Part shown: positions 1 to 64,000 of the stretch, one piece after another
Numbering within the stretch: the first letter of the stretch is position 1
Layout: every line of letters starts with the position of its first letter
Assembly: GCF_900105885.1 (NCBI RefSeq)
Contig: NZ_LT629780.1
Span: forward strand, 1,178,001-1,242,000
DNA length: 64,000 bases
Direction of reading: 5' to 3'
DNA from: Pseudomonas guangdongensis
Lineage (GTDB): Bacteria > Pseudomonadota > Gammaproteobacteria > Pseudomonadales > Pseudomonadaceae
Translations under genes and position numbers: made by a program
Notes under the pieces: generated by a model
What the model was told of the DNA's origin: nothing
Database searches by the model: none
The model's input: only the letters and a program-made list of their open reading frames with translations

Positions 1-1
1 C

Positions 2-1309
2 GCCGAACTGGCCGCGCGGGCGCGCCATGCGCTGTTCGGCGGCGTGCCGATGCACTGGATGAGCGACTGGTCGACGCCGCTGCCGCTGTTCGTCGAGCGC
101 GCCCAGGGCGCGCGCTTCGTCGACGTCGACGGCCACGAGTACATCGACTTCTGCCTCGGCGACACCGGCAGCATGTTCGGCCATTCGCCGGCGCCGATCG
201 CCCAGGCGCTGCGCGAGCAGGCCGGCAACGGCCTGACCAGCATGCTCCCCGGCGAGGACGCAGTGGTCTGCGGCGAGCTGCTCGCCGAGCGCTTCGGCCT
301 GCCCTACTGGCAGGTGACCACCACCGCCACCGACGCCAACCGCTTCGTGCTGCGCTGGGCGCGGGCGATCACCGGACGCAAGGTGATCCTGCTGTTCGAC
401 GGCTGCTACCACGGCACCGTCGACGAGGCCATGGTGCGCGGGCGCGACGGGCGCACCGTGCACCGCCCCGGGCTGATCGGCCAGGCGCGCAACCTGACCC
501 AGCACAGCCGCGTGGTGCCGTTCAACGACCTGGCCGCGCTGGAGGCGGCGCTGGCGCCGGGCGACGTCGCCGCGCTGCTCTGCGAGCCGGCGCTGACCAA
601 CATCGGCATGGTGCTGCCCGAGCCCGGCTTCCTCGCCGCGGTGCGCGAGCTGACCCGCCGCGCCGGCACCCTGCTGATCCTCGACGAGACCCACACCATC
701 TCCACCGGCCCCGGCGGCTGCACCCGCGCCTGGAGCCTTGAGCCCGACTTCCTGACCCTCGGCAAGCCGGTGGCCGGCGGCGTGCCCTGCGCGGTGTACG
801 GCTGCAGCGCGGCCATGGCCCAGGCCATGCAGCTGGCCCGCCAGCACGCCAGCGAGCAGGGCCACGGACACGGGCACAGCGGCATGGGCACCACCCTGTC
901 GGCCAACGCCCTGGCCATGCACTGCATGCGCGCCAGCCTCGAACGGGTGATGACCCCGGCGGCCTACGCGCACATGCTGGCCATGGCCGCGCGCCTGGCG
1001 GCGGGGCTGCGCGCGCTGCTCGCCCGCCACGCCCTGCCCTGGTCGGTGAACGAGCTGGGTGCGCGCTGCGAGTTCCAGTTCTGTGCCACGCCGCCGCAGA
1101 ACGGCGCCGAGGCCGAGGCGGCCTTCCACGACAGCCTGCAGCAGGCCCTGCACCTGTACCTGATCAACCGCGGCATCCTGATCACCCCGTTCCACAACAT
1201 GACCCTGTGCTGCCCGGACACCTCGGCCGCCGACGTCGACCGCCTGCTCGCCGTCCTCGACGAGGCGCTGAGCGCGCTGCTGGCGATCCCCGGCGCGCGG
1301 GCGGGCTGA
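2..1309 (+). CDS. Class III (PLP-dependent) aminotransferase, 5' end cut by window edge
   Basis: Pyridoxal-phosphate aminotransferase of class III, in the branch related to glutamate-1-semialdehyde aminomutase. The frame is open from base 2, so the true start lies outside the window. An in-frame GTG at 44 is unlikely to be the start, because the codons before it (ending ALFGG) read as normal coding sequence. The fold is recognisable from LLILDETHT (the Asp that holds the PLP ring nitrogen) and TLGKPVAGG (the Schiff-base Lys). The next gene is a glutamine-synthetase-like ligase, 166 bases downstream on the same strand. Such pairs usually act in polyamine or other amine catabolism, so an amine or gamma-glutamyl-amine substrate is inferred, not shown. 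Confidence 0.85.
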   Translation, partial: AELAARARHALFGGVPMHWMSDWSTPLPLFVERAQGARFVDVDGHEYIDFCLGDTGSMFGHSPAPIAQALREQAGNGLTSMLPGEDAVVCGELLAERFGLPYWQVTTTATDANRFVLRWARAITGRKVILLFDGCYHGTVDEAMVRGRDGRTVHRPGLIGQARNLTQHSRVVPFNDLAALEAALAPGDVAALLCEPALTNIGMVLPEPGFLAAVRELTRRAGTLLILDETHTISTGPGGCTRAWSLEPDFLTLGKPVAGGVPCAVYGCSAAMAQAMQLARQHASEQGHGHGHSGMGTTLSANALAMHCMRASLERVMTPAAYAHMLAMAARLAAGLRALLARHALPWSVNELGARCEFQFCATPPQNGAEAEAAFHDSLQQALHLYLINRGILITPFHNMTLCCPDTSAADVDRLLAVLDEALSALLAIPGARAG

Positions 1310-1475
1310 GCCATGACCGCCTACCCTGCCGGCGGCGCGCCGGGGCGCTGATCCGCGCGTGCCGACGCTCCGGCGTCGGCACGTCAGCGGCCGCCGCCGG
1401 AGCGCGCCAGCCCTCGGGCCGGATGCGCCGCGCGCCCCGCCCCCGCCGTACCGTCGCCACACAAGGATTGCCCCC

Positions 1476-2843
1476 ATGCGTTTCGCCGATCTCCAGGAAG
1501 CCGACGCCTTCCTCGCCGCCCATCCCGAGGTGCAGAGCTTCGAGCTGTTCGTCATCGACCCCTGCGGCGTGCCGCGCGGCAAGCTGCTGCGCCGTGAGGA
1601 GCTGCGCGCCGTCTACCAGAGCGGCCGGCCGCTGCCGAGCAGCATCCTCGGCCTGACCATCCGCGGCGAGGACGTCGACGCCACCGGGCTGGTCTGGGAC
1701 GTCGCCGACGCCGACTGCTGGGCCTTCCCGCTGCCCGGCAGCCTCGCCCTGCAGACCTGGCGCGCGCAGCCCACCGCGCAGTTGCAGGTGTCGATGCACC
1801 CGAGCCACGGCCTGCCGGCCAGCGTCGCCGACCCGCGCCACGTGCTGGCGCGGCAGGTCACCGCCCTGCAGGCCGAGGGTTACCGCCCGGTGATGGCCGC
1901 CGAGCTGGAGTTCTACCTGCTCGACCGGCAGCGCGACGCCGCCGGCCGGCCGCAGCCGGCGCGCCAGGCCAACGGCGTACGCCCGCAGGCGCCGCAGGTC
2001 TACGGCGTGCTGGAGCTGGAGCAGCTGGCGCCGTTCCTCGACGACCTCTACGCCGCCTGCGCCGCGCAGAACCTGCCGGCGCGCACGGCGATTTCCGAGT
2101 ACGCGCCGGGACAGGTGGAAATCACCCTCGAACACCGCACGGATGCCCTGCAGGCGATGGACGAGGCGGTGCGCTACAAGCGCCTGGTGCGCGGGGTGGC
2201 GCACAAACACGGCCATCAGGCCTGCTTCATGGCCAAGCCGTTCGGCGAGCTGGCCGGCAGCGGCCTGCACCTACACGTCAGCCTGGCCGACGCGGCCGGC
2301 AACAACCTGTTCGCCAGCGAGGAGCCGACGGGAACGCCGCTGCTGCGCCAGGCCATCGGCGGCCTGCTGGAGACCCTCGACGACGGCCTGGCGGTGTTCT
2401 GCCCCAACGCCAACTCGTTCCGCCGCCTCCAGGCCAACAGCTACGCGCCGCTGGCGAAAAGCTGGGGGGTGAACAACCGCACCGTGTCGCTGCGCGTGCC
2501 GGGCGGACCGGCGGCCGGCCGGCACATCGAGCACCGCATCTGCGGCGCCGACGCCAATCCCTATCTCGCCGCCGCGTTGCTGCTGGCCGGCATCCGCCGC
2601 GGCCTGCGCGAGGGGCTCGATCCCGGCGCTCCCATCGACGGCAACGGCTACGCCCAGGCGCGCGAGACGCTGCCCACCGACTGGCTGAGCGCGCTGCGCG
2701 CGCTGGAGCGGTCGGCCTGGGCGCGCGAGGCCCTCGGCGCGGATTTCCACCGCGTCTACCTGGCGATCAAGCAGGAGGAATACCGCCAGTTCATGGCCGA
2801 GGTCGGCGAGCAGGACTGGCGCTGGTACCTCGGCCACGCCTGA
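1476..2843 (+). CDS. Glutamine synthetase family protein, probable gamma-glutamyl-amine ligase
   Basis: A 455-residue member of the glutamine synthetase superfamily. These enzymes join glutamate to an amine using ATP. The ATG at 1476 is preceded by an AAGGA ribosome site, and a longer in-frame extension upstream has no such site. Visible family motifs are AELEFYLL (metal-binding Glu), GSGLHLHVSL (the His of the glutamate site), VNNRTVSLRVPGG (ATP/phosphate Arg region) and HIEHRICGADANPYLA near the C-terminus. The sequence looks like the PuuA/SpuI type rather than housekeeping GlnA, which is about 468 residues and carries an adenylylation loop. Pairing with the upstream aminotransferase supports an amine-catabolic role. 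Whether the substrate is putrescine or another amine cannot be read from the sequence. Confidence 0.8.
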   Translation: MRFADLQEADAFLAAHPEVQSFELFVIDPCGVPRGKLLRREELRAVYQSGRPLPSSILGLTIRGEDVDATGLVWDVADADCWAFPLPGSLALQTWRAQPTAQLQVSMHPSHGLPASVADPRHVLARQVTALQAEGYRPVMAAELEFYLLDRQRDAAGRPQPARQANGVRPQAPQVYGVLELEQLAPFLDDLYAACAAQNLPARTAISEYAPGQVEITLEHRTDALQAMDEAVRYKRLVRGVAHKHGHQACFMAKPFGELAGSGLHLHVSLADAAGNNLFASEEPTGTPLLRQAIGGLLETLDDGLAVFCPNANSFRRLQANSYAPLAKSWGVNNRTVSLRVPGGPAAGRHIEHRICGADANPYLAAALLLAGIRRGLREGLDPGAPIDGNGYAQARETLPTDWLSALRALERSAWAREALGADFHRVYLAIKQEEYRQFMAEVGEQDWRWYLGHA

Positions 2844-2862
2844 GCGCGGCCCGGCGCCGCGC

Positions 2863-4041
2863 TCAGAAGAACGCCTGGATGCCGGTCTGCGCGCGGCCGA
2901 GGATCAGCGCGTGGATGTCGTGGGTGCCCTCGTAGGTGTTGACCACCTCCAGGTTGACCAAGTGGCGAGCCACGCCGAACTCGTCGCTGATGCCGTTGCC
3001 GCCGAGCATGTCGCGGGCGTTCCGGGCGATCTCCAGCGCCTTGCCGCAGCTGTTGCGCTTCATGATCGAGGTGATCTCCACCGCCGCGCTGCCCTCGTCC
3101 TTCATCCGCCCCAGGCGCAGGCAGCCCTGCAGGGCCAGGCAGATCTCGGTCTGCATGTCGGCGAGCTTCTTCTGGATCAGCTGGTTGGCGGCCAGCGGGC
3201 GGCCGAACTGCTGGCGGTCCAGCACGTACTGGCGTGCGGTGTGCCAGCAGGCCTCGGCGGCGCCCAGCGCGCCCCAGGCGATGCCGTAGCGCGCCGAGTT
3301 CAGGCAGGTGAACGGGCCTTTGAGGCCGCGCACCTCGGGGAAGGCGTTGTCCTCGGGGACGAACACGCTGTCCATGACGATCTCGCCGGTGATCGAGGTG
3401 CGCAGGCCGATCTTGCCGTGGATGGCCGGGGCGGACAGCCCGGCCCAGCCCTTCTCCAGCACGAAGCCGCGGATCTCGCCGGCCTCGTCCTTTGCCCAGA
3501 CCACGAACAGGTCGGCGATCGGGCTGTTGGTGATCCAGGTCTTGCGCCCGGACAGCCGCCAGCCGCCGTCGACCTTGCGCGCCCGGCTGGCCATGGCGCC
3601 GGGGTCGGAGCCGTGGTCCGGCTCGGTCAGGCCGAAGCAGCCGATCCACTCGCCGCTGGCCAGCCTGGGCAGGTACTGGCGGCGGGTCGTCTCGTGGGCG
3701 AACTCGAAGATCGGCAGCATCACCAGCGAGGACTGCACGCTCATCATCGAGCGGTAGCCCGAGTCGATGCGCTCGATCTCGCGGGCGATCAGCCCGTAGC
3801 AGACCTGGTTGAGGCCGCTGCCGCCGTACTCGGCGGGCAGGGTCGCGCCGAGCAGGCCGAGCGCGCCCATCTCGCGGAAGATCGCCGGGTCGGTGGTTTC
3901 CTGGCGGAACGCCTGCAGCACCCGCGGGGCCAGGTGCCCGGCGGCGAACTGCCGCGCGCTGGCCTGCACCATGCGTTCCTCGTCGCTCAGCTGCCGGTCG
4001 AGCAGCAGCGGGTCTTCCCAGTTGAAACGGGCCTTGGCCAT
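2863..4041 (-). CDS. gcdH: Glutaryl-CoA dehydrogenase
   Basis: FAD-dependent acyl-CoA dehydrogenase (392 residues) that oxidises and decarboxylates glutaryl-CoA to crotonyl-CoA in lysine, hydroxylysine and tryptophan breakdown. The C-terminal motif [15 protein letters not shown] carries the catalytic base, Glu371. [12 protein letters not shown] and [16 protein letters not shown] are the FAD/substrate segments typical of GcdH. The start at 4041 gives [12 protein letters not shown], the usual N-terminus. Earlier in-frame codons give a low-quality extension without family resemblance. It converges with the glutamine-synthetase-like gene 20 bases away. The glutarate/lysine theme fits amine catabolism next door, but the genes are on opposite strands and not one operon. 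No gcdR or CoA-transferase partner is visible here. Confidence 0.95.
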
Positions 4042-4243
4042 GAGCGAATCTCCGGTGGTTGTTGTCGTTTGTCTCGATGCTAGGCCGCCTTGACGTTCGC
4101 GGCAATCGAGGCGGGCCGCTGCCTTTTGCCGGCCACTGGAGTAATGTTGACGTATGGGTGGCGCCGGTTTTCGGCGCACGGGTGGCCGGCAGTCCGCGCG
4201 CCGGCACGCCCGCCCTGCCGAGAGGACGCACAAGGAGGAAACG

Positions 4244-4651
4244 ATGCCGTTCATGTCTCGCCCCACGCCTGCGCTGCTGCTGGCCGCGCTGCTGCTCGGC
4301 GGCTGCGCCGACGAGCAGGCGCCGGCGGCGATCCCGCGGGCCGACGGCCATTACGTGCGGGTGGTCGAGCTGGCCGACGGCCAGCGCAGCGTCCTGGAGG
4401 CGCATGTGGTGCGCAACGGGCAAGCGCGCTTCGTCGCCGCCGAACTGGACGCCAAGCAGCGCATCAAGGCGCACTTCCCGCTGGCGCGCAATGCGGTGGT
4501 GGAGATGGGCAGTTGCGGCGCGGTGCTGTGGACGCCGCCGGCGAACGTGCTCAATCCCCGCGAATGGATGGCGGTGCGCGCCGGCGGCGCGGCGGACTGT
4601 CCGATTCCGCTGCACGCCAGCAGCTGGACGGTGCTGGGCACCGGTCGCTGA
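4244..4651 (+). CDS. Small predicted lipoprotein
   Basis: A 135-residue protein I do not recognise. The N-terminus [20 protein letters not shown] ends in a lipobox (LLGGC, Cys21), so it should be lipidated and anchored in a membrane on the periplasmic side. An AAGGAGG ribosome site lies just ahead of the ATG at 4244. The mature part has no transmembrane segment. It contains two Cys (in GSCGAVLW and AADCPIP) that could form a disulfide. It converges with the PP2C gene. Function unknown. Confidence 0.75.
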
Positions 4652-4672
4652 GCGCCGCCCGGCGCCGGCGGT

Positions 4673-5449
4673 CTAGCCGCGCAGGCCGGCGGAGAGCAGG
4701 GCGATCGAGCAGTCGTCGCTGCTCTTGCGGGCGAAGGCCTGCTCCAGGTTGGCGGCGAGGATCGCCTCCATCTTGGCCTTGGGCAGCGTGGCGTTCCAGC
4801 CCAGCAGCTTCTGGATGGCGCCCGCCGCCGGGGTGCCGGAGGCCTTGAGGTAGAGGCTTTCCGCGGTGCCGTCGCTCATCACCACGAAGCCCAGCGGGCC
4901 GGCGTCCTCGCCGCGCAGGATGCGCAGGTGGCGCACCGCCGAGGCGTCGGTGAGAAAGCGCGTGGTGTTGGCGAACTCGCCGTTGTCGGGGGGCGACAGC
5001 GCCTCGACCTGGCCGCCGGCACCGAGCCGGGCGATCAGCCCGTCGCCCAGGTGGCCGGCCAGGTAGCGGCCGCCCTGGTGGACGACGAACAGCAGGGTGC
5101 AGGCCAGGTCCTCGACCCGGCAGTCCATGCGCTTGGCCTGCCGGCGCAGGGCCGCCAGGCAGTAGTCGGCGAGCTGCCGGGCGACGCCGGGGGCATCCGT
5201 GGCGGACTGCGCCCAGAGCGCGTCGAAGTGCCGGCAGACGAAGCGGATCGTCGCGCGCACCGCCACCTCGGCGCCGAACTCCGAATGCGGCCGCGAGCCG
5301 GCGCCGTCCGCCAGGGCGATGCAGGCGATGTCGCGGCCCTGACGGCTCGACACGTAGTCCTGGCAGGGCGTCTGGGTTTGCGCGTGGGAGCGCCCGACGA
5401 TGCGGGCGCAGGCCGTCTTGTAGCGGAATTCGGCAGCCGTGGTCGACAT
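4673..5449 (-). CDS. PP2C-type serine/threonine phosphatase of a TerY-P triad
   Basis: A 258-residue metal-dependent protein phosphatase (PP2C_2 type). The metal-binding acidic motifs are present in order: ALADGAGSRPHSEFGA, GHLGDGLIARLG, VMSDGTAESLY and SSDDCSIALLS. It is the last gene of a three-gene minus-strand operon (kinase, VWA protein, phosphatase) and begins 5 bases after the VWA stop codon, so the two are translationally close. Its likely role is to remove phosphates placed by the kinase encoded at 6186-7976. The target is not known. The start at 5449 (MSTTAAEFRYKTA) has a GGGAGAG-like ribosome site. Family assignment is firm. Assignment to the triad rests on gene order. Confidence 0.9.
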   Translation of the reverse strand: MSTTAAEFRYKTACARIVGRSHAQTQTPCQDYVSSRQGRDIACIALADGAGSRPHSEFGAEVAVRATIRFVCRHFDALWAQSATDAPGVARQLADYCLAALRRQAKRMDCRVEDLACTLLFVVHQGGRYLAGHLGDGLIARLGAGGQVEALSPPDNGEFANTTRFLTDASAVRHLRILRGEDAGPLGFVVMSDGTAESLYLKASGTPAAGAIQKLLGWNATLPKAKMEAILAANLEQAFARKSSDDCSIALLSAGLRG

Positions 5450-5454
5450 GGAAC

Positions 5455-6129
5455 TCAGACTCTCCCCCAGGCGCTGATCCCGGCGACGTCCAGCTCCACC
5501 GCCTCGCCCGGGGTGGACTGCGAGACGCGCGACACGCTGCGGCTCAGCCAGGTGAAGAAGTCGGCGAAGTTGAGGCCGTTGAGGCGCAGCGGCGGACGCA
5601 TCGGCGACAGCCGGCCGAGCACCTGCAGGTTGGCGGCGTCGCCGATGGCGATGGGGAACACGGTGAGCTTCTTGTCGGCCACCAGGCTCTCGATGCGCGC
5701 TGCGGCCAGGGCGATGTCGTCGGTCGGCTCGCCGTCGGTCATGATCACCATCCACGGCTGGTAGTAGTCGACGCCGGCGCGCTTGTAGTCCTCCTTGCGC
5801 GCCTCCAGCAGGTCGAGGGCGAGGGTCACGCCCTGGCCCATCGGGGTCATGCCGTTGGCCTTCAGGTCGGGCACTTCCTGGCGCTCGATGGACATGAAGT
5901 CCAGGGCCTTCTGCACGCTGCTGCCGAAGGTGACGATGCTGATCTCCACGGCGTACTGCGCCACCTCGTCTTGGCGGATGGCCTCGAAGAACATCTGTAC
6001 GCCCGATTGCAGCTCCTGGATCGGCGCGCCGTCCATCGAGCTGCTGACGTCGAGGACCAGGCAGATGGGAACGCGGGCGGTCGGGTTCTCGACGAGGTCT
6101 TCCTGACGGAGTACGTATTCTTCTTGCAT
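5455..6129 (-). CDS. TerY-like VWA domain protein
   Basis: A 224-residue protein consisting almost entirely of a von Willebrand factor A domain of the TerY family. The metal-ion-dependent adhesion site is complete: DVSSS (Asp27, Ser29, Ser31), Thr95 in NGMTPMGQG, and Asp132 in MTDGEPTDD. Such domains usually scaffold protein complexes by binding an acidic residue of a partner through a divalent metal. It sits between the kinase and the PP2C gene, all on the minus strand, which is the order of the TerY-P triad described in comparative studies of tellurite-resistance (Ter) systems. No terD/terC genes are in this window, so this is an orphan triad here. Confidence 0.9.
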   Translation of the reverse strand: MQEEYVLRQEDLVENPTARVPICLVLDVSSSMDGAPIQELQSGVQMFFEAIRQDEVAQYAVEISIVTFGSSVQKALDFMSIERQEVPDLKANGMTPMGQGVTLALDLLEARKEDYKRAGVDYYQPWMVIMTDGEPTDDIALAAARIESLVADKKLTVFPIAIGDAANLQVLGRLSPMRPPLRLNGLNFADFFTWLSRSVSRVSQSTPGEAVELDVAGISAWGRV

Positions 6130-6185
6130 GTCTGTCCCTTCTTCTGTGGCGGGGTGTTGGGTCACGGGCGGGCGCAGCAGCGCCG

Positions 6186-7976
6186 TCAAAAAAAACCGAG
6201 GAACCCCCGTGGCGGCTTGCCGCCCGCCGGACGCGGGGCGGCGCGTGGCGCGGGGCCGGGGGCCGGGGCGGGCGCGGGGCGGGCGAAGCCCTGGCCCAGC
6301 AGCGGCAGGCGCAGGCCGACCGCCTGCTGGGTGCGGCGGCTCTGGTCGGCCATCTGTTCGAGGTTGGCGCGGTTCACGCACTCCGGGCACCAGGTCTGCT
6401 TGCCCTGGCGCTGCATGCTGCGCAGCCATTGTTCCGATTCGATGTAGCGCGCGCCGCACTTGCCGCACAGCGCGTCCATCGGGTCGCGGATGCGAAAGCC
6501 CATGGGGAACAGCTCGTCGCTGGTGTGCTCCTTCTCCAGCGAGTAGCGGTAGCGCTGCAGCAGGCGCTGCCACTCGTCGATCGGGGTGCGCCGGTTCATC
6601 CGGAAGGTGTTGTGGAAGGCCTCGCGCAGCGGATAGGGCAGGTTGCTCCAGATCCGCTGCCAGGGGCCCTGCGGGGCGTTCTTGCCGGGGAAGTTGTCCT
6701 CGCCCTGGATGAACAGGTAGGGGAAGTCCATGGCCTTGATGTTGTCCATCGGCGAGCCGCCGCCCTGCTGCGAGTAGGGCGGCTTGCCCGGATGCAGGAA
6801 CATGAACAGCATGGTCGCCACGGCGAACAGTTCGTGCTCCTTGCTGCGCAGGTAGTCGCCGTAGTGGCGGCCCTGGATCTCCGGCGCGGTGAAGTTCACC
6901 GTGCCGACCGGGCAGGGGAAGTTCTCGATCTGGAAGCTGTCGGTGTCGACCAGCCACAGCTGGCGGCTGTCCTCGCCGACCAGCAGGTTCAGCGGGTTGA
7001 TGTCGCCGACGATGATGTTCAGCCGGTGCAGGAAGTCGATGTGCTCGACGAAGGCGATGCACAGGTTGACCAGGTCGCGGCGCCGCCAGTGCGGGAAGTT
7101 CTTCTCCAGCACCGGCTTGACGAACATGCTCGACTGCACGGTGCGTCCGCTGGCGCGCGGCATCAGGTAGCCGATGAACTCGCCGGCCTCGTTGAGGGCC
7201 AGTTCGGTGGGCCAGCACAGGCCGGGGCGCTCGATCCGCCGGCTGACCATCAGCTCGATCTTGCGCCGGCGCAGCTCGCTCAGCTTGTGCGGATGGTAGA
7301 CCTTGCAGACTTCGCCGGCGCTGTCGGTGGCGAAGATGCTGCCCTCGCCGCCGGCGCTGATCGCCGCGCCGAGCCGCAGATGCCGCCCGGACGGAGTGCG
7401 GATCGCCGCGCCGCTGGCCGGCAGCTGGCGCACGCTGAGCGGACGGTCGCTCTCGGTGAGCGGGGTGCTCGGCAGGGCGAAGGGAGCGACCGGCGGAGTC
7501 GGGCTGGCCGGCGCGGGCGCTGCCGGCAGCGGCGCGCGGCGCGGCGGGCCGTCCCACAGCGCCACCGGGACGCCCGCCGCCTCGGCCTGGCGGGCCAGCG
7601 GGCGGTCGCGACTGATCAGGATCATCGCGTAGTCGCGGGCCAGCTGCAGCAGCTTGGCGGCCGCCTGGTCCCCGGCGCGGCCGAGCAGGAACAGCGCGCC
7701 GCCGCGAAACTCGATGTGCTGCAGGCTGTCGCCCGGCTGCAGCGCGCGGCCGTCGGGCAGCGCGGTCATGGGCTGCGCCGGGCGCTTGCCGAGGGTGCGC
7801 AGGAGCGCCTGGGCGTTCTGCCCGACCGGCGCGTCCTGTGGCGCACACTCCAGCCCGCCGGTCGCGGCGGCGATCAGGAACGGCGTCCCGCTGCGCTGGC
7901 GGATCCGGGCCAGGATGTCCGGATCGTCGAGAAACACGCGGGTATCAATCAGGATGTTTGCGCTGTGCTGGGCCAT
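6186..7976 (-). CDS. PIN-like domain / protein kinase / zinc-ribbon fusion protein (TerY-P kinase)
   Basis: A 596-residue multidomain protein. Residues 1-141 look like a PIN nuclease domain of the PhoH-associated type: ILIDTRVFLDDP (Asp11), GLEC (Glu43), AGDQAAAKLL (Asp103), and LISRDRPLARQA (Asp124) before a closing strand. A Pro/Ala linker (142-190) follows. A kinase domain (about 195-475) has glycine loop SAGGEGS (207-213), Lys225 in VCKVY, VGDINPLN with Asp325 and Asn330, VDTDS at the DFG position (Asp344) and TAPE (363-366). The HRD His is replaced by Gly. A zinc ribbon (Cys504, 507, 530, 533) and a Pro-rich tail end the protein. It is the first gene of the kinase-VWA-PP2C operon, 56 bases before the VWA gene. 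I chose MAQHSANILID as the start; two upstream Met codons are less likely. Confidence 0.85.
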   Translation of the reverse strand: MAQHSANILIDTRVFLDDPDILARIRQRSGTPFLIAAATGGLECAPQDAPVGQNAQALLRTLGKRPAQPMTALPDGRALQPGDSLQHIEFRGGALFLLGRAGDQAAAKLLQLARDYAMILISRDRPLARQAEAAGVPVALWDGPPRRAPLPAAPAPASPTPPVAPFALPSTPLTESDRPLSVRQLPASGAAIRTPSGRHLRLGAAISAGGEGSIFATDSAGEVCKVYHPHKLSELRRRKIELMVSRRIERPGLCWPTELALNEAGEFIGYLMPRASGRTVQSSMFVKPVLEKNFPHWRRRDLVNLCIAFVEHIDFLHRLNIIVGDINPLNLLVGEDSRQLWLVDTDSFQIENFPCPVGTVNFTAPEIQGRHYGDYLRSKEHELFAVATMLFMFLHPGKPPYSQQGGGSPMDNIKAMDFPYLFIQGEDNFPGKNAPQGPWQRIWSNLPYPLREAFHNTFRMNRRTPIDEWQRLLQRYRYSLEKEHTSDELFPMGFRIRDPMDALCGKCGARYIESEQWLRSMQRQGKQTWCPECVNRANLEQMADQSRRTQQAVGLRLPLLGQGFARPAPAPAPGPAPRAAPRPAGGKPPRGFLGFF

Positions 7977-8541
7977 TGCGGGAGTTCGACTGGGGGAAAC
8001 GGGTACGCCAGGCGTCAATCTCATTTCCGGGGCGATGTCAAGACGCAAGCCTAACCTATCGTCAGAACCATTGCCATCGCCCCGGGCGCTGCCGCCGGCC
8101 GGGGCTGCGGCGCGCCAGGGAAGCCACTATGACAGCACGCCGTCGGCGTGCTTTGACGCGGCGCAGCATGGGGCGCATCGCCTGCCGAACGGGCGCCGTG
8201 ACGGGCTCGCGGGATTGCCGAGAGGTGCGATTGACAGCGCTCGAAGGGCCGGCTTAGGCTCGGTCGACGGCATGCCGGAGCGCTCCCGAGGATTGCGCGG
8301 GAGGTGCCGCGGCGCCCGCCGGCCGCACCGCAGCGGCCAGCCGTGTTGCGCAGCAGGAAGGGGAGGAACAGGCCCGCGCAGCCGGTGATCGTCGAGCAGG
8401 GAAGCTGTCCGCAGGATGTCGGGCAGAGCAGAACAGGTGAAATGTGAGACCGGCTCCCCGCTGCCCCGCTGCCCCGCTGCCCCGCCAGCGCGCCGGCGCG
8501 TGGATTTCGCCGCAACCCCAACTAGCCAGAAGAATAACAAC
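7977..8541. other. Intergenic region between divergent kinase and chemoreceptor genes
   Basis: This stretch of 565 bases has no convincing gene. It contains a perfect hairpin, AGCACGCC / GGCGTGCT with a GTC loop, at 8134-8152. It also has three tandem copies of CTGCCCCG at 8461-8484 in the presumed leader of the chemoreceptor. Promoters for both flanking genes must lie here, but I could not identify a clear sigma-70, sigma-28 or sigma-54 element. Confidence 0.6.
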
Positions 8542-10467
8542 ATGAAACTGAAACTGACCCTCAGCCAGCGCATTCTCGCCGCCGTGGTCGCCCCGCTGGT
8601 GGCCATCTTTGCCATCCTCGGCGGGCTGATCACCGTCCAGCTCAACGATTCGGTGCCGGCCCTCATCGAGGACGGCAGCCGCGCCCAGGTCGAGGCCCGC
8701 GGCGACGAAGTCAGCCGCTGGCTGGGCGGCTACCAGCGCTGGCTGGGCCTGCTGGCCCAGGACAGCGAACTGCGCGACGGCCGCGAACTGGCGGCCTACC
8801 AGGCCTGGCTGGCGCAGCGTCACAAGGGCGATGCGGCCATCGAGACGCTGTTCTTCGCCAACCGCGACGGCCTGGCCATCACCCACGACGGCAAGGCGCC
8901 CAACGTGCGCGAGCGCGAGTACTTCAGGAAGCTGGTGGTCGAGGGCAGCGCCGAGCGCGTCCTCGCCAATCCGGTCCTCTCGCTGGTCACCGGCCGCCCG
9001 GTGGCGGTGATGGCCGAGGTGGTCACCGACGCCCGCGGCGAGCGCATCGGCCTGGTGGCGATGGCCCTGTCGATGGACGAGCTGTCGCGCATGGCCTCGG
9101 GGCTGGAAATGGGCGCCGGCAGCTACGGCTGGGTGGTCGACGGCAACGGCATGCTGGTCGCCCACCCCTCGCCCGAGGCGCGGATGAAGATCAACGTGAC
9201 CGCCGCCGACCAGCACGGCTATCGCGGCCTGGATGCCCACGGCCAGCGCTTCGTGCGCGGCGAGGCGGGGATCGGCGGGATCCTCAACCCGCAGGGCGAG
9301 GCGATGACCATGATCTGGTCGCCGATTTCCGGCACCCCGAACTGGACGGTCGGCGTATCGGTGCCGGACAGCACCTTCACCGCTGCCACCCGCAGCCTGC
9401 TGTGGGGCGTCGGTCTGGTGATCGGCCTGTCGCTGCTGATCATCGTGGTGCTGAACACCGTGGTGACCCGCCGCCTGCTGCGCCCGATCAGCCACACCGC
9501 GCGGGCCATGGAGGATATCGCCCGCGGCGAGGGTGACCTGACCCGGCGTCTGCAGGTGTCCAGCAACGACGAACTGGGCGAGCTGGCGCGGCAGTTCAAC
9601 GCCTTCGTCGAGCGCATGCAGGGCACCCTGAAGGAAGTGCGCAAGAGTACCTACGCGGTGCTGGACGGCTCCCAGCAGGTCAGCCAGGGCGCCGAGGAGC
9701 TGGCGGCGCGTACCGAGCAGCTGGCGGCCAACCTGCAGGAAACCTCGGCCTCGATGGAGGAGATCACCTCCACGGTGAGCCACACCACCGAGTCGGCCAG
9801 CCAGGCCAACCAACTGGCCAGCGGCGCGGCGCACATCACCCGCCAGGGCAGCGAGGCGATGCAGCAGGTGGGCAGCACCATGGGCGAGATCAACGAGTCG
9901 GCGGGCCGCATCGGCGACATCATCTCGATGATCGACTCGATCGCCTTCCAGACCAACATCCTCGCCCTCAACGCCTCGGTGGAGGCGGCGCGGGCCGGCG
10001 AGCACGGTCGCGGCTTCGCGGTGGTCGCCCAGGAAGTGCGCACCCTGGCCAGCCGCGCCGGTGCGGCGGCGCAGGAGATCCGCGCGCTGATCGACACCTC
10101 GGTCGGCCACACCCGCCAGGGTACGCAGATCGTGCAGAAGGCCGGCGGCACCATGCGCGAGATCCTCGACAGCGTCACCCGGGTGTCCGACGTGATCGCC
10201 GAGATCAGCAGCAGCGCCCGCGAGCAGAGTGCCGGCATCGGCCAGATCAACACCGCGGTGGCGGAGATGGATGCGATGACCCAGGCCAATGCGGCGATGG
10301 TCCAGCAGAGCTCCAGCGCCGCGCAGCAGATGCGCGAGAGCGCGCTGCGCCTGGGCGAACTGGTCGATGGCTTCATCCTCGGCGACGAGGAGCCGGCGGC
10401 AGGCGGCAATCGCAACGGCGCGCCGCAGACGGCGACCCGGCCGAGCCGCAGCGTCGAGTTCGGCTGA
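8542..10467 (+). CDS. Methyl-accepting chemotaxis protein
   Basis: A 641-residue chemoreceptor. A first transmembrane segment (about residues 10-34) is followed by a periplasmic ligand-binding region of roughly 250 residues. That region has the look of a dCache domain ([37 protein letters not shown]). A second transmembrane segment ([20 protein letters not shown]) leads to a HAMP domain and the cytoplasmic signalling domain with the highly conserved hairpin tip [20 protein letters not shown]. It should couple via CheW to CheA. The C-terminus (RSVEFG) lacks a NWETF-type CheR tether. The start [10 protein letters not shown] at 8542 was preferred because the preceding in-frame codons give a Cys/Pro/Arg-rich non-family sequence. 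The ligand cannot be predicted. It is monocistronic and followed by a strong terminator. Confidence 0.93.
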
Positions 10468-10495
10468 GTCGTACAGGCCGCCGCGCCCCACCAGA

Positions 10496-10521
10496 CCCCC
10501 GCGCCCGCACGCGGGGGTTTT
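10496..10521 (+). terminator. Rho-independent terminator after the chemoreceptor gene
   Basis: An 8-bp perfect GC stem, CCCCCGCG (10496-10503) with CGCGGGGG (10510-10517), and a 6-base loop is followed by TTTT. It lies 28 bases after the stop codon. Confidence 0.9.
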
Positions 10522-10667
10522 GCGTTCTGCTCCTCGGGTGCGCGCCGTGGGAGAAAAGCCTACCCCAGCGACGCCAGACCGGGCTGTCCCAGTAGCCCTA
10601 GGCGCTTGCGCCCGGTACATGAAGGGGGGGCAACCGGAGGCGGCAAGCATTGGCGAGGTGCGGAAAC

Positions 10668-10695
10668 GACTGCGCCGCCCGGAGGCGGCGCAGTC
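10668..10695 (-). terminator. Probable terminator after the acetate CoA-transferase gene
   Basis: A 12-bp perfect stem, GACTGCGCCGCC (10668-10679) with GGCGGCGCAGTC (10684-10695), is closed by a four-base loop (TCCG on the minus strand). On the minus strand it is followed by GTTTCC, a weak U tract. It sits 25 bases past the stop codon of the CoA-transferase gene. Confidence 0.7.
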
Positions 10696-10720
10696 TTGCA
10701 GCGGTCAGTGGATCAGGCGA

Positions 10721-12223
10721 TCACTTCTTGCCCAGCATGTGGCCGGTCTGCTGCATGTTGGTGTGCCAGGAGAAGGCCTCGCTGAGGATGTGCGGGGTCT
10801 GGCCGCCGACGGTGGCGCAGGCGCGGTCGAAGTAGTCCTGCATGGCCGGGCGGAAGTCCGGGTGCACGCAGTTGTCGATGATCACCTGGGCACGCTCGCG
10901 CGGGGCCAGGCCGCGCAGGTCGGCCAGACCCTGCTCGGTGACGATGATGTCGACGTCGTGCTCGTTGTGGTCGACGTGCGGGATCATCGGCACGGCGGAG
11001 GAGATGGCGCCGCCCTTGGCGATGGACTTGGTGACGAAGATGGCCAGGTGGGCGTTGCGGGTGAAGTCGCCCGAGCCGCCGAGGCCGTTCATCATGTGGG
11101 TGCCGTTGACGTGGGTCGAGTTGACGTTGCCGTACATGTCGAACTCGAGGGCGGTGTTGATGCCGATGATGCCGATGCGACGGACGATCTCCGGGTGGTT
11201 GGAGATTTCCTGCGGGCGCAGCACCAGCTTGTCCTTGTACTTGTCGAGGTTGGCCATCACGTGGTGGCACATGCGCTCGGACAGGGTGAAGGAACAGCCG
11301 GAGGCGGCGGCCAGCTTGCCGGCGTCGAACAGTTCGAAGGTGGAGTCCTGCAGCACCTCGGAGTACATGGTCATGCCGGTGAAGTTGGACTTCAGCAGGC
11401 CGCTCATCACGGCGTTGGCGATGGTGCCGACGCCGGCCTGCAGCGGCAGCAGGCTGGGGGTCAGGTTGCCGCACTCGACTTCCTTCTCCAGGAAGGCGAT
11501 CAGGTGGTCGGCGATGGCCTGGGTCTCGTCGTCGGACGGCAGCACCGCGGAGTAGGAGTCTTCCTGGTCGGTGATGACGATGGCGGCGATCTTCGCCGGG
11601 TCGCAGGGAATGTACGGGGTGCCGATACGATCCTGGCCGTTGATCAGCGGGATCGGGCCGCGGCCCGGGCGCTTGGCCGGCAGGTAGATGTCGTGCAGGC
11701 CTTCCAGGGCGGCCGGGTGGGCCAGGTTCAGCTCGACGATGACCACGTCGGCTTCGGCGAAGCTGGCCGAGTTGCCCACGGAGGTGGTCGGCACGATGCC
11801 GCCGTTCTCGGTGATGGCGCAGGCTTCGATGATCGCCACGTCGACCTTCGGCAGGCTGCCGGCACGCAGCTGCTCGGCGGTGTCGGAGAGGTGCTGGTCG
11901 ATGAACATCACTTCGCCGCTGTTGATCGCCTTGCGCAGGCCGGCGTCGGACTGGAACGGCATGCGGCGGGCCAGCAGACCGGATTCGGCCATCAGCTTGT
12001 CCATATCGTTGCCCAGGCTGGCGCCGGTGATCAGGGTGATCTTCAGTTCTTCCTGGCGAGCGCGCTCGGACAGGGCGATCGGCAGCTTCTTGGCTTCGCC
12101 GGCGCGGGTGAAGCCGCTCATGCCAACGGTGTTGCCGTTCTTGACCAGCTTGGCCGCTTCTTCGGCGGTGGTGATCTTGTCGGTCAGGGACTGCAGGCGA
12201 ATACGATCGGAGTACTGGGACAT
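10721..12223 (-). CDS. Acetyl-CoA hydrolase / succinyl-CoA:acetate CoA-transferase
   Basis: A 500-residue member of the class I CoA-transferase family that includes AarC, Ach1 and the Pseudomonas acetyl-CoA hydrolase/transferase. These enzymes move CoA between succinate (or propionate) and acetate in the cytoplasm. Characteristic segments are NTVGMSGFTRAGEAKKLP near the N-terminus, VGTIANAVMSGL in the middle, and GLGGSGDFTRNAHLAIFVT followed by IIVTEQGLADLRGLAPRERA in the C-terminal half. The length is standard. The start at 12223 (MSQYSDRIRLQSL) follows an AGGAACCGCTCC leader with a usable AGGAA site. It is transcribed alone, with a hairpin terminator behind it. Whether it acts mainly in acetate detoxification or in the CoA balance of propionate metabolism cannot be told from context. 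Confidence 0.92.
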   Translation of the reverse strand: MSQYSDRIRLQSLTDKITTAEEAAKLVKNGNTVGMSGFTRAGEAKKLPIALSERARQEELKITLITGASLGNDMDKLMAESGLLARRMPFQSDAGLRKAINSGEVMFIDQHLSDTAEQLRAGSLPKVDVAIIEACAITENGGIVPTTSVGNSASFAEADVVIVELNLAHPAALEGLHDIYLPAKRPGRGPIPLINGQDRIGTPYIPCDPAKIAAIVITDQEDSYSAVLPSDDETQAIADHLIAFLEKEVECGNLTPSLLPLQAGVGTIANAVMSGLLKSNFTGMTMYSEVLQDSTFELFDAGKLAAASGCSFTLSERMCHHVMANLDKYKDKLVLRPQEISNHPEIVRRIGIIGINTALEFDMYGNVNSTHVNGTHMMNGLGGSGDFTRNAHLAIFVTKSIAKGGAISSAVPMIPHVDHNEHDVDIIVTEQGLADLRGLAPRERAQVIIDNCVHPDFRPAMQDYFDRACATVGGQTPHILSEAFSWHTNMQQTGHMLGKK

Positions 12224-12557
12224 GGAGCGGTTCCTTTGATACGGCCTAGGGCGACATACAGTGCGCCGAGTCTAAGGATTCACTATCGTTACGCCTTTAA
12301 GACTAAGGTCGTAATGTGCCGAACGGTTTTCCGCCGTGATCGCGACCTTTTGCCACAGCACCGGCCCTTGGCGGATCGGCAAAGACGCGGCCCGGCGATC
12401 CCGGCGCAGGCCTGGGCGAGAGCCTCCGGGCGGGGGCGCGAGGCGCCATTGTGGCGGGCCGGGCGCGATCTGCGGTACGGGTTGCCGGCATTCAATATAT
12501 TGAAAGATATTTTGTTTTGATGCAGATTGTCTGGCGTCAGATGCTTGCGGAGTCGCC
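12224..12557. other. Intergenic region between divergent CoA-transferase and arsR genes
   Basis: This 334-base region has no supported gene. The part nearest arsR is the only clearly AT-rich stretch (12490-12520) and holds a palindromic operator candidate, listed separately. Near 12265-12310 a second AT-richer stretch probably contains the promoter of the CoA-transferase gene. No clean -35/-10 pair was identified. Confidence 0.6.
12490..12505. promoter_or_regulatory. Candidate BigR/SqrR-type operator ahead of arsR
   Basis: TTCAATATATTGAA (12491-12504) is a perfect 14-bp palindrome. With its flanks it reads ATTC-N8-GAAA, one base off the ATTC-N8-GAAT pattern reported for SqrR/BigR repressors, as I recall it. 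It lies about 53 bases before the ArsR start codon in an otherwise GC-rich region and probably overlaps the -10 region. Autoregulation by the ArsR protein is inferred. Confidence 0.65.
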
Positions 12558-12878
12558 ATGGCCGCCCATCCCGTCGATCTGTCGCCCCTGCAGCAAGCCG
12601 CCGGCCGGGCGGCCCGCCTGCTCAAGACGCTGGGCAATCCCGAGCGCCTGCTGCTGTTCTGCCAGCTGGCCGAGGGCGAGCGCAGCGTCGGCGAGCTGCA
12701 GGCAACGCTGGGCATCCTCCAGCCAACCCTGTCGCAGCAGCTCGGCGTGCTGCGCCGCGAGGCGCTGGTGGCGACCCGCCGCGCCGGCAAACAGGTCTAC
12801 TACCGGATCACCGACCCGGCGGCGCTGGCGCTGATCCATACCCTTTATCGGCAGTTCTGCACGGAGGAGTGTCCATGA
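12558..12878 (+). CDS. ArsR family repressor, BigR/SqrR-like sulfide sensor
   Basis: A 106-residue winged-helix repressor. The core [20 protein letters not shown] and the recognition region [22 protein letters not shown] are typical of ArsR proteins. It lacks the arsenic-type ELCVC motif. It has one Cys in the second helix (Cys35) and Cys at 101 and 105 near the C-terminus. This spacing resembles the disulfide/persulfide pair of BigR and SqrR, which sense reactive sulfur. The stop codon overlaps the ATG of the next gene by 4 bases, so the repressor and two membrane proteins form one operon. That arrangement is known in BigR operons, where the neighbours handle sulfur compounds. The sulfide sulfur dioxygenase often present in those operons is missing here. 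Confidence 0.85.
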
Positions 12879-13309
12879 ACATCGACTGGGCCAGTTTCAC
12901 CCCCTGGAGCGCGCTGGCCGGCGGCATCCTGCTCGGCTTGGCGAGCGGGCTGTTCGTCCTGGCCAACGGGCGCATCGCCGGGATCAGCGGGCTGCTCGGC
13001 AGCCTGTTCAATCCGCAGGCCGGCGGCCGCCTGGACAGCCTGCTGTTCGTCCTCGGCCTGCTGCTGGCGCCCTGGCTGTGGCAGGCGTTCGCCGCCTTGC
13101 CGGCCATCGAGATGCAGGTCGGCGTGCCGGCCCTGCTGCTGGCCGGCCTGCTGGTCGGCTTCGGCGCGCGCCTCGGCGCCGGCTGCACCAGCGGCCATGG
13201 CATCTGCGGCCTGTCGCGGCTGTCGCCGCGCTCGCTGGTCGCCACCCTGTGCTTCATGGCCAGCGGTTTCGCCAGCGTCTTCGTCGTCCGCCACCTGCTC
13301 GGAGCCTGA
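12875..13309 (+). CDS. YeeE/YedE-type inner-membrane protein, first half of a PmpA/PmpB-like pair
   Basis: A 144-residue protein with about four hydrophobic segments ([69 protein letters not shown]). The motif [19 protein letters not shown] is the hallmark of YeeE/YedE transporters, in which the Cys carries thiosulfate or a related sulfur compound. The gene overlaps the arsR stop (ATGA) and is followed 2 bases later by its partner half. Single-half genes in tandem, instead of one fused YeeE, match the PmpA/PmpB arrangement linked to BigR. Transport of a sulfur compound is a family inference. Confidence 0.85.
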
Positions 13310-13311
13310 AC

Positions 13312-13728
13312 ATGAGTCGTCTGACCGCCTTTCTCGCCGGGCTGCTGTTCGGCCTCGGCCTGCTGCTGGCCGGTATGGCCGATCCGGCCAAGGTGCTGGC
13401 CTTCCTCGACCTGGCCGGCGCCTGGGACCCGTCGCTGGCGCTGGTCATGGGCGGCGGCATCGCCGCCGCGCTGTTGCCCTTCACCCTCGCCAAGCGCCGC
13501 CAGCGTTCGCTGACCGGCTGCCCGATGCAGCTGCCGAGCAAGCGCCAGCCGGATCGCGCGCTGGTGACCGGCAGCCTGATCTTCGGCATCGGCTGGGGCA
13601 TCGCCGGCATCTGTCCGGGGCCGGCGCTAGTGGTGCTGGGCAGCGGGCATGCCGGCATCCTGCCGTTCGTGATCGCCATGCTGGCCGGCATGGGGCTCTA
13701 CCAGTGGTACGACAGCCACCGGGCGTGA
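13312..13728 (+). CDS. YeeE/YedE-type (DUF6691-like) inner-membrane protein, second half
   Basis: A 138-residue protein, paired with the preceding gene and starting 2 bases after its stop codon. It has about four hydrophobic helices. The segment GIGWGIAGICPGPALVVLGSG contains the Cys-bearing re-entrant loop corresponding to the GCTSGHG loop of the first half. The two together should make one pseudo-symmetric channel-like carrier. It is the last gene of the arsR operon. No separate terminator hairpin was seen before cytochrome c'. Confidence 0.85.
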   Translation: MSRLTAFLAGLLFGLGLLLAGMADPAKVLAFLDLAGAWDPSLALVMGGGIAAALLPFTLAKRRQRSLTGCPMQLPSKRQPDRALVTGSLIFGIGWGIAGICPGPALVVLGSGHAGILPFVIAMLAGMGLYQWYDSHRA

Positions 13729-13836
13729 ACCGCGCGGTTTCGGGGCGGTCGATGAAACGGCTACCCTAGCGCCTTCGCCGCCCATGGTGGGCGGCGAGCC
13801 GTGATGATGCCCAGCAAGGAAAGGGAGAAACACTCG

Positions 13837-14307
13837 ATGATGAAGAAACTGATTGCCTGCAGCGCCGGTCTGCTGATGGCCGGCGCGGCCAGCCTGGCCA
13901 TGGCCCAGGTCAGCCCGGAAGACCAGATCAAGTTCCGCAAGGCCGGCTACAGCTACATGTCCTGGAACATGGGCAAGCTCAAGGCGCAGGTCATCGACGG
14001 CTCGGTCGCCTACGACCAGAAGCAGGTCGAAGCCGCCGCCAACGCCATCGCCGCCATCGCCAACTCCGGCATGGGCGCGCTGTACGGGCCGGGCACCGAG
14101 AAGTCGGTCGGCAACCAGAAGACCCGCGTCAAGCCGGAATTCTTCACCCAGAAGGACGAGGTCGCCAAGGTGGCCATCGCCTTCAACCAGGCCGCCAACG
14201 AGCTGGCCAAGGTTGCCGCCGGCGGCGACAAGGCGGCCATCGCCAAGGCCTTCGGCGACGTGGGCAAGAGCTGCAAGGGCTGCCACGACCAGTTCCGCAT
14301 GGACTGA
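13837..14307 (+). CDS. Cytochrome c' (c-556 type)
   Basis: A 156-residue periplasmic haem protein. The signal peptide MMKKLIACSAGLLMAGAASL ends near AMAQ. The single haem-binding motif CKGCH is at the very C-terminus (SCKGCHDQFRMD), the defining position for the four-helix-bundle cytochromes c'. Upstream in-frame Met codons exist at 13801, but an AAGGAAAGGGAG ribosome site is correctly spaced for the ATG at 13837. Proteins of this class bind NO and may protect against nitrosative stress. It converges with a cytochrome b561 gene, and in other Pseudomonas these two are often neighbours. Confidence 0.92.
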   Translation: MMKKLIACSAGLLMAGAASLAMAQVSPEDQIKFRKAGYSYMSWNMGKLKAQVIDGSVAYDQKQVEAAANAIAAIANSGMGALYGPGTEKSVGNQKTRVKPEFFTQKDEVAKVAIAFNQAANELAKVAAGGDKAAIAKAFGDVGKSCKGCHDQFRMD

Positions 14308-14384
14308 TCGGTTGCCGCTGCAGGGGGCGCATCGCGCACCCTGCGCAGCCGCCGCGGTGCGCCGTACGCACCGGGCGGCGGCAA

Positions 14385-14422
14385 AACGCACAAGGGCGAC
14401 CCGCGGGTCGCCCTTGTGCGTT
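14385..14422. terminator. Bidirectional terminator: 38-bp perfect palindrome
   Basis: The whole 38-base segment equals its own reverse complement. Its arms are AACGCACAAGGGCGACCC and GGGTCGCCCTTGTGCGTT, with GC at the centre. It lies between the convergent cytochrome c' and cytochrome b561 genes and covers part of the cytochrome b561 stop codon (14421-14423). The plus-strand U tract is only TT, so termination efficiency is uncertain. Confidence 0.75.
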
Positions 14423-15116
14423 ACCAGGCCGGCGTGCTCTGCACCGGGGGCGGCGGCGGGGCGGGAATCCAGCTGCCGCCGGCCGCCCAGACGGTGGCCC
14501 CGGCGAAGGCCAGGGCAACCAGCAGCGCCGGCAGGCTGCCGCCGCTGGCCGGATTGACCGGCCGCGCGGCCGGCACCCTACGCTTGCCGTGCAGCATCGC
14601 CTCGATCAGGTTCTCGCCATGCACCAGGCGGTAGAACAGCAGCGCGGCCAGGTGCAGGACGATCAGCGCGATCACCAGCCACATGCCCTGGCGGTGCAGG
14701 CCGGTCAGGGCGCTGCTGGTGTCGCCGTCGACCAGCCGGTACAGCGGGCCGGTGAAGGCGATGTCGTCGTTGGCCACCAGGCCGCTGGCGACCTGGAAGC
14801 CCAGCGCGCCGAGCATCGCCAGCACCGACAGCCAGCCCAGGGGGTTGTGGCCGGCGCCGTGCCATTCGCCGCGCAGGTAGGCCGGCAGGCTCTGCGGCAG
14901 GTGCAGCACCTGGCCGAAGCGCACGTAGGTGGAGCCGAGCACGCCCCAGGCCAGGCGGAAGGCCAGCAGGCCGGCGACGAACAGGCCCAGACGGCCGTGC
15001 CAGGCCATCCAGTTGCCGCCGAGCCAGCCGGTGAGCAGCGCGGCGCTGACGCTGAGGGCGAGCAGCCAGTGGAAGAGACGGGTGGGCAGATCCCAGATGT
15101 GGACGTGGATGGTCAT
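14421..15116 (-). CDS. Cytochrome b561 family protein
   Basis: A 231-residue di-haem inner-membrane electron carrier of the cytochrome b/b561 family. The opening VHIWDLPTRLFHWLLALSV carries the first haem His. Further His residues fall in WMAWHGRLG, LTGLHRQGM and LIVLHLAALLFYRLVHGE. Four main hydrophobic helices are followed by a fifth C-terminal hydrophobic stretch (LPALLVALAFAGATVWAAGG) and a Pro-rich end. It probably passes quinol-derived electrons to a c-type cytochrome. The facing cytochrome c' is the obvious candidate, but that is inference. Start at 15116 (MTIHVHIWD). Confidence 0.92.
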   Translation of the reverse strand: MTIHVHIWDLPTRLFHWLLALSVSAALLTGWLGGNWMAWHGRLGLFVAGLLAFRLAWGVLGSTYVRFGQVLHLPQSLPAYLRGEWHGAGHNPLGWLSVLAMLGALGFQVASGLVANDDIAFTGPLYRLVDGDTSSALTGLHRQGMWLVIALIVLHLAALLFYRLVHGENLIEAMLHGKRRVPAARPVNPASGGSLPALLVALAFAGATVWAAGGSWIPAPPPPPVQSTPAW

Positions 15117-15147
15117 CGGCGATTTCCTTGCCAGAACGGAACAGGAC

Positions 15148-15179
15148 AGCGCCGGCGTGTCGCGAAACACGCCGGCGCT
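15148..15179. repeat. GC-rich hairpin upstream of cytochrome b561
   Basis: A 13-bp perfect stem, AGCGCCGGCGTGT (15148-15160) and ACACGCCGGCGCT (15167-15179), has the loop CGCGAA. It lies between the TRAP permease and cytochrome b561, both on the minus strand, just upstream of the latter's start codon. There is no U tract. It could be a terminator part or a leader structure. Confidence 0.5.
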
Positions 15180-15206
15180 GCGTACTGCGAACTTTACCCG
15201 AACAGG

Positions 15207-15241
15207 CGCATGACCCCGCACCTGCGGTGCGGGGTCATGCG
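15207..15241 (-). terminator. Strong hairpin after the TRAP permease gene
   Basis: A 16-bp perfect stem (arms 15207-15222 and 15226-15241, core GACCCCGCACC / GGTGCGGGGTC) with a 3-base loop starts 4 bases past the TRAP permease stop codon. It has no U run on the minus strand, so it is a probable but not classical terminator. It may instead protect mRNA 3' ends. Confidence 0.6.
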
Positions 15242-15244
15242 GAC

Positions 15245-17818
<2,574 letters not shown>

Positions 17819-17952
17819 GGGATGAGCCTGCAACGGAAAGCGGATAACGCCGGAACCCGCGGCCTCGCGGCGCGCGGGTTCCGGTGGGAAGCTGCGTGGC
17901 GGGCGCTACTAGCAGCGTAGCAGCGCCCGGCGCGGACGGCGTGCGGGACGCC

Positions 17953-18924
17953 TTACAGCCAGCCGCGCTCCTTGTAGTAGCGCGCGGCGCCCTCGTGCAG
18001 CGGGGCGGACAGGCCGACCTTGATCATGTCCTCGGCCTTGAGGTCCTTGAACGCCGGGTGCAGGCGCTGGAAGCGCTCGAGGTTGTCGAACACCGACTTG
18101 ACCAGCTGGTAGACCACTTCCGGGTCGGCCTTGGCGCTGGTGGACAGCACCGCCTTGCCGCCGATCGACGCGGTCGGCGCGTCGTTGCCCTTGTACAGGC
18201 CGCCGGGGATCTCGGCCTTGGTGTAGTAGCTCTTCTCGGCCAGCAGCTTGTCGATCTCGGCGCCGGTCACCGGCACCAGCACCGCGTCGACGGTGGTGGT
18301 GGCTTCCTGGATCGCGCCGTTGGGATGGCCGACGAAGTAGGTCATGGCGTCGATGTTGTTGTCGCCCAGCGCGCTGGCCTGCTCGGCCGGCTTGAGTTCG
18401 GCGGCCAGGGCGAACACCGACTTGTCCCAGCCCTTGACGCGCATGATCTCGTCGAGGGTATCGCGCTGGCCGGAGCCGGGGTTGCCGATGTTGACGCGCT
18501 TGCCCTTGAGGTCGTCGAAGCCGGCGATCTTGGCGTCGCGGCGGGCGAGGATGGTGAACACCTCGCTCTGCAGCGAGAACACCGCGCGGATGTCGTCCAT
18601 CGCGCCCTCGGCCTGGAACGGCGCCTCGCCCTTCATCGCCTTGTACTGGTGGTCGGACTGCATGATGCCGAAGTTGAACTCGCCGCTGCGGATGCCGTTG
18701 ACGTTGGCCACGCCGCCGCCGCTGGCCGGGGCGTTGCACTTGATGCCGTGCTCGGCCGAGCCGCGGTTGAGGAAGCGGCAGATCGACTGGCCGGCGACGT
18801 AGTAGACGCCGGTCTGGCCGCCGGTGCCGATGGTGACGAACTTGTCCTGGGCATGGGCGGTACTGCCGAGCGAGAGACCTGCCAGTGCTGCCGACAGGGC
18901 CAAGACCAAGGATTTGCCTTTCAT
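17953..18924 (-). CDS. TAXI family TRAP transporter solute-binding protein
   Basis: A 323-residue periplasmic binding protein. The signal peptide MKGKSLVLALSAALAGLSL is cut near AHAQ. The mature start DKFVTIGTGGQTGVYYVAGQ is the signature of TAXI proteins. It lies 134 bases upstream of the permease gene on the same strand, so the two form one transport system. The binding protein is the promoter-proximal gene. Conserved internal features include GSGQRDTLDEIMRVKGW and YYTKAEIPGGLY. The last residues (YYKERGWL) are complete, so the gene is intact. Ligand unknown. Confidence 0.93.
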   Translation of the reverse strand: MKGKSLVLALSAALAGLSLGSTAHAQDKFVTIGTGGQTGVYYVAGQSICRFLNRGSAEHGIKCNAPASGGGVANVNGIRSGEFNFGIMQSDHQYKAMKGEAPFQAEGAMDDIRAVFSLQSEVFTILARRDAKIAGFDDLKGKRVNIGNPGSGQRDTLDEIMRVKGWDKSVFALAAELKPAEQASALGDNNIDAMTYFVGHPNGAIQEATTTVDAVLVPVTGAEIDKLLAEKSYYTKAEIPGGLYKGNDAPTASIGGKAVLSTSAKADPEVVYQLVKSVFDNLERFQRLHPAFKDLKAEDMIKVGLSAPLHEGAARYYKERGWL

Positions 18925-19022
18925 GGGGTGCTTCCTTCTTCTGGTTATGGTGATGCGCCGCGGCTCTTGTGGAGCGCGGCGCAGAGGGCAAGTTTAACCG
19001 CAAACGGCGCCGGTCGAGCCGG

Positions 19023-19793
19023 CTAGTCGGGCAGCGCCAGCAGCAGGGCGGCGGTGTGCAGGTCGGGCTGGCCGTCGTGGCGCGCGGGGCGGTACTTCAT
19101 CTGGAAGGCGGTGATCACGTTGCGGGTGGCCTGATCCAGCTCACCGTGCTGCGGCACCGCGTAGCCGACGCGGGCCAGCTGGTGCTGGAACCAGGCGGTG
19201 CCCGGCACCTGGCCGTCGAGCTGGCGCAGCCGTTCCTGCACCGTGGCGGGCTCTGGCCAGGGAATCAACCCGGCGGCGCCGAGCCTGGCCCAGGGGAACA
19301 GCGGGCCGGGGTCGACCTTGCGTTGCGGGGCGATGTCGCTGTGGCCGACGATGTTGATCGGCGCCACGCCGTGGCGCGCCTGGATGTCCTTGAGCAGGGC
19401 GATCAGGGTGTCGATCTGCGCGGGCGGGTAGGGCTGCCAGGTACGCCCGTGCGGGGTGTCGGTGTAGCCGCGGTTGACGATCTCGATGCCGATCGAGCTG
19501 GCGTTCAGCCAGGTCCGACCGCGCCACTGGCTGTCGCCGGCATGCCAGGCGCGGCGCTGCTCGTCGACCATCCGGTAGACCTTGTCGCCCTCTGCCGGCA
19601 GCAGGTAGTGGGCGCTGACGCCACCGTTCTTCAGGGTGCGCAGCGACTCGTCGAGGTCGCTGGAGGTGTAGTGGACGACGATGAATTCGACCCGACTGCC
19701 GTGGTCGACGGAGCGCTGCGAGTCGTCGAAGCGCAGGCCGCCGGCGCAGCCGCCGAGCAGCAGGGAAAGGGCGAGCAGGGGGAGAGTCTTCAT
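19023..19793 (-). CDS. N-acetylmuramoyl-L-alanine amidase, AmpDh2-like lipoprotein
   Basis: A 256-residue zinc amidase that removes the peptide stem from N-acetylmuramic acid in peptidoglycan. The N-terminus MKTLPLLALSLLLGGCAGG has a lipobox (Cys16), so the enzyme is anchored in a membrane facing the periplasm, as in AmpDh2. Zinc ligands are visible in EFIVVHYTSSD and GHSDIAPQRKVDPG. The C-terminal part (residues about 190-245) resembles a peptidoglycan-binding domain (HGELDQATRNVITAFQMKYRP). The start at 19793 was chosen because it creates the lipoprotein signal; the longer upstream frame does not. It acts in wall turnover, and AmpD homologues can influence beta-lactamase induction. Confidence 0.9.
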   Translation of the reverse strand: MKTLPLLALSLLLGGCAGGLRFDDSQRSVDHGSRVEFIVVHYTSSDLDESLRTLKNGGVSAHYLLPAEGDKVYRMVDEQRRAWHAGDSQWRGRTWLNASSIGIEIVNRGYTDTPHGRTWQPYPPAQIDTLIALLKDIQARHGVAPINIVGHSDIAPQRKVDPGPLFPWARLGAAGLIPWPEPATVQERLRQLDGQVPGTAWFQHQLARVGYAVPQHGELDQATRNVITAFQMKYRPARHDGQPDLHTAALLLALPD

Positions 19794-20015
19794 GATCCAG
19801 GGACGGGCGTGCGGTGCGGGCATCCAGCATAGCGCGTCGGGATGCGGGTTGGGTGCCGCCCGGGGGCATTGCGGTGCCTGGCGCTGATGCGCGGGCGCGG
19901 TGAGCGGTGTATCCGCCGAGGTGCGGTCCTGCGGCGGCCTCATGCGCTGCGGGGAGTCGTCCAGGGTGGTCGCAGCGCGGCGGCAGGGGCCGGGGCGTGC
20001 CCGCCGCCTGGCTGC

Positions 20016-20888
20016 TCAGCGGCCGGTCGGGGCCGGCTCGGGACCGCTGACCAGGGCCTGGCGACGCAGCGCGCCGGGCAGGCGGATCTCCACCGCCACC
20101 GGCAGGTGGTCGGAGATCGGTGCGTCCAGCACCGCCATGCGCTGCAGGGCCAGCTCGGGGCTGAGCAGGATGTGGTCGATGCAGCGCTGCGGCTGCCAGC
20201 TGGGGAAGGTGGCGCAGGTCTGCGGGGCGAGCAGGCCGAGGTCGCGCAGCGGCGAGTGTTCGAGCAGTTCGCTGGCGTGGGTGTTCATGTCGCCCATCAG
20301 CACGCAGTGGCGGTAGCCGTGGATCAGTTCGCGGATGTAGGCCAGCTGGCGGGTGCGCGCCTTGGCGCCGAGCGCCAGGTGCATCATCACCACCGCCAGC
20401 GCCTGCGGGCCTTCGCCGAAACGCAGCAGGATCGCGCCGCGTCCGCGCGGGCCGGGCAGCGGGTGATCTTCCAGCAGGCTCGGACGCAGGCGGCTGAGCA
20501 GGCCGTTGCTGTGCTGGGCCAGCGGGCCCAGGTTGCGGTTGAGCTGCTGGTACCAGTAGGGGAAGTCGCCGAGCTGGGCGAGGTGCTCGACCTGGTTGAC
20601 GTAGCTGGAGCGCAGGCTGCCGCCGTCCACTTCCTGCAGGGCGACCAGGTCGAAATCGCCGAGCAGCGTGCCGATGCGCTGCAGGTTGGCGGCGCGTTCG
20701 CGGTGCGGCAGCAGGTGCTGCCAGCTGCGGGTCAGGTAGTGATGGTAGCGGCGGGTGCTGATGCCGACCTGGATGTTGAAGCTGAGCAGGCGCAGCGAGT
20801 CGCCCGGACCGGCCGCCGCGCCGGCCCGGGGGTTGTGCTGCGCGCTGTGGCTACCGGGCGCGCGGCGCTCGATCCAGCGCCTGAGCAT
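20016..20888 (-). CDS. Endonuclease/exonuclease/phosphatase (EEP) family protein
   Basis: A 290-residue member of the DNase I-like EEP superfamily. The motifs are in order: LLSFNIQVG, LVALQEVDGGS (catalytic Glu), VLMGDMNTHASEL (Asp/Asn pair) and ISDHLPVAVEI (catalytic Asp-His). The protein has no signal peptide, so it should act in the cytoplasm. In Pseudomonas this gene commonly follows dsbA, as here: dsbA ends 8 bases before this start, so they are co-transcribed. The substrate is not predictable because the family includes nucleases and phosphodiesterases for lipids and sugars. Confidence 0.88.
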   Translation of the reverse strand: MLRRWIERRAPGSHSAQHNPRAGAAAGPGDSLRLLSFNIQVGISTRRYHHYLTRSWQHLLPHRERAANLQRIGTLLGDFDLVALQEVDGGSLRSSYVNQVEHLAQLGDFPYWYQQLNRNLGPLAQHSNGLLSRLRPSLLEDHPLPGPRGRGAILLRFGEGPQALAVVMMHLALGAKARTRQLAYIRELIHGYRHCVLMGDMNTHASELLEHSPLRDLGLLAPQTCATFPSWQPQRCIDHILLSPELALQRMAVLDAPISDHLPVAVEIRLPGALRRQALVSGPEPAPTGR

Positions 20889-20896
20889 GGCGGCGC

Positions 20897-21541
20897 TTAC
20901 TGGGCGGCTGCGGGCTGGCTGGCGCGCTCCTTGGCGATCAGGTGATCGGCGACCTTGAGGGCGCCCTCCGGACCGCCGGCGCTGCCCAGGTCGAAGCGGT
21001 ACTTGCCGTTGACCACCATCACCGGTACGCCGGTGATCTGGTAGGACATCGCCAGTTTCTTGGCCTTCTCCATCTGCCCCTTCACGGCGAAGGAGTTGAA
21101 GGTCTTCAGGAAGACGTCCTTGTCGACGCCCTGGCCGGCGAGGAACTCGGCCATTTCCTCGGGGGTGGCGAGCTTCTTCTGCTCGTTGTGGATGGCGGAG
21201 AAGACCGCCTGGTGGACCTTGTCCTCCACGCCCATCGCTTCGAGGGTCAGGAACATCTGCCCGTGGACGTTCCACAGGCCGCCGAACAGGGCGGGCACGC
21301 GGACGAAGTTGACGTCTTCGGGCAGCTTCTCGGCCCAGGGCAGGATGCTCGGCTCGAACTGGTAGCAGTGCGGGCAGCCGTACCAGAACAGCTCGACCAC
21401 CTCGATCTTGCCGGGCTGGGCGACCGGAACCGGGCTGCCCAGTTCGACGTACTGCTTGCCGGCCTGGATGTCTTCGGCTGAGGCGGTGGCGCCGAACAGG
21501 CTGAGGCCGGCGAAGACGGCGGAGAGAACCAGATTACGCAT
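20897..21541 (-). CDS. dsbA: Thiol:disulfide interchange protein DsbA
   Basis: A 214-residue periplasmic oxidase that puts disulfide bonds into exported proteins. The signal peptide MRNLVLSAVFAGLSLFGATA ends near SAEDI. The thioredoxin-fold active site is FWYGCPHCYQFEP. The cis-Pro loop reads GVPVMVVNGKY. It lies between cytochrome c4 upstream and the EEP gene downstream, all on the minus strand, and the cytochrome c5-c4-dsbA order is standard in Pseudomonas. A hairpin between c4 and dsbA suggests partly separate transcription. Confidence 0.96.
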   Translation of the reverse strand: MRNLVLSAVFAGLSLFGATASAEDIQAGKQYVELGSPVPVAQPGKIEVVELFWYGCPHCYQFEPSILPWAEKLPEDVNFVRVPALFGGLWNVHGQMFLTLEAMGVEDKVHQAVFSAIHNEQKKLATPEEMAEFLAGQGVDKDVFLKTFNSFAVKGQMEKAKKLAMSYQITGVPVMVVNGKYRFDLGSAGGPEGALKVADHLIAKERASQPAAAQ

Positions 21542-21633
21542 GCTGAACTCCTGAACGGGTGCGGGGTGCGCGGTACGGGATTGGACGCCGCGGTGGCGGC
21601 CGAGTTCGCCGGATTGTAGGCGAGACGGGTACG

Positions 21634-21661
21634 AAAAAGGGCGGCCGTAGCCACCCTTTTT
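21634..21661 (-). terminator. Terminator after cytochrome c4
   Basis: The arms AAAAAGGGCGGC (21634-21645) and GCCACCCTTTTT (21650-21661) have one mismatch. On the minus strand the hairpin ends in TTTTT. It lies 24 bases after the cytochrome c4 stop codon and before dsbA. Confidence 0.75.
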
Positions 21662-21685
21662 GTGTTGCAGACTATACCGGGGTGC

Positions 21686-22291
21686 TCAGTGCAGGCCCTG
21701 GATATAGCTGGACACCGCTTCGATGTCCTTGTTGCTCAGCTTGGCGGCGATGGCGCGCATGATCATGCTGTCGCCGTCGTTGGTGCGGTTGCCTTCGCGG
21801 AAGTCGGTCAGCTGCTTGGCCACATAGGTGGCGTGCTGGCCGTTCAGTTTCGGGAAGCCGGCCAGGTCGTTGCCGGCGCCGTTGGGCGAGTGGCAGCCGG
21901 TGCAGGCAGGCATGCCGGCTTCCAGGTTGCCGCCGCGGAACAGTGCTTCGCCGCGCTCGACCAGCTTGGGATCGGCCTGACCGATGCTGCCGGTCTGGCT
22001 GGCGTAGTAGGCGGCGATGTCGGCCAGGTCCTGATCGCTCAGGTTGGTCAGCAGGCCGGTCATTTCGACTACCTGACGATTGCCACTCTTGATGTCGTTC
22101 AGCTGCTTGAGCAGGTAGCGCTCGCCCTGGCCGGCCAGTTTCGGGAAGTTCGGTGCCAGGCTGTTGCCATCCGGGCTGTGGCAGGCGCCGCACACGGCGG
22201 TCTTGGCCTGGCCGGCAGCGGCGTCGCCAGCAGCCTGTGCCAGACCGGTAACGCCCAGGGTCAACAGCAGACTCACGAGTAGTTTGTTCAT
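21686..22291 (-). CDS. Cytochrome c4 (di-haem)
   Basis: A 201-residue periplasmic di-haem cytochrome that delivers electrons to terminal oxidases. It has a signal peptide (MNKLLVSLLLTLGVTGLAQA) and two CxxCH motifs: Cys34-Cys37-His38 (CGACH) and Cys130-Cys133-His134 (CTGCH). The two halves repeat each other, including the KLAGQGERYL / KLNGQHATYV blocks. It follows the cytochrome c5 gene on the same strand, 44 bases apart, consistent with an operon. Confidence 0.95.
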   Translation of the reverse strand: MNKLLVSLLLTLGVTGLAQAAGDAAAGQAKTAVCGACHSPDGNSLAPNFPKLAGQGERYLLKQLNDIKSGNRQVVEMTGLLTNLSDQDLADIAAYYASQTGSIGQADPKLVERGEALFRGGNLEAGMPACTGCHSPNGAGNDLAGFPKLNGQHATYVAKQLTDFREGNRTNDGDSMIMRAIAAKLSNKDIEAVSSYIQGLH

Positions 22292-22335
22292 CAGCTAATC
22301 CAACTACGGCTAAGTGGGGAATGGGGTAGGCGGAC

Positions 22336-22626
22336 TTACTTGCTCATCCACTCGATGGTGGCTTTGTAGTCCTCGGCGCTGCAGTCCATGCACATGCCGC
22401 GCGGCGGCATGGCGTTCAGGCCGTTGGTAACGCTGGCGACCAGTGCGTCCATGCCTTTTTCCAGGCGCGGTTTCCAGGCTTCGGCATCGCCCTTTTTCGG
22501 GGCTCCGGCGACGCCGGCGTTGTGACACACGGCGCAGGCCTTGTTGTAGACCGCTTCGGGTTCCTGGGCAGCCTGCACGGAGGCAGTCATGGCAGCGAGC
22601 GACACAGCGAGCAGCAGTTTCTTCAT
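22336..22626 (-). CDS. Cytochrome c5 family mono-haem cytochrome
   Basis: A 96-residue periplasmic cytochrome. The signal peptide is [19 protein letters not shown]. The haem motif is CAVCH (Cys31, Cys34, His35). The axial Met region is [17 protein letters not shown], and the two extra Cys in MCMDC are the conserved disulfide of c5-type cytochromes. The start at 22626 gives the signal peptide and is preferred over longer upstream frames. It is the first gene of the c5-c4-dsbA cluster, and its promoter should lie in the 223-base gap before engB. Confidence 0.92.
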
Positions 22627-22849
22627 GGTCGACCTCTTCTCATCGGATGAAGACGGCCCGGCGCTCTGCTGGCGGGGTCCGTCCAGGCTAACACGGAATC
22701 TTGGCGGTAAAGCGCACACAAAATCCGTGGCATTATATACACGCGACGTCAAAACGGAAACGGAACCACCGTCCGCGACACTTGGTCGCAGCCCAATTCA
22801 GTCCCAGTCTGCGCGCGCCTGCGGCGCAGGCAAACAACAGGCCCACGCC

Positions 22850-23503
22850 ATGTCCGTCAAGAATCCGATCCTCGGCCTGTGTCAGCAGGCCGCCTTCATC
22901 AAGAGCGCCGCCCAGGTCGATCAGTGCCCGCCGGACGAGGGTTTCGAAGTGGCCTTCGCCGGGCGCTCCAACGCCGGCAAGTCCAGCGCGCTGAACACCC
23001 TGACCCACGCCCGTCTGGCGCGTACCTCGAAGACCCCGGGGCGCACCCAGCTGCTCAACTTCTTCCGTCTCGACGACATGCGCCGGCTGGTCGACCTGCC
23101 CGGCTACGGCTACGCCAAGGTGCCGATTCCCCTCAAGCAGCACTGGCAGCGTCACCTGGAGGCCTACCTGGGCAGCCGTCACAGCCTGGTCGGCGTGGTG
23201 CTGATGATGGACATCCGCCATCCGCTCACCGAGTTCGACCGCATGATGCTCGACTGGGCGCTGGCCAGCCGCCTGCCGATTCACGTGCTGCTGACCAAGG
23301 CCGACAAGCTGACCTTCGGCGCGGCGAAGAATGCGCTGCTCAAGGTGCAGAAGGACATTCGCCAGGGCTGGGGCGACGTGGCCAGCGTGCAGCTGTTCTC
23401 CGCGCCCAAGCGCCAGGGCATCGAGGAGGCGCAGGCGGTGCTGGCCGGCTGGCTGGGGCTGCTGGAGGGCGTCGATGCCGACGCGGAGGTCGCGCAGGGC
23501 TGA
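22850..23503 (+). CDS. engB: Ribosome biogenesis GTPase EngB (YihA/YsxC)
   Basis: A 217-residue GTPase needed for late assembly of the large ribosomal subunit. Its motifs are complete: G1 [10 protein letters not shown]2 TPGRTQ, G3 [10 protein letters not shown]4 TKADK, G5 FSAPKRQG. The start [16 protein letters not shown] at 22850 matches the family. It converges on polA, with an ErsA-like small RNA gene in the gap, the same context as Spot 42 in E. coli. Confidence 0.96.
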
Positions 23504-23529
23504 GCGGCGCCGGGTCGCGAATTGCGGGC

Positions 23530-23658
23530 AAAAAAAAGCCGGACTTCCGAGGTGGGGGGAGGGAAGTCCGACCTTGTAATGCCGCAGTCTCAGGCTGCGG
23601 CAGTCTGCCAACAGGTGTTGCAAGCACTCATTGCTCCGCGAGGGGCTGCCAACCACTC
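23530..23658 (-). ncRNA. ersA: ErsA-like small regulatory RNA
   Basis: In the engB-polA gap, on the same strand as polA. The 3' end is an intrinsic terminator: arms CGGACTTCC and GGAAGTCCG enclose a C-rich loop (CTCCCCCCACCT on the minus strand), followed by eight T (plus-strand A run 23530-23537). A second hairpin, GCCGCAG / CTGCGGC, spans 23581-23601. A sigma-E-like promoter upstream predicts a start near 23658 and an RNA of about 130 nt, close to the 132 nt I recall for P. aeruginosa ErsA, which occupies this locus. The C-rich loop could pair with ribosome-binding sites. ErsA affects exopolysaccharide and biofilm genes in P. aeruginosa. The 5' end is predicted only. Confidence 0.75.
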
Positions 23659-23664
23659 GTAACA

Positions 23665-23693
23665 TCCGACCGCGGCGGCGGCGCGATGGTTCC
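23665..23693 (-). promoter_or_regulatory. Sigma-E/AlgU (sigma-22)-type promoter of the ErsA-like sRNA
   Basis: On the minus strand GGAACC (23693-23688) is separated by about 18 bases from TCGGA (23669-23665). This resembles the GGAACTT-N16/17-TCTGA pattern of AlgU promoters. ErsA in P. aeruginosa is reported to be AlgU-dependent, which fits. The -10 box deviates by one base. Confidence 0.6.
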
Positions 23694-23720
23694 CCCGTTC
23701 GTCGCCGCGCCGCGTGCGTC

Positions 23721-26510
23721 TCAGTGCGCCTCGTCCCAGTTGGCGCCGACCCCCGCTTCCACCAGCAGCGGCACGTCCAGCGCGGCGGCACCGCTCATCA
23801 GCGGCAGCAGGCCGGCCCTGAGCGCCTCGACCTGATCCTCGCGCACCTCCAGAACCAGTTCGTCATGGACCTGGAGGATCATCCGCGCATCCAGCCCGCT
23901 GTCCTGCAGCCAGGCATCCACCGCGACCATGGCGCGCTTGATGATGTCGGCGGCGCTGCCCTGCATGGGCGCGTTGATCGCCGTGCGTTCGGCGGCCTTG
24001 CGCATCGCGCCGTTGCGCGAGCGGATCTCCGGCAGGTACAGGCGGCGGCCGAACAGGGTCTCGACATAGCCCTGCTCGGCGGCCTGCGCGCGGGTGCGCT
24101 CCATATAGGCCAGTACGCCGGGGTAACGGGCGAAGTAGCGCTCGATGTACTCCTGGGCTTCCTTGCGCTCGACGCCCAGCTGCTTGGCCAGGCCGAAGGC
24201 GCTCATGCCGTAGATCAGCCCGAAGTTGATCGCCTTGGCACGGCGGCGCTGCTCGGCAGTGACCTGCTCCAGGGCGACGCCGAACACCTCGGCGGCGGTG
24301 GCGCGGTGCACGTCGCGGTCGTGGCGGAAGGCGTCGAGCAGCCCGGCGTCCTGGGCCAGGTGGGCCATGATGCGCAGCTCGATCTGCGAGTAGTCGGCGG
24401 CGACCAGCCGGTAGCCCGGCGCGGAGACGAAGGCCTGGCGGATGCGCCGGCCCTCGGCGGTGCGGATCGGGATGTTCTGCAGGTTGGGGTCGCTGGAGGA
24501 CAGCCGTCCGGTGGCGGTCACCGCCTGGTGGTAGCTGGTGTGGATGCGCCCGGTGCACGGGTTGATCTGCTCGGGCAGACGGTCGGTGTAGGTGCTTTTG
24601 AGCTTGCTGACGCTGCGGTACTCGATCAGCACCTGGGGCAGCGCGTGGCCCTGCTCGGCCAGCTCGGCCAGCACGCTCTCGGCGGTCGAGGCCTGGCCCT
24701 TGGCGGTCTTGGCGAGGATCGGCAGGCCGAGCTTGTCGTAGAGGATGGCGCCGAGCTGCTTGGGCGAGGCGAGATTGAACTCCTCGCCGGCCAGCTCGAA
24801 GGCCGCCCGTTCGAGCTGCTGCATCTTCTCGCCCAGCTCGACGCTCTGCTCGCCGAGCAGCTGGGCGTCGACCAGCGCGCCGTGGCGCTCGATGCGCGCC
24901 AACACCGGCACCAGCGGCATCTCGATGTCGGTGAGCACTTGCGCCAGGGTTGGCTCCGCCTGCAGCTTCTCCCACAGGGTGCGGTGCAGGCGCAGGGTGA
25001 CGTCGGCGTCCTCGGCGGCGTAGGGCCCGGCCTGTTCCAGGGCGATCTGGTCGAAGGTCAGCTGCTTGGCGCCCTTGCCGGCGATGTCCTCGAACTTCAC
25101 CGTCGTCTCGTCCAGGTACTTGAGTGCCAGGCTGTCCATGTCGTGGCGCGTCGCGGTCGAATCCAGCACGTAGGATTCGAGCATGGTGTCGAAGGCCACC
25201 CCGCGCACCGCGATGCCGTAGCGGGCGAGGATGTTGATGTCGTACTTGGCGTGCTGGCCGACCTTGGCCTTGGTCGGGTCCTCCAGCAGCGGCTTGAGCG
25301 CGGCGAGCACGGTGTCGCGGTCCAGCTGCTCGGGCACGCCCATGTAGCTGTGGGTCAGCGGCACGTAGGCGGCCTCGAACGGCGTGATCGCGAAGGAGAG
25401 GCCGACCAGTTCGGCCTGCTGGGCGTCGAGGCCGGTGGTCTCGGTGTCGAAGGCGAACAGCGGCGCGGCTTCGAGCTTCGCCAGCCAGGCGGCGAAGCGC
25501 GCCGGGTCGAGCAGGGTTTCGTAGTGTCGCGGGGCGGCGGCCGGTTCCGGCTTGTCCACTGTCGTCGCGGTATCGCCGTCGGCGGCGAACAGGTCGGCGG
25601 TCGCGGTCGGCGCCGGCTGGCTGTCCAGCTGGCGCTGGGCCTCGTCCAGCCAGCTCCTGAACTCCAGCTCGCGGTACAGCGGCAGCAGCGCGGCGTGGTC
25701 CGGCGCGGCGGGGTGCAGTTCGTCGAGGTGCACGTCGAGTGCCACGTCGGTCTTGATGGTGGCCAGCTGGTAGGACAGGTAGGCCATCTCGCGGTGTTCC
25801 TCGAGCTTGGCCGGCAGCGACTTGGCGCCGCGGATCGGCAGCGCCGGCACCCGGTCGAGGCTGGCGTAGATCAGGTCGAGGCCGCCGCCCAGGCCCTGCA
25901 GCAGGCCCAGCGCGGTCTTCTCGCCGACCCCCGGCACGCCGGGGATGTTGTCGACCTTGTCGCCCATCAGCGCCAGGTAGTCGATGATCAGCTCCGGGCC
26001 GATGCCGAACTTGGCGATCACCCCGTCGCGGTCCAGGTAGGTCGGCGGGTTGGTCATGGTGTTGACCAGGGTGATGTGGCCGTCGACCAGCTGGGCCATG
26101 TCCTTGTCGCCGGTGGAGATCAGCACCGGGCGCTCGGCGGCGGCGCTGGAGCGCGCCAGGGTGCCGATCACGTCGTCGGCCTCGACCCCCTCGATGCACA
26201 GCAGCGGCAGGCCGAGGGCGCGCACGCAGGCGTGCAGCGGCTCGATCTGCACGCGCAGGTCGTCGGGCATCGGCGGGCGGTGCGACTTGTAGTGCTCGAA
26301 CAGCTCGTCGCGGAAAGTCGGCCCCTTGGCGTCGAACACCACCGCGAAGGGGCTGTCCGGGTACTGCCTGCGCAGGCTCCTGAGCATGTTCAGCACGCCT
26401 TTCACCGCCCCGGTGGGCAGCCCCTTGGCGGTGTGCAGCGGCGGCAGGGCGTGGAAGGCGCGGTACAGGTAGGAGGAACCGTCCACCAGGACGAGAGGGG
26501 CTAGACTCAT
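23721..26510 (-). CDS. polA: DNA polymerase I
   Basis: A 929-residue repair and Okazaki-fragment polymerase with all three activities. The N-terminal 5' nuclease (about residues 1-300) shows [17 protein letters not shown] and [18 protein letters not shown]. The 3'-5' exonuclease has an intact [11 protein letters not shown], so proofreading should work. The polymerase has [16 protein letters not shown] (motif A), [14 protein letters not shown] (motif B) and [11 protein letters not shown] (motif C). The ATG at 26510 ([11 protein letters not shown]) is the family start. Transcribed alone, with the ErsA-like RNA immediately downstream on the same strand. Confidence 0.97.
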
Positions 26511-26587
26511 AGGGAAATCGACTCTTGGGCGATGCGACCGGGGTAAGATAACCGGACAATTCACAGCAAAGGGACAAGGTTACCACC

Positions 26588-26872
26588 ATGCGCGCAATCA
26601 ACCGTCTGCTGCTCGCCGGCCTGCTGGCCGCCACCCCGCTGGTCGCCAGTGCCGAGGACGCGGCGCCGAGCGGCGAACCGGATGTGACCATCCGCCAGGA
26701 AGGCGACAAGACCGTCCAGGAGTACCGCATCAATGGCTTCCTCTATGCCATCAAGGTCACCCCCAAGACCGGCAAGCCGTACTTCCTGGTCCGCGCCGAC
26801 GGCGACAGCAACTTCATCCGCTCCGACAGCCCGGACATGCTGATCCCGCAGTGGGAAATCTTCCGCTGGTGA
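26588..26872 (+). CDS. DUF2782 family periplasmic protein
   Basis: A 94-residue protein with a signal peptide (MRAINRLLLAGLLAATPLVA, cut near SAED). The mature part has the family signature VTIRQEGDKTVQEYRINGFL and PYFLVRADGDSNFIR. It is found between polA and thrB in Pseudomonas, as here, and is divergent from polA with only 77 bases between start codons. Function unknown. Co-transcription with thrB is plausible because the gap is 67 bases. Confidence 0.88.
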   Translation: MRAINRLLLAGLLAATPLVASAEDAAPSGEPDVTIRQEGDKTVQEYRINGFLYAIKVTPKTGKPYFLVRADGDSNFIRSDSPDMLIPQWEIFRW

Positions 26873-26939
26873 CCGGCTGCGGCGGCCGGTCCGCCCCGGT
26901 CGCCGCAGCGCCTCGCCCCTTGCCGCGCAGGTAACCGCG

Positions 26940-27890
26940 ATGTCCGTCTTCACCCCGCTCCAGCGCCCCGAACTGCAGGCCTTCCTCGCGCCCTACGGCC
27001 TCGGCCGCCTGCTCGACTTTCAGGGCATCGCCGCCGGCACCGAGAACAGCAACTTCTTCGTCAGCCTGGAGCGCGGCGAGTATGTGCTGACTCTGGTCGA
27101 GCGCGGCCCGCGCGAAGCCCTGGGCTTCGCCGTCGCCCTGCTCGACGTGCTGCATGCCGCCGGCCTGCCGGTGCCCTACGCGCTGCGCACGGCGGACGGC
27201 ACCGCCATCGGCGAGCTGGCCGGGCTGCCGGCGCTGCTGCAGCCGCGCCTGCCCGGCCGTCACGTCGGCCTGCCCAATGCGCACCACTGCCAGGCGGTCG
27301 GCGAACTGCTGGCGCGCCTGCACCTGGCCACCCGCGCGGCATGCATCGAACGACCTAGCGACCGCGGCTTCGCCTGGATGCTCGGCGAGGGTCCGCTGCA
27401 GGCGCTGCGCCTGGACGACGCCGGGTGCGCGCTGCTGCGCGGCGCGCTGGAGGAAATCGCCCGCCTGCGCCCGCGCCTCGACGCGCTGCCGGCGGCCAAC
27501 CTGCACGGCGACCTGTTCCGCGACAACGTGCTGTTCGACGGCAACCGCCTGTCCGGGGTGATCGACTTCCACAACGCCTGCTCCGGGCCGATGCTCTACG
27601 ACCTGGCGATCGCCGCCAACGACTGGTGCGTGGAGCCCTGCGGCGCCTTCGACCGCGCGCGCCTCGACGCGCTGCTCGCCGGCTACGCCGCGCTGCGCCC
27701 GTTCGGCGCCGCCGAGGCCGAGCTGTGGCCGGCCATGCTGCGCGCCGCCTGCGTGCGCTTCTGGCTGTCGCGGCTGATCGCCGCCGAGGCCTTCGCCGGC
27801 CAGGACGTGCTGATCAAGGACCCCGCGGAATTCCGCCAGCTGCTGCAGGCGCGCCAGGGCGCGCTGCCGGGCTTGCCCTTCGCCCTGTAG
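26940..27890 (+). CDS. thrB: Homoserine kinase (aminoglycoside-phosphotransferase fold)
   Basis: A 316-residue kinase that phosphorylates homoserine in threonine synthesis. It belongs to the choline/aminoglycoside kinase fold used by Pseudomonas in place of the GHMP-type ThrB. Catalytic loop NLHGDLFRDNVLFDG and metal-binding SGVIDFHNACSG are present. The N-terminus FTPLQRPELQAFLAPYGLG is typical. The gene is full length. In other Pseudomonas, nrdJ and znuA follow thrB; here an MFS gene follows instead. Confidence 0.93.
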   Translation: MSVFTPLQRPELQAFLAPYGLGRLLDFQGIAAGTENSNFFVSLERGEYVLTLVERGPREALGFAVALLDVLHAAGLPVPYALRTADGTAIGELAGLPALLQPRLPGRHVGLPNAHHCQAVGELLARLHLATRAACIERPSDRGFAWMLGEGPLQALRLDDAGCALLRGALEEIARLRPRLDALPAANLHGDLFRDNVLFDGNRLSGVIDFHNACSGPMLYDLAIAANDWCVEPCGAFDRARLDALLAGYAALRPFGAAEAELWPAMLRAACVRFWLSRLIAAEAFAGQDVLIKDPAEFRQLLQARQGALPGLPFAL

Positions 27891-27959
27891 GCCGGCGCGT
27901 TTGCTGCGCGGCGGCGGAGTGTTTATGGTGCACGGACAATAACAATACGAGTCCGTCCC

Positions 27960-29153
27960 ATGGACATGCGCATGCAACGCTTCAAGGTACTGGGCGCCGG
28001 CATCTTCAGCCTGCTGCTGACCCTCGGCATCGCCCGTTTCGCCTACACCCCGCTGCTGCCGCTGATGCAGCAGCAGGCCGGCCTCGGCGTCGCCGACGCC
28101 GGCTGGCTGGCGGCCCTCAACTACACCGGCTACCTGTGCGGTGCGCTGCTCGCCGCACTGATCGGCGACCTGCGTCTCAAGGACCGTCTTTACCGCATCG
28201 GCCTGCTGGTCGCCGTCGCCAGCACCCTGGCGATGGCGCTGAGCGACCACCTCGCGGTGTGGGCGCTGTCGCGCTTCGTCGCCGGGCTGAGCAGCGCCGC
28301 CGGCATGCTGCTCGGTACCGGGCTGATCCTCAACTGGCTGCTCCGCCACGGCCTGCGCGGCGAACTGGGCATCCACTTCTCCGGCATCGGCCTGGGCATC
28401 GTCGGCTGCGCCGCCACGGTGGCGGCGCTGGAGCACTGGCTGGACTGGCGCCAGCAGTGGCTGGCCCTCGGCGTCCTCGGCGTGCTCCTGCTGATCCCGG
28501 CGCTGCGCTGGCTGCCGCCGCCCCCGGCACAGGCGGCGGGCGGGGGCGCCAGCGCGGGCATGGCCGACAACCCGCCCGGTGCGCTGTTCATGCGCCTGCT
28601 GATGGCCGCCTACTTCTGCGCCGGGATCGGCTACGTGGTCAGCGCCACCTTCATCGTCGCCATCGTCGAGCGCCTGCCGGGACTGGCCGGGCAGGGCACC
28701 CTGGTGTTCCTGGCGATCGGCATCGGCGCCGCGCCCGGGTGCATCCTCTGGGACTTCGTCGCCCGGCGCATCGGCATGCTCAGCGCGCTGCTGCTGGCCG
28801 CGCTGCTGCAGATCGGCGGCATCCTGCTGCCGCTGGCCGGCGGCCTGGCGGCGGCGCTGAGCGGCGCGCTGCTGTTCGGTGCGACCTTCATCGGCATGGT
28901 CAGCCTGGTGCTGACCATGGCCGGGCGCTACTACCCGAGCCGCCCGGCGAAGATGATGGGGCGCATGACCCTCTCCTACGGCGCGGCGCAGATCGTCGGC
29001 CCGGCGCTCACCGGCTGGCTGGCGCTGCGCCTGGGCAGCTACGACGCCGGGCTCTACCTGGCGGCGGGCGCGATGCTGCTGGGCAGCGGCCTGCTGCTGG
29101 TGCTCAAGGGGCTGGAACGGCGCGAACTGCGCTTGGCGCCGCTCGGCGGCTGA
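27960..29153 (+). CDS. YbfB/YjiJ family MFS transporter
   Basis: A 397-residue major facilitator superfamily protein with about twelve hydrophobic helices. The N-terminus FKVLGAGIFSLLLTLGIARFAYTPLLPLMQ is the hallmark of the YbfB/YjiJ subfamily (ARFAYTPLLP). A central cytoplasmic loop separates the two halves. Two in-frame Met codons near the start (27960 and 27966) are both possible. Substrate unknown. It lies 69 bases after thrB on the same strand. Confidence 0.88.
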   Translation: MDMRMQRFKVLGAGIFSLLLTLGIARFAYTPLLPLMQQQAGLGVADAGWLAALNYTGYLCGALLAALIGDLRLKDRLYRIGLLVAVASTLAMALSDHLAVWALSRFVAGLSSAAGMLLGTGLILNWLLRHGLRGELGIHFSGIGLGIVGCAATVAALEHWLDWRQQWLALGVLGVLLLIPALRWLPPPPAQAAGGGASAGMADNPPGALFMRLLMAAYFCAGIGYVVSATFIVAIVERLPGLAGQGTLVFLAIGIGAAPGCILWDFVARRIGMLSALLLAALLQIGGILLPLAGGLAAALSGALLFGATFIGMVSLVLTMAGRYYPSRPAKMMGRMTLSYGAAQIVGPALTGWLALRLGSYDAGLYLAAGAMLLGSGLLLVLKGLERRELRLAPLGG

Positions 29154-29552
29154 GGGTACGACGGGGGAGGGGCCGAGGCCGCTTGTGGCGGCCGGTTGGC
29201 ACTGATTGCGGGAGAGACGCGCCGCTCCGCCTTGTGGACGGTGGCGCGTGCAGACCTTGCCGCTGGCGGGGTCTGCCTTGCTCGCAGCGTCTGGCGAGAC
29301 GGCTGGACGTTCGCGCGGACGGGCACCGGCCGCTGGGTACCTGACAAAACCTCACGGCGGCGACGAGCGCGGGCACGGTACGCCGGTTGCCGGTGGCGGT
29401 CAATCGCGGCGTGGACCGGGCTGTGCCCGGCACGCGGCGGGGAAGCGTCCGGCCCCGCCGCCGGGCGCGTCCCGCCCGCTCTGCGCTGCTGACTCGGCGC
29501 GGGGCTGCAGGTCTGTGCGATCCTTGCGGCGTCTTCTTCCCGGAGTGATGCG
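29154..29552. other. Intergenic region without a supported gene
   Basis: This 399-base gap lies between two transporter genes on the same strand. Several overlapping open frames exist because of the high GC content, but none shows family resemblance or normal residue composition. A 7-bp inverted repeat, GCAGACC / GGTCTGC, occurs at 29250-29276. I see no promoter or RNA gene that I can support. Confidence 0.5.
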
Positions 29553-30422
29553 ATGTCCGCCACCCGCCCGCTCAAGGGCATCCTGCTGATCTGTCTGGTC
29601 GCCCTGCTGCTGGCCTGCCTCGACAGCCTGTCCAAGGCCCTGGCCGCCGGCTATGGCGTACTGCTGGTGCTCTGGGTGCGCTACCTGACCCAGAGCCTGC
29701 TGCTCGCTGCCTGGCAGTGGCCGCGCCGGGGTCGGCCGCCGCTGCGCGTGCAGTGCCCCGCGCTGCAGCTGTGGCGCGGGTTGAGCCTGCTCGGCCTGAG
29801 CCTGTTCTTCCTTTCCGCGCTGAGCCTGCTGCCGCAGGGGGAGGCCACTGCGGTGCAGTTCCTCGCCCCGCTGCTGGTGGTGGTGCTGGCCGTGCCGCTG
29901 CTCGGCGAGCGCGCCAGCCTCGGCCAGTGGCTGGCGGTGGGCCTGGGTTTCGCCGGGGTGCTGATCATCGTCCGCCCCGGCGGCGGGCTGCTGACCCCGG
30001 CGATGCTGCTGCCGGTGTGCTCGGCGACCTGCTACGCGCTGTACCAGATCTTCACCCGCCTGATCGGCACCCGCGACAGCGCGGCGGTCAGCAACCTGTG
30101 TACCGGGGTGATCGGCCTGACCGGCCTCAGCCTGCTGCTGCCCGGGTTCTGGGCCGGCTGGCCGGAGGCCGGCGCGCTGCTGGCGATGGCCTCGCTGGGT
30201 GCCTTCGCGGTGGTCATCCACACCCTGCTGACGATGGCCTTCCAGAGCTGCTCACCGGTGCTGCTGGCGCCGTTCGGCTACCTGCAGATTCCCTTCGCCG
30301 CGCTGCTCGGCCTGCTGGTCTTCGACCACCGCCCCGAACCCGGCGCCCTGCTGGGCATGGCGGTGATCATCGCCAGCGGCCTGCTCAGCGCCGCCCTGCA
30401 GGCCCGCCGCCGGCCGCGCTAG
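29553..30422 (+). CDS. EamA/DMT family transporter
   Basis: A 289-residue inner-membrane protein with about ten hydrophobic helices in two EamA repeats (roughly residues 8-140 and 150-285). Family marks include LSALSLLPQGEATAVQFLAPLLV in the first half and SPVLLAPFGYLQIPFAALLG in the second. Members export amino acids or other small metabolites; the substrate here is unknown. The start ATG at 29553 follows a CCGGAG ribosome site. Confidence 0.88.
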   Translation: MSATRPLKGILLICLVALLLACLDSLSKALAAGYGVLLVLWVRYLTQSLLLAAWQWPRRGRPPLRVQCPALQLWRGLSLLGLSLFFLSALSLLPQGEATAVQFLAPLLVVVLAVPLLGERASLGQWLAVGLGFAGVLIIVRPGGGLLTPAMLLPVCSATCYALYQIFTRLIGTRDSAAVSNLCTGVIGLTGLSLLLPGFWAGWPEAGALLAMASLGAFAVVIHTLLTMAFQSCSPVLLAPFGYLQIPFAALLGLLVFDHRPEPGALLGMAVIIASGLLSAALQARRRPR

Positions 30423-30589
30423 GCGCCGGCCGACGCGCGTGCTCGCCGGACAGCCCGCCGGCGCTGCGCAGCCGCCGCTGGCCGGGAATCGCCAGTGCCA
30501 GCGGGCTGGCCGCGCTGCGCGCCGGCCGCTGCCAGCGCGGTGCCGGGCGGCTACCATAGGCGCCCCTGCCGTTCGCCGGAGCCCTGCCG

Positions 30590-32995
<2,406 letters not shown>

Positions 32996-33029
32996 CCGCG
33001 GACGCGCTCTGGTCGGCGGCGGCCGGGGC

Positions 33030-35699
33030 TCAGCAGGCCTGCCCGGCCAGCGCCCGCCAGGCGCTCTGCCGCTGCCAGTGCTGCAGCCAGGCCGGCAGCT
33101 GCTCGGCCGGCATCGGCCGGGCGATGCCGTAGCCCTGCACCAGGCGGCAGCCGAGGCTGTGCAGGGCGAAGGCGTGTTCGAGGGTTTCCACGCCCTCGGC
33201 GATCACCTGGCGGTTGAAGGCGGCGGCCAGGCGGATCACGCCGTCGACGATGGTGCGGTCGTCGGCGTCGACCAGCATGTCGCGCACGAAGCTCTGGTCG
33301 ATCTTCAGGGTGTCCACCGGCAGCTTGCGCAGGTAGGTGAGCGAGGAGTAGCCGGTGCCGAAGTCGTCGAGGGCGAAGCGCACGCCCAGCAGGGTGCACT
33401 GGCGCACCACGGCGATGGCCTGCGCCATGTCGGCGATGGCTGCGGTTTCGAGGATTTCCAGCTCCAGGCGCGCGCGCGGCACCTGCGGGTGGCGGGCCAG
33501 CAGGGCGTCCAGGCGCGCGGTGAAGTCGGCGTGCATCAGCTGATGGGCGCTGAGGTTGACGCTCATCTCCAGCGTCAGGCCGTCGTCCTGCCAGCGTTCG
33601 AGCTGGGTCAGCGCCTGCTCCAGCACCCATTCGCCCAGCGCGCGCTCCAGCGCCGGGTCGCTCTCGATGTAGGGCAGGAACTCGCCGGGCGCGACCAGGC
33701 CGCGCTGCGGGTCCTGCCAGCGGATCAGTGCCTCGACGCCGAACACCCGGCTGTCGGCGAGATCGACCTTGGGCTGGTAGTGGAGGACGAACTCGCCCTG
33801 CTCCAGGGCCTGGCGCAGGCGCTCCAGGGTGCGCCGGTGGCCCTGGGCCTTGCGGTCGTTGTCCGGGTCGAACAGGTGGTAGCCGTTGCGCCCGGCCTCC
33901 TTGGCCCGCAGCATCGCCTGGTCGGCGTGGCGCAGCAGGGTTTCGCCGTCGACGTTGTCGTCGGGGTAGAGGCTGACGCCGATGCTCGCCGAGGTCTGCA
34001 GCAGGGTGCCGGCGCTGCGCAGCGGGGTGCCGACGGCGGCCAGCACGCGGTCGAGGATCGCCGCGCAGTCCTCCGGCGACTCGATGTCGGCGAGCAGCAG
34101 GGCGAACTCGTCGCCGCCCAGGCGCGCCAGGGTGTCGTCGCTGCGCAGCACCTGGCGCAGGTTCTCGGCCACCGCCTTGAGCAGCGCGTCGCCGGCGGCG
34201 TGGCCATGGCGCTCGTTGATCTGCCGGAAGCCGTCGAGGTCGAGCAGGCACACCGCCAGCGAGTGCTCGCTGCGCGCGCAGCGGGCGATGGCCTGCTCCA
34301 GGCGGTCGGCGAGCAGGCGGCGGTTGGGCGCGCCGGTCAGCGGATCGTAGTGGGCGGCGCGGTCCAGTTCGGCCTGGTGATTCTTCAGCGGGCTGATGTC
34401 GGAGAAGATGCCGACGTAGTGCTGCGCCTGGCCGGCGGCGTCGCGCACCGTGGAGAGCGACAGGAGCTGCGCGTAGCGCTCGCCGTTCTTGCGCCGGCCC
34501 CACACCTCGCCGCTCCATACCCCGTGCTCCCGTAGCGTCCGCCAGAGGTCGGTAGCCGGAGCGTCGGTGCCGTCCTCGCCGTCGAGCCACTGCGGCCGCT
34601 GGCCGAGCGCCTCGCTCGGCGCGTAGCCGGTGATGCGCACGAAGGCCGGGTTGACCCGTACGATGCGCCGCGCGGCGTCGAGCACCATGATGGCCTCGTA
34701 GCTGGCCTCGAACACCGCCGCCGCTTCCTGCTGCGCCAGTTCGGTGCGCTTGCGCTCGGTGATGTCGCGGGCGATGCCGAACAGCCCGGTGACCGCGCCC
34801 GACTCGTCGAGCAGCGGCCCCTTGCTGGCGAAGAACACCACCTGGCGGCCCTGGTGGGTGACCGTGTGCTCGTCGAAGGACTTCACCTGGCGGCTGTCGA
34901 GCACCGCGCGGTCGTTGCGCTCGACCTGCGCGGCGGTGGCGGCGTCGAACAGCTGGGCGTCGGTCTTGCCGAGCAGCGCCTGCGGCGGCTGGCCGACGAA
35001 CTCGGCGGCGGCGCGGTTGGCCAGCAGGTAGCGGCCCTCGCGGTCCTTGACGAAGATCGCGTCGGGGGTGCCGGTGACGATGGCGTCGAGCAGCCGGCGG
35101 TGGAAGTCCAGGCCCTCGCGGGCGCGCTTGAGCAGCTCGATGATCAGGCTGAGCGCGGCGCCGGTGACCAGGAAGAAGTACAGCTGGAACAGCTCGGCCT
35201 GCGAGGCGACGCGCAGGCTGTGCAGCGGCGGCATGGCCAGGAGGACGATGCTGGCGGTCGCCACCAGGGTGGCCAGCAGGCCCGGCAGCAGGCCGCCGAG
35301 CAGCGCGCTGAGGGCGATCGGCAGGATGTACAGGATCAGCACCGGGCGTCCGCCGAAGGCCTCGGCGAAGTGCTGCCGCACCGCCGCGACCAGCAGGGTG
35401 ATGAGCACCGCGAACAGGTAGACGAACCAGCGCTGCTGCGCGGCCAGGCGACCGCTGCCGGGCAGGTTGTCGAGCCAGGCGGTACCGCCGCCGGCGGTCG
35501 CTGCCGGCACTGCGCGCAGGGCGAAGTACAGCAGGGTGGCGGTGACCAGCACGAACAGCGCGCCCTTCCAGCTGGAAGCGCGGACGATGGCTTCCTTGTC
35601 GACGAACAGCGCCAGCAGCTGGTCGGAGAGGAAGATCCAGCCGAGTGCCAGCAGGCAGTAGGTGAGCGTCACCAGGCGAATGAACGGCATGCGGGCCAT
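33030..35699 (-). CDS. Membrane PAS-GGDEF-EAL protein, cyclic-di-GMP turnover
   Basis: An 889-residue bifunctional-type signalling protein. N-terminal hydrophobic helices (about 5-60) are followed by a four-helix DUF4118/MASE-like membrane region (about 75-180). Two PAS domains come next (about 200-320 and 325-440), then a GGDEF domain with an intact GGDEF motif (residues 528-532) and an EAL domain with EALIRW (EAL 656-658). Downstream EAL-domain motifs such as FALDDFGTGYSSL are present. Both catalytic motifs are intact, so it could make and degrade cyclic-di-GMP; the dominant activity cannot be predicted. The start at 35699 (MARMPFIRLVTL) has a GGAAG ribosome site. It is transcribed alone. 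Confidence 0.92.
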   Translation of the reverse strand: MARMPFIRLVTLTYCLLALGWIFLSDQLLALFVDKEAIVRASSWKGALFVLVTATLLYFALRAVPAATAGGGTAWLDNLPGSGRLAAQQRWFVYLFAVLITLLVAAVRQHFAEAFGGRPVLILYILPIALSALLGGLLPGLLATLVATASIVLLAMPPLHSLRVASQAELFQLYFFLVTGAALSLIIELLKRAREGLDFHRRLLDAIVTGTPDAIFVKDREGRYLLANRAAAEFVGQPPQALLGKTDAQLFDAATAAQVERNDRAVLDSRQVKSFDEHTVTHQGRQVVFFASKGPLLDESGAVTGLFGIARDITERKRTELAQQEAAAVFEASYEAIMVLDAARRIVRVNPAFVRITGYAPSEALGQRPQWLDGEDGTDAPATDLWRTLREHGVWSGEVWGRRKNGERYAQLLSLSTVRDAAGQAQHYVGIFSDISPLKNHQAELDRAAHYDPLTGAPNRRLLADRLEQAIARCARSEHSLAVCLLDLDGFRQINERHGHAAGDALLKAVAENLRQVLRSDDTLARLGGDEFALLLADIESPEDCAAILDRVLAAVGTPLRSAGTLLQTSASIGVSLYPDDNVDGETLLRHADQAMLRAKEAGRNGYHLFDPDNDRKAQGHRRTLERLRQALEQGEFVLHYQPKVDLADSRVFGVEALIRWQDPQRGLVAPGEFLPYIESDPALERALGEWVLEQALTQLERWQDDGLTLEMSVNLSAHQLMHADFTARLDALLARHPQVPRARLELEILETAAIADMAQAIAVVRQCTLLGVRFALDDFGTGYSSLTYLRKLPVDTLKIDQSFVRDMLVDADDRTIVDGVIRLAAAFNRQVIAEGVETLEHAFALHSLGCRLVQGYGIARPMPAEQLPAWLQHWQRQSAWRALAGQAC

Positions 35700-35864
35700 G
35701 GGACTTCCTTCGCTATCCTGTCGGGCGATGGTGCCACAGGCCGATTCGGCGCTCCAAGCGTCGCGGCGTGTCGCAGGCCGCCCGCGCTCCGCCGGGCCGC
35801 GCGCGCTACCGCGCGGGCGCGCCGCACCGCTATCATCGCCGGCTCTATCGCAAGGGGATCGATC

Positions 35865-37094
35865 ATGCTCAACGGCCTGTGGCTGGGATTCTTCGTCGTC
35901 GCGGCCATCGCCGCCTTCGGCCGCTGGCTGGTCGGCGACGAGGCCGGGGTGTTCGCCGCCATGGTCGAGAGCCTGTTCGCCATGGCCAAGCTGTCGGTCG
36001 AGGTGATGCTGGTGCTGTTCGGCACCCTGACCCTGTGGCTGGGCTTTCTGCGCATCGCCGAGCGCGCCGGGTTGATCGAGGTGCTGGCGCGGCTGCTCGC
36101 GCCGCTGTTCCGCCGGCTGATGCCGGAGGTGCCGTCCGGTCATCCGGCGCTGGGGCTGATCACCCTGAACTTCGCCGCCAACGGCTTGGGCCTGGACAAC
36201 GCGGCGACGCCGATCGGCCTCAAGGCGATGCGCGCGCTGCAGGAACTCAACCCGCGGCCGGACACCGCGAGCAACGCGCAGATCCTGTTCCTGGTGCTCA
36301 ACGCCTCGTCGCTGACCCTGCTGCCGGTGTCGATCTTCATGTACCGGGTGCAGCAGGGCGCCGCCGATCCGACCCTGGTGTTCCTGCCGATCCTGCTGGC
36401 CACCAGCGCCTCGACCCTCGCCGGCCTGCTGGCGGTGGCCTTCATGCAGCGCCTGCGCCTGTTCGACCCGGTGGTGCTGGCCTGGCTGGGCGGCGCCGCC
36501 GTGCTGCTCGGCGCGTTCATGGCCTTTCTCGGCGGGCTGTCGGCCGTCGCGCTGGCCTCGCTGTCCGCGCTGCTCGGCAACCTGACCCTGTTCGGCCTGA
36601 TCCTCGCCTTCCTGCTGCTCGGCGCGCTGAAGCGGGTGCCGGTCTACGAGGCCTTCGTCGAAGGCGCCAGGGAAGGTTTCGAGGTGGCGAAAAACCTGCT
36701 GCCCTACCTGGTCGCCATGCTCTGCGCGGTGGGCGTGCTGCGCGCCTCCGGAGCGCTGGAGTTCGGCCTCGACGGCATCCGCGCGCTGGTCGAGTGGGCC
36801 GGCTGGGACACCCGCTTCGTCGACGCCCTGCCCACCGCGCTGGTCAAGCCGTTCTCCGGCAGCGCGGCGCGCGCGCTGCTGATCGAGACCATGCAGAGCC
36901 ACGGCGTCGACAGCTTCCCGGCGCTGCTCGCCGCCACCGTGCAGGGCAGCACCGAAACCACCTTCTACGTGCTCGCCGTGTACTTCGGCGCGGTCGGCAT
37001 CCAGCGCGCCCGCCACGCGGTCGGCTGCGCGCTGCTCGCCGACCTGGCCGGGGTGCTGGCGGCCATCGCGGTGTGCTACTGGTTCTTCGGCTGA
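35865..37094 (+). CDS. SpmA/SpmB-like nucleoside-recognition (Gate) domain membrane protein
   Basis: A 409-residue inner-membrane protein with two Gate/nucleoside-recognition domains fused in one chain. The SpmA-like half carries LNFAANGLGLDNAATPIGLKAM and QILFLVLNASSLTLLPVSIF. The SpmB-like half carries EAFVEGAREGFEVAKNLLPYLVAML and STETTFYVLAVYFGAVGI. In Firmicutes SpmA and SpmB take part in spore maturation. In non-sporulating Pseudomonas the role is unknown, and transport of a small molecule is a guess. An AAGGGG ribosome site precedes the ATG at 35865. It is divergent from the GGDEF-EAL gene and ends in a shared bidirectional terminator with metQ. Confidence 0.85.
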   Translation: MLNGLWLGFFVVAAIAAFGRWLVGDEAGVFAAMVESLFAMAKLSVEVMLVLFGTLTLWLGFLRIAERAGLIEVLARLLAPLFRRLMPEVPSGHPALGLITLNFAANGLGLDNAATPIGLKAMRALQELNPRPDTASNAQILFLVLNASSLTLLPVSIFMYRVQQGAADPTLVFLPILLATSASTLAGLLAVAFMQRLRLFDPVVLAWLGGAAVLLGAFMAFLGGLSAVALASLSALLGNLTLFGLILAFLLLGALKRVPVYEAFVEGAREGFEVAKNLLPYLVAMLCAVGVLRASGALEFGLDGIRALVEWAGWDTRFVDALPTALVKPFSGSAARALLIETMQSHGVDSFPALLAATVQGSTETTFYVLAVYFGAVGIQRARHAVGCALLADLAGVLAAIAVCYWFFG

Positions 37095-37150
37095 GGCTTG
37101 CCGGGGAGACGCACCTTGCCTGCCGTGCTTGCGAACCATGCCCCACAAAC

Positions 37151-37181
37151 ACGAAGCCCCCGCATATCGCGGGGGCTTCGT
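37151..37181. terminator. Bidirectional terminator between spmAB-like gene and metQ
   Basis: A 13-bp perfect stem, ACGAAGCCCCCGC (37151-37163) and GCGGGGGCTTCGT (37169-37181), has a 5-base AT-rich loop. It lies between two convergent genes and has modest U-rich flanks on both strands. Confidence 0.85.
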
Positions 37182-37208
37182 CGTTCAGAGTGCGGGGCGG
37201 GCGGCGAA

Positions 37209-37985
37209 TCAGAACGCCGGCACCACCGCGCCCTTGTACTTGTCGGCGATGAAGGCTTTCACCTCGTCGCTCTGCAGGGCCTTGGCCAGCTTCTGCATGG
37301 CCGCGCCGTCCTTGTTGTCCTTGCGCGCCACCAGGATGTTCACGTAGGGCGACTCGCCGCCTTCGATCACCAGGGCGTCCTTGGCCGGGTTGAGGCCGGC
37401 TTCCAGGGCGTAGTTGGTGTTGATCAGCGCCAGGTCGACCTGCTTGAGCACCCGCGGCAGGGTCGCCGCTTCCAGCTCGCGCACCTTGATGCCCTTGGGA
37501 TTCTCGACGATGTCCTTGGGCGTGGCGGTGATGCTGGTGTCGTCCTTGAGCTGGATCACCCCGGCTTTGTCGAGCAGCAGCAGGGCGCGGCCGCCGTTGG
37601 TGGCATCGCTGGGGATGGCCACGGTGGCGCCTTCGGGCAGGTCGGCGAGCTGCTTGAACTTCACCGAGTAGGCGCCGAACGGCTCGACGTGGATGCCGGC
37701 GACGCTGACCAGCTCGGTCTTGCGGCTGGCGTTGAACTCGTCGAGGTAGGGCTGGTGCTGGAAGAAGTTGGCGTCGAGGTTGCCCTGCTGCACCTGCAGG
37801 TTGGGCTGCACGTAGTCGGTGAACACGCGCACCTTCAGCTCCACGCCCTGCTTGGCCAGCATCGGCTTGACGAACTCCAGCAGCTCGGCGTGCGGCACCG
37901 GGGTGGCGGCGACGTTGAGGGTCTCGGCCTGGGCGGCGGCGGAGAAGGCGGTGGCGATCAGGGTCGCGGCCAGCAGTTTTTTCAT
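37209..37985 (-). CDS. metQ: Methionine ABC transporter binding protein MetQ
   Basis: A 258-residue substrate-binding protein of the NlpA/MetQ family. The mature start AETLNVAATPVPHAELLEFV and the segment VFTDYVQPNLQVQQGNLDANFFQHQPYL are diagnostic. The signal peptide MKKLLAATLIATAFSAAAQA has no lipobox Cys, so the protein should be soluble in the periplasm and not lipid-anchored like E. coli MetQ. It is the third gene of metN-metI-metQ, 56 bases after metI. It binds methionine, possibly also D-methionine or sulfoxides. Confidence 0.93.
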   Translation of the reverse strand: MKKLLAATLIATAFSAAAQAETLNVAATPVPHAELLEFVKPMLAKQGVELKVRVFTDYVQPNLQVQQGNLDANFFQHQPYLDEFNASRKTELVSVAGIHVEPFGAYSVKFKQLADLPEGATVAIPSDATNGGRALLLLDKAGVIQLKDDTSITATPKDIVENPKGIKVRELEAATLPRVLKQVDLALINTNYALEAGLNPAKDALVIEGGESPYVNILVARKDNKDGAAMQKLAKALQSDEVKAFIADKYKGAVVPAF

Positions 37986-38041
37986 TGTTCAGCTCCTTGT
38001 GGGACGGGGTGGCGGGGCGGCGGATGGCCGCCCGGCCGGAT

Positions 38042-38710
38042 TCACTTGCGCGAGAAGCGTATCACCAGGCGGTCGCCGACGCTCTGCAGCACCTGCACCA
38101 GCACCAGCAGGAGGATCACGGTGACCGCCATGACGTCCGGCTGGTAGCGCTGGTAGCCGTAGCGCACGGCCAGATCGCCGAGGCCGCCGCCGCCGATCAG
38201 GCCGGACATGGCGGTGTAGGACACCAGGGTGATGGCGGTGACGGTGACCGCGGCGAGGATCCCCGGACGCGCCTCGGGCAGCAGGGCGTCGACGATGATC
38301 TGCCGGGTGCTGGCGCCCATCGCCTGGGTCGCCTCGATGATCCCGCGGTCCACCTCGCGCAGCGCGGTTTCCACCAGGCGGGCGAAGAACGGCGTGGCGC
38401 CGACCACCAGCGGCGGGATGGCGCCGGCGACCCCCAGCGAGGTGCCGACGATCAGCTCGGTGAGCGGGATCATCACGATCAGCAGGATCACGAAGGGCAC
38501 CGAGCGCAGCACGTTGACCACGAAGGACAGCAGCGCGTACAGCGGCCGGTGGTCGAACAGCTGGCGCGGGCCGGTCATGAACAGCAGCACGCCGAGCGGC
38601 AGGCCGAGCAGCACGGTGAACAGCAGGGACCCGCCGAGCATCGCCAGGGTGTCGAGGCCGGCCTGCCAGATTTCCGGCCAGAACACGTTGGGCAGCAGTT
38701 TCTCCAGCAT
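38042..38710 (-). CDS. metI: Methionine ABC transporter permease MetI
   Basis: A 222-residue permease with about five membrane helices and the EAA-type coupling loop [42 protein letters not shown] at the N-terminus and LIGGGGLGDLAVRYGYQRYQ near the end are typical MetI sequence. The start at 38710 overlaps the metN stop by one base (TGATG), so translation is coupled. Confidence 0.95.
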   Translation of the reverse strand: MLEKLLPNVFWPEIWQAGLDTLAMLGGSLLFTVLLGLPLGVLLFMTGPRQLFDHRPLYALLSFVVNVLRSVPFVILLIVMIPLTELIVGTSLGVAGAIPPLVVGATPFFARLVETALREVDRGIIEATQAMGASTRQIIVDALLPEARPGILAAVTVTAITLVSYTAMSGLIGGGGLGDLAVRYGYQRYQPDVMAVTVILLLVLVQVLQSVGDRLVIRFSRK

Positions 38711-39717
38711 CAGCGCAGCATCTCCACGTGGACGTCGGCGGCGTTCAGGCGCGCCAGGGCGGCGTCCAGGTCGCCGCCGGTGAGGGCCAGGGTCAGCTGG
38801 CCGTAGGGGGTGTCGCGGATGCGGTCGATGCGCCCGGCGAGGATGCTGTAGTCGACCCCGGTGTCGCGCGCGACCTGGCCGAGCAGCGGCGCGTAGGTGG
38901 CCTCGCCGCGGAAGGTCAGGCGCAGGATGCGCCCGGGCACGTGGGCGAAGTCGTCCTGGCGGGCGTCGGCGTCGACGTGCTCGTCTTCCAGCACGAAGCG
39001 CTGGGTGGTCGGATGCTGCGGATGGAGGAACACGTCGGCCACCGCGCCCTGCTCGACGACGGTGCCGCCGTCCATCACCGCCACGCGGTCGCAGACCCGG
39101 CGGATCACGTCCATCTCGTGGGTGATCAGCACTATGGTCAGCTTCAGCTCGCGGTTGATCTCGGCGAGCAGCTGCAGCACCTGGGCGGTGGTCTGCGGGT
39201 CGAGGGCGCTGGTGGCCTCGTCGCACAGCAGGATCTTCGGTTCCAGGGCCAGCGCGCGGGCGATGCCGACGCGCTGCTTCTGGCCGCCGGAGAGCTGCGC
39301 CGGGTACTTGTGCGCGTGCTCGCCGAGGCCGACGCGGGCCAGCAGCTCGCTGACGCGGGCATCGATGGCCGCGCGCGGCAGCTCGCCGGCCAGCTTCAGC
39401 GGCAGGGCGACGTTGTCGGCGACGGTCTTCGAGGCCAGCAGGTTGAAGTGCTGGAAGATCATCCCGATGCGCTGGCGCAGGCGGCGCAGGCCGGCGGCGT
39501 CGAGGGCGGTGGCGTCGTCGCCGTCGATCAGGATGCGCCCGCCGGAGGGCTCCTCCAGGCGGTTGATCAGGCGCAGCAGGGTGCTCTTGCCGGCGCCGGA
39601 GTGGCCGATCAGGCCGAAGATCTCGCCGGCGCCGATCTGCAGGCTGGTGGGGTGCAGGGCGGGAATCTCCCGGCCGTCGACCCGGTACGCCTTGTGGACG
39701 TTGTCGAATTGGATCAC
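38710..39717 (-). CDS. metN: Methionine ABC transporter ATPase MetN
   Basis: A 335-residue ATPase. Walker [11 protein letters not shown] loop IFQHFNLL, signature LSGGQKQR, Walker [12 protein letters not shown] and the switch His (ITHEMD) are all present. A C-terminal NIL/ACT-like domain (about 260-335) is the regulatory site through which methionine inhibits transport in E. coli MetN. It is the promoter-proximal gene of metNIQ. The upstream gap is AT-richer near 39800-39842 and likely holds the promoter, but no clean -35/-10 pair or riboswitch was recognised. Confidence 0.95.
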
Positions 39718-39864
39718 GGAAACACCTTGTGGGTGGGGGCGTGGAGGCGGCGCACAGGGCGGGCTCCAGGCGAAGGCGCCCAGTCTAGCCGCCTTCGCTT
39801 AGCGCAGAAAATTCCTTGGGGAAGTATTTATATAACGGGATGACTGCCTTGCGCCGGGCGGCGC

Positions 39865-40242
39865 TCAGCGCTCGCTCGGCCGCTGCAGGGCGCCGCCCAG
39901 GCCGTTGGTCAGCGCCGGCGCCTGCGGCAGCAGGGCGCGGGCATTGGCCAGCGCGGCGGTGGCGGCGTTCAGGTCGCCGGCCTCCAGGGCCTGCTGGCTG
40001 CGCTGCAGCCAGGCGTCGGCGAGCAGGCGCTGGGAGTGCTCCAGGGCCGCGGCGTCGTGGCCCTGCTGCAGCTGGCGGAAGGTGGCGGTGGCGGCGTCCA
40101 GCTCGCCGGCGGCGACCTGTGCCTCGAGCTGCGCCACGGCCGCCGGGCGCACGGCGGCGGACGGCGTCTGGGGCTGGCTCTGGCAGGCGGCCAGCAGCGG
40201 CAGGAGCAGCAGCGGCAGGCAGCGGAGGGCGGGCAGGGTCAT
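39865..40242 (-). CDS. Predicted small lipoprotein, PA5502-like
   Basis: A 125-residue protein. The signal peptide MTLPALRCLPLLLLPLLAAC ends in a lipobox (Cys20). The rest is a helical, Ala/Leu/Gln-rich region that looks like one or two TPR-type helical pairs (QLEAQVAAGELDAATATFRQL and QALEAGDLNAATAALANARAL). A gene of this kind sits between znuB and metN in P. aeruginosa, matching the position here. Function unknown. Confidence 0.75.
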   Translation of the reverse strand: MTLPALRCLPLLLLPLLAACQSQPQTPSAAVRPAAVAQLEAQVAAGELDAATATFRQLQQGHDAAALEHSQRLLADAWLQRSQQALEAGDLNAATAALANARALLPQAPALTNGLGGALQRPSER

Positions 40243-40278
40243 GGCTTGAGCCTCGGACTGTTCACAAAGTGAGCAATT

Positions 40279-41067
40279 CTACACCGCCCGGCGCGGCAGC
40301 AGGAAGCTCAGCAGGCACAGCCCGGCGGCGCTGACCACGATCGACGGCCCGGCCGGGGTGTCCTGATACCAGGACAGCGCCAGCCCGGCACACACCGCGA
40401 GCAGGCCGAGGACGCTGGCGCCGCCGGCCATCTGCTCGGGGGTGCGCGCATGGCGCTGGGCGGCGGCGGCGGGGATGATCAGCAGCGAGGTGATCAGCAG
40501 CACGCCGACGATCTTCATCGCCACGGCGATGACGATGGCGATCAGCAGCATCAGCGCCAGGCGGATCGCCGCCACCGGCAGGCCCTCGACGCGGGCCAGC
40601 TCCTCGTGGACGGTGATCGCCAGCAGGGGGCGCCACAGCCAGGCGAGCAGGGCCAGCACCAGCGCGCTGCCGGCGACGATCCACAGCAGATCGCCGGAGC
40701 CGACCGCCAGCAGGTCGCCGAACAGGTAGGCCATCAGGTCGACGCGCACCTCGTCGAGCAGGCTGACGGTGACCAGGCCGAGCGACAGGGTGCTGTGGGC
40801 GAGGATGCCCAGCAGGGTGTCGCTGGCCAGCGGCTGGCGCTGCTGCAGGGCGACCAGCAGCAGGGCGAGCAGCACGCAGCCGACGGTCACCGCCAGGGTC
40901 GGGCTGACGTCGAGCAGAAAGCCCAGCGCCACGCCGAGCAGCGCGGCGTGGGCCAGGGTGTCGCCGAAGTAGGCCATGCGCCGCCAGACCACGAAGGAGC
41001 CGAGCGGGCCGGCGACCAGCGCCAGGGCGAGGCCGGCGAGCAGGGCGTTGAGGAGGAAGTCGGGCAT
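40279..41067 (-). CDS. znuB: Zinc ABC transporter permease ZnuB
   Basis: A 262-residue inner-membrane permease of the ABC-3 family with seven to eight helices. Typical segments are [20 protein letters not shown] and [20 protein letters not shown]. It starts 2 bases before the znuC stop, forming the tail of zur-znuC-znuB on the minus strand. Together with ZnuC and ZnuA it imports zinc under zinc shortage. Confidence 0.95.
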
Positions 41068-41069
41068 GT

Positions 41070-41843
41070 TCAGTGCTTGCAGTGGGGGCCGTGGACGTGG
41101 GGTTTGGGCGCCAGCACCACGCTGCCGTGCAGGTCGTGGGCGTGGTCGTGCTGGTGCTGGTAGATCGCCAGGCTGCGCGCGTCCTGGCCGAACAGCTGGC
41201 GGAAGATCGGGTCGTTGCTGACCTGCTCGGGATGCCCGGAGCAGCACACGTGGTGGTTGAGGCAGATCACCCGGTCGGTGGCGCTCATCACCAGGTGCAG
41301 GTCGTGGGACACCATCAGCACGCCGCAGCCGTAGCGCTGGCGCAGCACGCCGATCAGCCGGTACAGCTCGGCCTGGCCGGCGACGTCGACGCCCTGCACC
41401 GGCTCGTCCAGCACCAGCAGCTCGGGCCGGCGCAGCAGGGCGCGGGCCAGCAGCACGCGCTGCAGCTCGCCGCCGGAGATCTTCTGCAGCGGGCTGTCGA
41501 TCACCTGGGCGGCGCCGACCTCGGCCAGCGCCGCCTCGGCGCGGGCGCGGTCGACGCCGGGCACCAGGCGCAGGAAGCGCAGCACCGACAGCGGCAGGGT
41601 CGGTTCGACGTGGAGCTTCTGCGGCATGTAGCCGATGCGCAGCCTGTCGCGGCGCCAGACGCTGCCCGTGTGCGGGGCGAGCAGGCCGAGCACCACGCGC
41701 ACCAGGGTGGTCTTGCCGGCGCCGTTGGGGCCGATCAGGGTGACGATCTCGCCGGGCGCCAGGGCCAGCTGCACATCCTGCAGCACGCGGTTGCCGGCGA
41801 ACTCGACGCCGACGCCGTCGAGGCGGAGCAGCGCATCGCTCAT
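41070..41843 (-). CDS. znuC: Zinc ABC transporter ATPase ZnuC
   Basis: A 257-residue ATPase with Walker [10 protein letters not shown], signature ISGGELQR, Walker [13 protein letters not shown] and switch His in MVSHDLHLV. The C-terminus is His-rich (LCSGHPEQV is absent, but [13 protein letters not shown] and HVHGPHCKH are visible), consistent with a zinc protein. It overlaps the zur stop codon by 4 bases and is directly followed by znuB. Confidence 0.95.
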
Positions 41844-42325
41844 GGCTGTACCCGGCAGCGGCTGCACAGGCCGACCACCTCGACCATCTGGCTTTCCACG
41901 GCGAAACCCACCTCGCCGGCGGCGGCGGCGATGGCCGCGCCGATGGCCGGCTGCTGCACCTCGATGGCGGTGCTGCACTGGCGGCAGAGGAAGAAATGCC
42001 CCTGGTGGCTCTGCCCCGGATGGTTGCAGCCGATGAACGCGTTCAGCGAGGCGATGCGGTGGATCAGGCCGTTTTCCAGCAGGAAGTCCAGCGCCCGGTA
42101 GACGGTCGGCGGCGCGGCGCGGCGGCCGTCCTCAGCGCTCAGCACGCCGAGGATGTCGTAGGCGCCGAGCGGCTGATGGCTGCGCCAGACCAGTTCCAGC
42201 ACGCGGCGGCGCAGGGCGGTCAGGCGCGCGCCGCTGCTGGCGCACAGCGCGTCGGCGGTGGCCAGGGCGGCGGCCACGCAGTGGCTGTGGTCGTGGGGGT
42301 GGCAGGCCAGCGGTGTGGCGGTCAT
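41840..42325 (-). CDS. zur: Zinc uptake regulator Zur (Fur family)
   Basis: A 161-residue zinc-sensing repressor. The winged helix has [29 protein letters not shown] split across the DNA-binding region. The structural zinc site has two CxxC pairs, FLCRQCSTA and GLCSRCRVQ. The regulatory site includes the HQGHFFLC His residues. The N-terminus is His-rich (CHPHDHSHC). It is first in zur-znuC-znuB and divergent from znuA, with a Zur box between them, so it should repress both units and itself when zinc is sufficient. Confidence 0.94.
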
Positions 42326-42348
42326 GGCGACACTCCAGGACGAAGGGA

Positions 42349-42363
42349 CGTTATTATATAGCC
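42349..42363. promoter_or_regulatory. Zur box in the zur-znuA divergent promoter
   Basis: CGTTATTATATAGCC matches the gammaproteobacterial Zur core TGTTATANTATAACA at 10 of 14 informative positions. It is the only AT-rich stretch in the 63-base gap between the two start codons. One site could control both directions. Confidence 0.75.
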
Positions 42364-42388
42364 GTTTACCCAACCGAGAGAGTCCGCC

Positions 42389-43486
42389 GTGCTCCGTCCG
42401 TCTTCCCTGCTGCCCGCCGCCGCGCTGGCCGCCCTGTTGATCGCCCCGGCGCAGGCCGAGGTGCGCGTGCTGACCAGCATCAAGCCGCTGCAGCTGATCG
42501 CCGCCGCCGTGCAGGACGGCGCCGGCAGCCCCGACGTGCTGCTGCCGCCGGGCGCCTCGCCGCACCACTACGCGCTGCGCCCCTCGGACATCCGCCGCCT
42601 CGGCGAGGCCGAGCTGTTCTACTGGGTCGGCCCCGATCTGGAAAGCTTCCTGCCGCGCGTACTGGAAGGCCGCCAGGCGCCGACCCTGAGCCTGCAGACC
42701 CTGCCCGGCCTGCACCTGCGCCGCTTCGGCGAGGAGCACCGGCACACCGACGCCGATGAGCACGCGCACGGCGCCGCCGCGCAGGCTGGTCACGATCACG
42801 ACGATCACGACGATCACGACGATCACGACGATCACGACGATCACGACGATCACGACGATCACGACGATCACGCAGACCACGCAGACCACGCAGACCACGC
42901 AGACCACGCAGACCACGCAGGGCATGCCGGTGCCGGCGACGATCACGACCATGCCCATCGCCCCGGCAGCCTCGACGCCCATCTCTGGCTGCTGCCGGCC
43001 AATGCCCGGCTGATCGCCGTGCGGATGGCCGCCGACCTGGCCGCCGCCGATCCGCACAACGCCGCGCGCTACCGGACCAACCTGGCCGCCTTCGAGCAGC
43101 GCCTGGCGGTCAGCGACGCGCGGCTCAAGGCGCGCCTGGCGCCGCTGGCCGGCAAGCCGTTCTTCGTCTTCCACGAGGCCTTCGACTACTTCGAGGAGGC
43201 CTACGGCCTGCGCCACGCCGGAGTGTTCGCGGTGAGCGCCGAGGTGCAGCCGGGCGCCCGACACGTCGCGGCGATGCGCGAGCAGCTCAAGGCCGCCGGG
43301 CCGAGCTGCGTGTTCAGCGAGCCGCCGCTGCGCCCGCGCCTGGCGGAAACCCTCAGCGCCGGCTTGCCGGTGCATCTCGCCGAACTGGACGCCCTGGGCT
43401 TCGCCCTCAAGCCCGAGGCCGGCGCCTACGAGACGCTGCTGGAAACCCTCGGCGCGGAACTGGCGGGCTGTCTGGAGCGGCTCTGA
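42389..43486 (+). CDS. znuA: Zinc ABC transporter binding protein ZnuA with repeat-encoded His-rich loop
   Basis: A 365-residue periplasmic zinc-binding protein of cluster A-I. It starts at GTG (42389) with a GAGAGAG ribosome site and a signal peptide ending near PAQA-EV. Zinc-ligand His residues are seen in PPGASPHHYAL, SLDAHLWLLP and FFVFHEAFDYF. The charged flexible loop between the first two ligands (residues about 123-190) is unusually long and regular: HD, eight HDD triplets, five HAD triplets and two HAG triplets. It is encoded by perfect 9-bp tandem repeats (42797-42913). The loop is thought to collect zinc for delivery to the main site. Divergent from zur. Confidence 0.95.
   Translation: MLRPSSLLPAAALAALLIAPAQAEVRVLTSIKPLQLIAAAVQDGAGSPDVLLPPGASPHHYALRPSDIRRLGEAELFYWVGPDLESFLPRVLEGRQAPTLSLQTLPGLHLRRFGEEHRHTDADEHAHGAAAQAGHDHDDHDDHDDHDDHDDHDDHDDHDDHADHADHADHADHADHAGHAGAGDDHDHAHRPGSLDAHLWLLPANARLIAVRMAADLAAADPHNAARYRTNLAAFEQRLAVSDARLKARLAPLAGKPFFVFHEAFDYFEEAYGLRHAGVFAVSAEVQPGARHVAAMREQLKAAGPSCVFSEPPLRPRLAETLSAGLPVHLAELDALGFALKPEAGAYETLLETLGAELAGCLERL
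42797..42913. repeat. 9-bp tandem repeats inside znuA
   Basis: Eight perfect copies of CACGACGAT (42797-42868) are followed directly by five perfect copies of CACGCAGAC (42869-42913). The unit is a multiple of three, so gain or loss of copies keeps the znuA frame and only changes loop length. Confidence 0.97.
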
Positions 43487-43634
43487 GGCCCGGAGCCTGC
43501 CAGCCCGTGCAGCGCTGGCGCGGGCTGGCGATACCTCGGCATCGCTCGACAACCGCTGCGCGGGCTTTCGACCCTGCGCCCGGCAACGGACGCGGGCGGA
43601 CGGGTCACCGGCGGCCCCGGATGCCCCGCTCGCC

Positions 43635-44099
43635 CTACAGCCAGCGCCTGACCCGCGCGCAGTAGGCGCGGTATTCGGCGCCGAACAGCTGCTGCAGCGC
43701 GCGCTCCTCGGCGCGGATCTGCCCGCGGTCGATCAGCAGCACGAACAGCAGCGGCGCCAGCAGCGCCAGCGGCTGGCCCAGCCACAGGGCGAAGGCGAGC
43801 AGCAGCAGGGCGTCGCCCAGGTAGATGGGGTTGCGCGAGCGGGCGAAGGGGCCCCCTTCGACCAGCCGGCTGGCGCGCTGCGGATGCAGCGGATCGACCG
43901 TGGTGCGCGCCCGCCACAGCGTCCACACGGCCGCCAGCATCAGTCCCAGCGCCGCCAGGGCGAGCAGCACGGCCAGCCCGCGCAGCGTCGCGCTGTCGAG
44001 GCGGGCGGCGGGCCAGGCGCGGTGCAGCGCCCAGCCGCCCAGCGCGCAGAGCGCGGCGAGCAGTGGCGGCGGCATCCAGCGGTGCAGGGTGGCGAGCAT
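43635..44099 (-). CDS. Isoprenylcysteine carboxyl methyltransferase-like membrane protein
   Basis: A 154-residue inner-membrane protein with four hydrophobic segments. The segment LVEGGPFARSRNPIYLGDALLLLAFAL is the typical NnrU/ICMT core, and the end (EERALQQLFGAEYRAYCARVRRWL) is the conserved SAM-binding tail. Family members methylate small thiols or lipids, but most bacterial ones are uncharacterised. It starts 14 bases after the stop codon of the thioredoxin-like gene on the same strand, so the two may be co-transcribed. Confidence 0.82.
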   Translation of the reverse strand: MLATLHRWMPPPLLAALCALGGWALHRAWPAARLDSATLRGLAVLLALAALGLMLAAVWTLWRARTTVDPLHPQRASRLVEGGPFARSRNPIYLGDALLLLAFALWLGQPLALLAPLLFVLLIDRGQIRAEERALQQLFGAEYRAYCARVRRWL

Positions 44100-44113
44100 C
44101 GGGCGGGCCTCGT

Positions 44114-44686
44114 TCAGTCGTCCTGCCAGGGACAATAGCAGCCCACCGCCAGGGTGCCGGTGCTCTGTAGCGGGCGGCCGGCGAGCAGCGCCTCGATCAC
44201 CGGCTCGATGAAGCTGTTGGCCGAGGTGCATACCGCGCCTTCGCTGTAGGGGCCGACGTAGGCCAGGTTGCCGTCGCGGTCCCAGATCGCCACCGCCGGG
44301 CTGGCCGGCAGCCGCTCGGCGCCGGGCAGCTCGGCCAGCGGCCGCAGGGCGCCCAGGCTGTCGGGCAGGCGGCCGCGACTGCCGGGTTTCTGCCAGACGT
44401 AGAAGTCGACGCCCTGGCCGGCGAAGTGGTCGAGCAGCTCGGCCAGGTGCTGCTGGTTGCCGACGTTGCACGGGCACGGCGGGTCCCACAGGTGCACCAC
44501 GCGGATCGTCCCGCTGCCGGCCAGCTCGGCGGGCAGGCGCAGGGCGCCGGCGTCGAACAGCACGGTGCTTTCGCCGAACGGGCGGATGTAGCGGGCCTGA
44601 TACCAGGCGTACAGGCTGCCCAGGCCGATCACCCAGAGCAGAACGAATAGACTGACGAAGACGGTCTTGCGGCGCGAAGCGGACAT
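44114..44686 (-). CDS. DUF6436-like membrane-anchored thioredoxin-fold protein
   Basis: A 190-residue protein with one N-terminal membrane helix (VFVSLFVLLWVIGLGSLYAWY) and a periplasmic domain. The fold is suggested by RVVHLWDPPCPCNVGNQQHL, where a CPC motif sits at the usual thioredoxin active-site place. A later SPAVAIWDRDGNLAYVGPY resembles the cis-Pro strand. More Cys near the end (VGCYCPWQ, AVCTSAN) could take part in redox chemistry. The start at 44686 (MSASRRK) gives a clean signal anchor. Exact function unknown. Confidence 0.75.
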   Translation of the reverse strand: MSASRRKTVFVSLFVLLWVIGLGSLYAWYQARYIRPFGESTVLFDAGALRLPAELAGSGTIRVVHLWDPPCPCNVGNQQHLAELLDHFAGQGVDFYVWQKPGSRGRLPDSLGALRPLAELPGAERLPASPAVAIWDRDGNLAYVGPYSEGAVCTSANSFIEPVIEALLAGRPLQSTGTLAVGCYCPWQDD

Positions 44687-44796
44687 GGTGGTGGAACTGG
44701 TCGGCCAAGGGGCGCCCAGCTTGCCATGTCGCGGCGCCGGTCTGAAGATCGCAGGCAGCGGCCGATCAGCGCATCGGCCGGCAAGGGGGCATCGCC

Positions 44797-45732
44797 ATGC
44801 AGGACAGTTTCGATCCCGCACTGCTGCGCCGGCAGCTGCCGCCGCTGAGCGCCGCGGCGGCGGCCGAGGGCGACGCGCAGGTGCAGGCCTACCGGCGCTT
44901 CTACGCCCTGGCGCAGCGCCCGGGCCTGCGCAGCCGCCTCGGCTGGGTGGCGGCCGGTGGCCGGCGCCTGGCGGTGCAGGCCTGGTGGCGCGACAGCGCG
45001 CGGGCCACGCTGTTGCTGCTGCACGGCTACTACGACCACATGGGCCTGTACCGCCATGTGCTGGACTGGGCGCTGGCGATGGACTTCGCCGTGCTGGCCT
45101 GCGACCTGCCCGGCCACGGCCTGTCCGAGGGCGCGCCGGCGAGCATCGACGACTTCGCCGAGTACCAGGCGGCGCTGGCCGCGCTGTTCGAGGCCGCCGG
45201 GCAGCTCGGCCTGCCGCAGCCCTGGCACCTGTTCGGGCAGAGCACCGGCGGCGCCATCCTGCTGGATTACCTGCTCGGCGGCGCGCCGCGCCCGGAGATC
45301 GGCCAGAGCGTGCTGCTCGCGCCGCTGGTGCGGCCGCGCGCCTGGGGCCGCTCGAAGCTCGGCTATCACCTGCTCAACCCCTTCGTCAGCCAGATCGCCC
45401 GGCGCTTCAGCGACAATTCCGGCGACGCCGCCTTCCTCGATTTCGTGCGCCACGATCCGCTGCAGGCGCAGGTGCTGCCCACCGCCTGGGTCGGCGCGCT
45501 GGCGCGCTGGATTCCGCGCATCGAGCAGGCGCCGGCCTCGGCGCAGCGGCCGCTGATCATCCAGGGCGACGCCGACATGACCGTCGACTGGCGGCACAAC
45601 CTAGCGGTGCTGGCCGACAAGTTCCACGGCGCCGAGCAGCTGATCCTGCCCGGCGCGCGGCACCATCTGGTCAACGAGGAAGCGGGCCAGCGCGCGCGCC
45701 TGTTCGCCCTGCTCGGCGAGCGTTTCGCCTAG
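44797..45732 (+). CDS. Alpha/beta hydrolase (lysophospholipase/monoacylglycerol lipase type)
   Basis: A 311-residue serine hydrolase. LLHGYYDHMGLY holds the oxyanion region, LFGQSTGGAILLDY the nucleophile Ser in GxSxG, IIQGDADMTVDW the Asp, and LPGARHHLVNE the His. It has no signal peptide. It is divergent from the thioredoxin-like gene (110 bases between starts) and converges with the cupin gene, the two stop codons sharing four bases (CTAG). Confidence 0.85.
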   Translation: MQDSFDPALLRRQLPPLSAAAAAEGDAQVQAYRRFYALAQRPGLRSRLGWVAAGGRRLAVQAWWRDSARATLLLLHGYYDHMGLYRHVLDWALAMDFAVLACDLPGHGLSEGAPASIDDFAEYQAALAALFEAAGQLGLPQPWHLFGQSTGGAILLDYLLGGAPRPEIGQSVLLAPLVRPRAWGRSKLGYHLLNPFVSQIARRFSDNSGDAAFLDFVRHDPLQAQVLPTAWVGALARWIPRIEQAPASAQRPLIIQGDADMTVDWRHNLAVLADKFHGAEQLILPGARHHLVNEEAGQRARLFALLGERFA

Positions 45733-46082
45733 GACGCGGCGGGCGCAGGCGGGGCCGGCGCGTCGAGATGCACCGCCAGCCACACCGTCGGCCGGTCCGC
45801 CGCGGTGGCCTCGACCCGGTGGCGGCAGCCGGCCGGGATCAGCAGGTGGTCGCCCTCCGCCAGCGCGCGCGGCGCCGGCTCGCCGTCCAGTCGCAGCAGG
45901 GCGTGGCCGGCGAGCAGCAGCACCCATTCGTCCCAGTCCTGTGCGTACCAGAAGCCCGGCGGGCTGGCCTGGCCGTGGGAGACGATGCGCTCGATGCGGC
46001 AGCCGGGCCGGTTCAGCAGGTCGTCGAAGCGCTCGCCGCCGCGGGCGTCGGGCAGCGGGCGGAACAGGTTGGCGGCCGGCAT
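45729..46082 (-). CDS. Cupin domain protein
   Basis: A 117-residue single-domain cupin. The metal-binding motif pattern is seen in WYAQDWDEWVLLLAGHALL and LAEGDHLLIPAGCRHRVE (His pair). The start at 46082 lies 2 bases after the ZIP transporter stop (46085), so they are likely one operon. Catalytic or binding role unknown. Confidence 0.82.
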   Translation of the reverse strand: MPAANLFRPLPDARGGERFDDLLNRPGCRIERIVSHGQASPPGFWYAQDWDEWVLLLAGHALLRLDGEPAPRALAEGDHLLIPAGCRHRVEATAADRPTVWLAVHLDAPAPPAPAAS

Positions 46083-46084
46083 AC

Positions 46085-47014
46085 TCAGCCCAGCGCGGTG
46101 TCGAGGAACATCATCACCGCGAAGCCGAGCATCAGGCCGAGGGTCGCTTGGGTCTGGTGGCCGTTGCGGTGGGTCTCGGGGATCACCTCGTGGGACACCA
46201 CGAAGATCATCGCCCCGGCGGCCAGTCCCAGGCCGACCGGGTAGGCCAGGGCGAAGCCGCTGGACAGGCCGATGCCGACCAGCGCGCCGAGCGGCTCCAT
46301 CAGCCCGGAGGCGGCGGCGACCAGCACCGAGAAGCCCGGCGCCAGGCCGGCGCTGCGCAGCGCCAGGGCCACCGCCAGGCCCTCGGGGATGTCCTGGATG
46401 GCGATGGCGCTGGCCAGCGGCAGGCCGACGCTCAGGTCGCCGCCGGCGAAGCCGACGCCGATGGCCATGCCCTCGGGCAGGTTGTGCAGGGCGATGGCCA
46501 GCACGAACAGCCAGACCCGGTTGAGCCGCTCGCACTCCGGGCCGCAGGGGCCGGTGCTGGCGTGCTCGTGGGGGGTGAAGTAGTCGAGGCCGAGCATCAG
46601 CAGCACGCCCAGGCCCAGGCCGAACACCACCACCAGGGCGGCGCCCGGCGCGCTGCCGAGGATCGTCTCGGCGGCGGCGAGGCCCGGCAGGATCAGCGAG
46701 AAGGCGCTGGCCGCCAGCATCATCCCGGCGGCGAAGCCGAGCATGCTGTCCTGGCTGCGCTGGCTCACCCGGCCGAGGCCGATGGCCAGCAGCGCGCCGC
46801 CGGCGGTGGCGACGAAGCCGGCGCTGCCGCCGAGCAGCGCGCGCTGCAGGCCGAGCGGCTCGACGGCGGCGAAGGCGTTGGCGATCCCGGCCAGCAGCAG
46901 CGCCAGCAGCGCGCTGAGCGCGGCGAGCAGGCCGCCGGCGATCAGCGGGTGCTGGCGGGCCTGCAGCAGCCAGGCGTTGCGCAGTTCGGCGTTGAGGGTC
47001 TGGGTGTCGGACAT
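46085..47014 (-). CDS. ZIP family divalent metal transporter
   Basis: A 309-residue inner-membrane transporter with about eight helices. The diagnostic metal-path motifs are IALHNLPEGMAIGVGFAGG in helix IV and IAIQDIPEGLAVALAL in helix V. A short metal-binding loop TPHEHASTGPCGPEC lies between the two halves. It resembles GufA/ZupT-type importers of zinc and iron. No Zur box was recognised upstream. It lies ahead of the cupin gene on the minus strand. Confidence 0.93.
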   Translation of the reverse strand: MSDTQTLNAELRNAWLLQARQHPLIAGGLLAALSALLALLLAGIANAFAAVEPLGLQRALLGGSAGFVATAGGALLAIGLGRVSQRSQDSMLGFAAGMMLAASAFSLILPGLAAAETILGSAPGAALVVVFGLGLGVLLMLGLDYFTPHEHASTGPCGPECERLNRVWLFVLAIALHNLPEGMAIGVGFAGGDLSVGLPLASAIAIQDIPEGLAVALALRSAGLAPGFSVLVAAASGLMEPLGALVGIGLSSGFALAYPVGLGLAAGAMIFVVSHEVIPETHRNGHQTQATLGLMLGFAVMMFLDTALG

Positions 47015-47126
47015 GGCGGCGGCTTCGGCAGCGGAGATACTTCCATTAGAGCCGATCGGCGCGCCTGCTGCAGCGCAACGCCGCCGATGGGCGCGATGCA
47101 CGGCGACTATCGCCGCGCGCGGTTGC

Positions 47127-48446
47127 TCAGCCCTGCGCCTCGCCGGCGCCCGGCGCCGCGGTGCGGGTCACCATCACCTGGTCGATGCGGTAGCTGTCGA
47201 CGTCCATCACCTCGAAGGTGTAGCCGCCCCAGGTCACGCTGTCGGTGCGCTTGGGCACCCGGCGCAGCATGGTCATCAGGAAGCCGGCGAGGGTCTCGTA
47301 CTCGTCCTCGTGGGGCACGCTGTCGATCTCCAGGGCGCGGCGCACGTCCTGGATCGGGGTGACGCCGTCGATCAGCCAGGAGTTCTCGTCGCGGCGCACG
47401 ATCTGCTCCTCGTACCAGGGCGAGACCATGTCGCCCATGACGATGCTCATCACGTCGTTGAGGCTGATCAGGCCGACCACCAGGCTGTACTCGTTGACGA
47501 TCAGGGCGAAGGTCTCGCCGGCCTGGCGGAACTGCTTGAGCACCTCGGCAAGGGTCAGGCGGTCGGGCACCACCAGCGGCTTGCGGAGCAGGCCGGGGTC
47601 GGCGAGGGAGATCGGCTGGTCGCCGAGCACGCGCTGGAACAGGTCCTTGATGGTCACGTAGCCGACGATGTGGTCGATGCCGCCGTCGCACACCGGGTAG
47701 GCCGAGTAGGGCTCGTCGGCGATCCGCGAGCGGATCAGCGCGTCGGGGTCGTCGATCAGGAAGTAGACGATGCTGTCGCGGTGGGTCATGGCGCTGGGCA
47801 GGGTGCGGGTTTCCAGCTCGAAGATGTTCTCGATGACCTGTTGTTCGCTGGCCGCCAGGGTGCCGGACTGGGCGCCGGCCTGGGTCATGGCGAGGATGTC
47901 CTCGGGGGTGATGCTGTCGTCGCGCTGCTTGGGCAGCTTGAGCAGGGCGATCACCCCGCCGACCAGCCAGGCGTAGACCAGCACCAGCGGCTTGAGCAGG
48001 GTGGTGAGCAGACGCATCGGGCCGATGACGCGGATGGCGAGTTGCTCGGGGACGGCCATGGCGACCTGCTTGGGAATCAGGTCGGTGACCACGATGAACA
48101 GCGAGGTGGTGAGCACGAAGGAGGCGACGAAGGCGAGGGTGGTGGCCTGTTCGGCGCTTAGCCAGGCTGCGAGCAGGCGCTCGAACGGCGGGCTGAGCAG
48201 GCCCTCGCCGACGATGCCGCCGAGGATCGCCAGGGCGTTCATGCCGATCTGCACCACGGTGAAGTAGTGGCCGGGGTTTTCCTGGATGGCGATGACCCGC
48301 AGCGCCTCGGCGTTGCCCTCGTCGGCCATCTGCCGCAGCTTCACCGGCCGCGAGGCGGCCAGGGCGATTTCCGCCAGGGAGAAGAACGCGCTGAGCAGGA
48401 TGAGCAGGGCGAGCAGGAGCAGGCTGTGGCTGGCAGTCAGGGACAT
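47127..48446 (-). CDS. CNNM/CorC (HlyC)-family protein with DUF21, CBS and CorC_HlyC domains
   Basis: A 439-residue protein. The N-terminal DUF21 membrane domain (about 1-200, three to four helices) carries LLSAFFSLAEIALAASRPVK. A CBS pair follows (about 215-340; SAMTHRDSIVYFLIDDP and RKPLVVPDRLTLAEVLKQF), then a CorC_HlyC domain (about 350-430; WLIDGVTPIQDVRRALEI). Homologues include magnesium/cobalt efflux proteins and the misnamed hemolysin TlyC. Magnesium export is the likely role by family. It is single, with no visible partner. Confidence 0.9.
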   Translation of the reverse strand: MSLTASHSLLLLALLILLSAFFSLAEIALAASRPVKLRQMADEGNAEALRVIAIQENPGHYFTVVQIGMNALAILGGIVGEGLLSPPFERLLAAWLSAEQATTLAFVASFVLTTSLFIVVTDLIPKQVAMAVPEQLAIRVIGPMRLLTTLLKPLVLVYAWLVGGVIALLKLPKQRDDSITPEDILAMTQAGAQSGTLAASEQQVIENIFELETRTLPSAMTHRDSIVYFLIDDPDALIRSRIADEPYSAYPVCDGGIDHIVGYVTIKDLFQRVLGDQPISLADPGLLRKPLVVPDRLTLAEVLKQFRQAGETFALIVNEYSLVVGLISLNDVMSIVMGDMVSPWYEEQIVRRDENSWLIDGVTPIQDVRRALEIDSVPHEDEYETLAGFLMTMLRRVPKRTDSVTWGGYTFEVMDVDSYRIDQVMVTRTAAPGAGEAQG

Positions 48447-48531
48447 GGGCGGTCTGCGGGCTGTGGATAACGTCCGGAGGGTAGCATGGGCGCCCGGCGG
48501 CGGTGATGACCGCGCCGGGCGCCGGGCCGCT

Positions 48532-50499
48532 TCAGCGCACCACGTGGAGGAAGTGCATGTGCTGCTCGTACTGGTCGAGGATGTCGTCGATCACCTCGTC
48601 GCGCGACCAGCCCATCACGTCGTAGTCCTGGCCGCCTTCGAGCAGGTGGACCTCGGCGCGGAAGTACTTGCGCTCCTCGCGCTCGTCGCCTTCGAGCATC
48701 ACGAAGCTGGGCTGCACGTAGGCGCGCGGGCGCACCTCGTAGACGAAGTCGACCTCGCTGCCGTGGCTGACCTCCAGACGGATGCGCTGGTCGTCGCCGC
48801 TCTCGACCCTGGCGCTCAGGCCCTGCTTGCGCAGCTCCTCGGCCACCGCCTCGCCGGCCGGCAGCACCACCTCGGCGAGGAAGCGGTTGACGTGGGCGCG
48901 GCGCGGGAACATCACCAGGTTGCGCAGGCGCCGCTGCCAGCCGCCGGGGCTGCGCGCCTGGCGGGTGTGTCCGGAGGTCTGGTGGCGCAGCACGCGCTTG
49001 GTGGAGTCCAGGTGCAGGGCCTTGAGCAGCCCCCACATCGAGGCCAGCAGGATCACCGAGAACGGCAGGGCGCTGGCGATGGTGGCGGTCTGCAGGGCGC
49101 TGAGGCCGTCGGCCAGCAGCAGGGCGATGGCCACCACGCCGATCGAGGCGGCCCAGAAGATCCGCTGCCACAGCGGGGTCTGCGGGTTGCCGCCGGAGGC
49201 GAGCATGTCCACCACCAGCGAGCCGGAGTCGGCCGAGGTGACGAAGAACACCACCACCATCAGCACCGCCACCGTCGACAGCACGCTGGACAGCGGGAAC
49301 TGTTCGAGGAAGGCGAACAGCGCCAGCGAGCTGTCCTGGCCGACGGTGTCGGCCAGGCTGGTCAGGCCGTCCTGCATGATCATGTGGATGGCGCCGTTGC
49401 CGAACACCGTCATCCACAGCAGGGTGAAGCCGGCGGGGACGAACATCACCCCGGTGACGAACTGGCGGATGGTCCGCCCGCGCGAGACGCGGGCGATGAA
49501 CATGCCGACGAACGGCGACCAGGACATCCACCAGCCCCAGTACAGCAGGGTCCAGCCGCCCAGCCAGTCGGTCGGCTCGTAGGCGTAGAGGTTGAAGGTC
49601 TTGCTGACGATCTCCGACAGGTAGCTGCCGGTGTTCTGCACGAAGGTTTGCAGCAGGTACACGGTGGGGCCGAGCACCAGCACCAGGGCCAGCAGCAGCA
49701 CCGCCAGGCCGAGGTTCAGCTCGGAGAGGATGCGGATGCCCTTGTCCAGCCCGGTGACCACCGACAGGGTGGCCAGCGCGGTGACGCCGACGATCAGCGC
49801 GATCTGCACGGCGGTGCCGACCGGCACGTCGAACAGGTGGTTGAGGCCGCTGTTGATCTGCAGCACGCCGTAGCCCAGCGAGGTGGCCACGCCGAACACC
49901 GTGCCGAGGATGGCGAAGATGTCCACCGCGTGGCCGATGGGGCCGTGGATGCGCTCGCCGATCAGCGGATAGAGCGCCGAGCGCAGGGTCAGCGGCAGGT
50001 TATGCCGGTAGCAGAAAAACGCCAGGATCAGCGCGACGATGGCGTAGATCGCCCAGGCGTGCAGGCCCCAGTGGAAGAAGGTCAGCTTCATCGCCTCGCG
50101 GGCGGCCTGCACCGTGTTGGGCTCGCCCACCGGCGGGGCGACGAAGTGCATCACCGGCTCGGCGACGCCGAAGAACATCAGGCCGATGCCCATGCCGGCG
50201 GAGAACAGCATGGCGAACCAGGTGGTGTTGCTGTAGTCGGGCTGGCTGTGGTCGGGGCCGAGCTTGATGTCGCCGTAACGGCTGACGGCGAGGAACACCA
50301 CGGTGATCAGGATCAGCGCCACGGCCAGTACGTAGAACCAGCTGGCGTTGCCGACGATCCAGTTCTGCACCTGGCCGAACAGGGTCTGGGCGGTCTGTGG
50401 CAGGGCCACGGCGAAGGTGACCAGGGCGAAGATCAGCAGAGCCGAGCCGAAGAACACCGGGGGGTTGAGGGTGCGCGCCAGGCGCGGGGAGGTTTCCAT
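48532..50499 (-). CDS. BCCT family transporter, BetT-like choline uptake
   Basis: A 655-residue betaine/carnitine/choline transporter with twelve helices. The family signature is in WTLLYWGWWMSWSPFVGMFI, with ARVSRGRTIRQF following. FFHWGLHAWAIYAIVALIL is another hallmark. The long cytoplasmic C-terminal tail (about residues 505-655) resembles BetT of Pseudomonas, where it affects osmotic regulation. AAGGAG precedes the ATG at 50499. In P. aeruginosa a betT gene (betT2) lies next to comM as here. Choline as substrate is an inference. Confidence 0.9.
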   Translation of the reverse strand: METSPRLARTLNPPVFFGSALLIFALVTFAVALPQTAQTLFGQVQNWIVGNASWFYVLAVALILITVVFLAVSRYGDIKLGPDHSQPDYSNTTWFAMLFSAGMGIGLMFFGVAEPVMHFVAPPVGEPNTVQAAREAMKLTFFHWGLHAWAIYAIVALILAFFCYRHNLPLTLRSALYPLIGERIHGPIGHAVDIFAILGTVFGVATSLGYGVLQINSGLNHLFDVPVGTAVQIALIVGVTALATLSVVTGLDKGIRILSELNLGLAVLLLALVLVLGPTVYLLQTFVQNTGSYLSEIVSKTFNLYAYEPTDWLGGWTLLYWGWWMSWSPFVGMFIARVSRGRTIRQFVTGVMFVPAGFTLLWMTVFGNGAIHMIMQDGLTSLADTVGQDSSLALFAFLEQFPLSSVLSTVAVLMVVVFFVTSADSGSLVVDMLASGGNPQTPLWQRIFWAASIGVVAIALLLADGLSALQTATIASALPFSVILLASMWGLLKALHLDSTKRVLRHQTSGHTRQARSPGGWQRRLRNLVMFPRRAHVNRFLAEVVLPAGEAVAEELRKQGLSARVESGDDQRIRLEVSHGSEVDFVYEVRPRAYVQPSFVMLEGDEREERKYFRAEVHLLEGGQDYDVMGWSRDEVIDDILDQYEQHMHFLHVVR

Positions 50500-50736
50500 T
50501 GTGCAAGCGCTCCTTTTGATCGGATGGCCGCCAAGGGCGGACGGGAGGTTGCGCACGGCTCGCGCCGGGGCGCGGCGCACGATCTCCCGAGGGCGACGAC
50601 TGTCGCCGTGTTGCGGGCTTTTCCATCTCTTTTCGCCACCGATCGATGCCGGAAAGATCTGGGGTGGCCAGCCAGTCTAGCACGTCGATAGCTTTTTCAG
50701 GGATTTTGAAGCTTGCCGATAGCTTGGCTGTATCGC

Positions 50737-52236
50737 TTAGCCGCCGTCGTGCTCGCCCAGACGGTACTGTAGCGCCTCGGCCAGATGGGCGCGGGCGATG
50801 GCCGGCGCGCCCTGCAGGTCGGCGAGGGTGCGCGCCACCTTGAGCACCCGGTGCAGGGCGCGCAGCGACAGGCGCAGGCGCTCGCCGGCGCTTTCCAGCC
50901 ACTGCCGGTCGGCCTCGGCGAGGTGGCAGTGGCGCTGCAGGCCCGGCAGGTCGAGATGGGCGTTGGCGCAGCCCTGACGCTGCTGCTGCAGCGCATGTGC
51001 CGCACTCACCTGGCGGGCCAGCGCGGCGCTGTCCGGGCCCTCGGCGGTGGCCTGCAGGCGCGGCGTCTCGCGGCGCACATGCAGGTGCAGGTCGATGCGG
51101 TCGAGCAACGGCCCGGACAGCCGCGCCCGGTAGCGCTGCACCTGCTCCGGGGTGCAGCGGCAGCGCCGCTCGGCGTCGCCCAGGTAGCCGCAGGGGCAGG
51201 GGTTCATCGCCGCCACCAGCTGGAAGCGCGCCGGAAAGCGCAGGGTGCCCTGGGCGCGGGCGATCACCACCTCGCCGCTCTCCAGCGGCTGGCGCAGGGC
51301 GTCGAGCACCGCGCGGGAGAACTCCGGCAGCTCGTCGAGGAACAGCACGCCGTGGTGCGCCAGGCTGATCTCGCCGGGACGCGGGCGGCTGCCGCCGCCG
51401 ACCAGCGCCGGCCCGGAGGCGTTGTGATGGGGCTGGCGGAACGGCCGCCCCGGCCAGCCGCCGAGCGCGGCGCTGCCGGCCAGCGAATGGATGGCGGCGA
51501 CTTCCAGCGCCTCGTCCTCGGCGAGCGCCGGCAGCAGGCCGGGCAGGCGGCTGGCCAGCAGGGTCTTGCCGGTGCCTGGCGCTCCGCTGAGCAGCAGGTT
51601 GTGGCGGCCGGCGGCTGCCACCAGCAGGGCGCGCTTGGCGGCCAGCTGGCCCTGCACCTCGGCGATGTCGCCCGGCGCCGCCGCCGGCTGCGGCAGCCCG
51701 GCGGCGATCCAGGGCTGGAGCGGCGTGTGGCCGGCCAGGTGGGCGACCACGGCGAGCAGGTGGTCGGCGGCGTAGACGGTCAGCCCGCGGGCCAGACAGG
51801 CCTCCTCGGCGTTGTCGCGCGGCACCAGCAGGGCGCGTCCGGCGGCGCGCGCGGCCAGCGCCGCCGGCAGCACGCCGCGCAGCGGGCGCAGGGCGCCGGA
51901 CAGCGCCAGCTCGCCGAGGCACTCGACGCCGTCCAGGCTGGCGGCGGGCAGCTGGCCGCTGGCGGCGAGGATGCCCAGGGCGATGGCCAGGTCGAAGCGC
52001 CCGCCTTCCTTGGGCAGGTCGGCGGGCGCCAGGTTGAGGGTGATGCGCCGGTTGGGGAACTCGAAGCCGCAGCTCTGGATCGCGCTGCGCACGCGGTCCT
52101 TGCTCTCGCGCACGGCGGTTTCCGGCAGGCCCACCAGGGTCAGCGAGGGCAGGCCGTTGGCCAGGTGCGCCTCGACGCTGACGGCGGGGGCGTCGAGGCC
52201 GAGCTGGGCGCGGCTGTGGACGATGGCGAGGGACAT
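50737..52236 (-). CDS. comM: ComM/YifB family Mg-chelatase-like ATPase
   Basis: A 499-residue AAA+ protein. The N-terminal Lon-protease-like fold (about 1-170) has HLANGLPSLTLVGLPETAV. Walker A is LLSGAPGTGKTLLASRLPG, and the finger region HHNASGPALVGGGSRPRPGEIS and Walker B LFLDELPEF are present. A small zinc-like cluster PCPCGYLGDAERRCRC and the arginine finger region follow. ComM is a helicase that promotes branch migration during natural transformation. AAGGAG precedes the ATG at 52236. Downstream of ubiK on the same strand (37 bases). Confidence 0.94.
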   Translation of the reverse strand: MSLAIVHSRAQLGLDAPAVSVEAHLANGLPSLTLVGLPETAVRESKDRVRSAIQSCGFEFPNRRITLNLAPADLPKEGGRFDLAIALGILAASGQLPAASLDGVECLGELALSGALRPLRGVLPAALAARAAGRALLVPRDNAEEACLARGLTVYAADHLLAVVAHLAGHTPLQPWIAAGLPQPAAAPGDIAEVQGQLAAKRALLVAAAGRHNLLLSGAPGTGKTLLASRLPGLLPALAEDEALEVAAIHSLAGSAALGGWPGRPFRQPHHNASGPALVGGGSRPRPGEISLAHHGVLFLDELPEFSRAVLDALRQPLESGEVVIARAQGTLRFPARFQLVAAMNPCPCGYLGDAERRCRCTPEQVQRYRARLSGPLLDRIDLHLHVRRETPRLQATAEGPDSAALARQVSAAHALQQQRQGCANAHLDLPGLQRHCHLAEADRQWLESAGERLRLSLRALHRVLKVARTLADLQGAPAIARAHLAEALQYRLGEHDGG

Positions 52237-52273
52237 GATCGCTCCTTGATCGGCTGTCCCGCGGAACCCGGCC

Positions 52274-52537
52274 TTAGTGCGGCTGCGGCGGCTCCAGGCG
52301 GGCTTCCAGTTCGGCGACGCGCGCTTCGAGGGCTTCGAGGCGCGCGCGGGTGCGCGCCAGCACCGCCATCTGTGCGTCGAATTCGTCACGGCCGACCAGA
52401 TCGAGCTTGCCGAAGGCGCCCGACAGCAGGGCCTTGAACTGGGCTTCCAGCTCGGCGCGCGGCAGCGGCGAATCGGCACTGAACAGGCGGCTGGCCTGAC
52501 TGGCGAGAAGGTCGAGGACGGCTTTGGGCGGCAGCAT
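52274..52537 (-). CDS. ubiK: Ubiquinone biosynthesis accessory factor UbiK (BMFP family)
   Basis: An 87-residue membrane-fusogenic coiled-coil protein. The amphipathic N-terminal part (LPPKAVLDLLASQASRLFS) is followed by a trimeric coiled coil (LEALEARVAELEARLEPPQ). In other proteobacteria UbiK helps the ubiquinone-making enzyme complex bind lipid. It is upstream of comM and divergent from glnK, the standard Pseudomonas arrangement. Confidence 0.9.
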   Translation of the reverse strand: MLPPKAVLDLLASQASRLFSADSPLPRAELEAQFKALLSGAFGKLDLVGRDEFDAQMAVLARTRARLEALEARVAELEARLEPPQPH

Positions 52538-52572
52538 GGGCGGTTTCCGGCAGATGAACGCCGGCAGTCTAG

Positions 52573-53283
<711 letters not shown>

Positions 53284-53324
53284 GCGCGCTACTCCACCGA
53301 ACCCCCACGCCCCAGGAGTACACC

Positions 53325-53444
53325 ATGATTTTGCGCCAATCGACCGGGCAGGACGTCCCGGTGCCTCTCGCCAGTCCCCCTCGGCATGCCGCCAGCGGCG
53401 GGCGTTGCGCCTGCGCCGGCCGGCGACAGCTGCCCGGACGCTGA
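53325..53444 (+). pseudogene. Possible remnant of the start of a lost amtB copy
   Basis: A 39-codon frame starts with ATG at 53325 and has an AGGAG ribosome site 7 bases before it. The first residues (MILRQ) resemble the MTLRK start of signal-peptide-bearing AmtB proteins that follow glnK in other Pseudomonas. A second frame behind it reads LGMPPAAGVAPAPAGDS, loosely like the end of such a signal peptide. The rest is unrelated. It may equally be a chance frame. It lies in the glnK-amtB gap. Confidence 0.3.
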
Positions 53445-53575
53445 TCCGCGCGCCGCAGGCCCAGACGGCCAGCGCGCGGCGACCTCAACTCGATTTTTGA
53501 CATGGCCGGGTTCCCGTCGTCCGGGAGCCTGCGCCGCCTTGCGCCCCGGCGCTTTCGGCTAGAGGCAGAAAAGAC

Positions 53576-54829
53576 ATGGAAAACACCGACCTGATACCCC
53601 TGCAATACGCCCTCGACACCTTCTACTTCGTCATCTGCGGCGCCCTGGTCATGTGGATGGCCGCGGGCTTCGCGATGCTCGAAGCCGGCCTGGTGCGGGC
53701 CAAGAACACCACCGAGATCCTCACCAAGAACGTCACCCTGTATGCCGTGGCCTGCGTGATGTACATGCTGGTCGGCTACCACATCATGTACTCCAGCCCG
53801 GAGGGCGGCTTCCTGCCCAGCCTGGGCTTCCTGATCGGCGACGAGCACGCCGTCGAGGTGGTCGCCGCCGGCGGCGCGGATGCGCCCTACTACTCGGCGC
53901 GCGCCGACTTCTTCTTCCAGGTGGTGTTCGTCGCCACCGCCATGTCGATCGTCTCCGGCGCGGTGGCCGAGCGCATGAAGCTGTGGGCCTTCCTCGCCTT
54001 CGCGGTGGTGATGACCGGCTTCATCTACCCGGTGCAGGGCTTCTGGAAATGGGGCTCGGGCTTCCTCAACGAGGCCGGCTTCCTCGACTTCGCCGGCTCC
54101 GGCGTGGTCCACCTGTGCGGCGCCTCGGCGGCCCTGGCCGGTGTCCTGCTGCTCGGCGCGCGGCGCGGCAAGTACGGCGCCAACGGCCAGATCAACGCCA
54201 TCCCCGGCGCCAACCTGCCGCTGGCGTCGCTGGGCACCTTCATCCTCTGGCTGGGCTGGTTCGGCTTCAACGGCGGCTCGCAGCTGAAGATGAGCACCAT
54301 CGAGGACGCCAACGCGGTGGCCAGCGCCTTCCTCAACACCAACATGGCGGCGGCCGGCGGCCTGCTCGCCGCGCTGGTCTGCGCCCGCCTGCTGTTCGGC
54401 AAGGCCGACCTGACCATGGCCCTCAACGGCGCCCTGGCCGGTCTGGTGGCGATCACCGCCGAGCCGGTGGCGCCCTCGATCCTCGCCGCGACCCTGATCG
54501 GCGCGGTCGGCGGGGTGCTGGCGGTGGCCGGCGTGGTGACCCTCGACAAGCTGAAGATCGACGACCCGGTCGGCGCCATCTCGGTCCACGGCCTGGCCGG
54601 GATCTGGGGTCTGCTGGCGGTGCCGCTGAGCAACGGCGACGCCACCTTCGCCGCCCAGCTGCTCGGCATCGTGTGCATCTTCGCCTGGGTGTTCGGCGCC
54701 AGCCTGGTGGTCTGGGGCATCCTCAAGGTGGTGATCGGCCTGCGCGTCGATGCCGAGGAGGAATACACCGGCGTGGACATCGCCGAGTGCGGCATGGAGG
54801 CCTACCCGGAGTTCACCCGCAAGGCCTGA
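53576..54829 (+). CDS. amtB: Ammonium transporter AmtB
   Basis: A 417-residue ammonium channel with eleven helices. The twin-His pore residues are in GSGVVHLCGASAALAG and GAISVHGLAGIWG. The N-terminal block GFAMLEAGLVRAKNTTEILTKN is diagnostic. The C-terminal tail (EEEYTGVDIAECGMEAYPEF) contacts GlnK. Unlike the AmtB most often encoded after glnK in Pseudomonas, there is no N-terminal signal peptide. It starts MENTDLIPLQYALDTFYF directly at the first helix. GlnK gates it by binding, so the two genes form one regulatory unit. Followed by a strong terminator. Confidence 0.96.
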   Translation: MENTDLIPLQYALDTFYFVICGALVMWMAAGFAMLEAGLVRAKNTTEILTKNVTLYAVACVMYMLVGYHIMYSSPEGGFLPSLGFLIGDEHAVEVVAAGGADAPYYSARADFFFQVVFVATAMSIVSGAVAERMKLWAFLAFAVVMTGFIYPVQGFWKWGSGFLNEAGFLDFAGSGVVHLCGASAALAGVLLLGARRGKYGANGQINAIPGANLPLASLGTFILWLGWFGFNGGSQLKMSTIEDANAVASAFLNTNMAAAGGLLAALVCARLLFGKADLTMALNGALAGLVAITAEPVAPSILAATLIGAVGGVLAVAGVVTLDKLKIDDPVGAISVHGLAGIWGLLAVPLSNGDATFAAQLLGIVCIFAWVFGASLVVWGILKVVIGLRVDAEEEYTGVDIAECGMEAYPEFTRKA

Positions 54830-54866
54830 TCCGGCCGGCCCGTGCTGCGGCGCGGGGCAATACGCG

Positions 54867-54896
54867 AAGGGCGCCTGCGGGTGCCCTTTGTTTTTT
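54867..54896 (+). terminator. Rho-independent terminator after amtB
   Basis: The stem AAGGGCGCC (54867-54875) and GGTGCCCTT (54880-54888) has one G-U pair, a TGCG loop and the tail TGTTTTTT. Confidence 0.93.
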
Positions 54897-55066
54897 CCGG
54901 CGCCACGCTAGAATGCGCGCCACATGTGTTTCTGGCCGCCTGGCGGCACCGCTGCGGCGGTTTTCCGGCGCCTGGACACAGCAACGCTTTTCTCCCGGTC
55001 GACCGCGCGCAGTTGCCGTCGCTGGGCTATAACCAACCTGCTTTGCCAGCACCACGGGGGTTCATC

Positions 55067-55381
55067 ATGAGCGAAGAAGAACTGGAACAGGACGACCTGG
55101 ACAGCGTCGAGGGCGACGAGGAAGAGGGATTCGGCGCCGCGCCGGACGATGACGGCGACAGCGACGACGAGGCTCCCGCCCCGGTCGCGAAGAAGACCAA
55201 GAAAGCCGTCGATCCGGAGGAGCTGCCCTCCATCGAAGCCAAGCAGAAGGAGCGCGATGCGCTGGCCAGAGCCATGGAAGAGTTCCTGGCGCGCGGCGGC
55301 AAGGTGCAGGAGATCGACTCCAACGTGGTCGCCGACCCGCCGAAGAAGCCGGAAGGCAAGTACGGCAGCCGCCCCATCTGA
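55067..55381 (+). CDS. sutA: RNA-polymerase-binding regulator SutA
   Basis: A 104-residue, highly acidic protein that I recognise as SutA of Pseudomonas. SutA binds RNA polymerase and raises ribosomal and other transcription during slow growth. The N-terminal half is disordered and Asp/Glu-rich. The conserved C-terminal half contains LPSIEAKQKERDALARAMEE, FLARGGKVQEID and VVADPPKKPEGKYGSRPI. The gene lies between amtB and the HAD hydrolase, as in P. aeruginosa, and has its own terminator. Confidence 0.88.
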   Translation: MSEEELEQDDLDSVEGDEEEGFGAAPDDDGDSDDEAPAPVAKKTKKAVDPEELPSIEAKQKERDALARAMEEFLARGGKVQEIDSNVVADPPKKPEGKYGSRPI

Positions 55382-55398
55382 GGCGCGGAGCGATGCGA

Positions 55399-55432
55399 GG
55401 CGGGCCCGGCGGATGCCGGGCCCGCCTTTTTT
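55399..55432 (+). terminator. Rho-independent terminator after sutA
   Basis: A 12-bp perfect stem, GGCGGGCCCGGC (55399-55410) and GCCGGGCCCGCC (55415-55426), with a GGAT loop is followed by TTTTTT. Confidence 0.95.
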
Positions 55433-55451
55433 GTGCCCGCGCGCCGCGCGT

Positions 55452-56159
55452 TCAGGGCTGCCCGGCGTGCCAGCGCGCGAGCAGCGCCGGCAGCTCGGCG
55501 AGGCTGGCGATCTGCGCCTGCGGGGCGCCGGCGCCCGGCCAGGGCGCGCCCTGCGGGTTGAACCACACGGCGCGCAGGCCGGCCGCCTGGGCGCCGGCGA
55601 TGTCGTCGCGAGGATGGTCGCCGATGTGCACCGCCGCCGTGGCCGGGACCCCGGCCGCGGCGAGGGCGGCATGGAAGATGCGCGGGTCGGGCTTGCCGAT
55701 GCCCAGCGCCTCGGCGTTGAAGGCGAACTGGAAGTAGTCGGCGATGCCGATGCGCGCCACGTCGGCGTTGCCGTTGGTCAGCACGCCGAGGCGGAACTGC
55801 CGGCTCAGCTGCGCCAGGGTCGGGCGCGCCTCGGGGAACAGGGTGACGCGCTGGCGGGCGGCGAGGAAGTGCTCGAAGGCCGCCGCCGCCAGCCGCGCCG
55901 CCTCGGCGGCGGGATAGCCAGCCTGCTCCAGGCTGTGGCGCAGCGCGCGGCGGCGCAGTTCGCTGATCCGCCCCTGGAGGATCGGCTCGCGTTCCAGCAG
56001 CCACTGGCGGTTGTGCTGCAGGCGCTCGGCCGCCGCGGCGCCGAGACGCGGCGCGTGGCGCGCCAGCCAGTTGAGCAGTTCGGCCTCGGCGGCGTACAGC
56101 ACCGGGGCGACGTCCCACAGGGTGTCGTCGAGGTCGAAGGTGATCAGGCGCACGGGCAT
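55452..56159 (-). CDS. HAD-IA family hydrolase, YigB-like
   Basis: A 235-residue haloacid-dehalogenase-type phosphatase. Motif I is TFDLDDTLWD, motif II TNGNA, motif III has Lys in GKPDPRIFHAAL, and motif IV is HIGDHPRDDIAGAQAAG. In E. coli YigB dephosphorylates FMN-type riboflavin intermediates, and the locus next to xerC is conserved. Here it is separated from a degraded xerC by 37 bases on the same strand. Flavin phosphatase activity is inferred from position and family. Confidence 0.9.
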   Translation of the reverse strand: MPVRLITFDLDDTLWDVAPVLYAAEAELLNWLARHAPRLGAAAAERLQHNRQWLLEREPILQGRISELRRRALRHSLEQAGYPAAEAARLAAAAFEHFLAARQRVTLFPEARPTLAQLSRQFRLGVLTNGNADVARIGIADYFQFAFNAEALGIGKPDPRIFHAALAAAGVPATAAVHIGDHPRDDIAGAQAAGLRAVWFNPQGAPWPGAGAPQAQIASLAELPALLARWHAGQP

Positions 56160-56196
56160 GGCGGTCTCCGGGATGGTGATGGGGGCGGGACGAGGC

Positions 56197-56769
56197 TCAG
56201 TCCTCGAACTCGCCGTCGGGCGCGGCAGCGGCGCGGCGCGCGCGCGGATGGGCCTGGCGGTAGACCTGGGCGAGGTGCTGGAAGTCCGCCGCGCGGGCGC
56301 TCCACTCGGGCGCCGCGCGGCCGGGCTCCGGCGGTTCGCCCAGCGGCGCCTGCGGGCTGCCCTGGAGGCGCGCGATGCCGGCGCGGCGCACCCGCTGTTG
56401 CACGGCGCGGCCGGTCAGGCGCTGGCCGTTGCGGGCGACGAACAGCGCCGGGCTCGCCGCGGCGCAGGTGGCCCGCTGCTGCAGCCAGGCCTGCAGCGCC
56501 TGACGCGCCGCGCGGGCGAGCGGCAGGTCGCGGCACAGGCCGCCGTGTCCGGCGACGCGCAGCCGGCCGGCGTCGAGGTCGAGCTGCGCGCAGTCCAGCG
56601 CGCTCAGCTCGATCAGGCGCAGCCCGGAGCAGTAGAAGAGTTCCAGCATGGCCAGATCGCGGCAGAGCAGGAAGGCGTCGTCCGCCGCCTGCTCGGCGCT
56701 GGGCGCGGCCGCGTCGGCGGCGGGCTGGTCGGCGGCAGGTGCGCGGCGGGCGTCCGGTTCGCGGTGCAT
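56197..56769 (-). pseudogene. xerC: Remnant of tyrosine recombinase XerC, catalytic region missing
   Basis: A 190-codon frame in the normal xerC place between the HAD gene and DUF484. Codons about 42-130 align with the middle of XerC (LAMLELFYCSGLRLIELSAL, RDLPLARAARQALQAWL, GQRLTGRAVQQRVRRAGI). The last part (DFQHLAQVYRQAHPRARR) matches the XerC C-terminus. The N-terminal core-binding domain of about 150 residues is absent. Between AGIARL and DFQHL, the HxLRH, GH and Tyr-nucleophile segments are replaced by a Pro/Glu-rich stretch. The catalytic hairpin Lys is also lost (GHGGLCRDLP). Only the first active-site Arg (SGLR) survives. It cannot act as a recombinase; the frame is still open. Confidence 0.8.
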
Positions 56770-56830
56770 GGGACCTCCTGGGCGGCGTGCGGCGGTTCTG
56801 CACCCCGGCCGCCCTGGCGGGCGGCGCGCC

Positions 56831-57520
56831 TCAGCGGGCCGGACGCAGCGGCGGCAGCAGCCGGGGCAGCAGGCGGGCGACGATTTCCGCGACATGGCCG
56901 AGAAATACCATGCCCAGCGAGCTCTTGTAATGGTGCGGGTCGGGGCTGCCGAGCGCCAGCACGCCGTGCAGGCCCTGGTGGTCGAGCACCGCCACCGCCG
57001 CCGAGCCGATGCGCTCGGCCGGGGCGGCGGGGAACAGGAAGGCCAGCTCCTCGGCGCGCAGCACGCCGCAGACGGTCTTCTGGCCGCCGAGCAGGGCGCC
57101 GATGGCCTGTTCGGCCTCGCGCGCACCGACCCAGCGGCCGACGACCGGCGGCTGCTCGTTGAACAGCAGCAGGCTGACGTAAGGCACCTTGAACTCGTGG
57201 CGCAGGCTGTCCTCGACGGCGGCGACCAGCTCTTCGAGGCTGTCGGCGTCGAGCAGGGCGACGATCAGCCGGCGGGTGCGCTCGAACAGCCGGTCGTTGT
57301 CGCGGGCCACGTCCATCAGCTGGGCGAGGTGGCTGCGCAGCTCCTGGTTGCGCTCGCGCAGCAGGCGCAGCTGGCGCTCGACCAGCGACACCGCATGGCC
57401 CGCCTCGTGGGGAATGCGCAGGGTTTCCAGCAGCGCGTCGCGGCCGACGAAGAACTGCGGGTGCGCCGCCAGCCAGGCGGCGACCTGTTCGGCGTCCAGC
57501 TCGGGCACCGGCTCGTGCAT
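56831..57520 (-). CDS. DUF484 family protein
   Basis: A 229-residue protein of the DUF484 family, encoded between dapF and xerC in gammaproteobacteria. The N-terminus has AAWLAAHPQFFVGRDALLETL, followed by a coiled-coil region (VERQLRLLRERNQELRSHLAQ) and a GAF-like domain (about 90-215). The ATG at 57520 lies just before the dapF stop codon on the minus strand; an upstream GTG overlapping the dapF TGA is an alternative. Function unknown. Confidence 0.9.
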   Translation of the reverse strand: MHEPVPELDAEQVAAWLAAHPQFFVGRDALLETLRIPHEAGHAVSLVERQLRLLRERNQELRSHLAQLMDVARDNDRLFERTRRLIVALLDADSLEELVAAVEDSLRHEFKVPYVSLLLFNEQPPVVGRWVGAREAEQAIGALLGGQKTVCGVLRAEELAFLFPAAPAERIGSAAVAVLDHQGLHGVLALGSPDPHHYKSSLGMVFLGHVAEIVARLLPRLLPPLRPAR

Positions 57521-57522
57521 GC

Positions 57523-58353
57523 TCACAGGCGCACCTGGCCTTCGAACACCCGCACCGCCGGGCCGGTCATGATCACCGGCTGGCCGGGGCCGGCCCACTC
57601 GATGCTCAGGGTGCCGCCGGGCAGTTCGATCTGTACCGGCGAGGCCAGCCAGCCCTGGCGGATGCCGGCCACCGCGGCGGCGCAGGCACCGGTGCCGCAG
57701 GCCCGGGTCTCGCCGCAGCCGCGCTCCCAGACGCGCAGGCGCGCGCGGTGGGCGTCGAGCACCTGGAGGAAGCCGATGTTGGCCTTCTGCGGGAAGCGCG
57801 GGTGGACTTCCAGCTGCGCGCCGAGCGTGTGCACCGGCGCCGCGTCGACGTCGGCGACGCGCAGCACGCCGTGGGGGTTGCCCATCGACACCGCGGCCAG
57901 TTCGACCAGCTGGCCGCCGACCTCGACCTCGTAGGCGACGGCGGCTTCCGGGGCGAGGAAGGGGATCTCGGCGGGCTCCAGGCGCGGCGCGCCCATGTCC
58001 ACGCCGATCTGCCCGTCGCTGCGCAGGTTCAGCTCGATGATGCCGCCGCGGGTCTCGACGCGGATGCGTTTCTTGGCGGTCAGGCGCTTGTCGGTGACGA
58101 AGCGGGCGAAGCAGCGCGCGCCGTTGCCGCACTGCTCCACCTCGGAGCCGTCGGCGTTGAAGATGCGGTAGCGGAAGTCCACGTCCGGCCGGCTCGGCGG
58201 CTCGACGATCAGCAGCTGGTCGAAGCCGACGCCGGTGTGGCGGTCGCCCCACTGGCGCACGTGCTTGGGCTGGATGTGGGCGTGCTGGGTGACCAGGTCG
58301 ATGACCATGAAGTCGTTGCCCAGCCCGTGCATCTTGGTGAAACGCAGCAGCAT
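57523..58353 (-). CDS. dapF: Diaminopimelate epimerase
   Basis: A 276-residue epimerase that interconverts LL- and meso-diaminopimelate for lysine and peptidoglycan. Two catalytic Cys are in [13 protein letters not shown] and [14 protein letters not shown]. The N-terminus [18 protein letters not shown] is the family start. It begins 13 bases after the lysA stop codon, forming lptM-lysA-dapF-DUF484 on one strand. Confidence 0.97.
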
Positions 58354-58366
58354 GCCGGCCTCCGGA

Positions 58367-59614
58367 TCAGTTGGGCAGCAGGCTTTCGCCGGCGTACAGC
58401 TCTTCGACGGTTTCGCGGCGACGCACCAGGTGGGCCTGCTCGCCGTCCACCAGCACCTCGGCGGCGCGGCCGCGGGTGTTGTAGTTGGAACTCATGACGA
58501 AGCCGTAGGCGCCGGCCGAGCGCACCGCCAGCAGGTCGCCTTCGGCCAGCACCAGCTCGCGGTCCTTGCCGAGGAAGTCGCCGGTCTCGCAGATCGGCCC
58601 GACCAGGTCGTAGGGGCGCGCCTCGCCGGCGCGCGGCTGCACCGGGACGATGTCCATCCACGCTTGGTACAGCGCCGGGCGGATCAGGTCGTTCATCGCC
58701 GCGTCGATCACCGCGAAGTCCTTGTGCTCGGTGTGCTTGAGGTACTCGACGCGGGTCAGCAGCACGCCGGCGTTGGCGACGATCGAGCGGCCCGGCTCGA
58801 ACACCAGGGCCAGCTCGCGCCCGGCCAGGCGTTCGCGCACCGCGGCGATGTAGTCGCCGGCCAGCGGCGGCTGCTCGTCGCGGTAACGCACGCCGAGACC
58901 GCCGCCCAGATCCAGGTGCTTGATGGCGATGCCGCGCGCGGCGAGACGGTCGACCAGCGCCAGCAGGCGTTCCAGGGCGTCGAGGAAGGGTTCCAGTTGG
59001 GTCAGCTGCGAGCCGATGTGGCAGTCGACGCCAACCACTTCCAGGTTCGGCAGCTCGGCGGCGCGGGCGTACACGGCCTCGGCGATGTCGATGCTGATGC
59101 CGAACTTGTTCTCCTTGAGGCCGGTGGAGATGTACGGGTGGGTCTGCGCGTCGACGTCGGGGTTGACGCGCAGCGACACCGGCGCCTTGACGCCCAGCTC
59201 GGCGGCGACTTCCTGCAGGCGCTCCAGCTCGACGTCGGACTCGACGTTGAAGCAGTGCACGCCGACTTCCAGCGCGCGGCGCATGTCGTCGCGGCTCTTG
59301 CCGACGCCGGAGAAGACGATCTTGGCCGGCGTGCCGCCGGCGGCCAGCACGCGCTCCAGCTCGCCGCGCGAAACGATGTCGAAGCCGGCGCCGAGGCGCG
59401 CCAGCACGTTGAGCACGCCGAGGTTGGAGTTGGCCTTGACCGCGAAGCACACCAGATGCTCCATGCCGGCCAGGGCGTCGGCGTAGGCGCGGTACTGCGC
59501 CTCGATGTGGGCGCGGGAATAGACGTAGGTGGGGGTGCCGAAGCGCTCGGCGAGGGCGGGCAGGGACACGCCTTCCGCGAACAGCTGGCCGTCGCGGTAG
59601 TCGAAAGGTTGCAT
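58367..59614 (-). CDS. lysA: Diaminopimelate decarboxylase
   Basis: A 415-residue PLP enzyme of the alanine-racemase fold that converts meso-diaminopimelate to lysine. The PLP Lys is in [25 protein letters not shown] binds the phosphate, and [11 protein letters not shown] carries the substrate-interacting Cys. The start at 59614 ([15 protein letters not shown]) is the Pseudomonas form. It lies 43 bases after lptM. Confidence 0.97.
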
Positions 59615-59657
59615 GCAGGCCTCCTGGGGGCGTCCGCCCACAGGCGGACGCGCGGGA

Positions 59658-59792
59658 TCAGAGTTCGAAACGGTCTTTGCTATTGCCGGCTTTCTCGTCG
59701 CCTGGCAGGTACAGCGGACCTTTCTGGCCGCAACCGGTGAGCCCGGCGCTGAGCACGAACAGCGCGAGCAGGGGAAGCAACAGGCGCTTCAT
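59658..59792 (-). CDS. lptM: LPS translocon maturation lipoprotein LptM (YifL)
   Basis: A 44-residue lipoprotein. [20 protein letters not shown] precedes the lipobox (LTGC, Cys21), and [10 protein letters not shown] is the invariant LptM core. In E. coli LptM helps LptD fold and form its disulfides. It is the first gene of lptM-lysA-dapF and is divergent from cyaY. TATACT on the minus strand near 59830 may be the -10 box. Confidence 0.92.
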
Positions 59793-59930
59793 GGCGGAAA
59801 TCCTTGTAAAAGCAACGATTGCGCCGGAGTATACCGACCCCCCGAGGGCTTGCCTATGCGCCGGGATGCACGGCGGGCGCGGCCTGCGCGGGGCCTTTGT
59901 GTGCAACCCGGTTCCCGCGGAGAACAGCCC

Positions 59931-60263
59931 ATGAGCCTCACCGAAGCCCGCTTCCACGACCTGGTGGATGCCCTGCAGGAGGCGCTCGAAGACGCCTTCG
60001 ACGCCAGCGATCTGGACCTTGACCTCGAGAACAGCGGCGGCGTGCTGACCGTGCGTTTCGACAACGGCAGCCAGCTGATCTTCAGTCGCCAGGAGCCGCT
60101 GCGCCAGCTGTGGCTGGCGGCGCGTTCCGGCGGTTTCCACTTCGACTACGACGAGAACGCCGGCGGCTGGGTGTGCGACGCCAACGGCGAGGCGCTGCCC
60201 GCCATGCTGGCGCGGCTGACCCGCGAGCAGGCCGGCTGCGAGGTCGATTTCGGTGCGCTCTGA
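59931..60263 (+). CDS. cyaY: Frataxin homologue CyaY
   Basis: A 110-residue frataxin that binds iron and regulates the cysteine desulfurase in iron-sulfur cluster assembly. The acidic first helix ([22 protein letters not shown] region) and [20 protein letters not shown] with GGFHFDYDE are family features. The start at 59931 follows a CGGAG ribosome site. It overlaps the next small gene by 11 bases. Confidence 0.95.
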
Positions 60264-60453
60264 GGGTGCTGGCGCGCCGCGCGACGCGGAAGGGCGCATC
60301 GCCTCGCCGTGCGTCGGCAGCTGCGGACTGGACGCGCGCGACGTCTGCCGCGGCTGCGGCCGGCTGCGCGAGGAAATCCGCCAGTGGCGCGGCGCCGACG
60401 ACGCGCTGCGCCTGGAAATCCGTGCCCTGGCCGAGGCGCGGCAGGCCGGCTGA
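60253..60453 (+). CDS. DUF1289 family small Cys-rich protein
   Basis: A 66-residue protein with the family pattern [20 protein letters not shown] (four Cys, possible metal or cluster site). It starts with GTG inside the end of cyaY, suggesting translational coupling. DUF1289 proteins are common and uncharacterised. Confidence 0.78.
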
Positions 60454-60490
60454 GGCCTTGCCTATTCCCCTTGCTGTGCTATGGTCGGGC

Positions 60491-60655
60491 GCAAACCCCG
60501 CCTGCGCCGGTTGTGTAAAGACACCGCGTCTGGCGATGCGCCGTTGAAGCCCCCGTCCACGCCAAGCCCCCTGCGGGCCCGGCGTCCCGTGGCTTTCGCT
60601 TTGCCTCGCCGACGTTTGCGACGTTTTCACACAGCCTGTCCGGGCGGGGTTTTGC
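60491..60655. repeat. Imperfect inverted repeat upstream of rnk, possible MITE-like relic
   Basis: A left arm at 60491-60522 (GCAAACCCCGCC, then TTGTGTAAAGAC) pairs with a right arm at 60620-60655. The reverse complement of the right arm reads GCAAAACCCCGCC, then CTGTGTGAAAACG. The arms share most of about 32 positions with small gaps and enclose about 97 bases. The organisation (long inverted ends, short non-coding centre) suggests a miniature transposable element or a large folded leader. No flanking target duplication was identified. Confidence 0.5.
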
Positions 60656-60692
60656 GTTTTCCTCACCGACCCCAAGGAGCACTGCCGACATC

Positions 60693-61097
60693 ATGAGCCT
60701 GCCACCACCGATTACCATCACCCGTCTCGACCTGCAGCGTCTGGAAAAGCTGCTGGACAGCCTGGAGGACTACGGCCCCACTGCCGAGGCACTGGAGCGC
60801 GAGCTGGAGCGCGCCGAGGTGGTCGGTCTCGACGCGGTGCCGCCGGGCGTGGTGACGATGAACTCCACCGCCCATTGCCGCGAGGAAGCCAGCGGCAAGG
60901 AATATCACCTTACCCTGGTCTACCCCCACGAGGCGGGCGCCGAGGGTTCGGTGTCGGTGCTCGCCCCGGTGGGCTGCGCCCTGCTCGGCCTGTCGGTGGG
61001 ACAGACCATCGACTGGGCGGTGCCCGGCGGCAAGAGCCTCAAGCTGACCCTGCTGGGCGTCGACTACCAGCCGGAGGCGGCCGGCGAGGTACGCTGA
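60693..61097 (+). CDS. rnk: Nucleoside diphosphate kinase regulator Rnk
   Basis: A 134-residue GreA/GreB-fold protein. The N-terminal coiled coil is short (LDLQRLEKLLDSLEDYGPTA) and the C-terminal domain has PGVVTMNSTAHCREEASGKE and LSVGQTIDWAVPGGKSLKL. Rnk binds RNA polymerase and affects Ndk and alginate-related nucleotide pools in Pseudomonas. AAGGAG precedes the ATG. Between cyaY and argH as in P. aeruginosa. Confidence 0.94.
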   Translation: MSLPPPITITRLDLQRLEKLLDSLEDYGPTAEALERELERAEVVGLDAVPPGVVTMNSTAHCREEASGKEYHLTLVYPHEAGAEGSVSVLAPVGCALLGLSVGQTIDWAVPGGKSLKLTLLGVDYQPEAAGEVR

Positions 61098-61118
61098 GCG
61101 CCGCCCCGCAGGCGCAAG

Positions 61119-61159
61119 GCAAACAGCCCGCGACCGGGAAACCGGCGCGGGCTGTTTGC
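61119..61159. terminator. Bidirectional hairpin after rnk
   Basis: A 14-bp perfect stem, GCAAACAGCCCGCG (61119-61132) and CGCGGGCTGTTTGC (61146-61159), has a loop that itself forms CCGG-GAAA-CCGG. It separates rnk from the convergent small gene. It has no long U tract. Confidence 0.75.
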
Positions 61160-61211
61160 GTTCCGGCGACCACGACGGGCCTTGCCCACCATGGCCGCCT
61201 TGCGGCGGGCG

Positions 61212-61448
61212 TCAGGCCGGCTGCAGGATGGTCAGCACGGTGCGCAGCTGTTCGGTGGCGTCGAGGCCCAGGCTGGTCAGGTAGCCGCCGTCGACCTGGG
61301 AGATCAGACCCTTGGCGAACAGGCGCTCGCCGGCGGCGATCAGCGTCGGTGCGGCGTCGTGGTGGATCTTCAGCCCCTCCAGGGTGTTGTCCGGGTTGAA
61401 CAGGGTCAGCAGTTCCAGTTCGGCGATCAGTTCGGCATTCAGGCGCAT
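61212..61448 (-). CDS. TIGR02647 family small protein
   Basis: A 78-residue protein found in Pseudomonas and some other gammaproteobacteria. It starts MRLNAELIAELELLTLFN and contains GLKIHHDAAPTLIAAGERLF and KGLISQVDGGYLTSLG, which looks like a winged-helix-type fold. Whether it binds DNA is unknown. It lies 47 bases downstream of the next small gene on the same strand. Confidence 0.82.
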   Translation of the reverse strand: MRLNAELIAELELLTLFNPDNTLEGLKIHHDAAPTLIAAGERLFAKGLISQVDGGYLTSLGLDATEQLRTVLTILQPA

Positions 61449-61495
61449 GAGCGACTCCAGTACGGAGGCGGCAGCCGGATGCTGCCACCGGTTTG

Positions 61496-61954
61496 TTATT
61501 CGTCTTCCTCGTCCGCGTCCTGCAGGGCCTCGGGCAGCTCCGGCAGGGCGCGCAGCATCTGTTCGTAGCCGGCGCCGTCGAACGGGCGGTTGTCGGCGAG
61601 CATGTTCTCGATCTCGTGGGCGAGGATCAGCGCCATCAGGCGCACCGCCTCGCTACGCTCGTAGCCGACCAGGGTCAGCTTGTTGAGGGTGGCCTGGGCT
61701 GCGGCCGGCTCGCCGGCGGCGACCTGGTTCTCGATGGCCTCGATCAGTTTCTCTTCGGCGAAGACGGCATCGTCCTCGGCACTGTGTTCGGTCATGGTGG
61801 GGGGCTCTTCGCGGGGCGGCGGGTTTTCTTCGTCCAGCCGGCAGAGGGTGCAGCTGCCGTCGTCGGGGCGGCTGGTTTCGATGTAGCGCAGGCGCCGGCT
61901 GGCCGACTGGCGGTCGGCTGCGACGCGAAAGCGCGGGCGGTCGGGGGTGGACAT
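61496..61954 (-). CDS. Hypothetical acidic protein
   Basis: A 152-residue protein I cannot name. The C-terminal part is an acidic helical region (AEEKLIEAIENQVAAGEPAA, LTLVGYERSEAVRLMALILA) ending in DEEDE. A second start at 61795 (MTEHSAEDD) would give 99 residues. I prefer 61954 because the added N-terminal segment keeps strong third-position G/C codon bias and carries a CTLC pair. Such proteins occur near argH in Pseudomonas. Function unknown. Confidence 0.65.
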   Translation of the reverse strand: MSTPDRPRFRVAADRQSASRRLRYIETSRPDDGSCTLCRLDEENPPPREEPPTMTEHSAEDDAVFAEEKLIEAIENQVAAGEPAAAQATLNKLTLVGYERSEAVRLMALILAHEIENMLADNRPFDGAGYEQMLRALPELPEALQDADEEDE

Positions 61955-62046
61955 GGCGGGCATTCCGGGCGGCCTTGGCCTCCTTCATAACCCGCCACTG
62001 CCGGGCGCGGCAAGCGCTCCTTGGTCGGAGCGCTGCCGCAGCGACC

Positions 62047-63441
62047 TCAGCGTGCGGCCAGCAGCTCGCGGCCGCGGACCACGGCGGCGCGCACCTGGGC
62101 CGGGGCGGTGCCGCCGATGTGGTCGCGGGCGTTGACCGAGCCTTCCAGGGTCAGCACGGCGAACACGTCGGCGTCGATCTGGTCGCTGAACTGGCGCAGC
62201 TCGTCCAGGCTCATCTCGGCCAGGTCCTTGCCGGTCGCCACGCCGTACTTCACCGCGTGGCCGACGATCTCGTGGCAGTCGCGGAACGGCAGGCCCTTGC
62301 GCACCAGGTAGTCGGCCAGATCGGTGGCGGTGGAGAAGCCGCGACGGGCGGCCTCGCGCATCACCTCGACGCGCGGCCGGATCGCCGGGACCATGTCGGC
62401 GAAGGCGCGCAGCGAGTCGCGCAGGGTGTCGGCGGCGTCGAACAGCGGCTCCTTGTCCTCCTGGTTGTCCTTGTTGTAAGCCAGCGGCTGGCCCTTCATC
62501 AGGGTCAGCAGGCCGGTCAGGGCGCCGAACACGCGGCCGCTCTTGCCGCGCACCAGCTCGGGGACGTCCGGGTTCTTCTTCTGCGGCATGATCGACGAGC
62601 CGGTGCAGAAGCGATCCGGCAGCTCGATGAAGTTGAACTGCGCGCTGGTCCACAGCACCAGCTCCTCGGAGAAGCGCGACAGGTGCATCATCGCCAGGGA
62701 GGCGGCGGCGCAGAATTCGATGGCGAAGTCGCGATCCGACACGCCGTCCAGCGAGTTGCCGCCGATGGCCTCGAAGCCGAGCAGCCGGCAGGTGATCTCG
62801 CGCTGGATCGGGTAGGTGGTGCCGGCCAGCGCCGCCGAGCCCAGCGGCATGCGGTTGACCCGCTTGCGGCAGTCGACCAGGCGCTCGTAGTCGCGCGACA
62901 GCATCTCGAACCAGGCCAGCAGGTGGTGGCCGAAGGTCACCGGCTGGGCGGTCTGCAGGTGGGTGAAGCCGGGCATGATCACCTCGGCGTGCTGCTCGGC
63001 CTGCGCCAGCAGGCCCTCTTGCAGGCGGGTGATCTCTTTGATGATCACGTCGATCTCGTCGCGCAGCCACAGGCGGATGTCGGTGGCGACCTGGTCGTTG
63101 CGGCTACGCCCGGTGTGCAGCTTCTTGCCGGTGATGCCGATGCGGTCGGTCAGGCGCGCCTCGATGTTCATGTGCACGTCTTCCAGATCGACGCGCCAGT
63201 CGAACTGGCCGGCTTCGATCTCGCCCTGGATCTGGGTGAGGCCGTCGATGATCGCGTCGCGCTCGGCGACGCTCAGCACGCCGGCCTGTTCGAGCATGGT
63301 GGCGTGGGCGATGGAGCCCATGATGTCGTGGCGGTACAGGCGCTTGTCGAAGTCGACGGAGGCGGTGAAGCGGGCGACGAAGGCGTCGACCGGCTCGCTG
63401 AAGCGGCCGCCCCAGGACTGGTTGGTTTTTTCGCTGCTCAT
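62047..63441 (-). CDS. argH: Argininosuccinate lyase
   Basis: A 464-residue enzyme that splits argininosuccinate into arginine and fumarate. The fumarase-superfamily signature is [33 protein letters not shown] and [20 protein letters not shown] are other active-site segments. The start at 63441 ([17 protein letters not shown]) is standard. It is divergent from the AlgR-like gene with 196 bases between starts. Confidence 0.97.
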
Positions 63442-63637
63442 CGGTGTCTCATGCTGTGCGTGCGGGGTACGAAGGAATGGCCGGCATGATAGCAGCTCGC
63501 TCGCGCTGGCCGGATGCCCGGCGCCGCATGGCACTTTTCGCGCCAGAAGACGGTCTTAGCGGTAATGACCAGGACCGGCGGTCAGTTTCGTGCGCTGGTC
63601 TATTCTTCAGCATGTCCCTCGCAGGAAGCCGAGCATC

Positions 63638-64000
63638 ATGAATGTCCTGATCGTCGCTGACGCAATCGAGGCGCGCGAGCGCCTGCTCCGGCTGGTCGGC
63701 CAGCTCGATGGCTGCCGTGTCCTCGACCCCGTTGCCGGTGGCGAGGGTGCCCTGGCGGCGCTCGACAGCCAGCCGGTGGATGTACTGCTGCTGGGTCTGG
63801 CCGACCTGCCGCTGGCCGCGCGGCTCACCGAGCGCGAGCAGACGCCGGCGCTGCTGCTGTATCTGCCGGAGGCGGGCGCGCTGGCCGCCGAGACACTGGC
63901 CGAGGCGGACATCGCCCATGTCTGCCTGGACGACGACGCGGCGACGCTGGCCGTCGCCCTGGCGCGGGCCCAGCGTCCGACGCGCAACCAGCTGCTGACC
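63638..64000 (+). CDS. AlgR-like response regulator with degenerate receiver, 3' end cut by window edge
   Basis: The first 121 residues of a protein that aligns with AlgR (MNVLIV, ARERLLRLVGQL, then the linker RPTRNQLLT like RPNRVQL). The receiver domain lacks phosphorylation residues. The acidic pocket VDDE reads VADA. The phosphoacceptor position in DVVLLDIRMPG reads DVLLLGLADLP, so Asp is Gly (about residue 53). The conserved Lys of VKP is missing. A few residues are deleted after it. In P. aeruginosa, algZ (the sensor kinase gene) lies between argH and algR, but here the AlgR-like gene follows argH directly. The LytTR DNA-binding domain, if present, lies beyond the window. A phosphorylation-independent regulator is inferred. 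Confidence 0.75.
   Translation, partial: MNVLIVADAIEARERLLRLVGQLDGCRVLDPVAGGEGALAALDSQPVDVLLLGLADLPLAARLTEREQTPALLLYLPEAGALAAETLAEADIAHVCLDDDAATLAVALARAQRPTRNQLLT

Follow-up and report, generated by a model that had tools for sequence, protein, structure and literature searches.

Within a 64,000-nt stretch of the Pseudomonas guangdongensis genome (hereafter the window; the genome is a single contig of 3.19 Mb), we found a three-gene operon that encodes what we read as a TerY-P-type switch kinase carrying a PIN domain, with the PIN most likely catalytically dead or nearly so and probably serving as a binding module through which a signal reaches the kinase (probability about 0.55). The three genes are adjacent and lie on the same strand in the order PIN-kinase, vWA protein, PP2C phosphatase, with the following features (positions are those of the window):

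6186..7976, minus strand: PIN-kinase gene, 596 aa (ATG start at 7976, TGA stop ending at 6186)
7554..7976, minus strand: PIN-fold domain, kinase residues 1-141 (predicted fold and profile match to a PhoH-like PIN)
7946-7944, 7856-7854, 7661-7659 and 7607-7605, minus strand: PIN catalytic positions, respectively D11, G41, A106 or gap, and D124 (alignments)
7500..7541, minus strand: disordered Pro/Ala-rich linker, residues 146-159 (pLDDT <50)
6534..7391, minus strand: protein kinase domain, residues about 196-481 (Pfam Pkinase, Foldseek, invariant residues)
6369..6482, minus strand: zinc-ribbon-type CxxC...CxxC segment, residues about 499-536 (Cys504, Cys507, Cys530, Cys533; invariant cysteines)
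6189..6257, minus strand: disordered tail, residues 574-596, with a short hydrophobic end, FLGFF (pLDDT <50)
5455..6129, minus strand: TerY-like vWA protein, 224 aa (Pfam VWA E 2.5e-12; MIDAS-type DxSxS, T and D read in the sequence)
4673..5449, minus strand: PP2C-family phosphatase, 258 aa (Pfam PP2C_2 E 5.1e-49, and sequence)

Structurally, the N-terminal domain of the kinase has a PIN fold in the predicted model, one of the checks that an earlier note on this DNA had set for its proposal of a PIN-like domain fused to the N-terminus of a triad kinase; computation recovered the fusion and a kinase, vWA and PP2C operon, and the Pro/Ala linker between PIN and kinase is likewise present and modelled as disordered. 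The sequence of the domain alone fell under the Pfam cut-off, and comparison of the domain with the family alignment by hhalign (E 6.6e-7) detected a relation to the PIN superfamily. The domain could be aligned over 136 columns to the PIN (PIN_4, PF13638) of a protein which, from its sequence, we take to be PhoH-like, and whose gene, located elsewhere than the triad, is the only PIN_4 match in the genome. This family likeness is what stands of the proposal that the domain is of the PhoH-associated type; a PhoH-associated PIN is fused to the PhoH ATPase, whereas the PIN of the window is fused to a kinase domain and has two acids fewer. For a VapC-type partner of the PIN-kinase, the genome offered no PF01850 match. 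Also set aside, as chance matches, were PF20028 (VMAP-C) on residues 104-166 (E 0.047; 14 bits, where the cut-off is 27) and ribosomal S15, the sole match of the PhoH-like PIN among solved structures (E 0.03 or worse).

Catalytically, the window domain reads D-G-A/gap-D (D11, G41, A106 or gap, D124) at the four positions that hold D-E-D-D in 74 of 111 proteins, window counted; this set comprised the window protein and the best 120 of 715 matches (121 in all), of which 10 without the N-terminal core were dropped. In pairwise alignments with the 74 intact proteins, the first and fourth positions fell on D11 and D124 in all 74, the second on G41 in 73 (with a gap in one), and the third on A106 in 46 (with a gap in 28), and hhalign placed the Glu of the PhoH-like protein, which keeps the two acids that the window has lost, opposite G41. 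Judged from these alignments, the window copy does not carry the four homologous acids (D-E-D-D) of a catalytic PIN nuclease. We take the catalytic letter of the D-E-L-D motif to be the Glu before Leu (the second acid), and the third acid to be an Asp starting a later helix. Among solved structures, the intact PIN of the Roseateles relative L025 matched 1o4w (E 0.011) and 3i8o (E 0.3) by sequence, both weakly, with E-L-E at the D-E-L-D site in these alignments. Of the four acids that the earlier note had named as the catalytic site, Asp11 and Asp124 are confirmed, whereas Glu43 and Asp103 are not. Glu43 lies two residues past the second position and aligns with the last letter of D-E-L-D, which is Asp in every one of the 74 intact proteins; Asp103 lies three residues ahead of the lost third position and has no acid opposite it in any of these 74, and so was rejected as the third catalytic acid. 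Because Glu43 sits at a conserved acidic position, it could stand in for the lost second acid, making a partial rescue possible, and an acid is kept there in eight of the 26 rows without the second acid, including the window, P0002 and P0003 (among the window and the best 120 of 715 matches). With D11 and D124 retained, metal binding by the window PIN may persist.

Evolutionarily, the loss is not confined to the window. Leaving aside three further proteins without the first aspartate column, which were excluded from the intact and degenerate counts, we found 34 degenerate rows among the window and the best 120 of 715 matches: 25 lacked both the second and third acids, eight only the third, and one only the second. 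The first acid was kept in 34/34 of these rows and the fourth in 26/34, and P74, D83, R100, Y116 and W141 were each conserved in all 34. Two trees of the kinase region (FastTree with 118 sequences, and IQ-TREE with 72, for which 35 intact proteins were hand-picked out of 74) each gave five state changes, at least three of them forced by well-supported branches, with an IQ-TREE bootstrap range of 4-5; L104, which has a very long branch, fell inside the ingroup in the FastTree tree, and the IQ-TREE tree was built without it. By-eye labels were degenerate for L024 and L026-L029, and intact for L025, L030 and L104-L106. Since the PINs of the Bacillota, Fusobacteriota and Actinomycetota relatives (L030, L105, L106 and L104) look intact by eye, the intact PIN is likely the ancestral state and its loss looks derived. 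Loss of catalytic acids would thus have happened at least three times, probably five, in lineages that kept the domain, the framework residues and an open frame.

Constraint on these degenerate PINs appears to be relaxed, not absent. At a kinase identity of 0.55-0.60, mean PIN identity was 0.30 in degenerate pairs (n = 260) versus 0.47 in intact pairs (n = 1054; the pairs are non-independent), a sign of relaxed constraint. Selection was tested on the one unsaturated pair, L027/L028, which lies outside the clade of the window and is degenerate by eye, and gave a dN/dS of 0.228 for the PIN, 0.130 for the kinase, 0.403 for the linker and 0.489 for the tail; the pairs L026/L029 and L027/L026 were saturated or nearly so (PIN dN/dS of 0.132 and 0.464). 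It is these ratios for L027/L028, together with the framework residues conserved throughout the degenerate rows, that point to constraint that is relaxed but still in force.

The earlier note proposed that the kinase and phosphatase would control an RNA-cutting domain in cis; aligned with intact relatives, the window copy is missing its second and third acids, which leaves cutting by it unsupported. For the window PIN to be a still active RNase, D11 and D124 would have to rebuild a site with the displaced E43 and D103. The two outer aspartates are indeed in place, E43, also present in P0002 and P0003, occupies a conserved acidic position, and the intact quartet is the commoner state of the 111 proteins; yet P0004, P0005, P0006 and P0008 carry no acid at residue 43, D103 recurs in P0002 only among P0002-P0008 and has no acidic counterpart in intact relatives, and P0002, which is 99% identical to the window protein (a cluster representative, in which a sequencing error is possible), shows Gly at residue 124. 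In PIN domains the second acid usually lies on a helix, but no helix is predicted for residues 37-51 of the window protein, and residues 41-60 are modelled with low confidence. We consider an active RNase unlikely.

Two further explanations accept the loss and differ in what the domain would still be for. A degenerate PIN that pairs in trans with another PIN and supplies it with some of the acids, as SMG5 does for SMG6, would be expected to look like half a site, and the pattern of the degenerate rows (first acid always and fourth mostly kept, second and third both gone in 25 of 34) fits this; the SMG5-SMG6 pair offers a precedent in the excerpted text of PMC12923823. Furthermore, the Fusobacterium PIN-kinase has directly upstream a gene (L106:4439-5347) with a weak HTH match and a PIN-like stretch that, by eye, lacks the third acid, so that its product is a possible companion pseudo-PIN; a Pfam scan of it, however, recognised HTH only and no PIN, and the genome of the window, searched with PIN_4 and PF01850, offers as a partner nothing but the PhoH-like protein, which makes a composite site quite improbable here. 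Alternatively, the PIN may be merely decaying, a dispensable leftover without function on a working kinase, in line with the faster divergence of the PIN in degenerate lineages and with the additional loss of D124 in P0002. Against such decay stand the at least three, probably five, lineages that shed the catalytic acids but not the domain, its framework residues or the open frame, as well as a PIN dN/dS in L027/L028 that exceeds the kinase value but is lower than those of linker and tail, and we judge it improbable.

We therefore return to a PIN that has most likely ceased, or nearly ceased, to cut: because two of its four acids are lost, sensing, binding or regulating is likelier than cutting for the window PIN. 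Mechanistically, we posit that the kinase with its C-terminal four-Cys segment, the TerY-like vWA protein and the PP2C phosphatase form a phospho-switch to which the N-terminal PIN is tethered by a flexible linker. In the intact relatives, which make up two thirds of the compared set, the PIN would probably be a metal-dependent RNase under kinase and phosphatase control, either as a cutting effector or as a cutting sensor. In the window, it would most likely bind (RNA, another protein or a partner PIN) without cutting, or cut poorly, and feed a signal, perhaps set off by phage or stress, to the kinase, which would then phosphorylate a target, perhaps the vWA adaptor, before PP2C resets the switch. 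More tentatively, and with less confidence than in the binding role itself, the PIN could be a sensor and not an effector, binding RNA or a phage product and gating the kinase in what would be a prokaryotic pseudo-nuclease receptor kinase; the shedding of catalysis in several lineages that kept the fold and, mostly, the two outer aspartates is what suggests such a gate. This is a widespread version of TerY-P with a nuclease-fold domain on its kinase, one that looks active in the majority of the compared proteins but has been disarmed several times elsewhere, and natural comparisons between active and inactive forms would tell whether the PIN is a weapon or a sensor.

The kinase-phosphatase switch itself looks intact, since neither the kinase motifs nor the four cysteines vary among the sequences aligned. 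Although the Pfam Pkinase match (E 8.8e-6, 25.7 bits) lies under the 31.7 cut-off, 50 of the 50 Foldseek matches listed for the full-length model were kinases, and the kinase residues K225, D325, N330, D344 and D346 were invariant in 83 aligned sequences, as were Cys504, Cys507, Cys530 and Cys533, which form a zinc-ribbon-type segment and putative metal site. The FLGFF tail is a possible docking or membrane tail; the kinases of L024-L027 have hydrophobic or amphipathic C-terminal tails like it. Twelve of the relatives listed, of 807-1032 aa (P0063, P0087, P0105-P0108, P0111, P0112, P0115 and P0117-P0119), carry SEL1-type repeats (PF08238) besides the PIN.

TerY-P itself is described, in the excerpts of PMC11090510, as a vWA protein, a PP2C and a kinase whose C-terminal part is a zinc ribbon or, in some cases, an OB fold; for this triad a metal-sensing phospho-switch has been hypothesised; excerpts of PMC10889362 report anti-phage activity, mention a variant, and describe triads that shield Pseudomonas aeruginosa from some phages. 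These portions of the two papers name no proven sensor or target. The window triad resembles TerY-P in its set of three adjacent proteins and in a kinase with C-terminal CxxC...CxxC, and differs in the N-terminal PIN and in its kinase-vWA-PP2C order, whereas triads from the same family (L002-L007, L020 and L021) have vWA-PP2C-kinase or vWA-kinase-PP2C and kinases that start near the kinase domain. PADLOC matches were weak: the kinase matched PD-T4-6 best (E 2.8e-5), then MkoA (1e-4) and STK_OB (1.8e-4), the vWA protein matched TerY (E 0.034), and the PP2C matched PDC-M21C, a model of another system (7.2e-5). Gene sets of kinase-zinc ribbon, PP2C and vWA also adjoin GAP1-N2 systems in actinobacteria (PMC7159879), with the same three proteins but no PIN on the kinase in the excerpted text. 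For the intact relatives, Ire1, in which a KEN RNase follows the kinase at the C-terminus (PMC3710099, in excerpt), offers a works-like analogy, with kinase and RNase-type domain sharing a single chain, although its RNase fold is unrelated and at the opposite end, and the window domain is probably non-catalytic. The PIN of SMG5, which completes the active site of its partner PIN SMG6 (PMC12923823, in excerpt), similarly acts through a partner, but is eukaryotic, lacks a kinase fusion and has a known partner. Excerpts of PMC11090510, PMC10889362, PMC7159879, PMC12839542, PMC3710099 and PMC8195603 make no mention of a PIN on such a kinase. The fusion, a combination that the earlier note had not seen described, is the subject of no paper in the literature searched, a scope outside which the founding TerY-P paper (Anantharaman 2012, cited in PMC11090510) and Gao 2020 lie and may describe the fusion; database annotation already labels some relatives 'PIN domain-containing protein'.

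Ecologically, the order PIN-kinase, vWA, PP2C recurs in L024-L030, L104, L105 and L106, whereas L031 has no PIN and a different gene order, and L032 and L033 have yet other orders. In the bacterial family of the window, 19 of 198 genomes had a kinase match, and none of the 198 except the window's own had one starting before residue 137; an order-wide sample gave matches at 1e-30 in two of 293 genomes, the window's own among them. So sporadic an occurrence in family and order is in keeping with horizontal spread. Plasmids of Paenarthrobacter and Lysinibacillus carry such triads, a plasmid search gave five records at E 1e-20, all with query coverage under 80%, and a search of phage sequences gave one weak match only, to the kinase part. 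Around the window triad lie glutamine synthetase, acyl-CoA dehydrogenase, a chemotaxis receptor and acetyl-CoA hydrolase; of five neighbours scanned, four were metabolic or chemotaxis proteins and one had no match. Promoters and terminators did not exceed expectation; a weak terminator-like hairpin with a T run lies at 6197-6209, in the last kinase codons before the vWA gene (one found in the region, 1.5 expected). The sole predicted tRNA of the window (Phe, gaa; 17107-17202) is antisense inside an ORF (15245-17833) that is membrane transporter-like by eye, and is probably a false positive.

A defence-island context was only partly borne out, with known defence systems upstream of the triad in two of the six Pseudomonadota loci L024-L029 (L026 and L029) and an integrase upstream in one (L025). 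The systems are Lamassu LmuA/LmuB (L026:1393-4861) and Gabija GajA/GajB (L029:1664-5838). By eye, similar ORFs flank the triad in L027 and L028. Nine ORFs of L024, L027 and L028 were scanned, of which seven had no match and two, of 910 aa each, matched CARF3; these two lie on the opposite strand beside the triad (L027:10460-13189 and L028:10488-13217), and the matches (E 1.6e-8 and 2.9e-8) extend over the last ~60 aligned residues only.
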